Assembly: GCF_040371085.1 (NCBI RefSeq)
Contig: NZ_JAMBMT010000001.1
Span: 806,001-870,000 of the forward strand
DNA: 64,000 bases
Source of the DNA: Psychrobacter sp. AH5
GTDB lineage: Bacteria; Pseudomonadota; Gammaproteobacteria; Pseudomonadales; Moraxellaceae
Reading direction: 5' to 3'
Of this stretch, positions 1-64,000 are shown in pieces. Within the stretch, counting starts at the first letter, position 1. Each line of letters opens with the position of its first letter. Under the pieces are notes generated by a model, which was given only the letters and a program-made list of their open reading frames with translations, was not told where the DNA came from and ran no database searches. A program made the position numbers and the translations under genes.

Positions 1-290
1 TAGCGGATAAAGGTTATGATCGTTTGATGGGCGCGCGTCCTATGCAGCGCTTGATACAAGATGAGATCAAAAAGCCATTAGCAAGCATGATCTTGTTTGG
101 TGATCTCGTCAATGGCGGAGTGGTGCATCTAACCTTAGAGCCTAAAGAAGAGGCGCAGGACGCTGATACGGTTAAGCTTGGTAAGAGTAACGAGAAGTCT
201 TCTGAAAAAGGCTCCTCGGATAGCCGCATTATTCTGACTGTGGTTGAAACTCATGAGCCGCGCTCAGATTCTGAATCTGTCGCTAGCTAG
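1..290 (+). CDS. clpA: ClpA, C-terminal fragment (ATP-dependent Clp protease ATP-binding subunit)
   Basis: The open frame enters from the left edge (first full codon at 3) and ends at TAG 288-290, so only about the last 95 residues are present. They begin with a stretch matching the ClpA C-terminal small domain (GYDRLMGARPMQRLIQDEIKKPLA, here interrupted for brevity after MGARPM), followed by FGDLVNGG. ClpA is the AAA+ unfoldase that feeds substrates into ClpP in the cytoplasm. The tail after this domain is long, acidic and serine-rich, and looks poorly conserved. A TTG at 24 could be mistaken for a start but lies inside the domain. A strong hairpin follows at 313. Confidence 0.85.
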   Translation, partial: ADKGYDRLMGARPMQRLIQDEIKKPLASMILFGDLVNGGVVHLTLEPKEEAQDADTVKLGKSNEKSSEKGSSDSRIILTVVETHEPRSDSESVAS

Positions 291-312
291 TTCAAGCTCC
301 ATCTTTAGTAAT

Positions 313-350
313 AAACGGTTATTCCTAACTATAGGGGTAGCCGTTTTTTA
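313..350 (+). terminator. Intrinsic terminator after clpA
   Basis: The arms 313-325 and 334-346 pair over 13 bp, including three G-T pairs, with an 8-nt loop. A T run (343-349) overlaps the end of the stem. It lies 23 bp after the clpA stop. Confidence 0.75.
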
Positions 351-500
351 TGGCATTTATTCAACAACTGCTCTTTTAAATCTATAATGAAAAACAACAG
401 ATATTTTTGTTACTCTTACTTTATCAGCAGTGCTCATTTGTAAATGTTCAACAGACCTTAATAAACAAAATTTACTAATAATTAAAAAGGTAAAATAACC

Positions 501-1265
501 ATGAATTTATTTGATGATTTATCAGACGATGACGTAGGTAGTCAGCCTACCACCAAAACCGCGGCCGAAAAAAAAGCTATTTTGGATAAAGTAAAGCTGC
601 CAGAAGATTGGAAAAAGGCATTAGAAGATGAGCTGACCTCAACCAATATGGATGAGCTGCGCGAGTTTCTCAAACAAGCCTATCAATCAGGGGATAGTAT
701 TTATCCGCCAGCTCCGCTAATGTTCAATGCGCTAAATTTGACACCACTGTCAAATGTAAAAGTCGTCATTTTAGGTCAAGATCCCTATCATGGCTCAGGA
801 CAGGCGATGGGGTTATCTTTTTCAGTACCCAAAACTATTCCAAAGCCGCCCTCCCTAAATAATGTGCTAAAAGAGATGGCCAGTGACATAGGAACAACAC
901 CCTCTAAACATGGCGATTTGACATATTGGGCGCAGCAAGGAGTGCTGCTATTAAACAGCTCGTTAACGGTCCGCGAGGGCGAGCCCAATAGCCATCAAAA
1001 CGCCGGTTGGGAGCAGTTCACTGATAAAGTTATCGATGTGGTTAATGAACAAACCGAGCACACGGTTTTTATCTTATGGGGTAGTAAAGCACAGAAAAAA
1101 GGCAAGTATATCGATACCGATAAGCATTTGATTTTGACTGCGGTGCATCCGTCACCACTCGCGGCAAATCGTGGTGGGTTTTTTGGTACTAAGCCTTTTT
1201 CTAAGACCAATGATTATCTAAAGCAGCATGGTCAAACGCCTATTGATTGGCAGCTGCCCCAGTAA
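501..1265 (+). CDS. ung: Uracil-DNA glycosylase, family 1
   Basis: Removes uracil from DNA as the first step of base excision repair. The 254-residue product carries both family-1 signatures: GQDPYHG with catalytic Asp94 and HPSPLA with catalytic His216. The FSVP uracil-binding region and WGSKAQKK near residue 193 also fit. The N-terminal 25 residues are acidic and extend beyond the E. coli enzyme (229 aa). The ATG at 501 follows AAAAAGGTAAAATAACC, an adequate ribosome-binding site. tadA follows 52 bp downstream on the same strand without an obvious terminator, so the two may be co-transcribed. Confidence 0.96.
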
Positions 1266-1455
1266 GCCGCTAGTCATGTAAGTAATCCCCTAGTGATCTA
1301 AATAATTTAAGTAAGCTATGATAAATACCGATATTCAGCGATTATATTCTCTATCAGGTTTGTACACTCTACAGCCTTACCAGCAAACAATCTTGGGGGT
1401 AGTAGGCAACCAATTAGCTAATTGTCGCTTTTGGTCGCTTGCAGACTATCAGTGG

Positions 1456-1917
1456 ATGCATTATGCCATTAACCTTGCTCGTCAAGGAGCTAAATATGGC
1501 GAGGTGCCAGTAGGGGCGGTACTTATCCATAATAATGCAATTATCGGTCAAGGGTTTAATCAGCCAATCGGTAAGCATGACGCCACTGCTCACGCTGAGA
1601 TTACTGCTATAAGGGAAGCTTGCCAAAGTCTTAATAATTATCGATTGCCTGCTAATACTACTTTATATGTGACTTTAGAGCCTTGTACCATGTGTGTTGG
1701 CGCTCTTATTCACGCGCGTTTGACTAGACTAGTTTACGCCGCTAATGAGCCGCGAGCGGGAATGGTTGGCAGTCAGATGAATCTACCTGAGCAGCCTTTT
1801 TATAATCACAATATAAAGGTGCAAAAAGGCTTATGTCTTGAGCACAGTAGTCAGTTACTAAAAGACTTTTTTCGTCAGCGAAGACAAGCCAAAAATAACA
1901 ACATAAGCATAAGTTGA
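1456..1917 (+). CDS. tadA: tRNA-specific adenosine deaminase TadA
   Basis: Deaminates A34 to inosine in tRNA-Arg(ACG), a zinc-dependent cytidine-deaminase-fold enzyme. Counting from ATG 1456, the zinc and proton-shuttle motif HAE is at residues 46-48 and PCTMC at 76-80. The open frame runs back to an ATG at 1318 (199 aa), but those extra 46 residues lie outside the deaminase fold, whereas MHYAINLARQG is where TadA proteins normally begin their first helix. I therefore place the start at 1456 (153 aa). Neither start has a convincing Shine-Dalgarno sequence, so the exact start stays uncertain. It sits directly downstream of ung. Confidence 0.9.
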   Translation: MHYAINLARQGAKYGEVPVGAVLIHNNAIIGQGFNQPIGKHDATAHAEITAIREACQSLNNYRLPANTTLYVTLEPCTMCVGALIHARLTRLVYAANEPRAGMVGSQMNLPEQPFYNHNIKVQKGLCLEHSSQLLKDFFRQRRQAKNNNISIS

Positions 1918-1991
1918 TCAGCGACTTATAGCGAAACGCAGCCTCTGTTAACAAGATATATGCCCTAAAACTAGTGGCATTGTTACTATCT

Positions 1992-2000
1992 TGCTATAAT
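1992..2000 (+). promoter_or_regulatory. Extended -10 promoter for cmk
   Basis: TGCTATAAT is a perfect extended -10 element about 85 bp before the cmk start. No good -35 is visible, as expected of extended -10 promoters. The call rests on sequence only. Confidence 0.5.
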
Positions 2001-2084
2001 ATTGCCCTGTTCAATTTTGCTGATATTATTGGTGTTTACGGTTAGTGTTATCTTTATAAAATTTTTCATAATTATTGAGCCATT

Positions 2085-2840
2085 ATGACCAAATCTGAAT
2101 TACTATCCTCCTCTACCGATAATGAGAGCTTAACAACAGCACGCTATCCTGTTATTTGTATCGATGGACCAAGTGGCGCTGGCAAAGGCACAGTAGCATG
2201 GCGATTGGCTCAAAGTTTAGGCTATCAGTTATTAGATTCTGGCGCGTTGTATCGAATTGTAGGTCTAAAAGCGTTTGAGGCGGGTTTGCTTACTGCCAAT
2301 AGTGAAGAGGTTATTGACGAGGCGGCACTATTGAAGTTGACGCAGAGTCTAAATATCTCTTTTGAGCTTAATGATGACTCAGGGCGCGTCGATATCATCG
2401 TCAATGGTGAGCGCGTGGGCGAGCAGGTGCGTAATGAGACAGTGGGCGGTTATGCTTCGCGAGTAGCGGTATTTGCTGAGGTGCGTCAATCTTTGCTGGA
2501 GTTACAGCAGAATATGGCAAAATACTGCGGTTTAGTGGCTGATGGTCGTGATATGGGCACGGTAGTGTTTCCAGATGCTGAGGTAAAAGTATTTTTGACC
2601 GCGAGCGCTGAGGCGCGTGCTGAGCGCCGAGTCAACCAACTCGAAAAGTCTGGTCAAGCCGCTGATTATCAAGCTATCCTACAAACTATCAAAGCACGTG
2701 ATGAGCGTGACGAAAACCGTAGTACAGCGCCTTCAAAACCTGCAAGTGACGCGCTAGTGTTAGATAGCTCAGCTTTAGGAGCGGATGTGGTTTATGAGCA
2801 AATAAAAAGTTACTGTCAGCAGCAAGGTATTTGTTTTTAA
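2085..2840 (+). CDS. cmk: Cytidylate kinase
   Basis: Phosphorylates CMP and dCMP with ATP in pyrimidine nucleotide metabolism. The 251-residue protein has the P-loop GPSGAGKGT at residues 28-36, the DSGALYR substrate-binding segment near 51-57, GRDMGT at 154-159 and the lid region with the RDERDENRS motif near residue 206. About 20 extra residues precede the core compared with E. coli Cmk (227 aa). The cmk-rpsA-ihfB order is classic in gammaproteobacteria. A strong terminator-like hairpin at 3011 lies between cmk and rpsA, so rpsA is probably transcribed separately or through attenuation. Confidence 0.96.
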   Translation: MTKSELLSSSTDNESLTTARYPVICIDGPSGAGKGTVAWRLAQSLGYQLLDSGALYRIVGLKAFEAGLLTANSEEVIDEAALLKLTQSLNISFELNDDSGRVDIIVNGERVGEQVRNETVGGYASRVAVFAEVRQSLLELQQNMAKYCGLVADGRDMGTVVFPDAEVKVFLTASAEARAERRVNQLEKSGQAADYQAILQTIKARDERDENRSTAPSKPASDALVLDSSALGADVVYEQIKSYCQQQGICF

Positions 2841-3010
2841 TTGACTTTGCCTAGTCAAAGAGTAGATGCGTAATAAAAGCTAAGTTTCAAACAGAAATAT
2901 AACGATTAATTAGTCGTAAAAAGATTGTTTTTAATGTAAAATCATAGGGGTAACTAAAAGACTGCACAAAAAAGCAAGTTATCGATTAAGTTATGAGTAA
3001 GGCAAAGACA

Positions 3011-3061
3011 GTTGTTGCTAATGAGCCTGATACTTTGCTTATTAGCAACAACCGTTTTTTT
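3011..3061 (+). terminator. Strong hairpin terminator or attenuator between cmk and rpsA
   Basis: A 16-bp stem (3011-3026 with 3037-3052, one G-T pair) and a 10-nt loop are followed by CCG and a run of seven T. It is 170 bp after cmk and 102 bp before rpsA. The rest of the 322-bp gap holds AT-rich sequence, including a possible -10 (TAAAAT, near 2937) before the hairpin, so attenuation of rpsA is an alternative to simple termination of cmk. Confidence 0.8.
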
Positions 3062-3162
3062 ATATGGCTTTATAAGATATAAAACCAGTATCTCGTTTTA
3101 TAGAGTCATAAATTTGATCCGTACTGTGCTGGACAGGCTACGGCTATACAAAGGTAGATATA

Positions 3163-4851
3163 ATGGAATCATTTGCTGAACTATTTGAAGCGAGCATCGA
3201 AGAAACAGGTCTAGATATCGAGCGTGGCTCGGTTATTACTGGTACTGTTGTGGCCATCGATAACGACTGGATCACGGTAGATACTGGTCTTAAATCTGAA
3301 GGTATCGTCGCTCGTGAAGAGTTTTTAAGCGAAGAGGGCGAGATTGAAGTTGAAGTTGGCGATAGTGTTGATGTAGTCGTTGAAGCCGTCGATAACGGTA
3401 TGGGTCAAACCTTACTATCACGCGAAAAAGCTAAGCGCGTTGAAACGTGGAATATCTTAGAGAAAATCTCTAACAATGATGAGATCGTTAAAGGTATTAT
3501 TTCAAGCAAAGTTAAAGGTGGCTTTACTGTTGATATCGGCTCAGTACGTGCGTTCTTACCAGGTTCTTTGGTAGATGTTCGTCCTATCCGTGATACTACG
3601 CATCTTGAAGGCAAAGAGCTAGAATTCAAAGTTATCAAACTTGACCAAAAACGTAACAACGTCGTCGTTAGCCGCCGTGCCGTTATGGAAGCTGAAAACT
3701 CAGCTGAGCGCGAAGAGCTATTGAACAAGCTTGAAGAAGGTATCGAGATCGAAGGTATCGTTAAGAACCTAACCGATTACGGTGCGTTCGTTGATTTGGG
3801 TGGTATTGATGGTCTACTTCACATCACTGATATGGCATGGCGCCGTATTAAGCACCCATCAGAAGTCGTTGAAGTAGGTCAAGACCTAAAAGTTAAAGTA
3901 TTGAAGTTTGACCGTGAGCGCAACCGCGTAAGCCTAGGTCTTAAGCAGCTTGGTACGGATCCTTGGGATAATGTTGGCGGTACCTACCCAGTAGGTAGCG
4001 TAGTAAAAGCTCGCGTCACTAACCTAACGGATTATGGCTGTTTTGCTGAGATCTCTGAAGGTATCGAAGGCTTAGTCCACGTATCAGAGATGGATCACAC
4101 TAACAAAAACATCCATCCTTCAAAAGTCGTGCAAGTAGGCGATGAAGTTGAAGTAATGATTCTTGATATCGACGAAGAGCGTCGCCGTATCAGCTTAGGT
4201 ATCAAACAAACGCTTGCTAATCCATGGGATGAGTTCGATAAGAAGCATGAGCGCGGTGATAAGATCACGGGTACTATCAAATCAATCACTGATTTTGGTA
4301 TCTTTATTGGTCTAGACGGCGGTATCGATGGTTTAGTTCACTTATCTGATATCTCTTGGAATGAAACTGGCGAAGAAGCTATCCGTAACTACAACAAAGG
4401 TGACACTGTAGAAGCTATGGTCTTGTCTGTAGATGCAGAAGCCAATCGTATCAGCCTAGGCGTCAAACAGTTGAGCTCTGATCCATTCAACGAATACCTA
4501 GTCGGTAACGACCGCGGCGCTATCGTTAATGGTAAAGTAAAAGAAGTAGACGCTAAAGGAGCTACTATCGAGCTTGCTGACGAAGTTGAAGGTTACTTAC
4601 GTGCCTCTGAGATTCAACGTGACCGCGTTGAAGATGCCACTAAGCATCTATCTGTTGGTGATGATGTTGAAGCAAAAATCATCAGTGTGGATCGTAAAAC
4701 ACGTAACATCAGCTTGTCAATCAAAGCAAAAGACGAAGCAGAAGAGCGTCAAGCGATTAAAGATTTGGGCGGTGCAGGTACTACTGCAGCAGCAGGAACT
4801 GATGCACAACCAAAAACTATTGGCGATTTGATCAAAGAGCAAATGCAGTAA
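3163..4851 (+). CDS. rpsA: 30S ribosomal protein S1
   Basis: Largest small-subunit ribosomal protein, which binds mRNA leaders and is needed for translation initiation on most messages. The 562-residue product contains six S1/OB-fold repeats, roughly at residues 21-87, 105-171, 192-260, 277-347, 364-434 and 451-520. The repeated pattern ([53 protein letters not shown]) is easy to see. It ends in an alanine-rich linker and [10 protein letters not shown]. Length matches the family (about 557). A ribosome-binding site AAAGGTAGATATA precedes the ATG. A UUCG-capped terminator follows. Confidence 0.98.
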
Positions 4852-4883
4852 GTTTTAGTACTATTGACTCATTAATAAGTAAT

Positions 4884-4912
4884 AAAAAAAGCGGCTTCGG
4901 TCGCTTTTTTTT
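4884..4912 (+). terminator. rpsA terminator with UUCG tetraloop
   Basis: AGCGGC (4890-4895) pairs with GTCGCT (4900-4905) around a TTCG tetraloop, flanked by an A run and a T run of eight. It lies 33 bp after the rpsA stop. Confidence 0.92.
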
Positions 4913-5133
4913 GTCCAAATTTTAACCAAAGAAAATATTTAGTATAATTTGCCTGAAAAAAGCAAACTTTCATTCCTATTTGCATTATTTTCCGTTATTA
5001 TTTGCCACCTCAGCTTTTGAGACGTAAACTAACACTAAGTACTTGAATCGTTGTAATCTTTTATAAAAGCTGCGGCAAAATTTATAGCTGAAAATCTCTT
5101 ATCGATATGACAAACTAAAAATATGGGGCAAGT

Positions 5134-5442
5134 GTGACAATGCAACAAGCGATAAATAAATCTGATTTTATTAATAACTTGAGTGTCAACTGTGACACGA
5201 TGGCTGAGACCGTCGTTGATGATGCAGTGCGCGAGATAATCAACTTAATGGTAGATACTTTAGCTAATGATGGCCGCGTTGAAGTGCGCGGATTTGGTAG
5301 CTTTTGTTTGCACCATCGCCGTGCACGTGTAGGCCGTAATCCTAAAACTGGCGAAAGTGTTCCTGTACCTGCCAAAGCTATTCCGCATTTCAAGCCCGGC
5401 AAAGCGCTACGCGAAGCGGTCAATGATAAAGTAGCTTTATAA
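5134..5442 (+). CDS. ihfB: Integration host factor subunit beta
   Basis: Beta subunit of the IHF heterodimer, which bends DNA at specific sites. The product (102 aa from GTG 5134, 100 from ATG 5140) has the HU/IHF fold with the DNA-binding beta arm GRNPKTGESVPVPAK and the conserved Pro that intercalates. Its place directly behind rpsA identifies it as IhfB rather than HU; a separate HU gene is at 25041. GGGG at 5125-5128 lies 5 nt before the GTG and 11 nt before the ATG, so either start is possible. lapA follows on the same strand. Confidence 0.93.
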   Translation: MTMQQAINKSDFINNLSVNCDTMAETVVDDAVREIINLMVDTLANDGRVEVRGFGSFCLHHRRARVGRNPKTGESVPVPAKAIPHFKPGKALREAVNDKVAL

Positions 5443-5549
5443 AAACTATCGCACAATTATAATTAATAATAAATTAACATTGCGACTTTGATCAACAGGG
5501 CGCTTTAACCATAAATCACTACTACTACTAACTAGGAGGTAATGGCATC

Positions 5550-5966
5550 ATGCGCTTTATACTTTTTGTGCTCTTGTTTTTGAGCTTCGCTTATGCTTTA
5601 GGTTTGGTATTAGTAAATAATACTGATATCGGTGTTAATTTACTATTCTCACAAGCGCCCGCTATGAATTTGGGCCTGCTACTTATCTTATGCCTGACTT
5701 TGGGTATCATTATTGGCTTACTCCTCTCATTATTATTGTTCCGAGTGTTTCAAAATAAATGGGAGATATCGCGTTTGCAAAAGAACAATGCTCATTTGCA
5801 AGAGCAGCTCAATCAAGCCAATATTGCTATCGACCGTCAGGCCAATGCGCCAACAGCAGAGCAAGCGATTTATGGTACTCCAGCCGCGCCAGGAGTGGTA
5901 GCTGATGATATTGATAATACTATTGCTGCAGACGCTAGCGTAATCAAAAAAACTAAGCGTTTTTGA
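5550..5966 (+). CDS. lapA: LapA-family inner membrane protein (DUF1049)
   Basis: The 138-residue protein has two hydrophobic segments (about residues 1-22 and 38-65) followed by a coiled-coil stretch starting with WEISRLQKNNAHLQEQLNQA near residue 70. This is the LapA layout: two membrane helices and a cytoplasmic coil that, with LapB, controls LpxC turnover and lipopolysaccharide synthesis. Position between ihfB and pyrF supports the call. The tail after residue 105 is low complexity. A strong ribosome-binding site AGGAGGT (5534-5540) lies 9 nt before the ATG. No lapB follows here, unlike E. coli, where lapAB precedes pyrF. Confidence 0.8.
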   Translation: MRFILFVLLFLSFAYALGLVLVNNTDIGVNLLFSQAPAMNLGLLLILCLTLGIIIGLLLSLLLFRVFQNKWEISRLQKNNAHLQEQLNQANIAIDRQANAPTAEQAIYGTPAAPGVVADDIDNTIAADASVIKKTKRF

Positions 5967-6118
5967 TAATTGCTTTTGGCAATTATAGTTAACGGTAGCT
6001 ATTGATTATGACGGGATTAAGAGAGTGGCCAAAAATAGTAGTCTCACTATTATCAAAGCTTATAAAAACTACTCCCATTTCACTTTAATTTTCATCTTTA
6101 ATATAAAACGGTAAAATA

Positions 6119-6835
6119 ATGAGCGATAACCTAGCTAACCCTAAGGCAAAGATTTCACCTATTATTGTCGCTTTAGATAATATTTCTATGGACGCAGCCT
6201 TAGCGCTAGCAGATAACCTAGACCCAACGCTTTGCCGTCTAAAAGTAGGTAAAGAGCTGTTCACTCGTTCAGGTCCGGCCATAGTACAAGCTTTGCATCA
6301 GCGCCAGTTTGAGGTGTTTTTAGATCTAAAATTCCATGATATTCCTAATACTACGGCGCAAGCGGTATTGGCTGCTGCAGACTTAGGAGTGTGGATGGTC
6401 AATGTTCATGCTAGTTGTGGTTATGAGGCTATGGCATTGGCCAAGCAGCGTTTGTTAGAGAATAATTATGACACGTTACTAATCGCAGTGACGGTGTTGA
6501 CCTCTATGAATCAGCAATCGCTAGCGCAAATTGGCGTTGAGGATAAGTTGGAGTCGCAGGTTAGTCGGTTAGCAAAGCTGACTCAAGAGGCGGGTCTTGA
6601 CGGAGTGGTTTGCTCAGCGCAAGAAGCGAAGAGGCTCAAAGCGCTATGTGGTAATGACTTCAAACTCATTACCCCCGGTATTCGTCTGTTAGAGGACAGT
6701 AGTGATGATCAGCAGCGTGTTTGTACGCCTAAGCAGGCGTTAGCAGATGGGTCTGATTATTTAGTAATTGGCCGCTCAATCACCAAGGCTGACGATCCTA
6801 TTGCTAAGTTAAATAAGATACTGTTAGAGCTATAA
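6119..6835 (+). CDS. pyrF: Orotidine 5'-phosphate decarboxylase
   Basis: Converts OMP to UMP, the last step of de novo pyrimidine synthesis. The 238-residue TIM-barrel protein shows the expected active-site residues: Asp20 in VALDN, Lys42 in LKVGKELF and the Asp69-Lys71-Asp74 catalytic set in [10 protein letters not shown]. The phosphate-binding Arg is in VIGRSI near the C terminus. Length fits bacterial PyrF. A hairpin terminator follows within 70 bp. Confidence 0.97.
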
Positions 6836-6878
6836 AGCTTAGTTGGCTATTAAAGACTTTAAATTATATATCATCATA

Positions 6879-6906
6879 AAAAGACAACCTAAATGGTTGT
6901 CTTTTT
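6879..6906 (+). terminator. pyrF terminator
   Basis: AAAAGACAACC (6879-6889) pairs with GGTTGTCTTTT around a TAAAT loop, giving an 11-bp stem ending in a T run. Confidence 0.9.
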
Positions 6907-7010
6907 TACTCTCTAACGCCATATCAATAAGTGCTACACTAGCTTTCGTTATAAACAGATAAATAATAACTTCCAAAAACTAATACATTTAACCTTTTTT
7001 ATTGAGTGGT

Positions 7011-7805
7011 ATGAAATTCCAGATATTAAGTGACTTGCATATTGATAGTTATGTTAGACAATCGCATCCTATGGGGCATATTCCTAAGACTGACGCTGAT
7101 ATTGTATTAGTCGCAGGGGATACGGCTAATAGTGATAGCGGTATGCCTTGGCTGCAACAGCAAGCTTTGCGTTTGCAAGTGCCAGTATTGACCATTGCTG
7201 GTAATCATGAATATTTTAATGAAGACATACTGCATTTTGATAAAAAGCTGGCTATGTGGGATAACTATAATCCCGAGCGTAACCAAGGAGTGCATGTCTT
7301 GCAGTGTCAGCATGTCGATATTGGTGAGGTGCGTATTTTGGGTTGTACTTTATGGACGGATTATCAATATCAGGCCAATGATGAGACTATGGATATTGCT
7401 AAGCGTTTTATGCGGGATTATAAGCAGATCTATGCAGGTACACAGATGTTCTCGCCAGAGCTGTCAATGCGCATTCATCAGCAGCAGCGCCAATGGCTCA
7501 AGCAAGCGTTGATAGAGTCAAAACAGCTTGGCAAAAAGACTGTAGTAATGAGTCACCACAGCATTAGCCCGTTATCGGTATCAGAGAAATACGCTACACT
7601 GCCAAGTAACGCCGCTTTTGTGACCGATTTATCAGCATGGATGTATGAGGACTGGGCACCAACGCTTTGGGTACATGGTCACACTCATGAAGCTTTTGAT
7701 TATCGGCTTAATAATACTCGGGTTATCATCAATCCACGCGCTTATCCCAATGAAGTTAGTAGCACGGAGCTGGCGTTTGCTTGGGATAGAGTTGTTGAGA
7801 TTTAA
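7011..7805 (+). CDS. Calcineurin-like metallophosphoesterase
   Basis: The 264-residue protein shows the five metallophosphoesterase motifs in order: LSDLHID near residue 6, VAGDT near 36, AGNHEYF near 65, SHHSI near 180 and VHGHTHE near 220. These residues bind two metal ions. The substrate cannot be named. The frame opens at a TTG (7002), but ATG 7011 begins MKFQILSDLH, the natural start of the fold, and is preferred. It is followed by three degenerate 17-bp repeats that begin at its stop codon. Confidence 0.85.
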   Translation: MKFQILSDLHIDSYVRQSHPMGHIPKTDADIVLVAGDTANSDSGMPWLQQQALRLQVPVLTIAGNHEYFNEDILHFDKKLAMWDNYNPERNQGVHVLQCQHVDIGEVRILGCTLWTDYQYQANDETMDIAKRFMRDYKQIYAGTQMFSPELSMRIHQQQRQWLKQALIESKQLGKKTVVMSHHSISPLSVSEKYATLPSNAAFVTDLSAWMYEDWAPTLWVHGHTHEAFDYRLNNTRVIINPRAYPNEVSSTELAFAWDRVVEI

Positions 7806-7851
7806 CAGCTACTAAAATTTAATAGCTATTATGATTTAACAGTTACTAGGC
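7801..7851. repeat. Three degenerate 17-bp tandem units at a stop codon
   Basis: Units start at 7801, 7818 and 7835, with pairwise identity of about 13 of 17. The first unit contains the TAA of the phosphoesterase gene. Function is unknown; this may be slippage-derived 3' sequence. Confidence 0.45.
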
Positions 7852-7918
7852 TACTTTTATTGAACTTACCGCTACTCATTTTTAGGATAGATCACTAAAG
7901 GATTTACTACCCACTTTT

Positions 7919-8755
7919 ATGAATAAGCTCCCTGACACTACCAAAGTTAAACTCAATCCTGACGTGTCAGCCAGGCATAGTCCTAGTGCACAGGCTCCTG
8001 CGCACCTGCCAGATAGTATGATGTCCTCGGTAAGTGTTTTACCTGAAAATAAGCGTCTTATTCTATTTACCAGGCATTCACTGCGTGAGCGCTCTGATGG
8101 CAATGGTTTTGCCAGTTATCAGCTGCCTTTAACGCCTAAGGGCCGCGTATTGGCTAAGTCGTGGGGGCGTTGGCTATCGGGTCATTTGCCGTATTCGCTT
8201 GATGTTGATAGTATCTCAAGTCCAATAGGTCGCTGTATAGACACCGCTATGCTGATGCAACAGGGCGCAGGCTTGAGCCGCAGTATTTTGCATCAATCGT
8301 TGTTAGTGGAGCCAGGTAGTTTAGTCACTGAGCCTGAAATCGCTAATCCTGTGTTTAAAGAGATTGGCGTGCTAAACTTTATTAATCGCTTTTTACAAAA
8401 CAATCTTGATGGTACCAAAAACCCTTATCAAGGCGGCTTAGATATTCTGTCATTATTCTATCAGCATCAGCCGCAAGTGGGGCACATGATGCTAGCGGTA
8501 AGTCATGATACTTTGTTATCGGCATTTTTGGCAGTAATGCTAGATGTTATTGAGATCGACTGGAATGATTGGCCAAAGATGATGGAAGGGGTGTTTTTGT
8601 GGTTTGATGATGAGCCTTTTGCTAAGGCTAATGCCAATTTTATTTGGCGCGGTCAACTTTATACGCGTCCAGTAAGTCATTTATTAGATAATTATCATGC
8701 CTCTGGATTTACTACAGATAAACTGCTACTGCCACCTGAAGTCAAATGGGATTAG
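7919..8755 (+). CDS. Histidine phosphatase superfamily protein
   Basis: The 278-residue protein carries FTRHSLRERSDG near residue 50 (the RHG-type motif with the phospho-accepting His) and AVSHDTLLSAFLAVML near residue 197, containing the second catalytic His. This is the branch-2-like phosphoglycerate-mutase fold. Substrate is unknown. The first 40 residues are low complexity, and an internal ATG at 8018 is possible as the true start. No strong Shine-Dalgarno sequence is near 7919; AAAGGA lies about 16 nt upstream. It converges on rpsT with a shared terminator. Confidence 0.75.
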   Translation: MNKLPDTTKVKLNPDVSARHSPSAQAPAHLPDSMMSSVSVLPENKRLILFTRHSLRERSDGNGFASYQLPLTPKGRVLAKSWGRWLSGHLPYSLDVDSISSPIGRCIDTAMLMQQGAGLSRSILHQSLLVEPGSLVTEPEIANPVFKEIGVLNFINRFLQNNLDGTKNPYQGGLDILSLFYQHQPQVGHMMLAVSHDTLLSAFLAVMLDVIEIDWNDWPKMMEGVFLWFDDEPFAKANANFIWRGQLYTRPVSHLLDNYHASGFTTDKLLLPPEVKWD

Positions 8756-8817
8756 GGTTTAACGTTTTTTGTAAGCTTGATTATTATAAAGTAGCTTTAT
8801 CTAGCAATCGTCCATAA

Positions 8818-8857
8818 AAAAACCTTGCTCCAGCGCGAAACTGGTAACAAGGTTTTT
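8818..8857. terminator. Bidirectional terminator between the histidine phosphatase gene and rpsT
   Basis: AAAAACCTTG (8818-8827) pairs with CAAGGTTTTT (8848-8857), with an inner CCAG/CTGG stem. A/T tracts flank both sides, which suits convergent genes. Confidence 0.85.
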
Positions 8858-8902
8858 ATAACGTTATGAACTTAGCAATACTAATAGCAAAAACCTATTA
8901 GA

Positions 8903-9169
8903 TTAAGCTTGTAAACCTTTGATTGCTTTGTTTAAACGGCTCTTACGACGAGCAGCTTTATTCTTGTGAATAATGCCTTTGTCAGCCATACGGTCAAGAA
9001 CCGGTACCGCTTTTTTGTAAGCTTCAGTTGCCGCATCATAGTCTTTTGACTCGATAGCTGCGTCAACACGCTTTAGGTAAGTACGAACCATAGAACGCTG
9101 TGAAGCAGAGTGTTGGCGACGTTTGGTGTTTTGACGGGCGCGTTTACGAGCTTGTGCAGTATTAGCCAC
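8903..9169 (-). CDS. rpsT: 30S ribosomal protein S20
   Basis: An 88-residue basic helical protein starting [20 protein letters not shown] and ending in the [18 protein letters not shown] segment, diagnostic for S20. It binds 16S rRNA early in assembly. The ATG at 9169 is preceded on the minus strand by AAGGAGATACGCGTGGC, a good ribosome-binding site. It is monocistronic, with 605 bp of non-coding sequence upstream. Confidence 0.97.
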
Positions 9170-9774
9170 GCGTATCTCCTTGATAAAGACAGATAAAAAT
9201 ATGAATGTGGATTACAGTAATAGTTTTAACCATCATCGGTGACGAGCAGCCGTCTCGCCAAACATGATGTTGATGCTTGAGTTAAAATATAAAAATTAAA
9301 GTCAGTCATCAAATGCGTTAAAGCCGTTTGGAATAATTAAATAGCTTCAACGTGTAAAGCCGGACATTTTAGCAAATTATTAGCCTAAGAACAATATGTT
9401 TGACCGAAGATGTCTAAAGAAGTGTGTACTTAGCTAGTTGGGCCATCAAATAGCTGGTTTTATCGACGTCTATTGATTTTTTAAATGACACTGATAGGTC
9501 GTTTTGCGTATTTAACCGTTAGTTCTTTGATAAAATCTCTTACAATTAATGATAAGTAATAACAGCAGTAATCGGTTAACTTATAGAGGTTACCGGTTAT
9601 AAAGTCTAGAATGGCTCTGGCAGAAACTCTTAGCTAGCATGATAGCTGTGATTAAGAGATATGACTAATGGTTATGGCTAGGGGCTACAGCTAGTAGTTA
9701 TTGAGATTTAATGATTTATAAGCTGGATAACGAAACGATTGATTAACATACCTCATTAAAAGAATGGATAGGCT
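9170..9774. other. 605-bp gap between divergent rpsT and an NAD(P)-binding protein gene
   Basis: No open frame, tRNA or repeat could be supported here. On the rpsT strand there is a small GACG/CGTC hairpin near 9240-9255 that could belong to the rpsT leader. The rest is AT-rich. A small RNA cannot be excluded by eye. Confidence 0.4.
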
Positions 9775-10476
9775 ATGCAGCGTAAAGCAATTGTAATTGG
9801 TGCCACAGGCTTGGTGGGACAGCATCTCGTCAAACAACTAAGTGAGATATATGATACGTTAATCGTTATTGCTAGACGTCCGCTGCGCTATATTAATGCC
9901 AGTATTCATTTCTACCAAGTTAACGATTTTGAGAACTTATCAGAGATCTGTACTAGCGTTGGCGCTGATCATAATACCGATGCCTTTAGCTGTTTGGGTA
10001 CCACTAGGAAGCTGGCAGGTAGCGATGAGACTTTTCGTAAAGTCGACCATGATTATAATGTGAATTTTGCCACTTTATGCCGAAATAAAGGTGTAGAGAA
10101 TTTCTTTTTATTATCTGCTATGAATAACGATATCAATAGCCGCTTTTTATATAATCGCGTCAAAGCGGAGACTGAACAATCTATTATTGATTTGGGCTTT
10201 AAGCAGCTTTATATTTTTCGTCCTTCATTATTATTAGGTAAACATAAAGGCCGGACGCTAGAAAACATGAGCCAAAATATCTTTAAAGTACTATCGCCTT
10301 TGGTGCCAGAGTCTTTATCTATTCATCCTATTAGTGCTAAACGTGTGGCTAGTGCCATGACTATGAGCGCTAATGACCTGTATGAGCGCCGTAAATATCA
10401 AGCAGATAATGTGCCTAACGCGGTTAGTATTATTGAAAATAAACAGATGCTTGCGATGACACGAGTAAAGCACTAG
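9775..10476 (+). CDS. NAD(P)H-binding oxidoreductase, HTATIP2-like atypical SDR
   Basis: The 233-residue protein opens with the Rossmann motif VIGATGLVGQHL (residues 7-18), followed by SCLGTTRKLAGSDETFRKVD, the CLGTT element typical of HTATIP2/YbjT-like atypical short-chain dehydrogenases. ATNFFLLSAM-like and YNRVKAE segments (K near residue 127) fit the active-site region. Substrate is unknown. A pair with rraA, which follows 111 bp downstream on the same strand, is possible. Confidence 0.75.
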   Translation: MQRKAIVIGATGLVGQHLVKQLSEIYDTLIVIARRPLRYINASIHFYQVNDFENLSEICTSVGADHNTDAFSCLGTTRKLAGSDETFRKVDHDYNVNFATLCRNKGVENFFLLSAMNNDINSRFLYNRVKAETEQSIIDLGFKQLYIFRPSLLLGKHKGRTLENMSQNIFKVLSPLVPESLSIHPISAKRVASAMTMSANDLYERRKYQADNVPNAVSIIENKQMLAMTRVKH

Positions 10477-10587
10477 TATTAACGATTAGGCTAGTAAAGG
10501 TAGCTAAAAAATCACAAATAGCCTAAGTAAAAAATATAAATAAAATAACTTGTACCACAAACGAATAAACAAACAAGGAGCACGACT

Positions 10588-11121
10588 ATGCCGGATATCA
10601 ATACCATGACTAAAGAGGATTTTGTAACCTGTGATTTATTGGATGCCAATCCTGAATCGCAAGTCTGTCTGCCAAATATCGAAGGCAAGTCGTTTTATAG
10701 CTTTGGCGGCCGAGATAAATTCTGCGGCGAGATTGTGACGGTCAAATGTTTTGAAGATAATAGCCGAGTAAAAGAGCTGCTAAATAACGAGGGTAAAGAT
10801 AAGAATGGCAATGGTAAAGTCTTGGTGGTCGATGGCGGCGGCTCTATGCGCTGCGCGCTACTTGGAGATATGATTGCACAGTCTGCTATTGATAATGGCT
10901 GGGCAGGAGTGGTGGTCTATGGCTGTGTTCGCGATGTCGATGACATGGCGCAGATGGATATTGGCGTAATGGCATTAGGCTGTATACCACGCAAATCAAC
11001 GCGCCGTGATGAAGGACAAACGGATATTGAGATCAGCTTTGGCGATATGACGCTAAACTCAGGGATGTATCTGTATGCTGACAACAACGGTATGATCGCT
11101 AGCGAAAAACCTCTACTGTAA
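10588..11121 (+). CDS. rraA: RraA-family protein (regulator of ribonuclease E activity A)
   Basis: The 177-residue protein matches RraA in length and in its core VVDGGGSMRCALLGDMIAQSAI and WAGVVVYGCVRDVDDM (residues about 77-118). In E. coli RraA binds and inhibits RNase E. RraA-fold proteins can also be 4-hydroxy-4-methyl-2-oxoglutarate aldolases, so the symbol is a family call; the short length and sequence favour RraA. A strong AAGGAG lies 7-8 nt before the ATG. A 14-bp hairpin follows at 11162. Confidence 0.88.
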   Translation: MPDINTMTKEDFVTCDLLDANPESQVCLPNIEGKSFYSFGGRDKFCGEIVTVKCFEDNSRVKELLNNEGKDKNGNGKVLVVDGGGSMRCALLGDMIAQSAIDNGWAGVVVYGCVRDVDDMAQMDIGVMALGCIPRKSTRRDEGQTDIEISFGDMTLNSGMYLYADNNGMIASEKPLL

Positions 11122-11161
11122 TGACTTGCCTCTCAGTATCCGCTAGGCAATATAAGTCAGT

Positions 11162-11210
11162 AGCTAAGCGTTAACTCACTCTTTATCCGTTAGCGCTTAG
11201 CTGTCATTTT
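11162..11210 (+). terminator. Hairpin terminator after rraA
   Basis: Arms 11162-11175 and 11189-11202 pair over 14 bp (one G-T pair) with a 13-nt loop, followed by GTCATTTTC. The T tract is weak. Confidence 0.65.
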
Positions 11211-11279
11211 CAAAAGTATTCCAAAAAACAAGCTGACAAACCGTTACGGCATAACTTTTGGTCAATGGCCAAAATATTC

Positions 11280-11286
11280 GTATAAT
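11280..11286 (+). promoter_or_regulatory. Probable -10 of the mfd promoter
   Basis: GTATAAT lies 35 bp before ATG 11321. It sits inside the upstream extension of the mfd frame, which argues that the ATG at 11321, not the frame opening at 11258, is the start. Confidence 0.45.
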
Positions 11287-11320
11287 AACTCTTCACCTTT
11301 CAACCTCGATACTATTCTAT

Positions 11321-14300
11321 ATGCCTATCACTGCTTTGACTGATGCCTTTTATCCTATCAATGAGCGCCTATTTCCTATAAAAGCGAGCCAAAAACGTTG
11401 GCTAGCTCCCGTGCATGGCGCGGTTAGTAGCTTATGGCTTGCCAGCTTGGTTAATACTGACCTATCGAATATGGCGGACCGGCTCAAGATTATGGTGGCG
11501 CGCGATCAAAATCAGCTCAATCAGATCGAGACTGAATTAGCGTTTTGCGGAGTGGATGCTTATGTGTTTCCGGATTGGGAAACCTTGACTTATGATGAGC
11601 TGTCGCCGCATCAAGATATCGTTAGTGAACGTATTAACCTATTGACCGATATGCCAAGTACGGGTGTGCTGCTAATCTCTGTACAGACTCTTATGCAGCG
11701 TGTAGCACCGCCAAGCTGGCTGATAGGCCAGCATTTTGATTTGAGCGTTGGTGACATCTTTGATATTAATACGCAGCGTGAGCTATTGACAAAAGCAGGC
11801 TACCGAGCAGTCGAAAACGTCTTTGAGCCTGGGGAGTTTGCCGTTCGCGGTAGTATTATTGATATCTTTGCGATGGGTCAGCCTTTTCCGCTGCGTCTAG
11901 ATCTATTCGATGATGAGATCGAAACGATTCGTTTTTTTCATCCGCAAACTCAGCGTACTCTGACTGAAGATGATTTGCGAGCGATGATGTCGGGTAATGA
12001 TAGTAGCATAGGGGCTGAGTCGCTATCGCTATTACATAAATTGCCTGATATCTCAAAGCCTATTAAAGAGTTTCAAATACTCCCTGCCAAAGAGTTTCCT
12101 TTAGATGAAAGCCGTGAGACTTTTCGCACTAATTTTGCCACTATGTTTCCTAATGCTAGTAGCCGTAAGTTTGAGCTGCATAAAGACGTGATGGCGGGGA
12201 TTGCTAGTAGCGGCCTAGAGTATTATCAGCCGCTGTTCTTTGAGCTAGACGATTGGCAGCAAGAGAGTAGTTTATTTAATTATCTGCCCAGTGATGCGCT
12301 GTTTATTACTGATGAGCTTATCGGCGAGCGTCAAGTCGATTACTGGTCACAAATCCAGCGCCGCTATGAAGAGCGCCGCCATGATATCGATAAGCCAGTA
12401 CTAGCACCTGATTTATTATATTTACCAGCTAATAGCTTTAATGAGCAGCTTAATCAGTATCCGCGAGTCATTATTAGTGCCCGTGATGAGCTTGTGATTA
12501 GTAAAACTGGCGCTACAGCTGACAAAAGTAGCTCAGATAATAAAATGCAAGGGCTAGTGACCCTTAGCGCCCAACAGCCACCGCAGCTGTCGGTTAATCA
12601 TCAAAAAGCAGAGCCCTTAGCTGAGCTGTTAGCATTTTTAGAATTACAGAGTCAAACAAAAACGCCGGTATTAATAGTGGCAGAAACCGCTGGTCGCCGC
12701 GAGATTCTCATTGAGTTATTCAAAGGCAAAATAGATATCAAGGCTTATGATAATTTTAAAGATTTCTTAGCCATCGATCATAAAAATAATAATCATAATA
12801 ATTTGCCGCATGTTGGCTTAACCGTAGCGCCTATTGAGCGCGGCGTCTATGTGCCTGAGCGCTTAGTAGTCATTAGCGAGCCCCAGTTATTTGGCCGGCA
12901 AGTACTGCAAACGCGTCGTCGCCGTCAAAGCGGAGTATCAGAGGAGTTTTTGGTTAAGAGTGTTACTGAGCTGACTCAAGGCAGTCCAGTGGTGCATATT
13001 GAGCATGGTATCGGCCGCTATAATGGCCTGATTATCTTGGATGTCGGTGACGGCGAGCAAGAGTTTATTCATCTAAAATACGCTGACGATGCTAGTATTT
13101 ATGTCCCTGTGGCTAACCTGCAGATGATCAGCCGCTATAGTGGCGGCGATCCAGCCCTAGCGCCACTGCATAAGATCGGTAGCGGCAGATGGGATAAAGC
13201 GAAACAAAAGGCCTTGCAGCAAATTCATGATGTGGCCGCTGAGCTACTCAACATGCAAGCGCGCCGCGAAGCCAAAGTCGGGATACATTTCAAGATTGAA
13301 CACTCACAGTATGAGCTGTTTGCCAGCCAGTTTGCTTTTGAGGAGACGCCCGATCAGGCCAATGCTATTCATGCGGTGATGGAGGATATGCGCCAAAATC
13401 AGCCAATGGATCGTCTCATTTGCGGTGATGTCGGTTTTGGTAAAACCGAAGTGGCAATGCGTGCCGCCTTTATCGCCGTTAGCGCCGGCTACCAAGTGGC
13501 GGTACTCGTGCCAACGACTTTGCTCGCCGGCCAGCATGAGGACAATTTCCGTGACCGCTTCGCTGATTGGCCGGTGCGTATTGAAACGCTATCGCGCTTT
13601 GGCGGCAAAAAGCATCAAGACACGGTGCTAGCTGACTTGGCGGCAGGTAAAGTAGATATTGTCATCGGTACTCATAAATTACTGCAAAAAGATGTAAAAT
13701 TCTCTAATCTTGGCCTAATGATCGTTGATGAAGAGCACCGTTTTGGCGTACGCCATAAAGAGCGTATCAAAGCCATTCAGACCGATGTTGATAGCTTATC
13801 AATGACCGCTACGCCTATTCCGCGGACTCTCAATATGGCGTTATCGGGTATGCGTGATATGTCGATTATCGCCACCCCGCCAGCGCGTCGCCTAGCCATT
13901 AAAACCTTTGTCATGCAAAAAACTGATTCGCTAATGAAAGAGGCGATTTTACGTGAGCTGTTACGCGGCGGACAAGTGTATCTGCTGCACAATGATGTCG
14001 CTAGTATCGAGCGTATGGCAGAAACCATCCGCGAGCTGGTACCTGAGGCTCGCGTAGGGGTAGCGCATGGACAGATGCAAGAGCGGCAACTTGAGCAAAT
14101 CATGCAGCAGTTTTATCACAAAAAGTTCAACGTATTGGTTTGCTCAACCATTATTGAGACTGGTATCGATGTGCCTAATGCCAATACTATTATTATTGAG
14201 CGTGCCGATAAGTTTGGCCTAGCGCAGCTGCATCAATTACGTGGCCGCGTGGGTCGTAGTCATCATCAGGCCTATTGCTATCTACTAGTGCCCTCGTTAA

Positions 14301-15004
14301 AAGGTCTAAAAGGCGATGCTAAACGCCGGCTACATGCCATCGAGCGTGCCAACACGCTAGGCGCAGGCTTTATGCTAGCGAGCGAAGATTTGGAGATTCG
14401 CGGGGCAGGCGAGATATTAGGTAAGCAGCAAAGTGGTAATATGCAGGCGATTGGCTTTAGTCTTTATATGGATATGCTAGAGCGCGCAACCAAGGCTATC
14501 AAAGCGGGCCGTGAGCCCGATCTCAATACGCCCTTATCGCTCACTAGTGAGATTAATTTGCATAGCTCAGCGCTGATACCTGAGGAGTATGTGCATGATG
14601 TCCATCAGCGTCTGCTATTTTATAAGCGTATTAGTAATGCTGAGGACAAAGAGGGTTTGACTGACATTCGTACCGAGATGATTGATCGTTTCGGCACTTT
14701 GCCTGATCAAACCAAGCAGCTATTTGCGGTACATAGTCTGCGCTTGCAAGCCGAGCCGCTGATGATTAATAAAATAGATGCCAATAGTAGTAGTGTCACT
14801 CTAGAGTTTGCGCCTGATACGCCGGTCGATGCTTTGGCTATTATTAAGCTGATTCAATCGGATAGTAAGCGTTATCGCATGAATGGCGCTTCAGGCATTC
14901 GCTATCATGATCCTGACAAGCTTGAGAGCGCGCAGCAGCGAGTGGGCGCTATTCAAGAATTATTACAGTACTTTGATAAACATAGGGTAGCAGAGCCTGC
15001 TTGA
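11321..15004 (+). CDS. mfd: Transcription-repair coupling factor Mfd
   Basis: Removes RNA polymerase stalled at DNA lesions and recruits UvrA. From ATG 11321 the protein is 1227 residues, close to the usual 1150. Visible parts in order: a UvrB-like N-terminal module (DAYVFPDWETLTYDELSPH), the RNA-polymerase-interacting Tudor-like domain (HIEHGIGRYNGL near residue 565), the translocase with Walker A GDVGFGKTEV and DEEH box, SMTATPIPRTL, the TRG region RGRVGR, and the C-terminal TRCF domain (EEYVHDVHQRLLFYKR). Asparagine- and serine-rich insertions near residues 405-415 and 480-490 are mild oddities. Confidence 0.97.
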   Translation: MPITALTDAFYPINERLFPIKASQKRWLAPVHGAVSSLWLASLVNTDLSNMADRLKIMVARDQNQLNQIETELAFCGVDAYVFPDWETLTYDELSPHQDIVSERINLLTDMPSTGVLLISVQTLMQRVAPPSWLIGQHFDLSVGDIFDINTQRELLTKAGYRAVENVFEPGEFAVRGSIIDIFAMGQPFPLRLDLFDDEIETIRFFHPQTQRTLTEDDLRAMMSGNDSSIGAESLSLLHKLPDISKPIKEFQILPAKEFPLDESRETFRTNFATMFPNASSRKFELHKDVMAGIASSGLEYYQPLFFELDDWQQESSLFNYLPSDALFITDELIGERQVDYWSQIQRRYEERRHDIDKPVLAPDLLYLPANSFNEQLNQYPRVIISARDELVISKTGATADKSSSDNKMQGLVTLSAQQPPQLSVNHQKAEPLAELLAFLELQSQTKTPVLIVAETAGRREILIELFKGKIDIKAYDNFKDFLAIDHKNNNHNNLPHVGLTVAPIERGVYVPERLVVISEPQLFGRQVLQTRRRRQSGVSEEFLVKSVTELTQGSPVVHIEHGIGRYNGLIILDVGDGEQEFIHLKYADDASIYVPVANLQMISRYSGGDPALAPLHKIGSGRWDKAKQKALQQIHDVAAELLNMQARREAKVGIHFKIEHSQYELFASQFAFEETPDQANAIHAVMEDMRQNQPMDRLICGDVGFGKTEVAMRAAFIAVSAGYQVAVLVPTTLLAGQHEDNFRDRFADWPVRIETLSRFGGKKHQDTVLADLAAGKVDIVIGTHKLLQKDVKFSNLGLMIVDEEHRFGVRHKERIKAIQTDVDSLSMTATPIPRTLNMALSGMRDMSIIATPPARRLAIKTFVMQKTDSLMKEAILRELLRGGQVYLLHNDVASIERMAETIRELVPEARVGVAHGQMQERQLEQIMQQFYHKKFNVLVCSTIIETGIDVPNANTIIIERADKFGLAQLHQLRGRVGRSHHQAYCYLLVPSLKGLKGDAKRRLHAIERANTLGAGFMLASEDLEIRGAGEILGKQQSGNMQAIGFSLYMDMLERATKAIKAGREPDLNTPLSLTSEINLHSSALIPEEYVHDVHQRLLFYKRISNAEDKEGLTDIRTEMIDRFGTLPDQTKQLFAVHSLRLQAEPLMINKIDANSSSVTLEFAPDTPVDALAIIKLIQSDSKRYRMNGASGIRYHDPDKLESAQQRVGAIQELLQYFDKHRVAEPA

Positions 15005-15119
15005 TAAGGTCAGTAGCGGATTAAAAGCAATTGATCACACGGCAGCATGGATAACTGATAAAATAGAGCCATTATCTTTCAGCCCTTTTATTGTATTTTA
15101 AAATTAGAGAAAAATAATT

Positions 15120-15551
15120 ATGTTTCAATTACATCCTAAGCTTGCCGCTGACAGTTTTTTGGTAGGGGATTTCCCTTTATCCACGTGTCGCTTGATTAAT
15201 GATTGCCAATTTCCTTGGCTAATATTAGTGCCACGGGTCAGCGGTATCAAAGAGTTATATGAGCTATCAGAGGCTGATCAAACGCAGTTTTTACGTGAAT
15301 CGAGCTGGTTATCTAGCCAATTAGCCAAGACTTTCCAGGCAGAGAAAATGAATGTGGCCGCATTAGGAAATCAAGTGCCACAGTTACATTTTCATCATAT
15401 CGTTCGCTATCAAAACGATGTTCAATGGCCAAATCCAGTATGGGGCACGCCGGCTATCCCTTATACTCAAGAAGTATTGTCACAAATGCAGCAACCCTTG
15501 ATGATGGCGCTGCGCGGTCACCATCAAATGCCTTTTGATTGGCAAATGTGA
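15120..15551 (+). CDS. HIT-family protein
   Basis: The 143-residue protein resembles the histidine-triad subgroup with VPQLHFHHIVRYQND near residues 84-98 and a WPNPVWG tail motif. The canonical triad is H-x-H-x-H; here the pattern reads H-F-H-H-I, so the third His is displaced or lost, as in the HVHVIAR-type subgroup. Nucleotide hydrolase activity is therefore uncertain. It begins 116 bp after mfd. A 23-bp perfect inverted repeat follows it. Confidence 0.78.
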   Translation: MFQLHPKLAADSFLVGDFPLSTCRLINDCQFPWLILVPRVSGIKELYELSEADQTQFLRESSWLSSQLAKTFQAEKMNVAALGNQVPQLHFHHIVRYQNDVQWPNPVWGTPAIPYTQEVLSQMQQPLMMALRGHHQMPFDWQM

Positions 15552-15583
15552 TTTATATCATAGTTATCCTCAGCTCATAAAGT

Positions 15584-15637
15584 CTTGCTAAACAACAAAA
15601 CCAGATCGCAAAGCATCTGGTTTTGTTGTTTAGCAAG
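15584..15637. terminator. Perfect 23-bp inverted repeat after the HIT gene
   Basis: Arms 15584-15606 and 15615-15637 are exact reverse complements around an 8-nt loop. It is placed like a terminator, but no T run follows; the T-rich part is inside the right arm. It may be a terminator, a mRNA 3' protector or a protein-binding palindrome. The following 218 bp up to the cyclase gene hold no supportable gene. Confidence 0.6.
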
Positions 15638-15855
15638 AAAGAAAAGCATAATAGTAAGTTTTTATAGGCTATAAATGACAAGTGGTAGCTTTTTGGTTAC
15701 CATTGCCGTAGGCTCAATAACTTCATTATACTATAATGTATAAAGTTAAGTTTTAGCTAATAGGCTTCAATAGCTTATTATTATTCACTGCTAGTACTAA
15801 TTCAGTCCTCACTTGTCATTATACTTTCTTATTACTTAATCAAGCGAATATAAAT

Positions 15856-17247
15856 ATGTCACTTTTAGAGACGTTAAAACCGAAATTTTCATTAAAAAAC
15901 AGTGAAGGTTTTAATTTTAATTATCCTGAAGTTTATGTATTGATACTCAGCGTCGCGCTTATCGCTTTATATTTTGAATTCAGTGCTACTTCGATGGCGC
16001 TGTTTGTCATAATCTCTCTGCCAAGTTTGATGATCCTTATCTACAATTATCGGCGTCCAGTCAACTTTTGGACGTCAAACGCTGTAGTTATTTTATTATC
16101 CACCGTTATTGGTGTCATGCAGTTTTGTGCCGTGATAGCATTGAGCTTGGCTCTGTTGATTGCTGTGCGCGTTATGATGAGCGTCCCTGAGAATAGAGCT
16201 AAGCTTTTGGCGTCTTCGATTATTACTATGATTGTTTTTTGCTACGTTAGTATTACGCTACGCGGCTCTAGATTAGACTGCGCGCAAGGGTTTTTACCGC
16301 CTACAATACTTTTTGCTAGTCTGTTAGTAGTACTAGGCCAGTTTTGGGTTATCTATCAGAAGTATACTAGCTATAGCGTAGTGGTGGGGCAGTCCAAAGA
16401 GAGACTTAGCACTATGGTATCAGTAATCAGTAAGCTGACCCGTTTTGTACCGCCGCAAATATGGCAGCCTATCGTAAAATCAGATAGTAAAGTACAAGTG
16501 GCTAATAAACGCGCTAAATTGTCCATTATGTTTTCAGATATTGTCGGTTTTACTGAGTTATCTGATAGTTTAAGTGCCGATAATTTGGCCGATATTCTCA
16601 ATACTTATATGGAGGTCATGACCAACATCGCTAATAAACATGGCGCGGTATTAGATAAGTTTATCGGTGATGGTATGGTCTGTTTCTTTGGTGAGCCTAA
16701 AAGTAATGGCGTACGGCAAGATGCGCTAAACTGTGTCGCTATGGCAGTAGATATGCGCCGTGAAATGCGCGCCTTACGCATGAAGTGGCGATTAATGGGC
16801 TTTAAAGGTCTCTATGTACGTATCGGTATTACCACCGGCTACTGCCACGTAGGTAACTTTGGTAGCAACAATCGCCTCAGCTACACAATTATCGGTAAGG
16901 AGGCCAATCTTGCCGCCCGTCTTGAACAAGCCGCGGGTAAAGATGAGATTTTGATAAGCCAAGCGACCTATGATTATATCTGTCACGATTATGACTGCAA
17001 ACATGCTGGAGGTTATAAACTAAAAGGTTTTGATCACGAAGTTTTAGCTTGGAAAGTCATTGATCCTGATGTCAATAAGCACGAATCGTCCAAATGGGTC
17101 GATCACACTTTACCGGGCTTCAATCTGCATCTTAACTTTAAAGACATGAAAAACTACGATTATCAAGAGATTAGAAACCGTTTAAACTTTGCTTTAGAGC
17201 GTCTTGAAAAAGAAGAGAGCGCTTCGATATCTAATATTAAAAAGTAA
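15856..17247 (+). CDS. Membrane-bound class III adenylate/guanylate cyclase
   Basis: Makes a cyclic nucleotide from NTP. Residues 25-170 form about five to six hydrophobic helices, then a short linker leads to a class III catalytic domain (about 215-405). Metal-binding Asp228 (FSDIVGFT) and Asp272 (GDGMVCFFGEP), transition-state Asn351 and Arg355 (NLAARLEQ) are all present, so the domain should be active as a homodimer. The substrate-specifying pair is Lys268 and Ser342; Lys favours ATP, so adenylate cyclase is more likely than guanylate cyclase. No sensor domain other than the membrane part is visible. It is monocistronic and convergent with fdx. Confidence 0.88.
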   Translation: MSLLETLKPKFSLKNSEGFNFNYPEVYVLILSVALIALYFEFSATSMALFVIISLPSLMILIYNYRRPVNFWTSNAVVILLSTVIGVMQFCAVIALSLALLIAVRVMMSVPENRAKLLASSIITMIVFCYVSITLRGSRLDCAQGFLPPTILFASLLVVLGQFWVIYQKYTSYSVVVGQSKERLSTMVSVISKLTRFVPPQIWQPIVKSDSKVQVANKRAKLSIMFSDIVGFTELSDSLSADNLADILNTYMEVMTNIANKHGAVLDKFIGDGMVCFFGEPKSNGVRQDALNCVAMAVDMRREMRALRMKWRLMGFKGLYVRIGITTGYCHVGNFGSNNRLSYTIIGKEANLAARLEQAAGKDEILISQATYDYICHDYDCKHAGGYKLKGFDHEVLAWKVIDPDVNKHESSKWVDHTLPGFNLHLNFKDMKNYDYQEIRNRLNFALERLEKEESASISNIKK

Positions 17248-17260
17248 ATAAGCTTGGCAT

Positions 17261-17294
17261 AAAAAAAAAGCTAACCTTTTCAGATTAGCTGTTT
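17261..17294. terminator. Terminator between the cyclase gene and fdx
   Basis: AGCTAA (17269-17274) pairs with TTAGCT (17285-17290). A run of nine A (17261-17269) gives a T tract for the minus-strand isc operon, and TTTT follows on the plus side. Confidence 0.7.
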
Positions 17295-17304
17295 TATCTT
17301 AAGA

Positions 17305-17643
17305 TTAATGGTTTTCTTTGGCATGGTTGAGAGTGTATTTTGGAATCTCAATAGTCAAATCATCTTCCTCGATCATCACCTGACAAGATAGCCGTGAATC
17401 AGGCTCAAGTCCCCAAGCTCGATCTAATAAGTCAGCTTCGATATCGTCCATCTCATCCAGACTATTAAAGCCTTTGCGTACTACCACATGACAAGTGGTA
17501 CAGGCTTTTGACATCTCGCAAGCGTGCTCGATCTTAATACCTTTTTCGAGCAAGGCTTTACATAAGTTGCTGCCAGTTTCAAGCTCAACTTCGGTGCCTT
17601 CGGGGCATATCTCAAAATGGGGTAATACAGTAATCTTTGGCAT
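17305..17643 (-). CDS. fdx: ISC-type [2Fe-2S] ferredoxin
   Basis: Electron donor for iron-sulfur cluster assembly. The 112-residue product has the adrenodoxin-type cluster ligands Cys42, Cys48, Cys51 and Cys87 (CEMSKACTTC and RLSCQV). It is the last gene of the isc cluster, 111 bp after hscA; iscX is absent from its usual place downstream. A terminator with a long T tract follows. Confidence 0.95.
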   Translation of the reverse strand: MPKITVLPHFEICPEGTEVELETGSNLCKALLEKGIKIEHACEMSKACTTCHVVVRKGFNSLDEMDDIEADLLDRAWGLEPDSRLSCQVMIEEDDLTIEIPKYTLNHAKENH

Positions 17644-17753
17644 AAATAATCGGTCCGCTATTTATTAATTAGAATAGTTTAGAATAATAAGAATTAAAAC
17701 TCTCAAGCTCAACTTTGCAAGTGATTCATTTAGTAGGCTAATAGCTCTATAGG

Positions 17754-19631
17754 CTACCAGTCTTTGGCACTAGTACCCGCCATGCTAGTTTTTACACTCT
17801 GATTCATAATGCTAGCAGCGAAAGCATCGCTCAATGGCTTAAGTTTGGCTTGCTGAGCTTCAATTTCAGCTAGATTGTCACTGCTCAAAGCGACTTGCAA
17901 AGCCTGCATTTGCGTAGCTAAAGCTTGTTTGCCATCATCAGTTAACAAGTTCTCAAAATCGATAATGGCGGATTGTAGAGCTAATAACTCGCGCTCAGCT
18001 TCTACTTTGGTCTCAATTAAGGAGCGAGCATTCTTGTCTTCTTCGGCATGTTTGAAGCCTGCCATTAGCAATTGCTCTTTTTGCTCATCAGCTAATCCAT
18101 AAGCTGGAGTGATCTCAATTTGACTCTCCGTACCGGTACTAGTCTCTTGCGCGCTCACAGTTAACTGACCATTAGCATCTATACTAAAAGTCACCTCAAT
18201 ACGGGCAAAACCTGCTTTCATTGATGGGATGCCATAAAGCTCGAAGCGGCCCAATGAGCGACAATTATCTACCGTCTCGCGCTCACCTTGTACCACATGA
18301 ATGACAAGTCCCGTTTGTCCGTCTTGATAAGTAGTAAAAACTTGACGTTTCTTAACAGGAATAGGGGTGTTGCGCGGAATGAGCACCTCAACTAGACCGC
18401 CCATAGTCTCAAGGCCGAGCGATAAAGGCGTAACGTCTAAGAGTAGTAGGCTATTATCACTACTGCCATTAACCAATTGGTTTGCAGTTTGTGCAGCTCC
18501 TAACGCGACTACCTCGTCAGGATTAAGACGGCAAAGCGGCTCTTTACCAAAAAATTCAGCTACAGTTTCTTGGATAACCGGCATACGAGTAGAGCCGCCG
18601 ACCAAGATAACTTCATCCAAATCTTCGATAGCTAATTTGGCGTCGCGCAGTACTTGTTCACAGACGCTCAGCGTACGGCGACTGACAGGCTGGGCAATCG
18701 TTAGCAAATCCTCACGGCGCAAGATACCTTGAAAAGTCTGCTGATTGATAACTAAATCGATAGCCACTTGTGTCTTATCGGTCAGCGCCTGCTTATAAGC
18801 TTTGGCCTGCTGAGCTAAGATGGATTTATCATGAGCACTAACATCAGCAGGATCAATACCAAGCTGCTTGATTAGCCAATGGGTCAATAAGCGATCAATA
18901 TCATCACCCCCCAGCGCGCTATTACCGCCAGTCGCTAGCACCTCAAACACCCCATCGGTTAATTTGAGAATAGAGACATCAAAAGTACCCCCACCCAAAT
19001 CATAAATTAGATAATAGCTTTCGGCATTATCTTTGTTAGGTTTGTCTAGACCATAAGCTACGGCCGCTGCTGTCGGCTCATTGAGCAGTCTTAACACGTT
19101 GATACCAGCCGCTTGCGCTGCATCTTTGGTCGCTTGGCGCTGAGCCTCATCAAAATAAGCTGGAACGGTTATTACTGCGCCTTCGATACTATCAGCAGGT
19201 AAAGCACTCTGAGCACGCTGATTCAGGGCAGCCAAGATACGAGCAGAGACCTCAACCGGAGACACTTCACCTTGCGCGGTTACAAACGTGGGCATATCTT
19301 CTTTATGACCGCTTAGCTCATAGGGATGCGAGAACTTAATATCAGCCTGACTTCGGCCCATAAAGCGCTTGGCTGAAATAATAGTATTTTTTGGATCATC
19401 AGGTAGATGAGCCAACGCTTCATAACCCACTAAAGGGCTACCAGTAGTAGGATAATAAACCACAGAGGGAAGTAAAGTATCAGTCTGGTCTTTTGCTGGT
19501 AGCACTTGCGCTTTACCTGAACGTACTACCGCAGCCAATGAGCGCGTGGTACCCAAATCAATTCCAAGGCCGAAACGGTGTTGATGAGGTTTGGCGCTTT
19601 GGTTAGGTTCAGCAATTTGCAATAAAGACAT
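17754..19631 (-). CDS. hscA: Fe-S cluster assembly chaperone HscA
   Basis: Specialised Hsp70 that, with HscB, helps transfer clusters from IscU. The 625-residue product has the ATPase start GLGIDLGTTRS, the LNEPTAAAVAYGLD and YDLGGGTFDVS motifs and VGGSTRMPVIQ, followed by a substrate-binding domain. The frame opens at a TTG (19643); ATG 19631 (MSLLQIAEPNQS) is preferred. Length matches HscA (about 616) rather than DnaK. It lies between hscB and fdx. Confidence 0.95.
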   Translation of the reverse strand: MSLLQIAEPNQSAKPHQHRFGLGIDLGTTRSLAAVVRSGKAQVLPAKDQTDTLLPSVVYYPTTGSPLVGYEALAHLPDDPKNTIISAKRFMGRSQADIKFSHPYELSGHKEDMPTFVTAQGEVSPVEVSARILAALNQRAQSALPADSIEGAVITVPAYFDEAQRQATKDAAQAAGINVLRLLNEPTAAAVAYGLDKPNKDNAESYYLIYDLGGGTFDVSILKLTDGVFEVLATGGNSALGGDDIDRLLTHWLIKQLGIDPADVSAHDKSILAQQAKAYKQALTDKTQVAIDLVINQQTFQGILRREDLLTIAQPVSRRTLSVCEQVLRDAKLAIEDLDEVILVGGSTRMPVIQETVAEFFGKEPLCRLNPDEVVALGAAQTANQLVNGSSDNSLLLLDVTPLSLGLETMGGLVEVLIPRNTPIPVKKRQVFTTYQDGQTGLVIHVVQGERETVDNCRSLGRFELYGIPSMKAGFARIEVTFSIDANGQLTVSAQETSTGTESQIEITPAYGLADEQKEQLLMAGFKHAEEDKNARSLIETKVEAERELLALQSAIIDFENLLTDDGKQALATQMQALQVALSSDNLAEIEAQQAKLKPLSDAFAASIMNQSVKTSMAGTSAKDW

Positions 19632-19780
19632 AAGACAACTCAAAATAAAAGGAAAGACGATTTTGGCGATAACCGATTATACGGCATTAATGAGACTATT
19701 TTAACTCTGAGGTTTTTTAATAACCATGGGCTCATAGACAAGCGCTAAATATTAGGCATGAATTTATTAAGCTACCGTTA

Positions 19781-20389
19781 TTAAACGTATAGATCATCAT
19801 CATCTTGAATAGTATTCACTAATTCATCTAACGCGGTAGTGATATCTGCATTTAACTTAACTAAGAACTTTAGTTTTTGTGTAGCGTCGATAGCTGTTTG
19901 CCAGTCTTGCTGCTGGTAAGCTTGCTTAAAACGTAAAGATTGCTTATCTAGGCGCTGGGTAATCTGCGGATGCAACTGCTGTAATGCTAGACGATCTTTA
20001 TCTTCAATAGCCTCTTCTAGCTCGATACGCAATTGCATAGCATCATCTAAAAACTCCAAATCAGCAATCGATTGATCTAGGCTCTCAGCTTGTCCAGCCA
20101 TATCGAGCATATAAGTAGCTCGGCTGTCAGCGTTACTCAGCGTCTGGTAAGCTTGATTGATGATAGCGGAAGCTTGCTCAGAGTGTTGTTGTAAAGTCTG
20201 ATTATCAGTACTTGCATTAATATTATTAGCATTAATCTTTGCTAAATTATCAGGATGATAACGCTTTTGTAGGGTACGAAGACGATGATCTAGAGACTCT
20301 TGCGATAGTTCAAACTGAACAGGCTGCTCAAATAATACAAAAAAATTATCAAACTGAGCCTCTGACTGCGCATTATTGACTAAAGTCAT
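19781..20389 (-). CDS. hscB: Fe-S cluster co-chaperone HscB
   Basis: J-domain protein that brings IscU to HscA. The 202-residue protein has an N-terminal J domain (FFVLFEQPVQFELSQESLDHRL...) with the HPD signature written as YHPDNL near residue 40, then a helical C-terminal domain that would bind IscU. An asparagine-rich insertion (NANNINAST) follows the HPD and makes it about 30 residues longer than E. coli HscB. It sits between iscA and hscA. Confidence 0.93.
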   Translation of the reverse strand: MTLVNNAQSEAQFDNFFVLFEQPVQFELSQESLDHRLRTLQKRYHPDNLAKINANNINASTDNQTLQQHSEQASAIINQAYQTLSNADSRATYMLDMAGQAESLDQSIADLEFLDDAMQLRIELEEAIEDKDRLALQQLHPQITQRLDKQSLRFKQAYQQQDWQTAIDATQKLKFLVKLNADITTALDELVNTIQDDDDLYV

Positions 20390-20476
20390 ATCCTATACCT
20401 TACTTTGGGTAGCACTAGTTTATTTTTATAATTGATGATTTTCGATAAATTTTAGCTTATCTAATGATAAACTCAC

Positions 20477-20797
20477 TTAAACAGTAAAAGATTCGCCGCA
20501 GCCACATTCGCCTTTTTGATTAGGGTTAGTGAACTTAAAGCCTTCGTTTAGGCCCTCTTTTTCATAATCCATCAACAAGCCATCAAGATATACTAAGCTT
20601 TTAGGATCAATAAAAATACTCACACCGCGGCTATCATAACGGGTGTCGTTTTCGTCAGGAGTATCTACAAACTCCAAAACATAAGCTAAACCTGAACAAC
20701 CGGCGGTACGAATACCTACGCGAATACCTTCACCTTTGCCCCGACTCTCCAAAAAATCTCGAACATGCTGAGCGGCGCGTTCTGTCATTTCAATCAT
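20477..20797 (-). CDS. iscA: Iron-sulfur cluster assembly protein IscA
   Basis: A-type cluster carrier. The 106-residue product has the three conserved cysteines: Cys34 in TAGCSG, and Cys98 and Cys100 in CGCGESF. It is adjacent to iscU and hscB. ATG at 20797 is preceded by AGGAGTTGGC on the minus strand, a good ribosome-binding site. Confidence 0.95.
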
Positions 20798-21011
20798 GCC
20801 AACTCCTATTGAGTGTCTATAAATTATATTAAATTTGCTAAGTAAAACGGTTATTGATTTAGCAAGCGTCTAAATCAAAACCTCTTTATATCATAACGCT
20901 ATATAAAACAAAGGCGACAATGGCATAAGCTTTATTGTCACCTCCGTAGTCCTAAAAAGCAGCTTGCAACTACTCGTCTTCTAAAGTAGATGACATCTTA
21001 ACTTATCAAGC

Positions 21012-21422
21012 TTAGTGAGCGGCTTCTTCTTGCACATCGCTTACACCGTGTTTGCCTTTGTAGTCGCTAATAGCGGCTTTGATGGCATCTTCTGCTAATA
21101 CCGAGCAATGCACTTTTACCGGTGGTAATGCTAGCTCTTGAGCGATATCGTTGTTTTTGATCTCGCCAGCTTGATCCAAGCTTTTGCCTTTTAGCCACTC
21201 AGTAACCAATGAGCTTGAAGCAATAGCAGAGCCGCAGCCATAAGTTTTAAAACGAGCATCTTCAATGATACCGTCGTCACCCACTTGAATTTGTAGACGC
21301 ATAACGTCACCACAAGCTGGCGCGCCGACCATACCGGTACCAACGTTTTTGGCATTTTTATCAAGATTGCCGACATTGCGTGGATTTTCGTAATGATCAA
21401 TAACTTGGTCACTATAGGCCAT
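21012..21422 (-). CDS. iscU: Iron-sulfur cluster scaffold IscU
   Basis: Scaffold on which IscS-derived sulfur and iron are assembled. The 136-residue protein has ligands Cys37 (PACGDVM), Cys63 (YGCGSA) and Cys106 (VHCSVLAEDAI) and the LPPVK motif recognised by HscA (residues 99-103). AGGAGAAAACCCC precedes the ATG. It lies between iscS and iscA. Confidence 0.97.
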   Translation of the reverse strand: MAYSDQVIDHYENPRNVGNLDKNAKNVGTGMVGAPACGDVMRLQIQVGDDGIIEDARFKTYGCGSAIASSSLVTEWLKGKSLDQAGEIKNNDIAQELALPPVKVHCSVLAEDAIKAAISDYKGKHGVSDVQEEAAH

Positions 21423-21557
21423 GGGGTTTTCTCCTAGTTAGGCGATGAGTAGAGAGGTCTGGTTAGACTAATTTATCCACTCATCTATAATTGGGGTCAA
21501 ACTTTTAATAGTTTATAAAGCATTATTTTATAAGTTTAGCTAAATACTAGCTCAATA

Positions 21558-22784
21558 TTAGTGCTCTGCCCATTCTACTGAGTCAAGATCAACCCCGTCT
21601 TGGAACATATCCCAAAGAGGGGATAGGGCACGTAATTTATCGACAGCTTCATGCATCTGCTTGATCACTCTATCGATGTCTTCTTCTGTGGTATAACGTC
21701 CAAAGCTAAAACGAATAGAGCTATGCGCTAACTCATCTGGGCGACCAATAGCACGTAATACATAAGAGGGCTCAAGCGTCGCTGAAGTACAAGCAGAGCC
21801 TGATGAGACCGCTAAGTCTTTTAGCGACATCATTAATGATTCGCCCTCAACAAAGTTAAAGCTAATATTGATAATATTTGGGACGCTATGCTCAAGATCG
21901 CCGTTTAAGTAAATCTCTTCAATATCTTGCAAACCATCCCAAAGCTTTTGGCGTAGCTTAGCGGCATGAGCATGATCCTCTTCGCGTTTTTCTTCCGCTA
22001 AGCTAAAGGCAGCTCCTAGACCAACAATCTGATGGGTAGGAAGGGTGCCTGAACGCATACCGCGCTCATGTCCACCGCCATGTTGCTCAGCTTTTAGGCG
22101 AATACGAGGCTTGCGACGCACAAATAAAGCGCCGATGCCTTTAGGACCATAAGCTTTATGACCTGAGAAACTCATTAAGTCAAACTTAGTAGTCTCAGCA
22201 TCAATCTTTATCTTGCCAACCGCTTGCGCAGCATCTACATGGAAAATAACGCCAGCAGCTCGAGTAATCTCGCCAATAGCTTTGATATCAGTAACAGTGC
22301 CTAATTCATTATTTACTACCATTAAAGAGACTAAGATAGTGTCATCACGTAAAGCTTCTTGAACTTGCTCTGGCAATATCAGGCCAGTCCCTTTTTGCGG
22401 CTCAATATAGGTAATCTCAAAGCCTTCTTGCTCAAGCTCACGGCAAGTATCTAATACGGCTTTGTGCTCAATTTTGCTAGTGATAATATGCTTACCACGA
22501 GATTGATAAAAATGAGCGACGCCCTTGATAGCTAAGTTATCAGACTCAGTAGCCCCTGAGGTAAAGACAATCTCACGTGGATCAGCATTAATAACTTCAG
22601 CCACCTGTCCACGAGCGGTCTCTACTGCTTCCTCAGCTTGCCAACCATAGCCATGAGAGCGCGAAGCTGGGTTACCAAAGACTCCATCTACGGTTAAATA
22701 TTCGCTCATTTTGGCAGCGACCGGTCTAGCGACAGGAGTAGTGGCGGCGTAGTCTAAGTATATTAAATTATTATGTTGGCTCAT
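21558..22784 (-). CDS. iscS: Cysteine desulfurase IscS
   Basis: PLP enzyme that takes sulfur from cysteine for clusters and thiolated tRNA. The 408-residue protein has the PLP-binding Lys210 ([12 protein letters not shown]) and the persulfide-forming Cys332 in [14 protein letters not shown]. The C-terminal [18 protein letters not shown] matches the IscU-binding tail. The ATG overlaps the iscR stop by 4 bp (ATGA), showing tight coupling. Confidence 0.97.
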
Positions 22785-23290
22785 GCTGGGTTTGCCTCGC
22801 TAGTCGATAAAGTAATAGTATTGATATCTTTGCTAGAGATCTCTTCAAAAATATTGTGCTGACGATCTGAGATGGATTGCACGTTTTTCATATCTAATAG
22901 TTGTGCTAAAGTTATATTTTTCAAGTACTGCTCGATGTGATTGGACAGTGCACACCATAAATCATGAGTCAAACACATAGTACCGCCCTGACAATCACCG
23001 CGTCCTTCACATTGCATAGCATTGACAGATTCATCGACGGCCAAAATAATGCTCATTACGTCTATCTCATCAAGAGGTTTTGAGAGATAATAGCCTCCTG
23101 AAGCGCCGCGAATACTAGTCACCAATCCACGCTTACGCAATTTGGAAAACAACTGTTCTAAATAAGAGATAGATATAGATTGACGCTTAGCAATATCAGA
23201 GAGAGAAACGGCGCCATCTTGCTGACTGCTTTGTAATGCTAGATCTAATAATGCAGTAACAGCGTATCTGCCTCGGGTAGTTAAACGCAT
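22781..23290 (-). CDS. iscR: Fe-S cluster-responsive regulator IscR
   Basis: Rrf2-family repressor of the isc operon in E. coli. The 169-residue protein has an N-terminal winged helix with the [12 protein letters not shown] motif and cluster ligands Cys94, Cys100, Cys106 and His109, matching E. coli Cys92/98/104/His107. It is the first gene of the operon and should autoregulate it. An inverted repeat pair at 23329 and 23381 flanks its likely promoter. Confidence 0.96.
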
Positions 23291-23328
23291 AAAATATCTC
23301 CAAACTGATTAGTAATTAGCTTAAATAA

Positions 23329-23391
23329 ATAACGTATGGTCTTTTATAGTTCAATATATTGGATATAATATAAGTCAACGCCATACGTTAT
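23329..23391. promoter_or_regulatory. Inverted repeat pair around the iscR promoter region
   Basis: ATAACGTATGG (23329-23339) and CCATACGTTAT (23381-23391) are exact reverse complements 41 bp apart, 39-101 bp upstream of the iscR ATG. The minus strand between them has a TTGACT -35-like hexamer (23378-23373) and AT-rich -10-like sequence. The half-sites TATGG and CCATA agree with the outer bases of the type 2 IscR motif (CCNYA...TRNGG), but the spacing does not. Confidence 0.5.
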
Positions 23392-23597
23392 GGCTATTAC
23401 ACAACAGAAGGTTAACCCGGTTCATGCTGCGATAGAGCCATTATACTTAATCCTGAGTAATTTAGTCAAGATTAAAATGTGGTGGAATGGTTAATTGAAT
23501 TAAAGACTAATATTGATAAAAATGATTAACGATTAGTAATGCTTTGGATGACTACTAATCGCTAAATAGAAGGAGAGACAAGACTAGAACTAGTATT

Positions 23598-23631
23598 GTT
23601 TTACTATGCTATTAGTTTTACTAGGCTATTA
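23598..23631. repeat. Two 17-bp tandem units
   Basis: GTTTTACTATGCTATTA is followed directly by a copy with one change (16 of 17). It lies in the 450-bp gap between iscR and the SCP2-like gene, which otherwise shows no gene beyond the iscR promoter region. Confidence 0.6.
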
Positions 23632-23740
23632 GAAGTTATTGAGTTTTAAGCCTACTTTGACAGTTAGCTTATTGAATAAAAGGTATAGGACCAAAATTGC
23701 TTGTAGATCTAATTTATGGATATCACAAGTAACTGCAAAA

Positions 23741-24382
23741 TTACATCATAAATAAAGCAATAATAGCGATTAGAGCAACGACAGCGGCTACTATCGCGGT
23801 AATAGTGAGCATTTTTTGTTTACTCTCCAGCTCTTTGACAGTCGTTTCAAGCTCGCGATTTTTTACTGTTAAAGTATTTATCTGTGTCTGCTGCTCAGCA
23901 ATCCGCGCTTTATAATTATCTGCTTTTTCTTGTTTTTCTGCGTCAGTGGCTTTGGTCTTATCGCTACCTTTTATCTTTTTGATAAGTCCTTGAATAATGC
24001 CGCCTACACCCATCTGCATGATAAATTGTTTAACCAGTTGAACTTGGACCACCTCACCGCGCATCTGTAGCTTCTCAGTCGTTTCTACATCGTGAGTAGT
24101 TAGCGCATTAAGCACCTGAATACTATAAGCGTTGATGATGACATCAGGCTCACTGCGATCGATAGGCAAACTGGCGTCAAGTAAAACCCCTTTATTGCTA
24201 AAGGTTGCAAAAACCTCTACATGCGGAAGATACAGGCGTAAGCAAACTACGGTGTTTTGCTTGGCGAGGGGATAGGCCGCCTTACGTAGCTCAGGATCTA
24301 AGCGTAATAGTAACGTCATTGCTGATTCAATAAAGACCAGAATGATATTTAGCAGAGAGTGAGATAACGTAGAACGCTTCAT
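23741..24382 (-). CDS. SCP2/UbiJ-like protein with coiled coil and C-terminal membrane anchor
   Basis: The 213-residue protein is not firmly recognised. Residues about 20-135 look like a small sterol-carrier (SCP2) domain as in UbiJ: a hydrophobic helix, LRLYLPHVEVFATFSNKGVLLDA strands, then SEPDVIINAYSIQVLNAL and LQMRGEVVQVQLVKQFI. Residues about 150-190 form a coiled coil rich in K, E and Q, and 192-213 a C-terminal transmembrane helix. UbiJ is a lipid-binding factor of ubiquinone synthesis with a similar SCP2-plus-coil layout but no membrane anchor. No ubi genes are adjacent, so the function is inferred only from shape. Confidence 0.55.
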   Translation of the reverse strand: MKRSTLSHSLLNIILVFIESAMTLLLRLDPELRKAAYPLAKQNTVVCLRLYLPHVEVFATFSNKGVLLDASLPIDRSEPDVIINAYSIQVLNALTTHDVETTEKLQMRGEVVQVQLVKQFIMQMGVGGIIQGLIKKIKGSDKTKATDAEKQEKADNYKARIAEQQTQINTLTVKNRELETTVKELESKQKMLTITAIVAAVVALIAIIALFMM

Positions 24383-24410
24383 GTAGAGTATCCGTTTTTA
24401 TGATTAAGGG

Positions 24411-24521
24411 TTATAAAGGAGTTAAAGATAGAGCAATAATAATGCAAATGGTCGCTAAGAGTAGCGTAAAAATAATTATTGTCAAAATTAATCTAACTCT
24501 TTGCTGCTTCTTACTAGCCAT
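24411..24521 (-). CDS. Possible 36-residue single-span membrane protein
   Basis: An ATG frame (24521-24411) encodes a short basic start, MASKKQQRVRL, then an unbroken hydrophobic helix rich in I, L and T, and a stop. The positive-inside pattern is that of a small inner-membrane protein. It ends 28 bp before the SCP2-like gene on the same strand and could be its first cistron. The ribosome-binding site is weak and no family is recognised. Confidence 0.35.
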   Translation of the reverse strand: MASKKQQRVRLILTIIIFTLLLATICIIIALSLTPL

Positions 24522-25040
24522 AAATTAACACAAATAGCTTTAACAACCGTTTTTTGTGTATCGTCTATAACAAAAAAGCTAGGTTACTGACTGAAGGTTA
24601 ATCGGCACAAGCCAGTATAAAAGGCCAACGACGACGTTTTACCCATTCCATCATAAAAATATTGTTTGTTAGTGTCAGTAATCGAATTGTTGCTGATTTA
24701 TCCATGTTTTTATAAATACTAATCAGTAGTATTGATAGTAAATAGTAAGTAAAAGAACAGCTTAGCGTCACAAACTAGTAACAAAATACAGCGCTATAGT
24801 AAATATCAGTAATAAAGTTACCGATTTTTTGCGTAAAGTTAAGTGACAAATACGTTGTGCAGTAAGCAAAAAAATGTAAAATCGCTTGCGCTCCCTATGC
24901 TGCCTTGATATAAAGGCCATAATGAAGTGTCACTCACAAACACGTAAGCTTGAAGTGGTTGTTATTGCTTAAGCAGTATTTGAGCGCTACAATACCTAAG
25001 GTTAACGTTTTTTACCGCCCTTAAACTTGAAGGAAATTTT
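24522..25040. other. 519-bp gap before hupB
   Basis: No gene is supported. A possible hupB promoter is TTGTGC (24855-24860), a 16-bp spacer and TAAAAT (24877-24882), with a long leader of about 150 bp. A small dyad AATACTA/TAGTATT lies near 24715-24735. Confidence 0.35.
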
Positions 25041-25313
25041 ATGAATAAGTCAGAATTAATCGATAGCATTGCAGACAAAAGCGGCCTAAATAAGACCCAA
25101 GCTGGTGATGCATTGAACGCTGTTATGGAAAGCGTTGGTGAAGCATTAGAAGCTGGTGAGAGTATCTCATTGGTTGGTTTTGGTACTTTTAGCGTAAAAG
25201 ACCGTAAAGCACGTACTGGCCGTAACCCTAAGACTGGTGAAGAGTTGGCTATTCCAGCTAGCAAAGTACCAAGCTTTAAAGCTGGTAAAAACCTAAAAGA
25301 GCGTTTGAACTAA
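25041..25313 (+). CDS. hupB: DNA-binding protein HU
   Basis: Nucleoid protein that binds and bends DNA without strict sequence preference. The 90-residue product has the full HU fold: MNKSELIDSIADKSGLNKTQA, the arm RTGRNPKTGEELAIPASKV and the C-terminal helix FKAGKNLKERLN. GAAGGAAATTTT precedes the ATG. It lies upstream of ppiD, as hupB does in E. coli, which supports the HU-beta assignment. A terminator follows. Confidence 0.95.
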   Translation: MNKSELIDSIADKSGLNKTQAGDALNAVMESVGEALEAGESISLVGFGTFSVKDRKARTGRNPKTGEELAIPASKVPSFKAGKNLKERLN

Positions 25314-25390
25314 GCTGACGCTTAGCTTCATTGCTAATTACTGTATTGACAGCCTAAGATAATAGTAAAAACTGGACTGCGTATAGTGAT

Positions 25391-25421
25391 AAAGAGCACC
25401 TTTAATACAGGTGCTTTTTTT
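25391..25421 (+). terminator. hupB terminator
   Basis: AGCACCT (25395-25401) pairs with AGGTGCT (25409-25415), followed by a run of T to 25421. Confidence 0.9.
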
Positions 25422-25537
25422 GTGCCCAAAAAATGTAGCAAACGCTGAGCGAATATTTTTGAGTCTATCGTAAAAATCACGTATCATAGGCGCGCATGTC
25501 TCAAAGCTTCACAGATAAACGAAGCATCAAGCAAAAT

Positions 25538-25565
25538 TTGACATCAGCCTTTTATTATTGATAAT
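25538..25565 (+). promoter_or_regulatory. Promoter of ppiD
   Basis: A perfect -35 TTGACA (25538-25543), a 16-bp spacer and GATAAT (25560-25565) lie about 80 bp before ATG 25646. The leader would be about 73 nt. The stretch from 25422 to 25537 shows a small GCTTC/GAAGC dyad and nothing else. Confidence 0.6.
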
Positions 25566-25645
25566 TCCTACCATTGCCAGTCCTCTAATGACTGATATTC
25601 TTATCAATGGTCTTACCAACACGGGTTAATAAAGCAGAAATAATT

Positions 25646-27520
25646 ATGGATAAATTGCGCGATTTTTTGAAAACTTGGCCTGGTCGCATTTTATTGATGT
25701 TATGCCTAGCGCCGCTAGCGCTATTAGGTGTTGAGAGCTATTTTGGTGGTAATACTGATCCTAACCAAATCGCTCAGGTAGGAGAGGCCAGTGTTGGGCT
25801 TAGCGAGTATCAATCTGCGGTTAATAGCCGCCGCAGTGAGTTATTAGAGCAGATAGAAGATGCTAGTCTGTTGAATGAAGACGTCTTACATGAGCAAGTG
25901 TTAAAAGGTCTTATTGATCGCACCTTATTAGAGCAGCAGGCTGGCAAGTTAGGCATGACGGTCTCTGATGACACTATCAATCGCTTGTTATTGCAAGAAG
26001 AGATATTTAAAGACGCTGATGGTAACTTCTCTAATGAGCAGTTTTCAAACTTTTTGCGACAGCGCGGGATGACTAAAAATCAGCTTTTTGCTGAATTTCG
26101 CAATCAGTTAAGTCTCGATCAGCTCAATGCCAGTATTGTAGGGACGGCTATTTATCCTATGCGCGCGGTCAATCAGCTCATTGATTTGCAACTAGAGACG
26201 CGTAAAGTATGGCTGCATCGCTTTAATTGGCAAGATTACCAGCAGCAAGTCAAGATCAGCAAATCTGAGATTGAAAGCTACTATAATACCAATAAAGACA
26301 AACTCAAAAGCGCCGCTATGGTCGATTTGGCTTATATCCAGCTGACACCTGCTAACATTAAAGTCAATCAAGTGACGCCAGAGGAGCTGCAACAGCAGTA
26401 TGAAAGCTACAAGCAACAGCTTGGCGTTAGTGATGAGCGAATGATTAGTCAGATTCTATTAACGGGCGATAATGCCAAGGCTCGCGCGGATAAAGTGCTT
26501 GCTAGTCTTAAAAAAGGCGAAGACTTTGCCACGCTTGCCAAGCAGTACTCTGATGATCCTACTGGTGCTAACGGCGGCGCTATTGGCCGCTTTAACCCTT
26601 CGGTGTTTGGCAATGACGCCGCTACCGTCGAAAAAGCTCTTGAAGGCCTGGCAGTAGGAGAGGTTAGCCCGGCAGTAAAAACTAGCTTTGGTTATCAGAT
26701 ATTCAAAGTTACGGATGATAATAGTAGCGACATTGCCAGTATGGAGAGCATGCGTGAGGAGCTGACGGCAAAAGCTAAAGAGTATAAGCGCCAGACTATT
26801 TATGCAGATAAAGTCACTGCTATCAATGATCTAGCGGCAGATGGTTTTAGTATTGAAGATATTGCTCAGCAAGAAGGTGTTACTCTTAAGCGTATCAAAG
26901 ATTACAGCAAAAACAATAATACTTCAGCACTGGCACAACCTGCGGTCATTAAGCAGGCTTTTGATGAATTTACTATTCAAGATCAAGCCGTCACTACCGG
27001 TATTGAGGTAGGTGATGGTATGGTATGGGCGCAGCCAAGTAACTACCGTCCAACTCAGACGCTAAGCCTCAAAGCAGCTACGCCAACTATCACTCAGACA
27101 TTACGCAAACAAAAAGCCAGCGCTATGGCTCTAGCGGATGCCAAAAAGCTAGCCGCGGCTATCAAGACTACTGACGATATTGCTAAGCAACCAGTAAGCT
27201 TTCAGGCTTTGGGTGAGATCAATCGTCAAACGCCCTTATTATCTGAAAAAGAGCGTGGTTTAGCCTTTAGTAAGCAAGCGCCTATGAATGGCGTAGTGGC
27301 GATAGCGAGTGCTACAGAGGTAGGAGCGTCTGTACTGGTCGGTGATCATATAGAGACGCAGGGCGAATCACAATTATCAGCAGCAGAAAAATCGCAAACG
27401 GCCTCGATTATCCGTGATAATTTGGGACAAGATCAATTGCAAGATTATCTAGATTATCTGCGTTTGGTTTATAAAGTTGAGATTAATGAAACTAATCTGG
27501 CTAATGCTCAGGTTCGTTAA
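25646..27520 (+). CDS. ppiD: Periplasmic folding chaperone PpiD (SurA N-terminal and PpiC parvulin domains)
   Basis: Inner-membrane-anchored chaperone at the SecYEG exit. From ATG 25646 (624 aa, as in E. coli PpiD) it has a short cytoplasmic start, one transmembrane helix (about residues 14-30), a SurA-like N-terminal domain (VLKGLIDRTLLEQQAGKLGM), a parvulin domain (about 262-360; MISQILLTG...FATLAKQYSDDPTGANGGAIGRF) and a helical C-terminal part. The frame opens at ATG 25607, but MDKLRDFLKTWPGRI is the normal PpiD start. The hupB-ppiD order is conserved. Confidence 0.93.
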   Translation: MDKLRDFLKTWPGRILLMLCLAPLALLGVESYFGGNTDPNQIAQVGEASVGLSEYQSAVNSRRSELLEQIEDASLLNEDVLHEQVLKGLIDRTLLEQQAGKLGMTVSDDTINRLLLQEEIFKDADGNFSNEQFSNFLRQRGMTKNQLFAEFRNQLSLDQLNASIVGTAIYPMRAVNQLIDLQLETRKVWLHRFNWQDYQQQVKISKSEIESYYNTNKDKLKSAAMVDLAYIQLTPANIKVNQVTPEELQQQYESYKQQLGVSDERMISQILLTGDNAKARADKVLASLKKGEDFATLAKQYSDDPTGANGGAIGRFNPSVFGNDAATVEKALEGLAVGEVSPAVKTSFGYQIFKVTDDNSSDIASMESMREELTAKAKEYKRQTIYADKVTAINDLAADGFSIEDIAQQEGVTLKRIKDYSKNNNTSALAQPAVIKQAFDEFTIQDQAVTTGIEVGDGMVWAQPSNYRPTQTLSLKAATPTITQTLRKQKASAMALADAKKLAAAIKTTDDIAKQPVSFQALGEINRQTPLLSEKERGLAFSKQAPMNGVVAIASATEVGASVLVGDHIETQGESQLSAAEKSQTASIIRDNLGQDQLQDYLDYLRLVYKVEINETNLANAQVR

Positions 27521-27536
27521 TTAACAGTAATGATGT

Positions 27537-27610
27537 AAAATACCGCAACGATTGAACCGCTCTTATGAGTTTTTATAATTATAAGAGCAGTCTATCATGG
27601 CGGTATTTTT
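27537..27610. terminator. Compound hairpin between ppiD and the aminotransferase gene
   Basis: The outer arms AAAATACCGC (27537-27546) and GCGGTATTTT (27600-27609) enclose an inner pair GCTCTTAT/ATAAGAGC. It lies between convergent genes and should stop transcription from both sides. Confidence 0.75.
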
Positions 27611-27612
27611 AT

Positions 27613-28809
27613 TTAATCCTCTAACACCCTTGCCATCGCTTCAGCCACATAATCAACATTACTAACGTTAAGTCCTGCCATACACATCCGCGAATTTGAT
27701 ACCAAATACACTCCATACTCACTTTGCAAACGTTCAATCTGCTTAGGAGTTAAACCGGTAAAACTGAACATACCTTTTTGCTCAGTAAGATAGTCAAAAT
27801 TGCGCTCAGGAAGCTTAGTTTGTAATACTGATTTGAGCTTTAAACGCATCGCCTTAATACGGTCGCGCATAGCATAAACCTCGTTGACCCAATGCTGATG
27901 CAACTCTTCATCATTCATTACTATATCGACCACATGACCACCGTGCGATGGCGGGCAAGTATAGATACGACGTACAGTATAATTGAGCTGACCAAAGACC
28001 CGCTTTGCTTCATCGCTAGTTGGACAAACTACCGACAATCCACCCACACGCTCACCATATAGCGAGAGATTTTTGGAGAATGAATTACTCACAAATACAG
28101 GCAAGCCTATCGCCACCGCCTGACGAATAGCATAAGCGTCTTGAGCCATATCTTCGCCAAAACCTTGATAAGCGATATCCATAAAAGCAATCAATTGTTG
28201 CTGCTTCATAACTTTCAGCACTTGATCCCATTGTTCAGGCGTCAAATCTACGCCAGTTGGATTATGACAACAAGGATGCAAAAGCACCACGTCGTTTTTA
28301 TTTAACTGCTTGATAAAGCTAAGCATCTCATCGAACTTTAAGCGGCTAGTGGCATTATCATAATAAGGATAGCTGCCCACTTCGATATCGCAACCCTCAA
28401 AGATGGCGATATGATTACTCCAAGTGGGGTCGCTTACATAGCACTTAGACTGCGGAAAAAACTGATGAATAAATTCTGCCCCAACCTTTAATGCTCCTGA
28501 ACCGCCTAAAGTAGCGATAGTAGCCACGCGGTCTTCTTGCAGCACTTGCGAGCCTGCGCCAAACAGTAAGTTTTGACAGGCCACGCGATGTCCGAGCAAA
28601 CCTGCCATCGGTAGATAAGGCCGCGGAGTAATAGGATTAGCGATCAGGCGCTCAGCAGTCTTTACGCATTCCAAAACCGGTAATTCGCCCACTTCATCAT
28701 AGTAAATGCCAATCCCTAGATTCACTTTATGTGGATTATTATCACTGACAAACTTATCCATCAAGCCTAAGATAGGATCGCCAGCATAATAGTCTATATG
28801 TGTAAACAT
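27613..28809 (-). CDS. Aromatic amino acid / aspartate aminotransferase (class I)
   Basis: PLP-dependent transaminase of the AspC/TyrB family, 398 residues. It has NPTGVDLTPEQW (residues about 185-196), the PLP-lysine segment SNSFSKNLSLYGERVGG (Lys near 249) and the C-terminal SRMCMAGLNVSNVDYV with the substrate carboxylate Arg. The family exchanges aspartate, tyrosine or phenylalanine with 2-oxoglutarate; the sequence does not settle which. TTTTTAGGAAATAATAAC before the ATG gives a good ribosome-binding site. It is divergent from the CitE-like gene. Confidence 0.88.
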   Translation of the reverse strand: MFTHIDYYAGDPILGLMDKFVSDNNPHKVNLGIGIYYDEVGELPVLECVKTAERLIANPITPRPYLPMAGLLGHRVACQNLLFGAGSQVLQEDRVATIATLGGSGALKVGAEFIHQFFPQSKCYVSDPTWSNHIAIFEGCDIEVGSYPYYDNATSRLKFDEMLSFIKQLNKNDVVLLHPCCHNPTGVDLTPEQWDQVLKVMKQQQLIAFMDIAYQGFGEDMAQDAYAIRQAVAIGLPVFVSNSFSKNLSLYGERVGGLSVVCPTSDEAKRVFGQLNYTVRRIYTCPPSHGGHVVDIVMNDEELHQHWVNEVYAMRDRIKAMRLKLKSVLQTKLPERNFDYLTEQKGMFSFTGLTPKQIERLQSEYGVYLVSNSRMCMAGLNVSNVDYVAEAMARVLED

Positions 28810-29004
28810 GTTATTATTTCCTAAAAATTATGATGATTGGTTTTTATAATATGGCGCTTAAGATTAAACTTCTTGAGAAGGTAATAGCGCGTTATAAGTA
28901 AAGAGCATAAGCTAGATTAACCAGTAACTTAATAGCCAAGCTAGTTTATCAGCCTATACTTCAACTCCATACCTTTTCAATGGCTTATTGAGGCATTTAG
29001 ATAA

Positions 29005-29850
29005 ATGACTATTATTAATACTAATGATAATAAACAAATTATAGACCAAATAAAGACTTGGTTATTTGTCCCTGCTACTAAGCTTACGCTAATAGCTAAA
29101 GCATTTGCTAGTGGTGCTGATGCTGTTATCATTGACTTAGAAGATGCAGTGGCGCTGGAGGATAAAGCGCAGGCACGTGAGGATTTGCTTGAGTATTTCA
29201 GCGATGAAAATTCAGCTTCGGTCTGGCTGCGGATTAATAAAGCGGGTAGTGCAGAGTTCGATCGAGATATAGAGCTGTGTCGTCAGTTGCCAAATTTAGC
29301 GGGCATAATACTGGCAAAAGCTGAGCAGCATGCAGATATAGAGCAAGCGCATAGTGCTACGGGCTTACCCATAATTGCCTTAATCGAAAGTGCGCTTGGC
29401 CTTTATCAGTTAGAGGCGATAGCTAAAGCCACTGGCTTGGCCGCTTTTAGCTATGGGTTCTTGGATCTATGTAATGATTTAGGGGTGCAAGTCGGTACGC
29501 CCGCGGCAGATATTATCGCGAGTCAAATTCGCTATCAGTTGATTCTAACATCAACAGTGCATCAGTTAGCCGCGCCTATCGACACTATTTATCCAAATTT
29601 TAAGGATAGTGAAGGACTTACTGAGCGAGTCAAACTATGGTCGCAGATGGGTATGTCCGGCATGCTTTGTATTCACCCTAAGCAAGTAGCGGTGGTGTCT
29701 ACGGCTCTACAACCTACTGACAGTGAAATTGAGTTTGCTAAAGAGGTGATAGCTGAATATGAGCGTAGCGAAAAGGCGGTTTTTAAAATAAAAGGTCAGA
29801 TGATAGATGCGCCCGTTATTCAGCGCTGCTATCGGATTTTGGGTAGGTAG
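29005..29850 (+). CDS. HpcH/HpaI aldolase / CitE-like lyase
   Basis: TIM-barrel lyase of the CitE superfamily, 281 residues. LFVPATKLTLIAKAFASGADAVIIDLEDAVA (shown in parts: FVPAT, DAVIIDLEDAV) is the typical start; WLRINKAGSAEFDRDIE carries the CoA/phosphate Arg, and IALIESALGL the metal Glu. Stand-alone CitE-like enzymes include malyl-CoA and citramalyl-CoA lyases, some of which release glyoxylate; no citF or citD is nearby, so it is not citrate lyase. Substrate unassigned. It has no operon partner. Confidence 0.78.
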   Translation: MTIINTNDNKQIIDQIKTWLFVPATKLTLIAKAFASGADAVIIDLEDAVALEDKAQAREDLLEYFSDENSASVWLRINKAGSAEFDRDIELCRQLPNLAGIILAKAEQHADIEQAHSATGLPIIALIESALGLYQLEAIAKATGLAAFSYGFLDLCNDLGVQVGTPAADIIASQIRYQLILTSTVHQLAAPIDTIYPNFKDSEGLTERVKLWSQMGMSGMLCIHPKQVAVVSTALQPTDSEIEFAKEVIAEYERSEKAVFKIKGQMIDAPVIQRCYRILGR

Positions 29851-29926
29851 ATGGGCTGGGTTTATTTGTAACAGCATATCATGAGGTGATTTGATAATGT
29901 CCTGTATAGATATTACCAATAAAAAA

Positions 29927-29960
29927 ATGATGACCAGAACTAAGCTGGTCATCATCTTTA
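29927..29960. terminator. Terminator between the CitE-like and nitroreductase genes
   Basis: An 11-bp stem (29927-29937 with 29945-29955) with a 7-nt loop, flanked by an A run on the left and CTTT on the right, between convergent genes. Confidence 0.85.
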
Positions 29961-29989
29961 ATTGAACCTAAAACGATATCAGTCAGGCA

Positions 29990-30601
29990 TTACGCACCAA
30001 ATACTTTCATACGCTCCACTATTGGCTGAAACTCTTTGTCGCCTGCTGGCTGCTCGATACCACCAAATACCAATTGCGCAGTAAGATCCCAATGATCATC
30101 GATACCCCAAGTTTCAGCGACTTTATTATCGATTACTGGGTTGTAATGCTGTAAGTTTGCACCAACGTCGATGCTAGCTAACGCTGTCCAAAGCACATAC
30201 TGATGCATGGCGCTAGTATGCTCGGCCCAAATAGGAAATTTATCAGCGTATAAAGGTGCCGCTTCTTGTAGGTTTTTGACTACCGTTTGATCTTCAAAGA
30301 ACAATATCGTACCGGCAGCAGCTCTAAAACCACCAATTTTTTGCTTAGTAGGAGCAAACTTCTCTTCGTCACCAACGATATCTCGTAGAGTCTCTTCGGT
30401 AAGATCCCAAAGCTTGTTGTGATCCGTATCGAACAATACTACGATACGCGTTGATTGAGAGTTAAACGCTGAAGGCGTATGCAAGATAGCATGCTCAACC
30501 ATCTTTACGATCTCATCTTTTGAGACAGGTAATTGATCGTTAAGCGCATAGATAGAGCGACGCTTTTCGGCTAGTTGTTGTAATTTTTTTAGGTCTGACA
30601 T
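29990..30601 (-). CDS. Frm2-like nitroreductase family protein
   Basis: FMN-dependent reductase fold, 203 residues. The start RRSIYALNDQLPVSKDEI and the segments HTPSAFNSQSTRIVVLF and GANLQHYNPVID are those of the Frm2/YodC-type nitroreductases, which reduce nitroaromatics and quinones and are linked to oxidative stress. GGAGAAAAACC precedes the ATG on the minus strand. It is the first of a run of redox-stress genes ending at the LysR regulator at 36129. Confidence 0.87.
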   Translation of the reverse strand: MSDLKKLQQLAEKRRSIYALNDQLPVSKDEIVKMVEHAILHTPSAFNSQSTRIVVLFDTDHNKLWDLTEETLRDIVGDEEKFAPTKQKIGGFRAAAGTILFFEDQTVVKNLQEAAPLYADKFPIWAEHTSAMHQYVLWTALASIDVGANLQHYNPVIDNKVAETWGIDDHWDLTAQLVFGGIEQPAGDKEFQPIVERMKVFGA

Positions 30602-30840
30602 GGTTTTTCTCCAAGAGTTAGTGAGTTTTATTAGTTTATACCTAACTAATTTATAGGTGATTAGATGCTACCTAAATTGTGTTTAGTAAAATAAAAGCAG
30701 CGGCCAAAATCAAAAACTATTGTAAATAAAACTAGACTCAGTCTATATCTGTTTTTTGTAATTAAACTAATGAATACTATCTGATTTGATAGATAATTTA
30801 ATTAATTATAGCTTTTAATTTTACTTAGCCGTTGCTTATT

Positions 30841-31779
30841 TTAGCCTTTAAAACCTTCGGGCAGTTCAGGTGCAGGCAGGCGTTTCATATCAGAATCGAC
30901 TTCCCCAAAGCGCTCATGACCGTTATTCCAATCGATGATTGATTGCTCAATCTCTTCTTTATTATCAGCGACAAAGTTCCACCATAGCAGTACTTGGTTA
31001 TTAAGGGGTTCACCGCCGATAAACATGATGCGAGTGCCTTTTTTTGCCGCTATCTTAATGCTCTCGTTATTAGCGACATCACTATCGTGAAAGCGAAAGA
31101 GCTGGTCTTGCTTACAAATAAGACCCTCAGACTCTATTTCACCCTCTGAAACTAAAATCCCATACTCAAAACCTGGCTCTAAATTCAGCGTAGCTTCGCC
31201 ATCTTCAGTAAAATAAACGTCGATACCAACCAGTTTTGAGTACTGAATAGTAGGTGCTTCGAAATGCTGACCTGAAGTATTAGTATAGCTACCAGTAGTT
31301 AGGATCATCTCCATACTGTCCTCAGTCCAAGTCGGCAGCTCAGGATAATGATGAAAGCCGCGCTCAATCTGCTGATCGGTAGGTAGCGCAATCCAGAGCT
31401 GTACCATGCTAAGGGCGCGCGCCGCATCGCTTGAACCGCCAGTATCTGGAAAGACACTTTGTTCCGTATGACTGATACCTTGATTTAGGCCAGTACCGGC
31501 AGTCATGACGTTGACTTGGTTTTTGGTAATCACTTGCTCATTACCTAAGCTGTCTTTGTGCAGTACCTCGCCATTAAGCATCCAGCTAAAAGTTTGTAGA
31601 TTGGTATGCGGATGACGACCCACTTGCATTCCTGCTTCATCTGCACCAAATTCAGCAGGTCCGGCATGATCCAAAAAGCACCAGGCACCGATAGGCTGCT
31701 TGCCTTTATTTGGCAACAAGCGCGCAATTGGAATACCGCCGACATCAGCCAACCTTGGCTCTAGGGTTTGAATACTCAT
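30841..31779 (-). CDS. Pirin family protein, long type
   Basis: Two-cupin protein of 312 residues. The N-terminal cupin has VGRHPHTNLQTFSWMLNGEV and TAGTGLNQGISHTE, giving three metal-binding His and one Glu, and the C-terminal half has the pirin_C domain ending in PLNNQVLLWWNFVADNKEEI. Pirins are Fe-binding; several bacterial ones have quercetinase activity or sense redox state. AGAGG lies 6 nt before ATG 31779, which is preferred over the adjacent ATG at 31782. Confidence 0.9.
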   Translation of the reverse strand: MSIQTLEPRLADVGGIPIARLLPNKGKQPIGAWCFLDHAGPAEFGADEAGMQVGRHPHTNLQTFSWMLNGEVLHKDSLGNEQVITKNQVNVMTAGTGLNQGISHTEQSVFPDTGGSSDAARALSMVQLWIALPTDQQIERGFHHYPELPTWTEDSMEMILTTGSYTNTSGQHFEAPTIQYSKLVGIDVYFTEDGEATLNLEPGFEYGILVSEGEIESEGLICKQDQLFRFHDSDVANNESIKIAAKKGTRIMFIGGEPLNNQVLLWWNFVADNKEEIEQSIIDWNNGHERFGEVDSDMKRLPAPELPEGFKG

Positions 31780-31937
31780 CATTCACCTCTTATTTTTGAG
31801 AGCTAATTTTGTATAACTAAAGAGTATTGAATAGTTAGTTATAAATTAACACTACGGTTTGTATGGATTGATAGAGTTTAGTACTCTTGTTTAATAAATT
31901 ATTTAACGACTTATTGGTAATTTATTTAGTAACTTTT

Positions 31938-32648
31938 TTAGTAAAGAGGTACTTCCATTAACAATACTCTAGCATTCTCGTTTGCATCCATTGTGAAGTT
32001 TTTGGTATCTGAAATACCAAGACCATCACGAGTTTCCAAAACGTTACCGTTGATAGTGACCTTACCTTCTATTACGAACACATAAACGCCATTATTAGCC
32101 TCTTTTAGCTGATACGTTTGCGTAACGCCTTTATCAAAATGACCCATATGAAACCAAGCGTCCTGATGAATCCACACGCCAGCATCATCGGGGTTTGGCG
32201 AGAGCACTTGATTGAATTCGTTAGCTTTCATCTGCTCATCGATACGCACCTGTTGATAGCGTGGCTCGACACTTGCTTTATTAGGAATGACCCAAATCTG
32301 TAAAAACTTCACCGGCTCATTGGCATCGCCATTCATCTCGCTATGAGTGATGCCGGTACCTGCTGACATTACTTGGATCTCGCCGGTCTCAATGACACCT
32401 TGGTTACCGATATTATCGCCATGAGCCAATTTTCCGCTTAGTGGGATACTGATAATCTCCATATCACGGTGTGAGTGCTTCGCAAAGCCTTCACCGCCAA
32501 TCACAAAGTCATCGTTGATGACGCGTAGCGCACCAAAGCCCATACGCTCTGGATTATGATAACTGGCAAAGCTAAAAGTATGCTTACTTTTGAGCCAACC
32601 GTGATTGGCATCGCCGCGAGAGTTTGCTGCATGATAGATTGTTTTCAT
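31938..32648 (-). CDS. Pirin family protein, YhhW/YhaK type
   Basis: Bicupin of 236 residues, the length of E. coli YhhW and YhaK. DANHGWLKSKHTFSFASYHNPERMGFG, FAKHSHRDMEI (metal His) and SAGTGITHSEMNGD (His and Glu) match the YhhW subgroup, which has quercetin 2,3-dioxygenase activity in vitro; YhaK is the quinone-responsive relative. A TTCT-N7-AGAACAATA dyad lies 117 bp upstream of the start, between this gene and the divergent GNAT gene. Confidence 0.9.
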   Translation of the reverse strand: MKTIYHAANSRGDANHGWLKSKHTFSFASYHNPERMGFGALRVINDDFVIGGEGFAKHSHRDMEIISIPLSGKLAHGDNIGNQGVIETGEIQVMSAGTGITHSEMNGDANEPVKFLQIWVIPNKASVEPRYQQVRIDEQMKANEFNQVLSPNPDDAGVWIHQDAWFHMGHFDKGVTQTYQLKEANNGVYVFVIEGKVTINGNVLETRDGLGISDTKNFTMDANENARVLLMEVPLY

Positions 32649-32764
32649 AAATTATCCTTAGTTATTTTTTCAAGCAAATTAATAATAACTTGGCTTGTTT
32701 AAGCTATGGGTCTATTATAATTGTTACTATAAGTTAGATAAACTAGGTAAATAGCAATTAACTA

Positions 32765-32784
32765 TTCTTATTATTAGAACAATA
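32765..32784. promoter_or_regulatory. LysR-type dyad, site A (upstream of pirin and GNAT genes)
   Basis: TTCT (32765-32768), 7 bp, AGAACAATA (32776-32784). It shares arms, spacing and the CAATA extension with sites at 34085 and 36055. It is probably an operator of the LysR regulator encoded at 36129. Confidence 0.6.
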
Positions 32785-32884
32785 ATAGGATAAAAATCAC
32801 GTACTATAATGTTAGTGCGAAAATTAGCATGATCTGCTAGCATTTATTTTCGGATTAATTATTAACTATAAAAAGAGGGAAACT

Positions 32885-33211
32885 ATGTCAAATCTACATA
32901 CCAAGCAGTATGAGGTGATCGATAATAAACAACAGCACCGCTTTGAGATTCATATTGGTGATCAGGTTGCTTTTGAAGATTATGAGTTTTTTACCACGTC
33001 GACAGGCGAAAAGGGTATTGAATATAAGCATACCTTAGTACCCGAGTCGCTTAGTGGTCAAGGTATCGCCGGCTACTTAGTCAAGACTATCTTGGATAAT
33101 GCCGCGGCTAGAAACTTACGGGTTAAACCGACTTGTCCTTATGTAAAATCATACATCGATAAGCATCCAGAATACCAAGCCAATTCGGTGTTTCATGACT
33201 CTAAAGCCTGA
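32885..33211 (+). CDS. YjdJ-type GNAT N-acetyltransferase
   Basis: A 108-residue minimal GNAT domain. GIEYKHTLVPESLSGQGIAGYLVKTILDNAAARNLRV carries the acetyl-CoA pyrophosphate loop (SGQGIAG), and CPYVKSYIDKHPEY is the characteristic tail of the YjdJ subgroup with its conserved Cys. Substrate unknown. AGAGGGAAAC precedes the ATG. It is divergent from the YhhW-type pirin and shares a control region containing the LysR-type dyad. Confidence 0.87.
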   Translation: MSNLHTKQYEVIDNKQQHRFEIHIGDQVAFEDYEFFTTSTGEKGIEYKHTLVPESLSGQGIAGYLVKTILDNAAARNLRVKPTCPYVKSYIDKHPEYQANSVFHDSKA

Positions 33212-33240
33212 TACTGTCAAGCTATAAAATCGAGTTATAA

Positions 33241-33273
33241 AAAAACGCCATACTCTTTAGCATGGCGTTTTTT
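33241..33273 (+). terminator. GNAT gene terminator
   Basis: AAAAACGCCAT (33241-33251) pairs with ATGGCGTTTTT (33262-33272) around a 10-nt loop, ending in T. Confidence 0.9.
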
Positions 33274-33330
33274 ATTGTTGTGTTTTAAATTTATCTTAAT
33301 CATCTATTAAATCATGCTTGGATGACTGTT

Positions 33331-34002
33331 TTAGAGATTATTAACGATGTTTTTTGGTGGATTATAGTAATACTGTACGCCGACACCATAAGCACCGCCA
33401 TGTTCCTTGACGATATTCATCACATCATCATAAGTCTCTTCACGCGCCCAGTCACGTTGTAACTCGCACAGCACTTGAATCCAAGTCACTGGCGTTACCC
33501 CAGCTTCTACCATACGGATAACCGCCATATCGTGGGCTTCTTTACTAGCGCCGCCGCAAGCATCGGTTACCACATAGACATCATAGCCTTGATCGGCTGC
33601 TGATATTGCAGGTAGTAGTACGCAGATCTCCGTCCATAAACCTGACATGATAATTTTCTTACGACCGGTCTTTTTGACCGCATCAACCACGCGCTGATCC
33701 TCAAAAGCATTGAGCCCGGTTCGATCAATTGGCGTATGCTCTTCAAAGACTCTTTTTTGCTGCTGAGGTATCTCACCGGTGAAATCATCAGTGGTCAACG
33801 TCGTTAAGATAGACGGTATATCCCAAACTTTCGCCGTTTTGGCTAAACCTGCGATGGCGTTCATAACAGCATTGGCATCATGACTTTGCAAACCAAAATA
33901 CATCTGCGGCTGTTGGTCGATAAACATAAAAACGCTATTATCAGGTGTCAACAGCTTGTCGCTACCTTCTGCTTTAACTTGATCAACATTGAAATTAGAC
34001 AT
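33331..34002 (-). CDS. Isochorismatase-fold hydrolase (YcaC-like)
   Basis: Cysteine hydrolase superfamily, 223 residues. FMFIDQQPQMYFG carries the catalytic Asp (near 28), KKIIMSGLWTEICVLLPA the nucleophilic Cys (near 127), and the Lys lies near 94. The length and SGLWTEIC motif match the YcaC subgroup, whose substrate is unknown. AAGGGAAG precedes the ATG. A TTCT-N7-AGAACAATA dyad lies 83 bp upstream, putting it in the same presumed regulon as pirin and DoxX. Confidence 0.87.
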   Translation of the reverse strand: MSNFNVDQVKAEGSDKLLTPDNSVFMFIDQQPQMYFGLQSHDANAVMNAIAGLAKTAKVWDIPSILTTLTTDDFTGEIPQQQKRVFEEHTPIDRTGLNAFEDQRVVDAVKKTGRKKIIMSGLWTEICVLLPAISAADQGYDVYVVTDACGGASKEAHDMAVIRMVEAGVTPVTWIQVLCELQRDWAREETYDDVMNIVKEHGGAYGVGVQYYYNPPKNIVNNL

Positions 34003-34084
34003 AATTACTTCCCTTTACTATGAATGAGTAGTCAGTGTATATGTTGATTAAAAAGAGATAAACCGGATAAAAAACAAATGTAAA

Positions 34085-34104
34085 TTCTTACTTTAAGAAC
34101 AATA
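34085..34104. promoter_or_regulatory. LysR-type dyad, site B (upstream of the isochorismatase-fold gene)
   Basis: TTCT (34085-34088), 7 bp, AGAACAATA (34096-34104). Matches sites A and C. Confidence 0.6.
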
Positions 34105-34214
34105 AGGCTTTGATACGGCTTTACACAAACTGAAGACAATAAATTTATGATTAGAAATTAATAGGGTGTTTCTATTTGAAAGGTATAAGCTTAAAAGGAG
34201 TGAGCGTTGAAGAT

Positions 34215-34949
34215 TTAACCGATATGTTGTAAAAACTCTGAATCACGAGCCAAAAAGGATAAATAGATTACGGGTAGTACAAATAAGCCGACTGCCCAAT
34301 AGCTCAATTGCACATAAAGCAGAGCACCTAATAGCGCCCCAACCACAAAGCTGATGACCAAGGCTGAGCTATTGGCGAGTTTTCTAGCATTATCAGCCGT
34401 TCTATTGCCTAAGTAGTCGGTCAGTCCAATCCCTAATTGCGTAGTATTACCTGTCATGAGCACGGTAGGACTCATGCCTTTAATAACGGTTTTGCTAGCG
34501 GTATTACGAATAGCCAGCGCTGTTAAGCCCAAGCCCCCTGTTAACGCGACGGTGAGACTATCGGCATCGGTGAAAGGCTGAAAAGATAATCCTGCAATCA
34601 TAAAGGCGCTCAAAAACAGCGCTTCTGCCAAAAATAAATGACTCAGCACTAACGCAGGCTTGCGGCTATTATCGATATATAGCTTAGTGACTACCACCGT
34701 CAAGATAAACAAGGGTACGGAGGCCAGCTTAATCCATAAGCCGTCTTCACCTTTGACCAGACCGCTACCCGCTAATACTAAGTTGCCCGTAACGTGAGCA
34801 GTAAAAAAGCCAAAAAGGGTGATAAAGCCAATAGTATCGATAGCGCCGCCCACTACTGTGAGCAAGATAGGCGCTTGGTAGCGTTGCCAAAAGCTTGGCG
34901 GCTCAGCATTTAGATCGGTAGTACTGTGATCAGCTACCTTGTTATTCAC
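34215..34949 (-). CDS. DUF1275 (YoaK) family membrane protein
   Basis: A 244-residue protein with about six hydrophobic segments, starting with APILLTVVGGAIDTIGFITLFGFFTAHVTGNLVLAG, the diagnostic opening of DUF1275. Function in this family is unknown. The frame opens far upstream inside the FMN reductase gene; GTG 34949, preceded by GGAAA 6-7 nt away and overlapping the upstream stop by 8 bp, gives the expected family length. ATG 34979 is the alternative. It is the third gene of the DoxX operon. Confidence 0.82.
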   Translation of the reverse strand: MNNKVADHSTTDLNAEPPSFWQRYQAPILLTVVGGAIDTIGFITLFGFFTAHVTGNLVLAGSGLVKGEDGLWIKLASVPLFILTVVVTKLYIDNSRKPALVLSHLFLAEALFLSAFMIAGLSFQPFTDADSLTVALTGGLGLTALAIRNTASKTVIKGMSPTVLMTGNTTQLGIGLTDYLGNRTADNARKLANSSALVISFVVGALLGALLYVQLSYWAVGLFVLPVIYLSFLARDSEFLQHIG

Positions 34950-35496
34950 TGTCGTTTCCAGCAAATAGTACAAATGCATCGACAAATCTTTGCAGGTATT
35001 TTTGCGTGCGCTCGCTGACGTTGCCGTCTTCATCCAAGCTGTCGGCCGCATTACCTAAATAGACCTCAGGGCTGATCATCATTTGTGCCGCTAGCATTTG
35101 CATACTTTTACGTACATCTAAACCACTATCTCTTGCGCCATAAGTACTAGGAGAGGCAGTGACTACTGCTACTTTTTTGGCCGCCCAAACGTTTTCTTTA
35201 TAAGGACGCGAGCCGATATCAATGACGTTTTTTAGAGCAGCTGGCATGGTGCGATTATGCTCTGGAGTGACAATCAATACCGCATCGGCAGCTTTGAGCT
35301 GTTTGCGGACACGCTCGTAGCTGTCAATCACCTTATCATCATAATCTTGATTATAAATAGGTAAATCGGCAAGATTTACTTCTTCTATAACTACGCTCTC
35401 AGGCATTTGCGCTACCATAAGCTCTGCAAATTTACGATTGATCGACTCTGTTCGTAAACTACCGATTATTAGGGCGATATTGGTGGGCGCGCTCAT
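34942..35496 (-). CDS. NADPH-dependent FMN reductase / quinone reductase
   Basis: Flavodoxin-fold reductase, 184 residues. IIGSLRTESINRKFAELM binds the FMN phosphate, and TPEHNRTMPAALKNVIDIGSRP is the conserved flavin-contact motif. Relatives such as ChrR/YieF reduce quinones and metals by two electrons and protect from redox cycling. AAGGAGTTGCT precedes the ATG. It lies 53 bp after doxX and overlaps the DUF1275 gene, so the three form an operon. Confidence 0.92.
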   Translation of the reverse strand: MSAPTNIALIIGSLRTESINRKFAELMVAQMPESVVIEEVNLADLPIYNQDYDDKVIDSYERVRKQLKAADAVLIVTPEHNRTMPAALKNVIDIGSRPYKENVWAAKKVAVVTASPSTYGARDSGLDVRKSMQMLAAQMMISPEVYLGNAADSLDEDGNVSERTQKYLQRFVDAFVLFAGNDSE

Positions 35497-35549
35497 AGCA
35501 ACTCCTTAATTAGCCTATTAAAACCATACTTGATAGAGCGAATATTCTA

Positions 35550-35951
35550 CTATACTTTATGAGTGTTACGGTAACCGCGATTATCAATCGAATAAGCTCC
35601 TGCGCCGTGAGCAAATATCATCAAAAACCCACCAGCCATAGCGATGTTTTTCATAAATGGGTTCATCTGTGACTCATCTATCCAGAACTGATGGAAAATA
35701 AGCGCTGATATAATATTAAAACCGACCAATAAAATAGCCACAAAGCGGGCTTTAAACCCAAAGAGAATAGCAAGACCACCAAAAAGCTCAACCGCGATAA
35801 CTAGAGGTAACAACATGCCCGGTACCCCCATTGACTCCATATAACCTTGAGTACCAGCATAACCGGTAATCTTCGTAAACCCTGAAAAGATAAAAATCAT
35901 CGATAAAAACAGACGGCCAATAGGGGCGCTTAACTGTTGTAGTTTATCCAT
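35550..35951 (-). CDS. DoxX family membrane protein
   Basis: A 133-residue protein with four hydrophobic helices, with GRLFLSMIFIFSGFTKITGYAGTQGYM at the front as in DoxX/YqjF proteins. E. coli YqjF responds to quinone-like products of nitrotoluenes through LysR protein YhaJ. The frame opens at 36014, but ATG 35951 (MDKLQQLSAPIG) has GGAGAAACATA in front and is the start. It is the first gene of the DoxX / FMN reductase / DUF1275 operon. The LysR-type dyad C lies 104 bp upstream. Confidence 0.9.
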   Translation of the reverse strand: MDKLQQLSAPIGRLFLSMIFIFSGFTKITGYAGTQGYMESMGVPGMLLPLVIAVELFGGLAILFGFKARFVAILLVGFNIISALIFHQFWIDESQMNPFMKNIAMAGGFLMIFAHGAGAYSIDNRGYRNTHKV

Positions 35952-36054
35952 TATGTTTCTCCAAATGTTGGTTGTAAGGTGTGAACCACCTTTTAATAAA
36001 ATCATTATAATCATTGACGCTATTTGAATAAACGCTGATAATTACAATTATAAG

Positions 36055-36074
36055 TTCTAAATATAAGAACAATA
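36055..36074. promoter_or_regulatory. LysR-type dyad, site C (between doxX and the lysR gene)
   Basis: TTCT (36055-36058), 7 bp, AGAACAATA (36066-36074), 55 bp before the regulator start and 104 bp before doxX. This is the usual site for LysR autoregulation and divergent activation. Confidence 0.65.
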
Positions 36075-36128
36075 GCGCCATTACTATCGAATGACTAAAA
36101 ATCGAATGACTAAAATAGGATAATTGAT

Positions 36129-37034
36129 ATGGGACAGCTAGAAGATATGGCGATGTTTGTACGAATCGTGGAAGCGGGGAGTATTACCAAAGCCGCGGAT
36201 CAGCTAAATATTGCCAAGTCTGCGGTCAGTCGTCGTCTCAAAGAGCTAGAGTCGCGCTTAGGAGCGCAGCTGATTAGCCGCACCACACGGCAATCAAACT
36301 TGACGCAAGCCGGCGAGCATTATTATCAGCAAGCCTGCAGCATCCTAAATGAGGTCGATGCGCTCAATGAACAAACCAGCGGGGCGCCTACGCAAGTTGA
36401 AGGCACGCTAAAGATGACAGCGCCGTTGTCCTTTGGACTGATGCATCTAAACGATGTTATCGATGAATATGCTGATAGACACCCTGATCTAAAATTTGAG
36501 CTGGATTTTTCAGATCGACATACTGACTTGATTGAAGAGGGGTTTGAGTTAGCGATTCGCATTAGAGAGCTGCAAGACTCGAGTTATCAAGCCAAACGTT
36601 TAGCGCTGATACGCTACGCATTGTGTGCCAGTCCCCAATATTTGGAGGAAATGGGAGTACCCGAGACTTTTGATGATCTAAAAAATCATGAGTTTTTGCA
36701 ATACGGTATGAATAAAACCAGCACGATAACAGTGATAGATGAGCAAGGTAAAAAACATCAATTAACCTTAAACGCAAAAATTAAAGCGAATAATGGCGAT
36801 TTTTTACGAGAGATGGCAGTAAAAGGGCATGGGATTGCTTTTCTACCCACTTTTATTACTTATAAAACCTTGGCTAGTGGCGAGCTTGTGCCTATTTTGC
36901 AGCAGTATCAATTGCCAACTTTAAGTGCCTACGCGGTTTATCCCAAAAATCGATTTTTATCACAGCGCTGTCGCTATCTAATTGACTTTATTGCTGAGCG
37001 TTTCGGTGATGATCCTTATTGGGACAAGTTTTGA
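36129..37034 (+). CDS. LysR-family transcriptional regulator (YhaJ-like context)
   Basis: A 301-residue LysR protein: winged helix-turn-helix at about residues 17-40 (GSITKAADQLNIAKSAVSRRLKELE) and a periplasmic-binding-type effector domain (about 90-295). It is divergent from the DoxX operon, like YhaJ-type and AaeR-type regulators that activate detoxification genes in answer to aromatics. The shared TTCT-N7-AGAACAATA sites suggest it controls doxX, the isochorismatase-fold gene and pirin. Effector is not known. Confidence 0.92.
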   Translation: MGQLEDMAMFVRIVEAGSITKAADQLNIAKSAVSRRLKELESRLGAQLISRTTRQSNLTQAGEHYYQQACSILNEVDALNEQTSGAPTQVEGTLKMTAPLSFGLMHLNDVIDEYADRHPDLKFELDFSDRHTDLIEEGFELAIRIRELQDSSYQAKRLALIRYALCASPQYLEEMGVPETFDDLKNHEFLQYGMNKTSTITVIDEQGKKHQLTLNAKIKANNGDFLREMAVKGHGIAFLPTFITYKTLASGELVPILQQYQLPTLSAYAVYPKNRFLSQRCRYLIDFIAERFGDDPYWDKF

Positions 37035-37188
37035 TAGCTAGTTTTAATAGCTTGTTCTGTTAGTAGCTTAGTCTAGAAACTGCTTGGTACTAAAAAGCCG
37101 CTACTAATTTTATAGTCAGGTTGCTATATTATTTTAGTAATAGCTTTTATCAATATGGGAATATTGTTTTATAACAAGGAGGTATAGT

Positions 37189-38316
37189 GTGAACCTACAA
37201 GCTTATGGCATAGAAACCATTGATGATTTTGATGGGGTGCGTCAAAGTCCATTGCCAGAGGAGCGTCTAAAAGCCGTCCGCAAAAAAGCCGAAGCTTTTC
37301 GAGAGCGTTTTATGGATGAGCCTTGCGTCGCTTACTATCAAAGCGCTGACATGGTCAGAGTGCCTTATCCGACTTGGTACGCCTATAGCGGTGTCTACAC
37401 CCAAAGCACTTATAAGTTTCCTTATCTACATATCCTAAACCGCATCTTTATCATTCAGTATTATGACTTTTTAGGCGAATTAAAAACCTTATTATTCTCA
37501 CCTTCCGATATTGATGCCGATCGTGAAACGCCGTTTTTTAAACGTCTCACTGATAAAATGCCCAATTGGTCGCCTCTTGAAAACCTAGTTGCGCCTATTA
37601 CTCGCGATGTCACGCAAGCCTTGGCAGAGGTCGGTTTAAAGCCGGCTGACATTGACTATATTAGCTATGATCATCTGCATACGCAGGATGTGCGCGGGTG
37701 GTTAGGTAGCAATACTACTGATCAAAAAAGAGAAGCTTATTTCCCGAATGCTAAGCTGTTGGTACACGAAAAAGAGTGGCAAAGTGTGCAAGGATTATTG
37801 CCGGTGCAAGCGGATTGGTATTGCCCCAACGGCGTAGCAGGGGTCGATGCAGGCAAGATCATCACCTTTACTAGTAGCTTGCATTTAGGTCAAGGTTTGG
37901 CTTTGATTCATACCCCTGGTCATACCGAAGGCAATCACTCTTTAGTTGCGCGCGTCCCTGATGGTATTCGTGTTACCTCAGAAAATGGCGTCGGCGCTGA
38001 TGCTTATGCGCCTATAAATTCTAAGGTTAATGCCATTCGCCGTTATGCCAAAGATACCGATATGGAAGTGATTCTAAATGGCAACACTTTAGAGGACAGC
38101 ACTGATCAATATATCTCAATGATTATCGAAAAAACCATTGCTGGCCCTTCAAAAAATCCTGATTTCCCCAACTGTGCGTCCAGTAGTGAAGCCACGCCTT
38201 TTTGGTTAATTCCCGGTCACAAAGTCAGTCATTTGATAGGGGAAGCTAAATTTGGCTCCTTACAAAAAGGAGTTGCCAATAGTCCAAAAGCCGCTAAGCA
38301 GAAGGAAATTGCCTAA
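37189..38316 (+). CDS. MBL-fold protein with altered metal motif
   Basis: A 375-residue metallo-beta-lactamase-fold protein. The usual H-x-H-x-D-H motif appears as DHLHTQDVRG (near residue 163), so two His remain but the Asp and next His are changed. A normal HTPGHTEGNHSL follows near residue 243 and PGHKVSHL near the C terminus. It may bind a single or different metal, or act as a lactonase or hydrolase with shifted ligands. GTG 37189 follows AGGAGG by 6 nt, an excellent ribosome-binding site. It overlaps the next gene by 1 bp. Confidence 0.72.
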   Translation: MNLQAYGIETIDDFDGVRQSPLPEERLKAVRKKAEAFRERFMDEPCVAYYQSADMVRVPYPTWYAYSGVYTQSTYKFPYLHILNRIFIIQYYDFLGELKTLLFSPSDIDADRETPFFKRLTDKMPNWSPLENLVAPITRDVTQALAEVGLKPADIDYISYDHLHTQDVRGWLGSNTTDQKREAYFPNAKLLVHEKEWQSVQGLLPVQADWYCPNGVAGVDAGKIITFTSSLHLGQGLALIHTPGHTEGNHSLVARVPDGIRVTSENGVGADAYAPINSKVNAIRRYAKDTDMEVILNGNTLEDSTDQYISMIIEKTIAGPSKNPDFPNCASSSEATPFWLIPGHKVSHLIGEAKFGSLQKGVANSPKAAKQKEIA

Positions 38317-39119
38317 TGAGCTATTTTGCGAATAAGACGATTTATATTACTGGTGCGGCCTCAGGTATTGGTTTTGAAACAGCTAGGCAACTGATTAAAT
38401 TGAGCGCAAATCTAGTACTGTTTGATGTGCAACCTCTCAATGATGCTGTGGCTAGCTTGCAAAGCCTTAATGTCAATAATGCCTCAATTAGCCATTACAA
38501 TCTCGACGTGACTGATGCGGAGATGACTACTGAGCAGATGGCTACTGCGGCAAACTTATCGACTCCTGATATCCTGATGCATTTTGTGGGTGTCACCGGC
38601 CCTTGGACTTTTGATGAGATGAGTCAAGAGCAGTTTGAGCGGGTGATTAACATTAATTTATTTGGTACGCGCAATGTACTAGCTGCAATTAGACCTTTTT
38701 TATCTCGCGGCGCGCAGGTCATGGTTGCCGCATCATTGGCATCATTTACCGGCAGCTATGGCTACAGCTCTTATAGCGCCTCCAAGTTTGCTATTTGGGG
38801 CATGATGCAATCGATCAGCTACGAGTGGCAACCTTTAGGTATCGATATTACCGTCTTTGCACCGCCGCCCATTGATACGCCGCTGACTCAAGCGGAAGTA
38901 GGAGTGATGGCAAAAGCTGGGGTCGGCATGAAAAAACTGGCAGGAGAGCTAAAGATAGAGGATGCGGTTAAGTCAATGCTCAAGGGCGTAGAAAACAGGG
39001 AGTTCTTAGTGGTGCCTGGCATTATGGCCAATATTATTCGCTTGCAGTTGCGTTTGTTTCCCGTCAGCTGGGTCAATTGGATCGGCCATAAATCAGTAGC
39101 TTTTTCATTAAAAAAATAG
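38316..39119 (+). CDS. Short-chain dehydrogenase/reductase
   Basis: Classical SDR, 267 residues: TGAASGIGFETA (cofactor loop near residue 12), NxFGTRN region, Ser in MVAASLASF and YSSYSASKFA with the catalytic Tyr-x3-Lys near 148. Substrate unknown. TAATG overlap with the MBL-fold gene shows translational coupling, so the two should act in one pathway. The last base of its TAG stop is the first base of the IS1 element; without the insertion the stop would read TAA and the protein would be the same. Confidence 0.88.
   Translation: MSYFANKTIYITGAASGIGFETARQLIKLSANLVLFDVQPLNDAVASLQSLNVNNASISHYNLDVTDAEMTTEQMATAANLSTPDILMHFVGVTGPWTFDEMSQEQFERVININLFGTRNVLAAIRPFLSRGAQVMVAASLASFTGSYGYSSYSASKFAIWGMMQSISYEWQPLGIDITVFAPPPIDTPLTQAEVGVMAKAGVGMKKLAGELKIEDAVKSMLKGVENREFLVVPGIMANIIRLQLRLFPVSWVNWIGHKSVAFSLKK
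39111..39118. repeat. Target-site duplication of the IS1-family element, left copy
   Basis: AAAAAATA, repeated at 39922-39929 directly after the right end. Confidence 0.9.
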
Positions 39120-39921
39120 GTGGTGTTCTAAAAAGTATGCTGGCATCAGACGTAGCCATAATTGACATAAAAGAACACCAGATCGAATACTTTAAAGTGA
39201 TTATCAAGCTTTTTTGAGAAGCAACAAGTCTTTCTAACCGCTCGACGCAATCGGTGTCTAAGACGACAGTTATTGCCTTCAATCCCTATCGTATGCTGTT
39301 TGCCAATTCGTTTGTTATCACTTTTAAAGGCGGTTATAAAACTGTCCCAGTTGTCCATACTGATAGAGCCATAGCTGACTGTAAGCTGCTTTAAACGTGT
39401 TCTTAACTTCTTAGCCGTTTTTAGGTCACGTTTGCCCCAGACATAAGCGACAATCTCATTAGTAGCACGGTCATAAGCGTAGATGAGCCAGACTTTACGC
39501 TTCTTGCGATACACGTAAGTCCAGAACTCATCAACCTCTAAGCGTTCATAATAGTGCTTCTTAGGTACAATCTTGTAAATGGATGAGCCTATGGTGCTAA
39601 GCACTTTTCCGATGCTAACCTTGGCTATAACGGCTATGTCTCTAACACCACAACCTCGGACAGTCATCAGTCGTATGAGATCTTCTATTCTAGAGTGACA
39701 GCCGTTATAGGTTACTGCATGATCGCCAATAAACTGACGTTTGCAGTCCTTACATTGGTAGTTCTGCTTGCCATAGCTTTTTATGCCATTTTTCTTTAGA
39801 CTAAGACTGTGACAGTCGGGGCAATTGATCTGTATTTGTGTCTTCATAACCTCAAATATATCATCTTGCTTCGGCTGTCACCCTTCCTTTATTACCCCAG
39901 CATACTTTTTGATACACCACC
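39119..39921 (-). mobile_element. IS1-family insertion sequence, complete (803 bp)
   Basis: The terminal inverted repeats are at 39119-39143 and 39897-39921 and agree at 22 of 25 positions, both starting GGTGGTGT and ending AAAAGTATGCTGG. Eight-bp direct repeats AAAAAATA flank it, typical of IS1. A single transposase gene fills the minus strand. It separates the SDR gene from ltrA, which would be about 40 bp apart without it. The intact ends, intact gene and perfect duplication indicate a recent insertion. Confidence 0.95.
39146..39847 (-). CDS. IS1-family transposase, single-frame type
   Basis: A 233-residue transposase in one frame, without the -1 frameshift of classic IS1 insA-insB. The N-terminal zinc finger has Cys9/Cys12 and Cys32/Cys35, followed by a helix-turn-helix (VRDIAVIAKVSIGKVLSTI) and the catalytic part with LEVDEFWTYV, YAYDRATNEIVAYVWG, SMDNWDSF and IEGNNCRLRHRLRRAVRKT, the DDE/N-type signature of IS1. 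It appears intact and probably functional. Confidence 0.94.
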   Translation of the reverse strand: MKTQIQINCPDCHSLSLKKNGIKSYGKQNYQCKDCKRQFIGDHAVTYNGCHSRIEDLIRLMTVRGCGVRDIAVIAKVSIGKVLSTIGSSIYKIVPKKHYYERLEVDEFWTYVYRKKRKVWLIYAYDRATNEIVAYVWGKRDLKTAKKLRTRLKQLTVSYGSISMDNWDSFITAFKSDNKRIGKQHTIGIEGNNCRLRHRLRRAVRKTCCFSKKLDNHFKVFDLVFFYVNYGYV

Positions 39922-39929
39922 AAAAAATA
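39922..39929. repeat. Target-site duplication of the IS1-family element, right copy
   Basis: AAAAAATA, identical to 39111-39118. Confidence 0.9.
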
Positions 39930-39968
39930 ATAGGGTGGCACATCTTTTATTCAATTGAAATATAAGCC

Positions 39969-41192
39969 ATGATCCCTGTCTCTAAGCGTATGCCTATCAC
40001 TGTGCCTGCTATCAATACTATTTGTGCTCGCGATCCTAATGAGCCCAATCGCGCCTCGAGCACCCTTGAGTTGTTGTTTGACTTAGTCTATGTCATAGCG
40101 GTTGCCGCTGCTGCCAGTGGACTGTATCAGCGTTTGCTGGAGCATGATTTTTCAGGGTTTTTGACCTTTACTGTGGCCTTTTTTATTTTATGGAACGCTT
40201 GGACAAGCTTTACTTGGTTTGCCTCAGGTTATGACCCCGATGATTGGTATTATCGCCTAGCAGTGATGCTACAAATGCTCGGCTCATTGATGATCGCGGC
40301 GAATATCAATCAGTTCTTTGAGCAAGGTCTGACATGGATAGGGGTGACGGGTTATGCCATTATGCGGCTGGCGAGCTGTAGTCAGTGGTGGCGAGTCTAT
40401 AAGCAAGTGGAAGGCCACAAGCGGGTGGCGGGCCGTAGTATGGTAGGACTGCTAACCTTGCAAAGCCTTTGGATTATCTGGCTATTCTTGCCCGCTTCAA
40501 TACAAACGCCAGCGCTATTTTTATTTATACTAGCAGAGCTTGTGATGCCCTTATGGGCACGTGCTGCGCAAAATCTTAACTGGCATCCGCAGCATATTGG
40601 CGAGCGTTATGGTCTATTGACTATTATTGTTTTAGGGGAGGGTGTGCTCGGCGTCAGTAACAGTATTCAGTATTTTCTAGTCAATTCTGCTTCTGCTGCT
40701 AGTGTTATTATTTTATTAGGGTCAAGCTTGGTCGCACTTGTTTTTGCGTTATGGTGGCTGTATTTTACCATTCCTTTTGGCACTATTTTGGATAATGAGC
40801 GTCGCCGGTATGATCTATTTTTATTTGGCTACGGTCATTTTTTTGTTTTTGCCAGTCTTGCCGCGCTTGGGAGCGCCCTTAACTTAGTCACTGATGCGCG
40901 GGCAGATACTCTAAATCGAGCAGTCACCCAGCCTTATGCTATGGGACTGTTAATGATTATGCTGTTTGGTTTTTTACTGACATTGACCTTGCTTCGAGCG
41001 TTAATGTGCCGAAGATCAAGCTACAATATTGTGGCTATTATTATCGCTACAGTCGTTATTGCGCTCAGCTATGTCGCCGTTGCTCAAGGCTTATCTATCA
41101 CTTATGGTATTTGGCTCAGTATTCTTGCGCCTATGATAATGACGGCGTACTTTAGACAAGATAATAAGCGCTGGCAGAGCAAGGCGATCTAA
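39969..41192 (+). CDS. ltrA: Low temperature requirement A (LtrA) family membrane protein
   Basis: A 407-residue polytopic protein with about ten hydrophobic helices. The front motif RASSTLELLFDLVYVIAVAAAA and the second HIGERYGLLTIIVLGEGVLGV (residues about 215-240) are diagnostic of LtrA. The Listeria founder was linked to growth in the cold; the biochemical role is unknown. Its 5' flank begins at the IS1 element, 47 bp away. No strong Shine-Dalgarno sequence is seen. Before the insertion it was probably part of the MBL-SDR transcription unit. Confidence 0.88.
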   Translation: MIPVSKRMPITVPAINTICARDPNEPNRASSTLELLFDLVYVIAVAAAASGLYQRLLEHDFSGFLTFTVAFFILWNAWTSFTWFASGYDPDDWYYRLAVMLQMLGSLMIAANINQFFEQGLTWIGVTGYAIMRLASCSQWWRVYKQVEGHKRVAGRSMVGLLTLQSLWIIWLFLPASIQTPALFLFILAELVMPLWARAAQNLNWHPQHIGERYGLLTIIVLGEGVLGVSNSIQYFLVNSASAASVIILLGSSLVALVFALWWLYFTIPFGTILDNERRRYDLFLFGYGHFFVFASLAALGSALNLVTDARADTLNRAVTQPYAMGLLMIMLFGFLLTLTLLRALMCRRSSYNIVAIIIATVVIALSYVAVAQGLSITYGIWLSILAPMIMTAYFRQDNKRWQSKAI

Positions 41193-41306
41193 TAGCTTAA
41201 ACACAACAACTTATAGCAATATTTAACAATAACTATTTTAGTTTGCGTTACTATAACTTTTTTGATAATTCGCTTTTTACTTTATACTTTACCAATAAGG
41301 ACTCTT

Positions 41307-41660
41307 ATGAAAAAGCTACTGGCTACAATCCCTGCTATGCTACTTTTAACCGCTTGTGCTACTAACGCGCCTATGATGGGCAATAATCAGATGCAGACTT
41401 TAAGCTGTGATGATAATGGTCAAGTGAGCGCTGCTTATTCGGCGAATGGTCAAGTAGCTAACCTAAACGTAACCTTGCCTAAAGTCGGTCTTAATAATAA
41501 AAAGTTAACGCTAAACCAAGCGGTATCGGCTTCTGGCGCGCGCTATGTCAATACTACTGATCCTAAGATGAGCTATGACTGGCATACCAAAGCAGACTTT
41601 GGAGTGATGAGTGTGCGTATGGCTAATGGCCAAGAATATAGTGTCAACTGTCAGCTATAA
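41307..41660 (+). CDS. Small putative lipoprotein
   Basis: A 117-residue secreted protein. The signal MKKLLATIPAMLLLTAC has a clear lipobox (LLTAC, Cys17), so the mature protein should be lipid-anchored. The mature part has two further Cys (SCDD and VNCQL) that could form a disulfide. No family is recognised. The frame opens at 41262, but ATG 41307 follows AAGGACTCTT and starts the signal peptide. A strong terminator follows. Confidence 0.72.
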   Translation: MKKLLATIPAMLLLTACATNAPMMGNNQMQTLSCDDNGQVSAAYSANGQVANLNVTLPKVGLNNKKLTLNQAVSASGARYVNTTDPKMSYDWHTKADFGVMSVRMANGQEYSVNCQL

Positions 41661-41718
41661 AGCTAGGTTGTCTTATGTAAGTTATCTTATTTAAATTAAA
41701 AGATTGATTGTATTAGAA

Positions 41719-41761
41719 GCTGCTAATGTCTACTTTATAAGACGTTAGCAGCCTTTTTTTT
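41719..41761 (+). terminator. Terminator after the lipoprotein gene
   Basis: GCTGCTAATGTC (41719-41730) pairs with GACGTTAGCAGC (41741-41752), followed by eight T. Confidence 0.92.
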
Positions 41762-41892
41762 GATTAATTATTGTCTGTGAAAAAGGACTTAATATAGTTT
41801 TATGATTTGAAAAGCTTTACTTTAAGGCGTATTGAATGTTCAACTGTGACAAGGATAGAATAAATAAAAGAATCAACATATAGGGATATTAG

Positions 41893-42684
41893 ATGAAAAA
41901 CGTGATGTTTATAGGTTACGGCACTATGGCTAGAAAAGTTCATGAGATGCTACCCGATAACGTGGTACTCAAGGCCATAGTAGCTAGTCCTAGAAGTGCT
42001 GACAAGATAAGGGCTGAGCTTGGGCAGTCTATAGAAGTGGTGACCTCAGTCGCCGAGTTAACCGTTAAGCCCGATCTAGCGGTTGAGATGGCAGGGCAAG
42101 ATGGCCTAAAACAACACGCGCTTGATATTTTACAACAAGGTATAGCGCTAGGTATTGTCTCGGTAGGAGCTTTTACCGATGAAAAATTCGCTATGTCATT
42201 ACATGATACAGCAAAAAAAAATAAGGTAAAAATCCATATTTTAGCAGGGGCTATCGCCGGCATTGACGGTATTAATGCGGCAAGCTTAGCCGGGTTAGAA
42301 GATGTGACTTATCAAGGTCGTAAAAAACCCGCCAGTTGGCAAGGCAGTTATGCCGATGAGCTGATTGATTATGATAATTTAGTGCAGCCTGAGGTTTTCT
42401 TTACCGGCAGTGCTAGAGAAGCAGCGGCACTCTTTCCGGATAACTCCAACGTAGCAGCGACTATTGCTTTAGCTGGCGTAGGATTAGATAAAACCAAAGT
42501 GGAATTAATCGTTGATCCAACCCTTGAGCATAATATTCATCATATTAACGCCAATGGGGTGTTCGGCAAGCTGGAGATTAGTATGACTGGTCTACCATTG
42601 GCCGAAAACCCTAAAACTTCTAGTCTGGCAGCCTTTAGTGCCTTGCGGTTATGTTGTCAGCTTGCTGAGGTTTATCAGCTATAA
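41893..42684 (+). CDS. nadX: L-aspartate dehydrogenase (NadX type)
   Basis: NAD(P)-dependent enzyme linking L-aspartate and oxaloacetate plus ammonia through iminosuccinate, 263 residues. The Rossmann start MFIGYGTMARKV, AGAIAGIDGINAA near residue 118, and the catalytic His region EHNIHHINANGVFGKLEI near 213 identify the family. AGGGA lies 7-8 nt before the ATG. It points toward the bhc genes and shares a terminator zone with bhcD. Its intermediate, iminosuccinate, is the substrate of BhcD, so a part in the beta-hydroxyaspartate cycle is plausible; supply for NAD synthesis is the alternative. Confidence 0.87.
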   Translation: MKNVMFIGYGTMARKVHEMLPDNVVLKAIVASPRSADKIRAELGQSIEVVTSVAELTVKPDLAVEMAGQDGLKQHALDILQQGIALGIVSVGAFTDEKFAMSLHDTAKKNKVKIHILAGAIAGIDGINAASLAGLEDVTYQGRKKPASWQGSYADELIDYDNLVQPEVFFTGSAREAAALFPDNSNVAATIALAGVGLDKTKVELIVDPTLEHNIHHINANGVFGKLEISMTGLPLAENPKTSSLAAFSALRLCCQLAEVYQL

Positions 42685-42697
42685 CTTGTTAGCATAA

Positions 42698-42732
42698 AAA
42701 ACCGCTAAATAAACTCGTTATTTAGCGGTTTT
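42698..42732. terminator. Terminator between nadX and bhcD
   Basis: A 15-bp perfect stem (42698-42712 with 42718-42732), AAAACCGCTAAATAA and its complement, around a 5-nt loop. Symmetric enough to serve both convergent genes. Confidence 0.92.
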
Positions 42733-42763
42733 AAAATACAGTGGCTAATCTAAGTAACTATAC

Positions 42764-42827
42764 CTCTAAGTCATTATAGCTCTGAGTCATTATAGCTCTG
42801 AGTCATTATAGCTCTGAGTCATTATAG
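42764..42827. repeat. Four 16-bp tandem repeats at the bhcD stop codon
   Basis: Units begin at 42764, 42780, 42796 and 42812. The last three are identical (CTCTGAGTCATTATAG); the first differs at one base, and a decayed fifth unit may precede it. The bhcD TAA (42822-42824) lies in the fourth unit. On the minus strand each unit contains TATAAT. There are no spacers, so it is not a CRISPR array. Confidence 0.92.
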
Positions 42828-43820
42828 CGAAACGTGCTGAGCTTCGCCTTTTTCAACGGCAAGTCTAGCGGCAGCAGAAGCGACAGCTAAATCTTGTAAG
42901 CCAACCCCAGTTCCATCAAATAAAGTGATCTCCTCCTTATGGCTACGGCCCGGATGATCGCCATTAATAACGGCTCCAATCGGTGTGATATCGGACTCTT
43001 GAATACTACCTGCTTTGATTGCGTGCTGGGCTTCACCAAGGCTGATCGATTGTGCGATTTCATCAGTAAAGAGCGTCGCTGAGGCTATCAAAGCTGCGTC
43101 GACTTCTTGCTTACCGACGGTATCAGTGCCCATGCAAGCGATATGTGTGCCCGGCTTGATCCACTCTTTCATAAGTAATGGCTCAAACGCTGAGGTGATA
43201 GTGATGATGACATCGGCCTGCTTGCAAAGCTCTTCGCGATCTACTGATTCAAACGGCACGCCTAATTCTTCAGCGACGGCTTGTAGGTTTTTTAGGCGAT
43301 CTTTATTGCCATTCCAAGCGACCACTTTTTCAAAACTGCGCTGCTCAAGTGCGGCGCGTAGCTGAAAGGTAGACTGATGACCGGCGCCAACCATACCTAG
43401 CACCTTGCTGTCCGCGCGGGCTAGATGGGCGATTGAGACGGCAGAGGCGGCAGCAGTACGCACAGCGGTTAAATAGTTGCCACCGACAAGCGCACGTAAT
43501 TTGCCATTATCAGGATTGAATAAGAAAATGGTGGATTGATGGTTGGTTAGGCCTTTCGCTTCGTTGCCAGGCCAATAGCCGCCAGATTTTAGGCCTAGAG
43601 ATTTGCCGGCACGATCAAAGCCAGATTTAAAGCCATATAAGGCATCGGCATAACCAATCGCCTCGCGAATCACTGGGAAGTTATAGGCATCACCGTTTGC
43701 CATAGCAGCAAAGACATTCTCAACGGCGCTAAAAGCAGAGTCACGATCGATTACGGCTTTGCAAGCCTCTTCTGAGACGATAATTAAACCTTCATTATTA
43801 GCATTGTTTGCATCACTCAT
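42822..43820 (-). CDS. bhcD: Iminosuccinate reductase BhcD (ornithine cyclodeaminase / mu-crystallin family)
   Basis: A 332-residue NAD(P)-binding protein of the ornithine cyclodeaminase family, with LRALVGGNYLTAVRTAAASAVSIAHLAR and the Rossmann segment LGMVGAGHQSTFQLRAAL. In the beta-hydroxyaspartate cycle of Paracoccus denitrificans this family supplies BhcD, which reduces iminosuccinate to L-aspartate. The call rests on cluster order: it follows aldolase, dehydratase and aminotransferase genes in the bhcABCD order. Alone it would be called only an ornithine cyclodeaminase-like protein. AAGGAATTTATA precedes the ATG. Confidence 0.82.
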   Translation of the reverse strand: MSDANNANNEGLIIVSEEACKAVIDRDSAFSAVENVFAAMANGDAYNFPVIREAIGYADALYGFKSGFDRAGKSLGLKSGGYWPGNEAKGLTNHQSTIFLFNPDNGKLRALVGGNYLTAVRTAAASAVSIAHLARADSKVLGMVGAGHQSTFQLRAALEQRSFEKVVAWNGNKDRLKNLQAVAEELGVPFESVDREELCKQADVIITITSAFEPLLMKEWIKPGTHIACMGTDTVGKQEVDAALIASATLFTDEIAQSISLGEAQHAIKAGSIQESDITPIGAVINGDHPGRSHKEEITLFDGTGVGLQDLAVASAAARLAVEKGEAQHVSL

Positions 43821-43890
43821 TATAAATTCCTTTTTATACTTTTTAATTTAGCTCTCTTAACGGATATCTCTAAAATACTACTAGTGAAAT

Positions 43891-43926
43891 AAAAAAAGGC
43901 TATTGTAGGCTAAAGCTACAACAGCC
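43891..43926 (-). terminator. Terminator-like hairpin between bhcC and bhcD
   Basis: Read on the minus strand, an 11-bp stem (43926-43916 with 43908-43898, one wobble) with a 7-nt loop is followed by seven T (43897-43891). This is a full intrinsic terminator inside the presumed bhcABCD operon, so bhcD may receive less transcription or have its own promoter. Confidence 0.75.
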
Positions 43927-43964
43927 CCTTTTAAATCAAACGAATAATAGTAAGCTTGTCTCTC

Positions 43965-45116
43965 TTAGTACATTTTACCGCGAGCAGATACCGGCCATAC
44001 TTTCTCAACTTTACCGTTACGCACACCAACATAGAAGTCATGCACGTTACAAGTAGGGTCGCAATGACCGGGTACAAGTTTTAATTTTTCGTTAATCTTT
44101 AGTACTGCGTCAGGATCGCTAACCACGCCATGCTCATCGGAGCATTTGACATATTCAACATCATCACGGCCATAGATGAAGGGTAGGCCGCTGTCCACGG
44201 ATTGTGCTTTTAGACCAGCATCAACGATAGCTTTGTCCGGTTTTGCATGACTCATAACCGAGGTTAGAATAAATAGTGCATTCTCCCACTCGCCTGCATC
44301 GATACGGTTGCCATCTTCATCCAAAATACGCCCGTAGTCGGCGTCCATAAAGGCGTAAGAGCCGCACTGTAATTCATTAAAAACCCCTGAATTACTCTCA
44401 AAATAGTAACTACCAGTACCGCCGCCTGAGACAAATTCTGGTTTTAGACCAATCTGCTCAAGAGCGTCGATCGCTTCTTGCACCTGATCGATAGCGACTT
44501 GAGTTTTGGCTTTACGGTCGCTGTAGCTGTCCATATGCTGCATCGCGCCTTGATAGGCTTGGATGCCTGTGAAGTTTAAGTTGTCGGCTGCATCAATGGC
44601 TTTGGCAATCTCAACTACCGCCTCAGTGGTGGTAACTCCGCAGCGTCCTGCGCCGCAATCAATCTCGATATAACAATTAAGCTCAGTACCTGCTTCGGTT
44701 GCCGCAGCCGATAGCTCAGCGACGTTATCAACATCATCGACACAAACGGTAATTTTTGAACCCATTTTAGGTAAGTTAGCCAAACGCTTAATTTTGGCAG
44801 GCTCGCGTACTTGGTTTGAGACCAAGACGTCTTTGATGCCGCCGCGTACAAACACTTCAGCTTCAGAGACTTTTTGACAGCAGACGCCTACTGAACCGCC
44901 AAGCTCTTGTTGCAACTTTTGTACGTCCACAGATTTATGCATTTTACCGTGGCTACGATGACGCATATTATGATCTTTTGCGTAGTCGCCCATTTTTTTG
45001 ATGTTGCGCTCAAGGGCGTCTAAATCAAGGATTAGGCAAGGGGTTTGGATATCCGCTTCATCCATACCCACTTCAGCCGGGACGTTAAAACCAACTTCTA
45101 ATTCTTCAGTAATCAT
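43965..45116 (-). CDS. bhcC: beta-Hydroxyaspartate aldolase BhcC (D-threonine aldolase-like, DSD1 family)
   Basis: Fold-type III PLP enzyme, 383 residues. RHRSHGKMHKSVDVQ holds the PLP Lys (Lys58), VSGGGTGSYYF the phosphate loop, and GHCDPTCNVHDFY near residue 353 the divalent-metal His/Cys. D-threonine aldolase relatives split beta-hydroxy amino acids into glycine and an aldehyde. In the bhc pathway BhcC joins glycine and glyoxylate to (2R,3S)-beta-hydroxyaspartate. ATG 45116 has GGAGCTTGAAT upstream and is preferred over the TTG at 45122. Confidence 0.85.
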   Translation of the reverse strand: MITEELEVGFNVPAEVGMDEADIQTPCLILDLDALERNIKKMGDYAKDHNMRHRSHGKMHKSVDVQKLQQELGGSVGVCCQKVSEAEVFVRGGIKDVLVSNQVREPAKIKRLANLPKMGSKITVCVDDVDNVAELSAAATEAGTELNCYIEIDCGAGRCGVTTTEAVVEIAKAIDAADNLNFTGIQAYQGAMQHMDSYSDRKAKTQVAIDQVQEAIDALEQIGLKPEFVSGGGTGSYYFESNSGVFNELQCGSYAFMDADYGRILDEDGNRIDAGEWENALFILTSVMSHAKPDKAIVDAGLKAQSVDSGLPFIYGRDDVEYVKCSDEHGVVSDPDAVLKINEKLKLVPGHCDPTCNVHDFYVGVRNGKVEKVWPVSARGKMY

Positions 45117-45191
45117 ATTCAAGCTCCATTTGTTTGATTGATTGTAATGGTTTAATTCATGCGACTTAATTAATAGTAATTAAGGTTATAA

Positions 45192-45233
45192 AGGTATTTA
45201 AACTTGCGCCTAAGCTGCGCTTAGTTAATACCT
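45192..45233. other. Structured element between bhcB and bhcC
   Basis: Outer arms AGGTATT/AATACCT enclose an inner stem CTAAGC/GCTTAG with a 3-nt loop. There is no T tract, so it is more likely a mRNA stability or processing structure than a terminator. Confidence 0.45.
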
Positions 45234-45263
45234 AATTTGGGACTGAGTATCTAGCTACCAAAG

Positions 45264-46244
45264 TTAATTCCAAGGCAGCTTATCAAGATCGACGTTACCA
45301 CCAGTAATAATAACGCCCACTTTTTTATCGGCAAAAACGTCTTTGTTTTTTAGGATGACAGCAAGGGGCACCGCGCAGCTTGGCTCAATGATAATCTTCA
45401 TATGCGTCCAAGTTAGCTTCATCGCCTCAACGATCTCTTCTTCGGTTGCGGTCAAGATATCGGTCACGTAGTTACTGACAAAGTGCCAAGTCAAATCTTT
45501 GAGCGGTACTTTTAGGCCATCAGCGATCGTATCTGGGGCGTCATCAGCGATAATGTGACCGGCATGTAATGAGCGCGCGGCATCATCTGCGTTTACTGGC
45601 TCTGCGGCATAGATTTTGACGTCTGGTGCTAGGTTTGATAGCGTCAAACAAGTGCCCGATATCATACCGCCGCCGCCAATAGGAGCGACGACCATGTCAG
45701 GTTTTACGCCGCGCTCTTGCATCTGCTCTAAGAACTCGCGTGAACAAGTGGCCTGACCAGCGATAACGCGAGGGTCATTGTAAGGATGAACAAAGTCGCC
45801 ACCAGTTTCAGCTTGCACTTTTGCAAAGACTTCTTCGCGAGAAGTGGTTGAGGGCTGACACTCAGTGATGATACCGCCGTAGCCGCGCACTGCTGCTTTT
45901 TTGGCTTCGGGCGCGCTGTATGGCATCACTACATTGCAAGGGACGCCGCGCTGTCCGGCAGCATAGGATAAAGACAGCGCATGGTTGCCTGAGCTATGAG
46001 TGCAAACGCCGTTTTTAGCTTCTTCATCAGAGAGACCAAAGACCGCGTTTGAGGCACCGCGAACTTTAAAGGCGCCGGCTTTTTGAAAGTTTTCACACTT
46101 AAAAAACATCTCGCAGCCTGCCATCTCATTCAAAAAACTTGAGGTCATAACGGGGGTGCGATGGATATAAGGCTTAATGCGCTCATGCGCTGCTAACATA
46201 TCCTCAAGCGTTGGAATGGTTAGCCCATTTTCATTAGTTATCAT
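45264..46244 (-). CDS. bhcB: beta-Hydroxyaspartate dehydratase BhcB (threonine dehydratase / serine racemase-like)
   Basis: Fold-type II PLP enzyme, 326 residues. KCENFQKAGAFKVRGA carries the PLP Lys60, SSGNHALSL the Asn loop, and PIGGGGMISG (near 184) the phosphate Gly loop. Relatives include serine racemase and threo-3-hydroxyaspartate ammonia-lyase. BhcB removes water from beta-hydroxyaspartate to give iminosuccinate. AAAGGAATA precedes ATG 46244. A metal site as in serine racemase is likely (EPVNADDA). It is 63 bp after bhcA. Confidence 0.85.
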   Translation of the reverse strand: MITNENGLTIPTLEDMLAAHERIKPYIHRTPVMTSSFLNEMAGCEMFFKCENFQKAGAFKVRGASNAVFGLSDEEAKNGVCTHSSGNHALSLSYAAGQRGVPCNVVMPYSAPEAKKAAVRGYGGIITECQPSTTSREEVFAKVQAETGGDFVHPYNDPRVIAGQATCSREFLEQMQERGVKPDMVVAPIGGGGMISGTCLTLSNLAPDVKIYAAEPVNADDAARSLHAGHIIADDAPDTIADGLKVPLKDLTWHFVSNYVTDILTATEEEIVEAMKLTWTHMKIIIEPSCAVPLAVILKNKDVFADKKVGVIITGGNVDLDKLPWN

Positions 46245-46309
46245 CAAAAATATTCCTTTATTTTTTATTTAGAAAGGTCAGTTAATAGCTTTTATCAGAA
46301 GGCTATAAA

Positions 46310-47473
46310 CTAATGGTTGCGAAAATATTCTTGGGCGGCAGTGACGCCTTGACCCAGTTTGATTGGGTAGTCCAAATCAACCATTGCCATCTCAAGGGTA
46401 GCTAGTCCAGCCAGAACCATCACCTCAGTCAATGAGCCCAAATGCCCAATTCTGAACGCTTTGCCGTTCATCTCACCCAAACCCACACCGAAAGAGATGC
46501 CGTATTTGTTAAAAGCATGATTGGTCAGATCATTACTATCAAAACCTTCAGGAACGTATATCGCGCTTACGGTTTGAGAGTATAGATCCGGTGATACTGC
46601 ACATAGCTTAAAACCCCAGCCATTCACCGCTTGACGCACGCCTTCGGCTAAACGGTAATGACGCGCATAGACATTGTCCAAGCCTTCTTCAAACAGCATA
46701 TCAAGACTGGCTTTCATACCATAAATCAGGTTTAGCGGCGGGGTATAAGGAAAGCCGCCATTGGCATTGGCTTTGAGCATGTCACGAAAGTCAAAATAGG
46801 TACGCGGTAGTTTTGCTTGCTCCATAGCGGCTAGCGCTTTTGGACTTACTGCTAATATCGCCATGCCTGTGGCTAGCATAAAGCCTTTTTGCGAGCCAGC
46901 TACCGCGATATCTACACCCCATTCATCCATTTTAAAGGGGACACAAGCGATTGAGCTGACCCCATCGACGAATAAGAGAGCGGGATGATTAGCGTTATCC
47001 ATAGCGCTACGCACCGCGCCAATGTCACTTAATACACCCGTTGCAGTCTCATTATGCGTGACCATCAAAGCTTTGATTTCGTGATTGGTATCTGCGGCTA
47101 GGATCTCTTGAAACTTATCAGCAGGCGCGCCTTCACCCCAAGCACATTCAATCACTTGTACATCCAGGCCATGGCGCTGACACATATCGATCCAGCGATG
47201 CGAGAACATTCCATAGCGAGCAATGAGCACTTTATCGCCAGGGGATAAGGTGTTGCTGATAGCCGCTTCCCAGCCGCCTGTGCCACTAGAGGTGAACAAA
47301 AGCACTTCACCCTCAATGGTACCAAACACTTTTTTGACGTCGTTGAGTACGGGTAAAAAGGTGTTAGAAAAATCAGGAGCGCGGTGATCTTGAGTTGGCA
47401 CGTTCATCGCGTGACGTAGTCTTTCTGGGATATTGGTGGGACCAGGAATAAAAATAGGGTTTTGTAGAGACAT
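46310..47473 (-). CDS. bhcA: Aspartate-glyoxylate aminotransferase BhcA (class V)
   Basis: Class V PLP aminotransferase, 387 residues, of the serine-glyoxylate / alanine-glyoxylate type. IFIPGPTNIPERLRHAM opens it; SSGTGGWEAA (residues 62-71) and AGSQKGFML with PLP Lys196 are clear. In the cycle BhcA transfers the amino group of aspartate to glyoxylate, giving oxaloacetate and glycine. The frame opens at 47536, but ATG 47473 (MSLQNPIFIPG) follows AAGGACGTCAATC and is the start. It is first in the presumed operon. If the context is misleading it would be a serine-glyoxylate transaminase. Confidence 0.86.
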   Translation of the reverse strand: MSLQNPIFIPGPTNIPERLRHAMNVPTQDHRAPDFSNTFLPVLNDVKKVFGTIEGEVLLFTSSGTGGWEAAISNTLSPGDKVLIARYGMFSHRWIDMCQRHGLDVQVIECAWGEGAPADKFQEILAADTNHEIKALMVTHNETATGVLSDIGAVRSAMDNANHPALLFVDGVSSIACVPFKMDEWGVDIAVAGSQKGFMLATGMAILAVSPKALAAMEQAKLPRTYFDFRDMLKANANGGFPYTPPLNLIYGMKASLDMLFEEGLDNVYARHYRLAEGVRQAVNGWGFKLCAVSPDLYSQTVSAIYVPEGFDSNDLTNHAFNKYGISFGVGLGEMNGKAFRIGHLGSLTEVMVLAGLATLEMAMVDLDYPIKLGQGVTAAQEYFRNH

Positions 47474-48358
47474 GATTGACGTCCTTGTAAATGTGTATAA
47501 GGTGACACAGTAATGGTTGTATAGGCAGGGTTTCATGCGAATTTAATGCAAGAGTCTTCCTGACTCATACAGTTTGGTTTTTATGTTTTTCGGATTTAAA
47601 AACTAGCCATGTCCAAAGAAAGGAGTTGCAGGTGATTGGTCACTTTACTACTTACTGCGTTCTTTTTTATGGTGATCTTGCGGTAAAGGTTTTTGCGAAG
47701 AATGAACTAAGAGGTTTCGTTGAAAAAGTGTAGATACTCATCAACGTTTTAAAATATAGCACTAAAGACAAGTTGTAACAAGGTGTTTTTTAAATAAGCT
47801 TTGTACTATACTATTCTCGGCTGTCACAATAGCTAGACTAGCCCATAAATAGACATTAGTCCAGCGGTTATCTTTAATTTTATTAGAAATAATTCATCAT
47901 TGCTTCCTCTTGTGTCTAGAGTCGATTTTGTCTTATGCTATCGCTATTGTCGATGGCTAAGTAGTCTTATTCAAATTAGCGCTATTACTGGCTGTTTTTT
48001 AACCGCTTCTGCTTTGAATTCTAAATGTTGCTTCTACGTTTTTAGTGATACTCAATTCTTTACCGTGTTATTAATTTATCCTATTTACTACTACTGTTTT
48101 TTTAGCAGTGCTTGATACTTAAATATTTTAAAAAATTACTCTGCTAAAAGCAGGTGTTATCAATCAAGCTATTTATAGCTAATATTGGCTACTTATAAAA
48201 TACTTTTATGAGTGTTAGCTTATTATTATATTGTTTTGAGCGGTCTTATAAAAACCAGATGAAAAATAAAGTTAAGTCATATTTATCATCTAATAAAAAT
48301 TTTGAACTCCCGATTTTAACTATTTTCTCTCTTCATCCTTTAACAAGAAGATTTTATT
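47474..48358. other. 885-bp control region between divergent bhcA and maeA
   Basis: No gene of normal size is supported. It is AT-rich. A 5-bp dyad GAGTC/GACTC lies near 47545-47563, upstream of bhcA. A 33-codon GTG frame at 47632-47733 has AAAGGAG (47618-47624) in front, but its reality is doubtful. No bhcR (IclR-family) gene is here, so the regulator of the bhc genes must lie elsewhere. Confidence 0.4.
47632..47733 (+). CDS. Doubtful 33-codon open frame with a good ribosome-binding site
   Basis: GTG 47632 to TAG 47731-47733, with AAAGGAG 7 nt upstream. The peptide (VIGHFTTYCVLFYGDL...) resembles nothing I know. It could be a small protein, a leader peptide or chance. Confidence 0.15.
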   Translation: MIGHFTTYCVLFYGDLAVKVFAKNELRGFVEKV

Positions 48359-50041
48359 ATGTCAAACAAACGTCCGTTATACATCCCTTTTGCTGGGCCT
48401 ATATTGTTAGAAACTTCCTTATTAAATAAGGGTAGCGCGTTTTCATCAGAAGAGCGTGATAGCTTTAATTTAACTGGTTTATTACCGCATAATATTGAAA
48501 CCATTGAAGAGCAGTCCTTGCGCGCTTATCATCAGCTTTGCTCATTTGATAATGATATGGATAAGCATATTTATTTGCGTAATATACAAGATACTAATGA
48601 AACGCTATTTCATCATTTAATTGAGCAGCATATTGAAGAAGTTATGCCGCTTATTTATACCCCAACTGTGGGACAAGCTTGTGAAAAGTTTTCGCAAATT
48701 TATCGGCGTAAACGTGGTTTATTTATCTCTTATCCTGAGCGTCATAAAATCGATGACATGCTACAAAACGCCACCAAACAAAAAGTAAAAGTGATTGTGG
48801 TGACCGACGGTGAACGTATTTTAGGCTTAGGCGATCAAGGTATTGGCGGCATGGGGATACCAATTGGTAAACTAGCTTTATATACCGCTTGTGGTGGTAT
48901 TAGTCCCGCTTATTGCCTACCGATATTGTTAGATGTTGGCACTAATAATCAACAACTGCTTGATGATCCTATGTATATGGGCTGGAGAAATCCACGTATC
49001 TCAGGCGATGAGTACAATGAATTTGTAGAGTTATTTATTCAAGCGGTTAAACGTCGCTGGCCTGAGGTGTTGTTACAATTTGAAGATTTTGCTCAAGAAA
49101 ACGCCACCCCGTTATTAAATAAATATCGTGATGAGCTGTGCTGTTTCAACGATGACATTCAAGGTACTGCCGCAGTTTCGGTAGGTACTTTGATTGCAGC
49201 TTGCTTAAATAAAGGCGAAAAGCTTAGCCAACAAAATATAGCTTTTTTGGGGGCAGGATCGGCGGGCTGCGGTATCGCTGAGCATATTGTTCGTCAAATG
49301 CAGCGTGAAGGATTGTCCGAGGAGCAAGCGCGCAGTCAGGTATTTATGGTGGATCGCTATGGCCTCTTCACCGATAGCATGACAGAGCTGCAAGACTTCC
49401 AAGCGCCGCTGGTACAAAAACAGGCCAATCTTGAGCACTGGGATCATAGTGAGCCGCTCGGTTTAGCGCAAGTGGTTAAACAGGGCAAAATCACGGTATT
49501 ATTTGGCGTTAGCGGCCAAAAAGGGCTGTTTACTCAAGAGCTTATCGAATCTTTATGTGCTAATACTGAGCATCCCATCGTTCTGCCATTGTCAAATCCA
49601 ACCTCTCGTGTTGAAGCTACTCCGCAAGAGGTGACTAGCTGGAGTCATGGTAAAGCAATTATCGCTACCGGTAGTCCCTTTCCTTATACCACTTATGAGG
49701 GTCAGACTTTTGAGGTGTCTCAGTGTAATAACAGCTACATCTTTCCAGGTATTGGCCTAGGGGTTTTGGCGGCGCGAGCGAGGGGTATCAGCGACAATAT
49801 GCTTATGGCCGCAAGCCAAGCGCTGGCCGACATCTCAATGGAATATGATAAAGCGCCCGGTGCTATATTGCCGCCGATCAAGGTCATCAGACAGATCAGT
49901 GAAAAGATAGCTTATGCCGTAGCTCGACAAGCGGTTGAAGATAAACTGGCGTTACCTGTCACCGCCGAGAATCTACAACGCCGACTAAAATCCAATTTTT
50001 GGTTGCCAGAATATCGTAATTATCGTCGTACTTCTTTTTAG
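48359..50041 (+). CDS. maeA: NAD-dependent malic enzyme
   Basis: Oxidative decarboxylation of malate to pyruvate, 560 residues, the length of E. coli MaeA (SfcA). [20 protein letters not shown] (Tyr near 101), the catalytic Lys in [14 protein letters not shown], metal-binding EDFAQENA and [16 protein letters not shown], and the NAD fold [15 protein letters not shown] are all present. It is divergent from bhcA. It may draw C4 acids made by the bhc cycle back to pyruvate. A second, NADP-type malic enzyme is encoded at 61544. Confidence 0.95.
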
Positions 50042-50115
50042 AGATTAAAAAATAAATAGTAAACGTAGTTTTAAAAAATAACTCTTAAGAGTTAAACAAA
50101 AAATTGCAAGGTAAA

Positions 50116-50156
50116 AAGCTCAATACTATGACTAAAGTAGTATTGGGCTTTTTTTA
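50116..50156 (+). terminator. maeA terminator
   Basis: AGCTCAATACTA (50117-50128) pairs with TAGTATTGGGCT (50138-50149, one wobble), followed by a T run. Confidence 0.88.
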
Positions 50157-50218
50157 TAGACTTTAAAGCCTTTTATATGTTCTAAAAATTATACAACCTC
50201 ATAAAAAAGGCAAATCAC

Positions 50219-50361
50219 ACTATAGTGAATCCTGAATAAAAAGAGTACAAGCATTGTAACGTGCTACTGGTATAAATTTTCCTTGCGTGCTGCGTTCCCA
50301 GAGGCTGCGCAAAATTCATCCCCGTAGCACTGTATTTCTTTTATAGTGGATCGGCTATACT
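50219..50361. repeat. 143-bp palindromic MITE-like element
   Basis: The ends ACTATAGTGAATCC (50219-50232) and, on the other strand, AGTATAGCCGATCC (50361-50348) form imperfect terminal inverted repeats of about 30 bp. The centre folds further: GTGCTAC (50261-50267) pairs with GTAGCAC (50324-50330), and AAATTTT with AAAATT. No coding frame. The form is that of a dispersed intergenic repeat. Only one copy is in this window. Confidence 0.6.
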
Positions 50362-50535
50362 GCGAACAACCCTACCTTTCTAAGATATAGGTTTGATAAA
50401 CTCTCATGTTCTACTTCTTTTAAGCTTAGTTATCCTGATTAATGAGTCAAGCGCTTGCTTATTAACATAGCCTTATTCTAAAAATGTCATCTAGAAGCGT
50501 TAACTTACCTAATTCCTCATTGTATAAATTCATGT

Positions 50536-50551
50536 AGTAATATTAATTACC
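50536..50551. promoter_or_regulatory. Putative TetR operator 1
   Basis: AGTAATATTAATTACC, one of four related 16-bp dyads (consensus GRTAATNWTAATTACY). It lies 239 bp before the acyl-CoA dehydrogenase pseudogene; 15 of 16 bases match operator 4. Confidence 0.55.
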
Positions 50552-50644
50552 TTTATAAAAATACTAGTTGCAACGCTATAGCTCCTATTTTATTCTAACT
50601 CATGGAATGCAATCATCAAAATAGATTGTCAAGCTTTATACAAT

Positions 50645-50660
50645 GGTAATAATAATTACT
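50645..50660. promoter_or_regulatory. Putative TetR operator 2
   Basis: GGTAATAATAATTACT, 109 bp after operator 1. The preceding TATACAATGG is the reverse complement of the sequence after operator 3. Confidence 0.5.
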
Positions 50661-50774
50661 ATTTATTAGAAATAAATCATTAAACCTATTATAAAACTCT
50701 ATATCCATTCATTTTCGCAAGAAAAAAGCGTTAAGGAAAGTATTATAATTATCAGAACATGTTCAGCAAATTAG

Positions 50775-50982
50775 ATGATCGAAGAGCACGAAATAGTATA
50801 CGACAGCGCTCTAAAAATGTTTCAAAGCTGGAAGGAAAGAGATGAAGCATGGCGTGATAAGGGTATGATTAATCGTGCGGCTTGAAGAGGCGGTTAAGAT
50901 AAGGTTTTTATGTGCGTTGATACCGGAAGAATACGGCGGCACTAACGAGATCATGAAAGAGCTTGCCGCGCGCTTTATGTAA
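50775..50982 (+). pseudogene. Acyl-CoA dehydrogenase remnant with internal deletion
   Basis: MIEEHEIVYDSALKMFQSW and WRDKGM match the N terminus of the live gene at 56801 (MDEEIEMLHASALKVFRAW, WRDNGM). One frameshift and a TGA follow, then FLCALIPEEYGG joins directly to TNEIMKELAARFM and TAA, the C terminus of the same family. About 310 residues between the two YGG segments are missing. Both junction segments encode YGG with TAYGGCGG, so deletion between short direct repeats explains it. It lies 110 bp before the thiolase gene. Confidence 0.9.
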
Positions 50983-51092
50983 CGGCTTATAGATAAACGT
51001 TATTGCTAATATAAAAGCTAGAATTGGAGTTAAGATAAGTAAGTCAAGCTTTAGAGTTAACTATTATTTAAAAGACAAAAAAAGGGATTTTT

Positions 51093-52301
51093 ATGACTGA
51101 GACCGCATACATTTATGACAGTATTCGTACCCCGCGCGGCAAAGGCAAAAAGGACGGCGCTTTGTATCAAGCGTCGCCGATTTGGCTGGTTCGGGGCTTA
51201 CTCAAAGAGATGGAGCAGCGCCATAGTCTAGACACAAGCTTAGTGGACGACATTGTGCTTGGCTGTGTCACCCCTGTGGGTGAGCAAGGCTCTGATATTG
51301 CCCGTATTGCGGCAATCGATGCTGGCTGGCATCAAAGCGTCGCTGGCGTCACGCTCTCTAGATATTGCGCCTCAGGGCTTGAGTCCATCAACCTTGCTGC
51401 TGCCAAAGTCATGTCGGGTATGGAGGAGCTAGTCGTCGCAGGCGGCGTTGAGTCTATGAGCCGCGTACCGATGGGCTCAGATGGCGGCGCTTGGTACATG
51501 GACCCCCGCGTCAATGACGGTACGGGTTTTGTCCCGCAAGGGGTGGGCGCGGATACCATAGCTACGCTCAAAGGCTTTAGTCGCAGCGACGTCGACGCAT
51601 TCGCTACCGGCTCGCACCAAAGAGCGGCTAATGCTTGGGAGCAGGGCTATTTTGATAAATCAGTGATACCCGTCAAAGACTTGAACGGCATGCTGCTATT
51701 GGCTAAAGATGAGACTATCCGCCCCAATACTACCCCTGAGACGCTAGCAGGTCTCAATCCTTCGTTTGCTATGCCCGGTCAGATGGGTTTTGATAGCGTA
51801 ATTTTGGATAAATATACCACTATCGAAAAAGTAAACCACGTCCATCACGCGGGCAATTCATCGGGTATCGTCGATGGTGCGGCGCTGTGCTTAGTCGGTA
51901 GTGCGGCCGCTGGCAAAAAAGCCGGTCTGAAGCCGCGCGCGAAGATTACTATGGCGGCGGTTATTGGTTCAGAGCCGTCTATTATGCTCACAGGCCCAAC
52001 CCCTGCCTGCCAAAAAGCTTTAGATAAAGCGGGCATGCAAGTCTCTGATATCGATCTGTGGGAAATCAACGAAGCCTTCGCTGCTGTGCCGATGAATACC
52101 GCCGATGACTTAGGTATCTCCATGGATATCGTCAACGTCAATGGCGGCTCTATCGCGATGGGACATCCGCTGGGCGCTACAGGCGCGATGCTGATGACTA
52201 CCGTGCTCGATGAGCTTGAGCGCCGTGATCTTAAGACTGCGATGATTACTCTATGTGTCGGCGGCGGTATGGGTATTGCCACTATCATTGAGCGCGTATA
52301 A
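51093..52301 (+). CDS. fadA: Acetyl-CoA C-acyltransferase (thiolase)
   Basis: Last step of beta-oxidation, 402 residues. The nucleophile Cys92 is in [11 protein letters not shown], the His in GHPLGATGA (near 354) and the second Cys in TLCVGGGMG (near 386). [10 protein letters not shown] is typical of degradative thiolases. AAAAAAAGGGATTTTT precedes the ATG. It is followed 51 bp later by the fadB-type gene and then the racemase gene, forming a compact operon. Confidence 0.94.
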
Positions 52302-52352
52302 AGCTTTTTTAAACACAAAGTGATAACTAAGAGATCATTTAAGGGACAAAAA

Positions 52353-54533
52353 ATGACTACCAACACAGACAGCATTGATGCTATCAACACTCTAGCCAAT
52401 TTTTCAGCTGAGCGTGATGATGATGGTATCCTCACCGTTACTATCGATCAAAGCGCGCGCAAAATGAACGTCATCGGCGATGGCTTTACCGACGCTTTTG
52501 CCGCGATGACAGACAGCTTTATTAGTGACGAGTCGGCTAAAGGCCTCATCCTAACCTCGGCCAAAGACAGCTTTGTGGTTGGCGCGGATATCGATCAACT
52601 GGCTCATATCGAAACCGCTGAGCAAGCTTTTGAGTTAGTCGAAGATCTAAAAGGTAGCCTACGTAAACTTGAAACGTCAGGCAAGCCAGTCGTCGCTGCT
52701 ATGACGGGTACGGCACTCGGCGGCGGGCTTGAGCTGGCATTAGCCTGTCATTACCGCATTGCTATTGATTCGCCAAAGACTAAGCTGGGTCTACCAGAGG
52801 TTAAGCTAGGGTTACTGCCCGGCGGCGGCGGTACTCAGCGTTTGCCAAGATTGGTCGGTATCCAAAAAGCGCTTGAGCTGATGACCCAAGGGGTCGAGCT
52901 ACGGCCTAAAGCGGCTTTGGATATCGGTCTTATCGATGCCACAGCGACTGATAATGACGACATGCTAGCGCAAGCCAAAGCGTGGATCAAAGCCAATCCA
53001 AAGGCTAAGCAACCTTGGGACACTAAGGGCTTTAAGATCCCAGGCGGTAACAGCATGCATCCAAAAGTGGTGCAAGTGTTCTCTATCGCGCCGGCTATGG
53101 CCAATCAAAAGTCGCACGGCAATTATCCGGCGATTACTCATATCATGTCCTGTGTATTTGAAGGCTGCATCGTCGATATCGATACTGGCCTTGAGCTTGA
53201 ATCACGCTATTTTGCCGCTTGTGTGTTATCAAGCGAGTCCAGAAATATGATCAATACGCTTTGGACGCAGCTCAATAGCATCAAAAAAGGCCAATCGCGT
53301 CCGCAGGGTTTTGAGCGCTACAAAACCAAAAAAGTAGGCATCTTGGGCGCAGGTATGATGGGCGCTGGCATCGCTTGTGTCACGGCCAAAGCCGGTATAG
53401 ATGTCGTGCTACTCGATACAGATATAGCAGGCGCTGAAAAGGGTAAAGCTTACTCTACCAAGCTTTTGGATAAAGCCATTAGCCGTAAGCGCTCAACTGA
53501 GGATAAGAAACAAGCACTACTCAAGCGTATCAAGCCGACCGTCTCTTATGATGATCTAGCAGACTGTGATCTGGTTATCGAAGCGGTGTTCGAAAACCGT
53601 GAGATCAAAGCCAGATGTACCGAGCAGTCCGAAGCGGTGATTCCAGAGTCGGCTGTCTATGCGTCTAACACCTCAACCTTACCTATCACCGGCCTGGCAG
53701 AGGCGAGCAAGCGTCCAGAGCAATTTATCGGGCTGCATTTTTTCTCACCCGTCGATAAGATGCCACTGGTTGAGATTATCATGGGCGAGAAAACCGATGA
53801 TGAGACCTTAGCCAAAGCCTTTGATTATGTGCTACAAATCGGTAAAACCCCTATCGTCGTTAACGACAGTCGCGGCTTTTATACCTCACGCGTGTTTGGG
53901 ACTTATGTCTCTGAAGGCGTCGCCATGTTAGGCGAGGGCGTACATCCGCGTAGTATTGAAGTGGCGGGTCTAAAGACCGGTATGCCGATGCCGCCGCTCG
54001 CGCTACAAGATGAGGTGTCATTGAGTCTAGCTCTGCACGTCAGCGAGCAGCAGCAAAAGGATATGGAGGCGGAAGGGAGGACCATGGCGATGCGCCCCTC
54101 CTACGATATTTTAAAAACCTTAGTCAAAGAGCATGAGCGCGAAGGTAAAAAGAACGGCAAAGGCTTTTATGACTATCCTGACAAAGGCGATAAGCATCTA
54201 TGGCCTAAGCTCACCGAGCTTTATCCAACCAGTAGCGAGCAGCCAAGCCAGCAAGATCTAGTGGATCGCTTGATGTTTATTCAGGCCAATGAGTCGGCTA
54301 AGTGTTTTGAAGAAAACGTCGTGCGCTCAGTCGCCGATACTAATATCGGCTCTATCTTTGGTTGGGGATTTGCCCCGCATCAAGGCGGCACCTTGCAGTT
54401 TATAAACGCTATGAGCGTCGAGCAGTTTGTGGCGCGTAGCCGCGAGCTCGCCAAGCAATATGGCGAGCGTTTTGAGCCGGCTAAGATTTTGGTAGAGATG
54501 GCTGCAAATGGTCAGGAGTTTGTGGATGGCTAA
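52353..54533 (+). CDS. fadB: Bifunctional enoyl-CoA hydratase / 3-hydroxyacyl-CoA dehydrogenase
   Basis: FadB/FadJ-type protein, 726 residues. The N-terminal crotonase domain has SFVVGADIDQLA and TGTALGGGLELALACHYRIA, then LPEVKLGLLPGGGGTQRLPR with the catalytic Glu. The dehydrogenase part starts at GILGAGMMGAGIACVTA (near 333) and has FFSPVDKMPLVEII with its catalytic His. ATG 52353 follows AAGGGACAAAA; the frame opening at GTG 52320 is not needed. It works with the thiolase upstream. It overlaps the next gene by 8 bp. Confidence 0.94.
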   Translation: MTTNTDSIDAINTLANFSAERDDDGILTVTIDQSARKMNVIGDGFTDAFAAMTDSFISDESAKGLILTSAKDSFVVGADIDQLAHIETAEQAFELVEDLKGSLRKLETSGKPVVAAMTGTALGGGLELALACHYRIAIDSPKTKLGLPEVKLGLLPGGGGTQRLPRLVGIQKALELMTQGVELRPKAALDIGLIDATATDNDDMLAQAKAWIKANPKAKQPWDTKGFKIPGGNSMHPKVVQVFSIAPAMANQKSHGNYPAITHIMSCVFEGCIVDIDTGLELESRYFAACVLSSESRNMINTLWTQLNSIKKGQSRPQGFERYKTKKVGILGAGMMGAGIACVTAKAGIDVVLLDTDIAGAEKGKAYSTKLLDKAISRKRSTEDKKQALLKRIKPTVSYDDLADCDLVIEAVFENREIKARCTEQSEAVIPESAVYASNTSTLPITGLAEASKRPEQFIGLHFFSPVDKMPLVEIIMGEKTDDETLAKAFDYVLQIGKTPIVVNDSRGFYTSRVFGTYVSEGVAMLGEGVHPRSIEVAGLKTGMPMPPLALQDEVSLSLALHVSEQQQKDMEAEGRTMAMRPSYDILKTLVKEHEREGKKNGKGFYDYPDKGDKHLWPKLTELYPTSSEQPSQQDLVDRLMFIQANESAKCFEENVVRSVADTNIGSIFGWGFAPHQGGTLQFINAMSVEQFVARSRELAKQYGERFEPAKILVEMAANGQEFVDG

Positions 54534-55611
54534 TTTAGCTCACGCAATAGAGGGTATGAGCGACTGCTTACAAGGACTGCGCGTTGTTGATCTGACGCGC
54601 AATCTGCCCGGGCCATTTGCGACGCGTCTGCTGGCTGATTTGGGCGCGGATATCATCAAGATTGAGCCAAAAGGCGGTGATCCTGCGCGCGCGTTAGGCG
54701 GATTGTTCGAGGCCTTAAATCACGGAAAAACGACTCAAAAACTAGACTTTCGTGATCCTCAAGGTATTGAAGCGATCAAGGCTCATATTGCAGAAAGCGA
54801 TGTGATGCTCGACAGCTTTCGTCCGGGTGTTCTTGAAGGTATGGGATTGGATGCACAGACCCTGCACGCTCTTAACCCAGAACTGGTTATCGTCTCAATT
54901 ACTGGCTATGGCCTGGCTAACGATAGTGATAACTCTCAAATCGCTCATGATTGGGCGAATAAAGCCGGTCACGATATCAATTTTATGGCGATGAGCGGCG
55001 TGCTTGATCAGCTACGTACTGCAACTGGTGAGCAGGCCATACCTAACATTCAGTTTGCAGATTTGGCTGGCGGTAGTGATACGGCAGTGATTGCCCTGCT
55101 AGCTGCGGTATTTGCCGCCAAGCAAACCGGCAAAGGGCGTCATGTTGCAGTCAGTATGACCCATAGCTTGTACAATCATATGATTATGCCAAAAGCCACA
55201 GGGGAGCTGGTCAAAAGCTTCTCAGGTCAGAGTCCGGCGCCGCACCATGATTTTTTGGGCGGACTATTGCCTTGCTACCGCTTATACCAAACTGCGGATA
55301 ATCGCTATATGGCGGTGGGCTCATTAGAGCTAAAGTTTTGGCAAGGATTGTGCGAGGTGCTCAAGCTGCCGGAGTATAAAGACGTGCATTGGCAGCGCGG
55401 GGTAATGCCCAACCTGCCTGCCAGTCAAGAGGCAGCCAAAGCGGTCGCTGATAAGTTCGCCAGTCAGCCGCTTGAGTTTTGGCAGCAAGTGTTTGCATCC
55501 GCCGACGTTTGCGTGACGCCTGTACTGAGCTTAGAGGAGGCCAAAGCGCATCCGTTATTTGCCCATCAAGACGCGCATCAAGCCACATCTGGATGGCAAC
55601 AGGTTAGGTAA
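54526..55611 (+). CDS. alpha-Methylacyl-CoA racemase (family III CoA-transferase superfamily)
   Basis: A 361-residue CaiB-fold protein. Residues aligned with the M. tuberculosis racemase active site are present: Arg99 in SFRPG, His149 in GHDIN, Asp179 in QFADLAGGS and a Glu in AVGSLELKFW. This favours racemase over CoA transferase. It would invert the 2-methyl centre of branched acyl-CoA before beta-oxidation. ATG 54526 has AGGAG 7 nt upstream. The protein ends early after SGWQQVR; sequence beyond the TAA in the same frame (to 55674) still resembles a family tail, so the stop may be recent. Confidence 0.84.
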   Translation: MANLAHAIEGMSDCLQGLRVVDLTRNLPGPFATRLLADLGADIIKIEPKGGDPARALGGLFEALNHGKTTQKLDFRDPQGIEAIKAHIAESDVMLDSFRPGVLEGMGLDAQTLHALNPELVIVSITGYGLANDSDNSQIAHDWANKAGHDINFMAMSGVLDQLRTATGEQAIPNIQFADLAGGSDTAVIALLAAVFAAKQTGKGRHVAVSMTHSLYNHMIMPKATGELVKSFSGQSPAPHHDFLGGLLPCYRLYQTADNRYMAVGSLELKFWQGLCEVLKLPEYKDVHWQRGVMPNLPASQEAAKAVADKFASQPLEFWQQVFASADVCVTPVLSLEEAKAHPLFAHQDAHQATSGWQQVR

Positions 55612-55687
55612 GTGCAGATTATCAGCAAGTCGAGCAAACGACAACCAGCACCGCTGCCATCAACAGTGGGTTAGTAATAAAGCGCTA

Positions 55688-56410
55688 CTAGGACAAGTTT
55701 TGTATAGCCTCAGGCTTGGACATGGAGCGCCACAATATACCAAATAAAGCATCAAAATTTGCATTGAGCGGGGTGTCTGTCTGACGAATAGTATGCATAA
55801 TACCCAAGCGACTGATAAACCCCATAAACACGTCAAATAAGATAGGCAGTGGCACCGTATCGACTAGCACGCCGCGCTTTTGACCATCCTCGAGCACGCT
55901 CAAAAAAGCATTAATAAGCTCTTTATTATTATAAATAGCGATATTGTGAAAACGCGCTATCGATACTTTGGAGAGCACCATTACCGCGTCAGGATGAGTA
56001 TCGATAAAATCTAAGCAGACCCATAGCGTTTTACGCAGACGATCCTCGACACTATCAATACCTTGCAGGTGATCCATCATTCTTACTGCTAACTTGCCCA
56101 GTACCAAATCCATAATGGTATAAAGCACCGTTTGCTTATCGCCAAAATACTTATAAAGCGTTTGTAGCGACACGTTTGCCGCTTTGGCAATTTGAATCAT
56201 AGTAATATCACTAGCATCGCTACCTGCAAACAGCTGGCGCACCGCTTTTTCTATTTTATCCAAAGTGGCAGGACGCATCTCACTTAAGGGTGCTAAGGCG
56301 GAGGGTCCAGTCTGCTTAGCCGCTTTAGGCAGCTCACTTTTGATGTTAGGGCGCTTGTTAGTTCTGCCAACATCGGCGCTGGATAGTGATTTTGCTCGGG
56401 TTTTTTTCAT
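55688..56410 (-). CDS. TetR/AcrR-family transcriptional regulator
   Basis: A 240-residue regulator with a helix-turn-helix at about residues 70-100 (ITMIQIAKAANVSLQTLYKYFGDKQTVLYTIM) behind an unusually long basic tail of about 50 residues. The C-terminal ligand domain is variable. It sits between the racemase gene and the acyl-CoA dehydrogenase gene and probably represses acyl-CoA degradation genes, releasing DNA on an acyl-CoA. Related dyads in front of both acyl-CoA dehydrogenase loci are candidate operators. Confidence 0.87.
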   Translation of the reverse strand: MKKTRAKSLSSADVGRTNKRPNIKSELPKAAKQTGPSALAPLSEMRPATLDKIEKAVRQLFAGSDASDITMIQIAKAANVSLQTLYKYFGDKQTVLYTIMDLVLGKLAVRMMDHLQGIDSVEDRLRKTLWVCLDFIDTHPDAVMVLSKVSIARFHNIAIYNNKELINAFLSVLEDGQKRGVLVDTVPLPILFDVFMGFISRLGIMHTIRQTDTPLNANFDALFGILWRSMSKPEAIQNLS

Positions 56411-56593
56411 ATCTTATAATCCATTGCTCTAGTCGATCCACGATAAAACACGTATAGGGCTACTGGAATGAGTTTTATGTAGTCTTTATAACTGCACGCG
56501 AAGAGGGTTTATATGAGTCCTACGCTGCAATACTTGTACTGTTTTTAGTCAAGAGGCGCTATATCGCTACTTTTAGACCGAAGTAAATATTAT

Positions 56594-56609
56594 GATAATT
56601 ATAATTACC
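56594..56609. promoter_or_regulatory. Putative TetR operator 3
   Basis: GATAATTATAATTACC, followed by ATTGTATA as in operator 2 read on the other strand. It lies 207 bp before the live acyl-CoA dehydrogenase gene and 184 bp from the TetR start. Confidence 0.5.
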
Positions 56610-56702
56610 ATTGTATAGTACTATATTGCATATCTGATACTTATTTTATAATATAACGATTATAAAACCTGTGTTAATAAGCATTTTATAGCTAAATAAA
56701 AG

Positions 56703-56718
56703 GGTAATATTAATTACC
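56703..56718. promoter_or_regulatory. Putative TetR operator 4
   Basis: GGTAATATTAATTACC, 109 bp after operator 3, the same spacing as between operators 1 and 2. It lies 83 bp before the acyl-CoA dehydrogenase start. The 390-bp gap holds no other recognised element. Confidence 0.55.
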
Positions 56719-56800
56719 TTAATTTATGATTTAACATTACTTAATAACGGTAAATAGTTTGCTAGCTATTGTAAGCCAATATCTTATCAAGGAAGACTTT

Positions 56801-57952
56801 ATGACTATCGCCTGTTTTAAACCTAGCTGGATGGACGAAGAGATTGAGATGCTACACGCCAGTGCGCTAAAAGTATTTAGAGCTTGGGAGCAGCATGATC
56901 AAAAATGGCGCGATAACGGTATGCTGGATCGCGACGCATGGTTAGAAGCTGGCGAGATGGGTTTTTTGTGCGCCTCGATGCCGGAAGAGTATGGCGGTGC
57001 AGGCGGTGACTTTCGTCATGAAGCGGCGCTGATTTATGCGCAGTCAGAAGCCAATCAAGCCGGTTTTGGTGGCTTTTTACATTCAGGAATTGTTGCCCCT
57101 TATATTTTGCATCATGGTACCGAAGAGCAAAAGCAAAAATGGCTACCGAAGATGGCGACCGGCGAGCTGATTGGCGCCATCGCGATGACTGAGCCGGGCA
57201 CCGGCTCCGACTTACAAAATATCAAAACCTTTGCGGTCAAAGACGGCGATGATTATATTATCAATGGCTCAAAGACCTTTATCACCAATGGGCAGTTGGG
57301 CAATCTGATAATCGTCGCCTGCAAAACCAATAGAGAGCAAGGAGCGAAAGGCGTCTCCTTAATCGTGGTAGAAACCGACAATGCGCCCGGATTTGAGCGG
57401 GGCAAAAAACTCAAAAAACTCGGTATGGCTTCACAAGATACCTCGGAGCTGTTTTTTAGTAATATGCGGGTGCCGCAAGCCAATCTGCTGGGTACTGTAG
57501 AGGGTATAGGCTTTGCTCAGCTGATGCAGGAGTTGCCGCAGGAGCGCTTGATAGTGGCACTGGCAGGGGTTGGCGCTATGAAGTTAGCGTTAGATTTGAC
57601 CATTGATTATACCAAAGAGCGCACCGCTTTTGGCAAGCCAGTCTGGAGCTTTCAAAATACGCGCTTCAAATTAGCCGAGTGCAACAGTCACTATATCGCC
57701 TCAAGCGCGCTATGTGATGCCGCTATCGAGTCGCTACTAAAAAAGGAGCTTAGCGTGCAGCATGCTGCTTTAATCAAATATTGGGTGACCGAAAAGCAGT
57801 GTATCGTTATGGATGAGTGCGTGCAACTATTTGGCGGCTACGGTTATATGATGGAGTATCCTATCGCGCGCCTCTACGCTGATGCCCGAGTACAAAAGAT
57901 CTATGGCGGTACTAACGAGATTATGAAAGAGCTGGCGTCACGATTTATGTAA
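56801..57952 (+). CDS. Acyl-CoA dehydrogenase, long-chain (ACADL-like) type
   Basis: FAD enzyme that introduces the 2,3 double bond into acyl-CoA, 383 residues. AIAMTEPGTGSDLQNIKT, FITNGQ and the C-terminal LFGGYGYMMEYPIARLYADARVQ (in parts) are standard. At the C terminus IYGGTNEIMKEL has Gly where MCAD has its catalytic Glu; instead Glu is found in MQELPQERL, as in the LCAD/isovaleryl branch. ATG 56801 follows AAGGAAGACTTT; the frame opening at 56759 is dropped. It replaces the lost paralogue at 50775. Confidence 0.93.
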   Translation: MTIACFKPSWMDEEIEMLHASALKVFRAWEQHDQKWRDNGMLDRDAWLEAGEMGFLCASMPEEYGGAGGDFRHEAALIYAQSEANQAGFGGFLHSGIVAPYILHHGTEEQKQKWLPKMATGELIGAIAMTEPGTGSDLQNIKTFAVKDGDDYIINGSKTFITNGQLGNLIIVACKTNREQGAKGVSLIVVETDNAPGFERGKKLKKLGMASQDTSELFFSNMRVPQANLLGTVEGIGFAQLMQELPQERLIVALAGVGAMKLALDLTIDYTKERTAFGKPVWSFQNTRFKLAECNSHYIASSALCDAAIESLLKKELSVQHAALIKYWVTEKQCIVMDECVQLFGGYGYMMEYPIARLYADARVQKIYGGTNEIMKELASRFM

Positions 57953-58047
57953 AGCGGTTTTTAATATTACTACATATAGTGATTAGTATAAAAGCATTGG
58001 TTATAAAAACCAGAATAACTGAACTCTTAAATATCAGACTATTAATA

Positions 58048-58913
58048 TAGGGTGTGTATAGAATTCAAATCAAGGGCAACCAGATAAAGACACAAGCGAG
58101 CATTACCGCCGCTGCAAAGCTATCTTTGAGCTTATCATATCGCGTGGCAATGCCCCTAAAATGTTTCAATCTAGCAAAAGCGTTTTCTACCAAATGACGG
58201 CAACGATACAAATACCAATCTAGTGTGTCGTTACTGCTTTTAGAGTTCGACTTAACAGGTATGACTGACTGAGCACAGTGCTTGAAGATACACTCTCTAA
58301 TATCGCTACTATCGTAGCCCCTGTCTGCAATCACCGCTTTAGTCTGGTTGTTAATGGTGCTACATATCAACGCCTTTGCCATCTTAGAGTCATGTACTTG
58401 CCCACCTGACAGCTCAACATGTATAGGGTTGCCACAAGCATCGACCACTAAGTGCAGTTTGCTGCTATTACCTGCAACGCTTTTACCAATGGCCTCATCA
58501 AGATGACTGGCTGCGCCTGTACTATGCTGATGAGCTTTAACCACGCTACCGTCTATAAATAACCATTCACTATCATAGTTTGCTGTGACTATCTTCATGA
58601 GCTTTTGCCATTTACCGGTTTTACGCCAGTAACGGTATTGATGATATATGCTAGACCAATGACCAAAATAAGAAGGTAAGTCTCGCCATGGACAGCCTAC
58701 TCGTATGCGGTACAACATGCCTTCAACGGTACGTCTTAGATTGGGCTTGTTATATACGTTAATTTGTCGCAATATAATAAATAGCTTGTGCCAATGTTCA
58801 TCGTTGAGCTTAGTGCGAGCCATAAGTGACGCCTTGTTTCTTTGTTGTGGTAAACATTAGAGTAAGGCGTTGCTTATTTTTTTCAATGCTTTCTCAATTC
58901 TATACAGTCCCTA
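58048..58913 (-). mobile_element. IS5-family insertion sequence, complete (862 bp, 58050-58911)
   Basis: The ends GGGTGTGTATAGAATT (58050-58065) and, on the other strand, GGGACTGTATAGAATT (58911-58896) match at 13 of 16 positions. TA flanks both ends (58048-58049 and 58912-58913), the 2-bp duplication usual for the IS427 group of IS5. A single intact transposase gene fills the minus strand. It adjoins a decayed IS3 orfA, so insertion elements have stacked here. Confidence 0.9.
58065..58823 (-). CDS. IS5-family transposase (IS427/IS1031-like), single frame
   Basis: A 252-residue DDE transposase. N-terminal DUF4096-type domain (LRRTVEGMLYRIRVGCPWRDLPSYFGHW), first Asp in LFIDGSVVKAHQHSTGA, second in AVIADRGYDSSDIRE and Glu in RHLVENAFARLKHFRGIATRYDK. 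Many IS427 members need a frameshift between two frames; here one frame covers all. It appears intact. Confidence 0.93.
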   Translation of the reverse strand: MARTKLNDEHWHKLFIILRQINVYNKPNLRRTVEGMLYRIRVGCPWRDLPSYFGHWSSIYHQYRYWRKTGKWQKLMKIVTANYDSEWLFIDGSVVKAHQHSTGAASHLDEAIGKSVAGNSSKLHLVVDACGNPIHVELSGGQVHDSKMAKALICSTINNQTKAVIADRGYDSSDIRECIFKHCAQSVIPVKSNSKSSNDTLDWYLYRCRHLVENAFARLKHFRGIATRYDKLKDSFAAAVMLACVFIWLPLI

Positions 58914-59181
58914 ATCCATCGCCTCTTTTAAAATATTGTGCTCCTTTTCGGCAACTTTAAGTTGTCGCTTGAGCTGCTTTATTTTTTGAAGAGCTGTTAT
59001 ACGATTGGGCGCGTATGGCTCTGTGCTGATAAACTTGCTTCGACTAGCTTTGTTCTGTCCGTTAGATAACGTTTGCATGGCAATGCTAAGCTACTTTGCG
59101 GTCGCTGAAATATTGCTCTTAATATCTGCTATCTTCTTGACAGCTTCGGCTTTAAATTTGCCACTGTAACTTCTTAGTCAT
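58912..59181 (-). pseudogene. IS3-family OrfA remnant
   Basis: On the minus strand ATG 59181 starts MTKK, a one-base insertion shifts the frame, then KFKAEAVKKIADI, NISATAK, an in-frame TAG, LSIAMQTLSN and finally KQLKRQLKVAEKEHNILKEAMD. This is the helix-turn-helix and leucine-zipper protein of IS3 elements. It stops at the IS5 end and no continuation is seen beyond that element. No orfB is present. Confidence 0.8.
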
Positions 59182-59213
59182 AGCTCAAGTTATTGTTAAA
59201 AATAAAAAATCCC

Positions 59214-59250
59214 ATAAAAAAAGGCTTGCCGCATCGCTGCGAACAAGCCT
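59214..59250 (-). terminator. tRNA terminator
   Basis: On the minus strand AGGCTTG (59250-59244) pairs with CAAGCCT (59228-59222), with an inner CGCA/TGCG stem, followed by a T run (59222-59215). Confidence 0.9.
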
Positions 59251-59261
59251 GATTTAATATG

Positions 59262-59338
59262 TGGTGGGCCCAGTAGGACTTGAACCTACGACCAAAGGAT
59301 TATGAGTCCTCTGCTCTAACCAACTGAGCTATGGGCCC
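59262..59338 (-). tRNA. ileX: tRNA with CAU anticodon, probably tRNA-Ile2 (lysidine type)
   Basis: A full 77-nt cloverleaf with encoded CCA. The acceptor stem GGGCCCA pairs with TGGGCCC; the anticodon loop CTCATAA gives CAU; the T arm contains GGTTCAAGTCC. Annotation by anticodon alone would say Met. C4-G69 and C5-G68 pairs, the TTGGTCG variable region and the GGTTCAAGTCC arm resemble E. coli ileX more than elongator metT, so I favour Ile2, in which TilS converts C34 to lysidine to read AUA. Confidence 0.85.
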
Positions 59339-59419
59339 TAACGTTAGACGCATTATAATACATCAATTATTTAATTTTTCAAGTAAAAGATGATAAGAAT
59401 AGAGACTATTTGCTTAAAT

Positions 59420-60202
59420 TTAATAGCTACCGCCCGCTAAGGTTAAACTACGGCCACCATCCACACTAATAATCTGACCGGTAATATAGCTGGCTTTTGC
59501 CAAATATAGCACGCTTTGAGCGATATCCTCTGGTGTACCTATGCGCCGCATCGGTATAGAGCTGATAATACGATTTTGCTGTGCTTGATCAAGCGCTTGG
59601 TCGCTATCGGTTTCAGGCAAGATATTGACTCCAGGAGCCACACCGTTGACACGTACTAGCGGCGCTAACTCGAGCGCTAACGACTGAACCATCGTGCGCT
59701 GCGCAGCTTTTGCCATATTGTAGACGCTGTATCCGTTAAATGGTTTATCATGCGCGTGAATGTCGAGCAGGCTAATAATGCAGCCTTGTTGTGCTTGCAG
59801 ATAGGGCAGCAGCGCCTGACTTAGTAGTAGCGGCGCTTTGGCATTACTCAAAAACAGCTCATCCCACTGCTCATCATCGATATCACCAAATGGCGTAGGA
59901 TAAAACCTTGATGCATTGTGTACTAATACATCGATCTGCCCAAAAGCGGCGATGATATCATCAACAAAGGCTTGTAAGCTTGCTTTAGTATTAATAACGG
60001 TCAAATTTGCAATCAATAATCTAGCGCTATCAGGGCACTTATTATTAAGCGCGTCAGCTAGTGACTGCGCTTGTTGGGCGCTACTATTAGCGTGAATAAT
60101 GACGCGGTAGCCTTGCTGATGAGCCGTCCGAATAATAGCCGCGCCGATACGTTTAGCGCTGCCCGTGACGAGCATAACAGGAGCATGGTTTATAGTATTC
60201 AT
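59420..60202 (-). CDS. Pteridine-reductase-like SDR
   Basis: Short-chain dehydrogenase, 260 residues. The cofactor loop TGSAKRIGAAI uses the RIG form typical of pteridine reductases and FolM; NASRFYPTPFGDID, the YSVYNMAKAA active site (Tyr-x3-Lys) and the end SVDGGRSLTLAG also match that group. It probably reduces dihydrobiopterin, dihydromonapterin or dihydrofolate. It follows cca by 3 bp on the same strand, so the two are co-transcribed. Confidence 0.82.
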   Translation of the reverse strand: MNTINHAPVMLVTGSAKRIGAAIIRTAHQQGYRVIIHANSSAQQAQSLADALNNKCPDSARLLIANLTVINTKASLQAFVDDIIAAFGQIDVLVHNASRFYPTPFGDIDDEQWDELFLSNAKAPLLLSQALLPYLQAQQGCIISLLDIHAHDKPFNGYSVYNMAKAAQRTMVQSLALELAPLVRVNGVAPGVNILPETDSDQALDQAQQNRIISSIPMRRIGTPEDIAQSVLYLAKASYITGQIISVDGGRSLTLAGGSY

Positions 60203-60205
60203 GAG

Positions 60206-61399
60206 TTACGCTTGGTTGTTTTGAGTCTGCAGGTGCTTAATACGAGCAGCTCGTAGCGCTTCGCCAATAGCTACACCTTTTAGACTACTATCTATACTAT
60301 CCATGCTAATAGCATGAAAGCTGCCTAGCGCAATCATCATTTGTCGGTGATTCTTCGCTAGTTTTAACACTTGGCTAACGACTAACAGCTGTGAGAGTTT
60401 CTCAGGGGTTTTATGAGCGCTACAGGCTTGAATAAGATCAATCTTCTGGGCTGCGCTTAGTTGATCTATTTTCGCTAAATACTGCGCTTGCTGGATAAAT
60501 AAAGTAGCAAGTTGAGTTTGCGCTTTTGGAACTTTGACAAGCTTAGCTATGACGGTTGTTTGCTTTTCAGCAGCGACAGTCTGCAAATTATCATTCGCAG
60601 AGGTTGTTGAATTAAATAAAAAGTTATCAACACTACTCATTAGTAGCGCCCAGCGCTGTGAGAGGTTAAGCTGCATCTGAGCGGCAAAGTATAGCGCTGT
60701 TTGTACTGTTTCTTTGATCGAGGTGTTTTGCCAAGCTTGGTGAATAGGCGCAAAATAATCTTTTAACGCCTTAATATCAAATAGCGTTTGCCAATAGACA
60801 TGCGGGGCCGTTTGCATCATGGCGCGGCTAGACTCTTGCCAAACGCGCTCGCTACTTAAATGATTAAGCTCGCCAGAAGCGACAAGCGCATGCATCAGCT
60901 CAAGGGTGTCATTAGCGATACTAAAGCCTAAGTCATAATAACGGCTATAAAAGCGTGCCACTCGCAGTACTCTTAAAGGATCTTCGCTAAAGGCCTCTGA
61001 GACATGACGTAGCGTTTTATGCTCGATGTCATTAAGGCCACCATAATAGTCAATAATTTCACCCGTGATAGGGGTATCATCAGTAAGGCTAGTCACTTCA
61101 ATGGCCATAGCATTGATAGTCAAATCGCGGCGCTGTAAATCTTCCTCTAGAGTGACCTTTGAGCTGGCATCCACACTAAAGCCTTGGTAGCCATGACCTT
61201 GTTTACGCTCAGTGCGAGCCAGCGCATATTCTTCATGTGAGATCGGATGCAAAAACACAGGAAAATCAGCCCCCACTTGCTGAAATCCTGCTGCTAGCAT
61301 TTGTTCAATACTTGCGCCCACAACGACGAAGTCTTTATCCTTGCTAGGCCGTCCTAACAGCTCATCGCGTACCGCACCGCCGACTAGATAGACTTGCAT
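60206..61399 (-). CDS. cca: CCA tRNA nucleotidyltransferase
   Basis: Adds or repairs the tRNA 3' CCA end. The 397-residue class II enzyme has VYLVGGAVRDELLG, the metal-binding DKDFVVVG, the ERKQGHGYQGF region, RRDLTINAMAIE and EDPLRVLRVARF. Bacterial multifunctional CCA proteins carry a C-terminal HD phosphohydrolase; here the place of the CHDLGKG motif reads ALLMSSVDNFL and I see no HD pair, so that activity is probably lost. GAGG lies 6 nt before ATG 61399. The tRNA gene 0.9 kb away already encodes its CCA. Confidence 0.9.
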   Translation of the reverse strand: MQVYLVGGAVRDELLGRPSKDKDFVVVGASIEQMLAAGFQQVGADFPVFLHPISHEEYALARTERKQGHGYQGFSVDASSKVTLEEDLQRRDLTINAMAIEVTSLTDDTPITGEIIDYYGGLNDIEHKTLRHVSEAFSEDPLRVLRVARFYSRYYDLGFSIANDTLELMHALVASGELNHLSSERVWQESSRAMMQTAPHVYWQTLFDIKALKDYFAPIHQAWQNTSIKETVQTALYFAAQMQLNLSQRWALLMSSVDNFLFNSTTSANDNLQTVAAEKQTTVIAKLVKVPKAQTQLATLFIQQAQYLAKIDQLSAAQKIDLIQACSAHKTPEKLSQLLVVSQVLKLAKNHRQMMIALGSFHAISMDSIDSSLKGVAIGEALRAARIKHLQTQNNQA

Positions 61400-61543
61400 C
61401 ACTACCTCTTTTAGCTAAATTTTAATCAAAAAAAACAGCCAACGCGTGACGTTAGCTGTTTTTATTATAGCACGGCGCTTATCATTAAAGCATAAGTCCC
61501 TAAATCATAAGCACGCAGCAAACCTTTTATTAGGCTTGCAGTG

Positions 61544-63865
61544 TTACTTTTGCTCTTCTTCTAAATCTAAGGCTTCTGTAACAGCCAGCGCTGTCATGTT
61601 GACGATACGGCGAGCAGTCGCTGATGGCGTCAAGATATGCACAGGTTTGTTAGCGCCTAAAAGAATAGGACCGATAGAAGCACTACCAGTAGCTGTTTTT
61701 AGCAGGTTAAAGGCAATGTTTGCCGCATCCAGAGTAGGCAGGATGAGCAGGTTAGCAGCGCCTCTAAACTCTGTTGATGGGAAGTCCTCTAAACGGATAC
61801 GCTCATCTAGAGCAGCATCCCCTTGCATCTCGCCATCGAAATCAAAGTTGACATTCATCTTGGACAGTAACTGATAAACCTCACGCATTTTTACTGCGCT
61901 GGCGCGATCTGAGGTACCAAAGTTAGAGTGCGAGACCAAAGCCACTCTTGGTGTGATACCAAAGCGCTCTAATTGCTCAGCGGCTAGCACTGTCATCTCA
62001 GCCAACTGCTCAGCGGTAGGATCTTCATGGATGTAAGTATCAGCAATAAAGATATTGCGATCTTGCATTAATACCGCGTTCATCGCATAAAAATCACTAA
62101 CGCCTTCTTTTTTGCCGATGACGTTTTGCACGTATTTGAGATGCAATTGATAATGACTAAACGTACCACAAATCATTCCTTCAGCATCGCCGTTTTCGAC
62201 CAATAGTGAGCCAATCAGCGTAGTTTTACGGCGCACATCACGGCGAGCCAGCTCAATACTGACGCCTTTGCGTTTATTCTTCTCATAATAGCCCTGCCAG
62301 TAGTCTTTGTAGCGCGGATCATCATCAATATTGACGATAGTGATGTTGACGCCATCTTCTAGGCGTAAGCCAAGCTTTTCGATATTATTGGCGATAACGG
62401 CTGGACGACCTACTAAGATAGGATGAGCCAATTGCTCATCGACCACTACTTGTACCGCTAGCAAGACGTTATTATCCTCACCTTCACAATAAACGATGCG
62501 CTTAGGATCAGATTTTGCGCGAGCAAAGATGGGCTTCATCACAAACGCTGAGTTATAGACAAACTCAGACAAGCGTTGACGATAGGCATTGATATCATCC
62601 AACGGTAGGGTAGCGACTCCTGAATCCATAGCCGCTTGCGCAACCGCCGAGGCAATCTCGATGATTAGGTTAGGCTCTAGAGGACCTGGGATCAAGTACT
62701 CACGACCAAAACGGCGTATCTTATCTGTCGTTTTGACATTACCCACCGGTGTCGCTTCCACATGAGCCATGGCTGCAATGGCGCGAACACAAGCAATCTT
62801 CATCTCTTCATTGACCGTCGTTGCACCTACATCTAGGGCTCCGCGGAAAATATAGGGGAAGCATAAAGCGTTATTGACTTGGTTAGGATAATCTGAGCGT
62901 CCAGTCGCCATGATGACGTCCGGGCGTACAGAATGCGCTACTTCTGGCATAATCTCAGGCGTGGGGTTAGCAAGAGCAAAGATAATAGGGTCTTTTGCCA
63001 TGCGCTTGACCATATCGGTACTTAAGATACCAGGCATCGATAGTCCTAAGAACATATCGACATCATCCATGACCTCGTCGATAGTAGTCGCATCAGTATC
63101 GCGCGCATACTGCTGCTTGGTCTCATCAAGGTTTTCACGTTTGGTGCTGATAATACCGCGTGAGTCTGAGACGAAGATATTATCTTTATTTACCCCAAGA
63201 GCGCAGATAATATTTAGACACGAGATAGCAGCAGCGCCAGCACCAGAGCAGACAATCTTGATATCTTCTATTTTTTTCTCAGTGATTATTAGCGCGTTGA
63301 GCATAGCGGCGGCAACGATAATAGAGGTACCATGCTGATCATCATGGAACACCGGAATATTCATACGCTCGCGTAGTTCACGCTCAATCTTAAAACACTC
63401 AGGCGCTTTGATGTCCTCTAAATTGATACCACCAAAAGTCGGCTCAAGCGCCGCTACCGCTTCGATAAATTTATCTGGATCGTTTTGGGCAATCTCTAAA
63501 TCGAAAACATCAATACCGGCGAACTTCTTGAATAGTACGCCTTTGCCTTCCATTACCGGCTTTGACGCTAGTGGACCGATATCGCCTAGACCTAATACTG
63601 CAGTACCATTGGTAATGACGCCGACTAGATTGCTACGAGCGGTATATTTTGCCGCTAGTTTTGGGTCTTTTTCGATCTCAAGACAAGGTACCGCTACTCC
63701 TGGCGAATAGGCTAGAGCTAAATCGCGCTGGTTAGCCATCTGCTTGATAGGGGTGACTGAGATCTTACCGGGACGAGGATGGGCATGATAGTGTAGGGCG
63801 GCTTGCTCGAATTGCTCTATTTCTGAAGAAGAGGTGTCCGTATTCAAGGTGGTATCGTCATTCAT
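61544..63865 (-). CDS. maeB: NADP-dependent malic enzyme with phosphotransacetylase-like C domain
   Basis: Malate to pyruvate with NADPH production, 773 residues from ATG 63865. The N-terminal malic part has [37 protein letters not shown] and [16 protein letters not shown]; the C-terminal phosphotransacetylase-like part has [14 protein letters not shown] and the final [14 protein letters not shown] segment. This two-domain form is MaeB (E. coli 759 aa). The frame stays open to the window edge, but the region before 63877 does not resemble the family. ATG 63877 is the alternative start. No Shine-Dalgarno sequence is clear at either. Confidence 0.94.
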
Positions 63866-64000
63866 AATAATGGCCATAGTTGGAATGAAAGGATGGTAGA
63901 CTCTAAAGAGGTCAAACGAGGGACTAAAAATAACCCCTAAAACTTGTGATGCCAGTAGCTGACTCTTATAAAAATAAGGGTTATGACAGATAACCGTCAT

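Follow-up and report, generated by a model that had tools for sequence, protein, structure and literature searches.

A complete beta-hydroxyaspartate cycle gene cluster in Psychrobacter with a conserved non-coding leader ahead of bhcA and no adjacent bhcR

The bhc genes of Psychrobacter sp. AH5

Within the stretch of the Psychrobacter sp. AH5 genome analysed here (64,000 nt; hereafter, the window), positions 42822–47473 of the minus strand carry four consecutive intact ORFs, in the order bhcA-bhcB-bhcC-bhcD. In profile searches, all four encoded proteins exceed the NCBIfam equivalog cut-off of their own Bhc family, namely, the 387-aa L-aspartate–glyoxylate aminotransferase BhcA (46310..47473; 712 bits to NF045640, cut-off 650), beta-hydroxyaspartate dehydratase BhcB (45264..46244; 578 bits to NF045641, cut-off 550), 3-hydroxy-D-aspartate aldolase BhcC (43965..45116; 743 bits to NF045642, cut-off 690) and iminosuccinate reductase BhcD (42822..43820; 579 bits to NF045643, cut-off 500). 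A Paracoccus denitrificans plasmid record carries the four genes in the same order, with identities of 65%, 71%, 81% and 59%, respectively, in agreement with the gene order that the first-pass annotation had ascribed to this organism. The ATG of bhcA at 47473 is preceded by a good ribosome-binding site, with the mechanically delimited ORF extending to 47536. The mechanical starts of bhcB and bhcC are TTG codons (46247 and 45122, respectively), with in-frame ATGs located one and two codons further inside. The motif lysines of BhcA, BhcB and BhcC, which we take to be the catalytic PLP lysines, are all present, at positions 196, 61 and 60 from the mechanical starts and at 196, 60 and 58 from the ATGs; the latter numbering, along with the location and integrity of the genes and the bhcA start, reproduces that given previously.

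The best PDB matches of BhcC and BhcD are D-3-hydroxyaspartate aldolase (6qkb, 707 bits) and iminosuccinate reductase (6rqa, 408 bits), respectively; for BhcA and BhcB, the top PDB entries come no closer than a serine-glyoxylate aminotransferase and a probable serine racemase. For comparison, 75 outside loci (L078–L152) were drawn from the best 80 of 554 relatives and hence represent a similarity-biased sample. In a tree of 45 loci, comprising 31 of these, 13 of the 20 Psychrobacter genomes with bhcC and the gammaproteobacterium G101, the Psychrobacter genes are nested among other bhc clusters, with those of Marinobacterium (L080, L122) and G101 (L055) being the nearest, albeit at low support (0.29 and 0.66). 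Median pairwise dN/dS values among the Psychrobacter loci are 0.027–0.050 across the four genes, none of the compared copies (17 of bhcA and 19 each of bhcB, bhcC and bhcD) contains an internal stop, and the gene order recurs within the genus, indicating that the cluster is more than a chance arrangement.

Collectively, these comparisons support the proposal of the first-pass annotation that the four genes constitute a complete beta-hydroxyaspartate cycle (BHAC) cluster. As a pathway, it is of an already known kind. The attribution to a Psychrobacter-type organism also stands, given that loci with 90–95% identical BhcC, among the matches listed, bear Psychrobacter names. By contrast, the expectation that routine annotation would scatter the genes under unrelated names is largely not borne out: an NCBIfam equivalog exists for each, and 'BhcC' is the name printed in the majority of the 40 plasmid records listed, with a few giving older names or nothing.

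Glyoxylate supply and the gene neighbourhood

In the BHAC, glyoxylate accepts the amino group from aspartate in the BhcA reaction, which leaves glycine and oxaloacetate. BhcC then condenses the glycine with another molecule of glyoxylate, BhcB removes water from the condensation product to form iminosuccinate, and BhcD reduces the latter to aspartate. The products of the Psychrobacter cluster would be expected to run this full cycle, converting two molecules of glyoxylate into one of oxaloacetate, with no loss of CO2. The scheme is outlined in PMC11323563. In Psychrobacter sp. AH5, the glyoxylate would most likely derive from glycolate via GlcDEF. The glcDEF genes are found together in the genome (locus L057), with GlcE and GlcF scoring well over their cut-offs (499/284 and 651/333 bits, respectively); the best matches of GlcD are two GlcD models, both under cut-off (530/568 and 752/897 bits). 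Across 72 Psychrobacter genomes, glcD matches above 500 bits are present in 11 of the 15 with bhcC versus 4 of the 57 without it (p=5e-7, kinship ignored), and glyoxylate carboligase (Gcl) over cut-off was found in none. Given the presence of glcDEF and this co-occurrence within the genus, growth on glycolate with the cluster appears plausible. Psychrobacter sp. AH5 also encodes malate synthase G; the match to the isocitrate lyase model is weak, and we therefore make no claim on the glyoxylate cycle beyond the former enzyme.

Divergently from bhcA lies a malic enzyme gene (48359..50041, plus strand), which is near bhc in 13 of the 20 bhcC genomes, is reduced to a fragment in G055 and is located on the bhcD side in G067. 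An aspartate dehydrogenase gene (41893..42684, plus strand; 385 bits to NF009828, cut-off 177) is convergent with bhcD. It was considered as a general member of the cluster and rejected, because among the Psychrobacter stretches compared it adjoins bhc only in AH5. Nevertheless, the gene occurs in 7 of 15 bhcC genomes versus 4 of 57 without bhcC (p=9e-4, kinship ignored) and follows bhcD on the unrelated contig L151. Clusters with bhcBCD and no bhcA match exist also outside Psychrobacter (e.g., L095, L116 and L139). In G025 and G028, considered as working cycles without BhcA, the dN/dS of bhcBCD is low, but the pairwise values mostly reflect the time before the loss.

Two alternatives to a glycolate-fed BHAC concern the enzymes and their substrate. 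Superfamily relationships with serine-glyoxylate transaminase, threonine dehydratase, alanine-racemase-like proteins and ornithine cyclodeaminase are real, but that ordinary genes of these families became adjacent by chance is extremely improbable: all four Bhc cut-offs are passed, the other equivalogs listed fail their own (for BhcB, 25 of 44 were listed), and both the conserved order and the tree position speak for bhc clusters. In view of the four equivalog matches, chance neighbours from other families were rejected. It is quite unlikely that the cluster serves another source of glyoxylate, or hydroxyaspartate degradation, instead of growth on glycolate. Consistent with such a role, 4 of the 15 bhcC genomes (G025, G043, G055 and the 83% complete G050) lack glcD above 500 bits and two (G025 and G028) lack an intact bhcA; the glcDEF genes of Psychrobacter sp. 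AH5 and the prevalence of glcD in the other bhcC genomes argue for glycolate.

The missing bhcR and the constrained leader

Among the outside loci, which represent the best 80 of 554 relatives, an IclR-family gene lies close to bhcA at all 67 that include the bhcA start, in 66 of them divergently and within 1.5 kb; the eight loci without a bhcA start (L092, L095, L107, L108, L112, L116, L139 and L151) were dropped from this count and yielded no IclR match. In Psychrobacter, no IclR gene is found beside bhcA in any of the 17 loci with a full bhcA or on the upstream contig of G050, and among the Psychrobacter stretches, G042 has an IclR gene (24% identical) that is located ~5 kb beyond bhcD and does not adjoin bhcA. 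The genome of Psychrobacter sp. AH5 contains three IclR-family matches, the best match to the IclR of G101 being 25% identical; the regulators next to bhcA in Marinobacterium, for their part, share no more than 30–32% identity with that of G101. An IclR regulator beside bhcA is customary in BHAC clusters but is not a prerequisite for the enzymes. In P. denitrificans, BhcR is needed for growth on glycolate and glyoxylate, according to PMC11323563. The first-pass annotation was silent on both the absence of bhcR and the region described below.

In Psychrobacter, bhcA is preceded by a non-coding leader of ~200 nt. Its core (47549..47690, minus strand), represented by model R1 (155 bits, E 1.8e-23 in Psychrobacter sp. 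AH5), matches 18 of 105 Psychrobacter genomes, every one of which belongs to the 20 that carry bhcC; as filtering was strict, with 30 candidates scored in each genome, weak copies may have escaped detection. With the same filters, a second copy was not detected at E 1 or better in any of the 105 genomes. Marinobacterium (L080, L122) and G101 (L055) gave no R1 hit at E values of up to 5. G138, the sole other genome of the same species as AH5, is 77% complete, and no bhcC was seen in it. Across 18 Psychrobacter loci (G050 and G055 left out), the median identity of the leader is 0.864 versus 0.55 at fourfold-degenerate sites of bhcBCD, and the leader exceeds the fourfold sites in identity in all 136 pairs that exclude G028 and in all 17 that include it. 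Thus, the leader is under selective constraint. The block UUACCGCAA is invariant in 14 aligned sequences and altered in G117 and G147. In G055, the leader core has been lost and the Shine-Dalgarno core kept, whereas G025 and G028 retain the leader in the absence of an intact bhcA. A small conserved ORF within the leader was set aside, as single-base indels between relatives speak against it. Rfam covariance models gave no match over the gathering score, and chance-level matches only at a permissive threshold. A possible sigma-70 promoter (TTGTTA-17-TATATT; 47753..47781, minus strand) is located upstream, at the upper edge of conservation, although 11 such sites occur in the region versus 10.3 expected from shuffles.

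The predicted fold of the leader includes a long imperfect hairpin with outer pairs CCAU/AUGG (47607..47672, minus strand), for which covariation comes from one divergent sequence only, and a short hairpin, GAGUC-AGGAA-GACUC (47552..47566, minus strand), with a CsrB-type loop (CAGGAAG; motif from PMC7652899). Fold energies of five leaders are unremarkable (z of -0.6 to -1.9). In an alignment of 13 sequences, no pairs are altered on both sides, and the seven cells with two-sided changes in a structure-fitted alignment all come from G028. The leader is probably transcribed and read as RNA, and may fold as predicted.

CsrA-type sites and candidate modes of control

The loop of the short hairpin fits the CsrB repeat motif CAGGA(U/A/C)G given in PMC7652899, and the Shine-Dalgarno region of bhcA, UUACAAGGACGU (47479..47490, minus strand), matches 10 of the 12 letters of the CsrA SELEX consensus, as against 10 or 11 in 16 relatives with a full bhcA. 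By the full 12-letter consensus, two others of the 47 ORFs in the window equal the score of 10. We scanned 351 mechanical ORFs of at least 150 aa from 23 Psychrobacter stretches, leaving out G050, in which bhcA is split over contigs, and widening the loop motif to CRGGA(A/C/T)G so as to include the CGGGAAG of G030 and G034. The hairpin was found at 18 ORFs, the Shine-Dalgarno core at 20 and both at 16, all of which are bhcA; the pair precedes 16 of the 17 bhcA genes, and the Shine-Dalgarno core precedes all 17 along with three other ORFs. None of the 67 outside bhcA leaders (best 80 of 554 relatives) carries the hairpin site or the Shine-Dalgarno core. A CsrA gene is present in all 105 Psychrobacter genomes. 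The arrangement resembles E. coli glgC-type CsrA-repressed leaders, in which one site lies in an upstream hairpin loop and another over the Shine-Dalgarno sequence, as predicted in Psychrobacter; the bhcA loop fits the CsrB repeat, and the site over the Shine-Dalgarno sequence corresponds to the SELEX core (PMC7652899). It differs in including a further long conserved part and in the distance between the GGA motifs, which is 73 nt in AH5 and 59–75 nt across 19 loci with both sites; only G067 falls within the bridging range of 10–63 nt that PMC7652899 reports for CsrA site pairs.

With the leader in front of the gene and no bhcR beside it, control of the Psychrobacter cluster would differ from that in Paracoccus. 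The most probable mechanism acts after transcription: CsrA would bind both the loop of the predicted upstream hairpin and the putative site over the bhcA Shine-Dalgarno sequence, and block translation until released; both the binding and the sign of the regulation are inferred from the motifs. We give roughly even chances to the overall reading, in which a complete BHAC fed by glycolate would be under CsrA-type translational control via the leader in place of BhcR. More tentatively, and with somewhat less than even chances, the operon may have lost its glyoxylate-responsive regulator on the Psychrobacter stem and gained a bhc-specific RNA leader read by CsrA, possibly with a sensing domain in the long hairpin, so that the same enzymes passed from transcriptional to translational control. 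The CsrA reading builds on motifs and was arrived at with the leader already in view. Two short motifs leave the conservation of at least 140 nt unaccounted for.

This length of conservation is better explained if the leader is a riboswitch-like cis-regulatory RNA sensing glyoxylate, glycine, aspartate or another compound, with the CsrA-like motifs being incidental or secondary. The long conserved block, the predicted hairpins, the position just ahead of the gene, the restriction to bhc and the near invariance of UUACCGCAA, G117 and G147 aside, are all compatible with such an element; however, the failure of Rfam models to rise above chance level, the lack of a second copy in the genus under the strict filters (E 1 or better) and covariation from a single sequence render it unlikely. 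Somewhat unlikely, too, is that the conserved region consists of DNA operators for an unlinked transcription factor, such as a diverged IclR protein. Inverted repeats are found in operators no less than in hairpins, the AH5 genome offers three IclR-family candidates, and the Marinobacterium regulator beside bhcA has itself diverged to about 30% identity. Yet the likely promoter precedes the greater part of the conserved block, and both GGA sites fit RNA motifs from the literature and are paired only at bhcA among the ORFs scanned.

The open-access literature searched, outside which most subscription journals fall, yielded no paper joining the hydroxyaspartate cycle and Psychrobacter. In the same literature, Psychrobacter with glycolate as sole carbon source led to a dehalogenase review only, BhcR with glyoxylate and Gammaproteobacteria led to PMC11323563 only, and CsrA control of glycolate or glyoxylate was not found among the matches listed, by title and start of the abstract. 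Compared to bhcRABCD of P. denitrificans, the Psychrobacter system shares the four enzymes and their order, and the AH5 genome has glycolate oxidase genes, but a conserved leader stands ahead of bhcA instead of an adjacent bhcR. Marinobacterium and G101, the closest in the tree at low support, likewise have full bhcABCD but carry an IclR gene beside bhcA and have no R1 match at E 5 or better. The control region is the new part of this bhc system.

According to PMC11323563, the BHAC dominates among the routes by which Alpha- and Gammaproteobacteria use glycolate, and in Paracoccus it requires BhcR as its activator. A change of control is directly testable, with G055, from which the leader core is gone, providing a natural control. 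If Psychrobacter runs these enzymes without BhcR and with an RNA leader in its stead, a pathway of ecological importance would have exchanged its mode of control while keeping its enzymes.

The bhc cluster and its distribution

Four consecutive minus-strand open reading frames, BhcD (42822-43820), BhcC (43965-45122), BhcB (45264-46247) and BhcA (46310-47536, with a better start at 47473), each pass the cut-off of the corresponding NCBIfam family and of no other among the families shown (25 of 44 for BhcB). The nearest solved structures for BhcD and BhcC are iminosuccinate reductase and D-3-hydroxyaspartate aldolase, respectively, and the best structure matches of BhcA and BhcB, serine-glyoxylate aminotransferase and a probable serine racemase, carry the superfamily labels expected in the first-pass annotation. 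A plasmid record of Paracoccus denitrificans displays the same bhcA-B-C-D order (65, 71, 81 and 59% identity, respectively), and its bhcA is preceded by a divergently oriented IclR gene. Cut-offs, structure matches, gene order and identity uphold the initial reading of a beta-hydroxyaspartate cycle cluster, of which we are nearly certain, as well as its outer coordinates, the bhcA start being preferred at 47473. The supposition that routine annotation would scatter the genes is largely not supported: current models name them. As a pathway, the cluster is of an already known kind, and the novelty lies in its control region.

BhcC passes its cut-off in 15 of 72 Psychrobacter genomes in one search and in 20 of 105 in a wider one, so that the cluster is patchy in the genus. 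Full-length bhcA is over its cut-off in 12 of the former 15; in the others it is split over contigs (G050), reduced to a remnant (G025, L043:8067-8208) or not found (G028, L044:7750-8370). In the last two genomes, bhcBCD is intact and leader sequence is kept ahead of the bhcA gap. The five additional genomes reached via the leader search all carry complete bhcABCD. Flanking genes vary by genome, a malic enzyme gene being near bhc in 13 of the 20 bhcC genomes, counting G055, where it is a fragment. In G028, bhcBCD lies between two inverted 923-nt copies (L044:1683-2605 and 12064-12986), 99% complementary and with IS630-type transposase genes, which, judging from the sequence, look like a composite transposon. 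An IS1-family transposase gene (39146-39847) is located about 3 kb from bhcD in the window. The sole other genome of the same species compared (G138, 77% complete) yielded no bhcC match, and strains of this species may differ in whether they carry the cluster.

Among the best 80 of 554 BhcC relatives, those 90-95% identical are from loci named as Psychrobacter. In a plasmid search, BhcC relatives were found on 550 records (119 of these with at least 60% identity), the most frequent genus names being mostly alphaproteobacterial. In the joined BhcB-C-D tree, the 13 Psychrobacter loci included group together (support 1.0), G028 being the deepest branch, within a wider clade that also holds Marinobacterium, the gammaproteobacterium G101 and some alphaproteobacterial loci; support next to the Psychrobacter stem is low (0.29 and 0.66). 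An 11-kb contig titled Spirulina subsalsa (L107) encodes relatives of bhcB and bhcC (71 and 81% identity) and is possibly contamination.

Probable glyoxylate supply and neighbouring genes

Elsewhere in the same genome, a glcDEF locus (L057) encodes GlcE and GlcF over their cut-offs, and a GlcD that falls below those of two GlcD models, although these are its best matches. Fifteen of the 72 genus genomes encode GlcD-like proteins exceeding 500 bits; 11 of them also belong to the 15 bhcC genomes. Glyoxylate carboligase is over its cut-off in none of the 72, so the genus genomes probably lack the glycerate route. The window's genome does encode malate synthase G. We infer that the cycle would be used for growth on glycolate. 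Directly ahead of glcDEF lies a gamma-glutamyltranspeptidase gene (L057:5283-7265), with a relative likewise placed in another genome (G002).

An aspartate dehydrogenase gene (41893-42684), convergent with bhcD, is enriched in bhcC genomes and, within the genus set, adjoins bhc only here; a similar gene follows bhcD in the outside locus L151. Aspartate dehydrogenase forms aspartate via iminosuccinate, an intermediate common to the cycle, which the enzyme could prime. In two genomes, 5-oxoprolinase genes pxpABC, together with biotin-carboxylase-type and NRAMP-like genes, adjoin bhcD (L054:11869-17922 in G068; L050:1729-7708 in G050).

A conserved leader upstream of bhcA

A long non-coding block (core at 47549..47690, minus strand) is conserved upstream of bhcA in 11 of 12 aligned Psychrobacter loci, even where the genes further upstream differ. 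Of 105 genomes scanned under strict filters with a covariance model (R1) built from 13 sequences, 18 gave a single match each (E 1 or better), all within the 20 bhcC genomes. Since 13 of these matches are the source sequences, the weight lies on the five new ones, likewise located at bhcABCD, and on the fact that, under these filters, neither a bhcC-negative genome nor a second place was reported. The match in G028 is weak (31 bits), and in G055 neither the block nor the initial 393 codons of malic enzyme were found beside bhcA. Across the 136 locus pairs without G028, fourfold-degenerate bhcBCD sites have a median identity of 0.55 and the leader core one of 0.864. The leader exceeds the fourfold sites in every pair, as it does in all 17 pairs with G028 (0.439 versus 0.574), fitting of the alignment to the model having raised leader identity somewhat, mostly for G028. 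From this comparison we conclude that selection acts on the block as non-coding sequence, and a functional leader is very likely.

Predicted folds contain a long imperfect hairpin in most sequences and a short hairpin, GAGUC-AGGAA-GACUC; fold energies are ordinary (five leaders). No two-sided pair changes occur among the 13 leader sequences. Upon addition of G028 and five more, seven pairs change on both sides, all in G028 alone; two of these, a C-G pair of the outer stem replaced by U-A and a G-C pair of the short hairpin replaced by A-U, lie within helices with conserved flanks, which is suggestive of the predicted fold.

Candidate control of bhcA

The loop of the short hairpin is that of a CsrB repeat and the Shine-Dalgarno sequence resembles the CsrA SELEX consensus (PMC7652899). 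Among 351 open reading frames in 23 Psychrobacter stretches, the pair of features stands ahead of 16, every one of them bhcA, a statement of specificity rather than probability since the relatives are not independent. Only G055 lacks the pair among 17 bhcA genes, and neither feature precedes any of the 67 bhcA genes outside the genus. The scanned stretch holds just two GGA triplets in 15 of 17 loci (three in the window, four in G028), and CsrA is encoded in 105 of 105 genomes searched. However, several points count against CsrA: the spacing of the two sites, the lack of an explanation for the block's length, the ordinary fold energies, the 12-letter score of bhcA, equalled by two other open reading frames in the window, and the choice of the motif after the leader had been inspected. 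Control of bhcA by CsrA is a tentative proposal, slightly short of an even chance.

Alternatively, the conserved region could hold DNA-level operators for an unlinked transcription factor, such as a diverged IclR-type regulator. Among 75 similarity-biased outside loci, drawn from the best 80 of the 554 BhcC relatives, 67 include the bhcA start, each with an IclR-family gene close by, divergent within 1.5 kb in 66 and otherwise oriented in one (L079). No such gene adjoins bhcA in any of the 17 Psychrobacter loci that carry it in full, or on the G050 contig that lies upstream of bhcA. The best match of the G101 IclR in the window's genome is just 25% identical, so that no ortholog is apparent there. 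Most outside IclR proteins are 43-57% identical to that of G101; because the two from Marinobacterium, although adjacent to bhcA, diverge to about 30% (30-32%), the operator alternative is raised slightly and the best explanation as a whole, control part included, is lowered and now stands evenly balanced. Compared with known clusters, the Psychrobacter enzymes are the same, the regulator gene bhcR is not beside them, and a bhc-specific leader is in its place.
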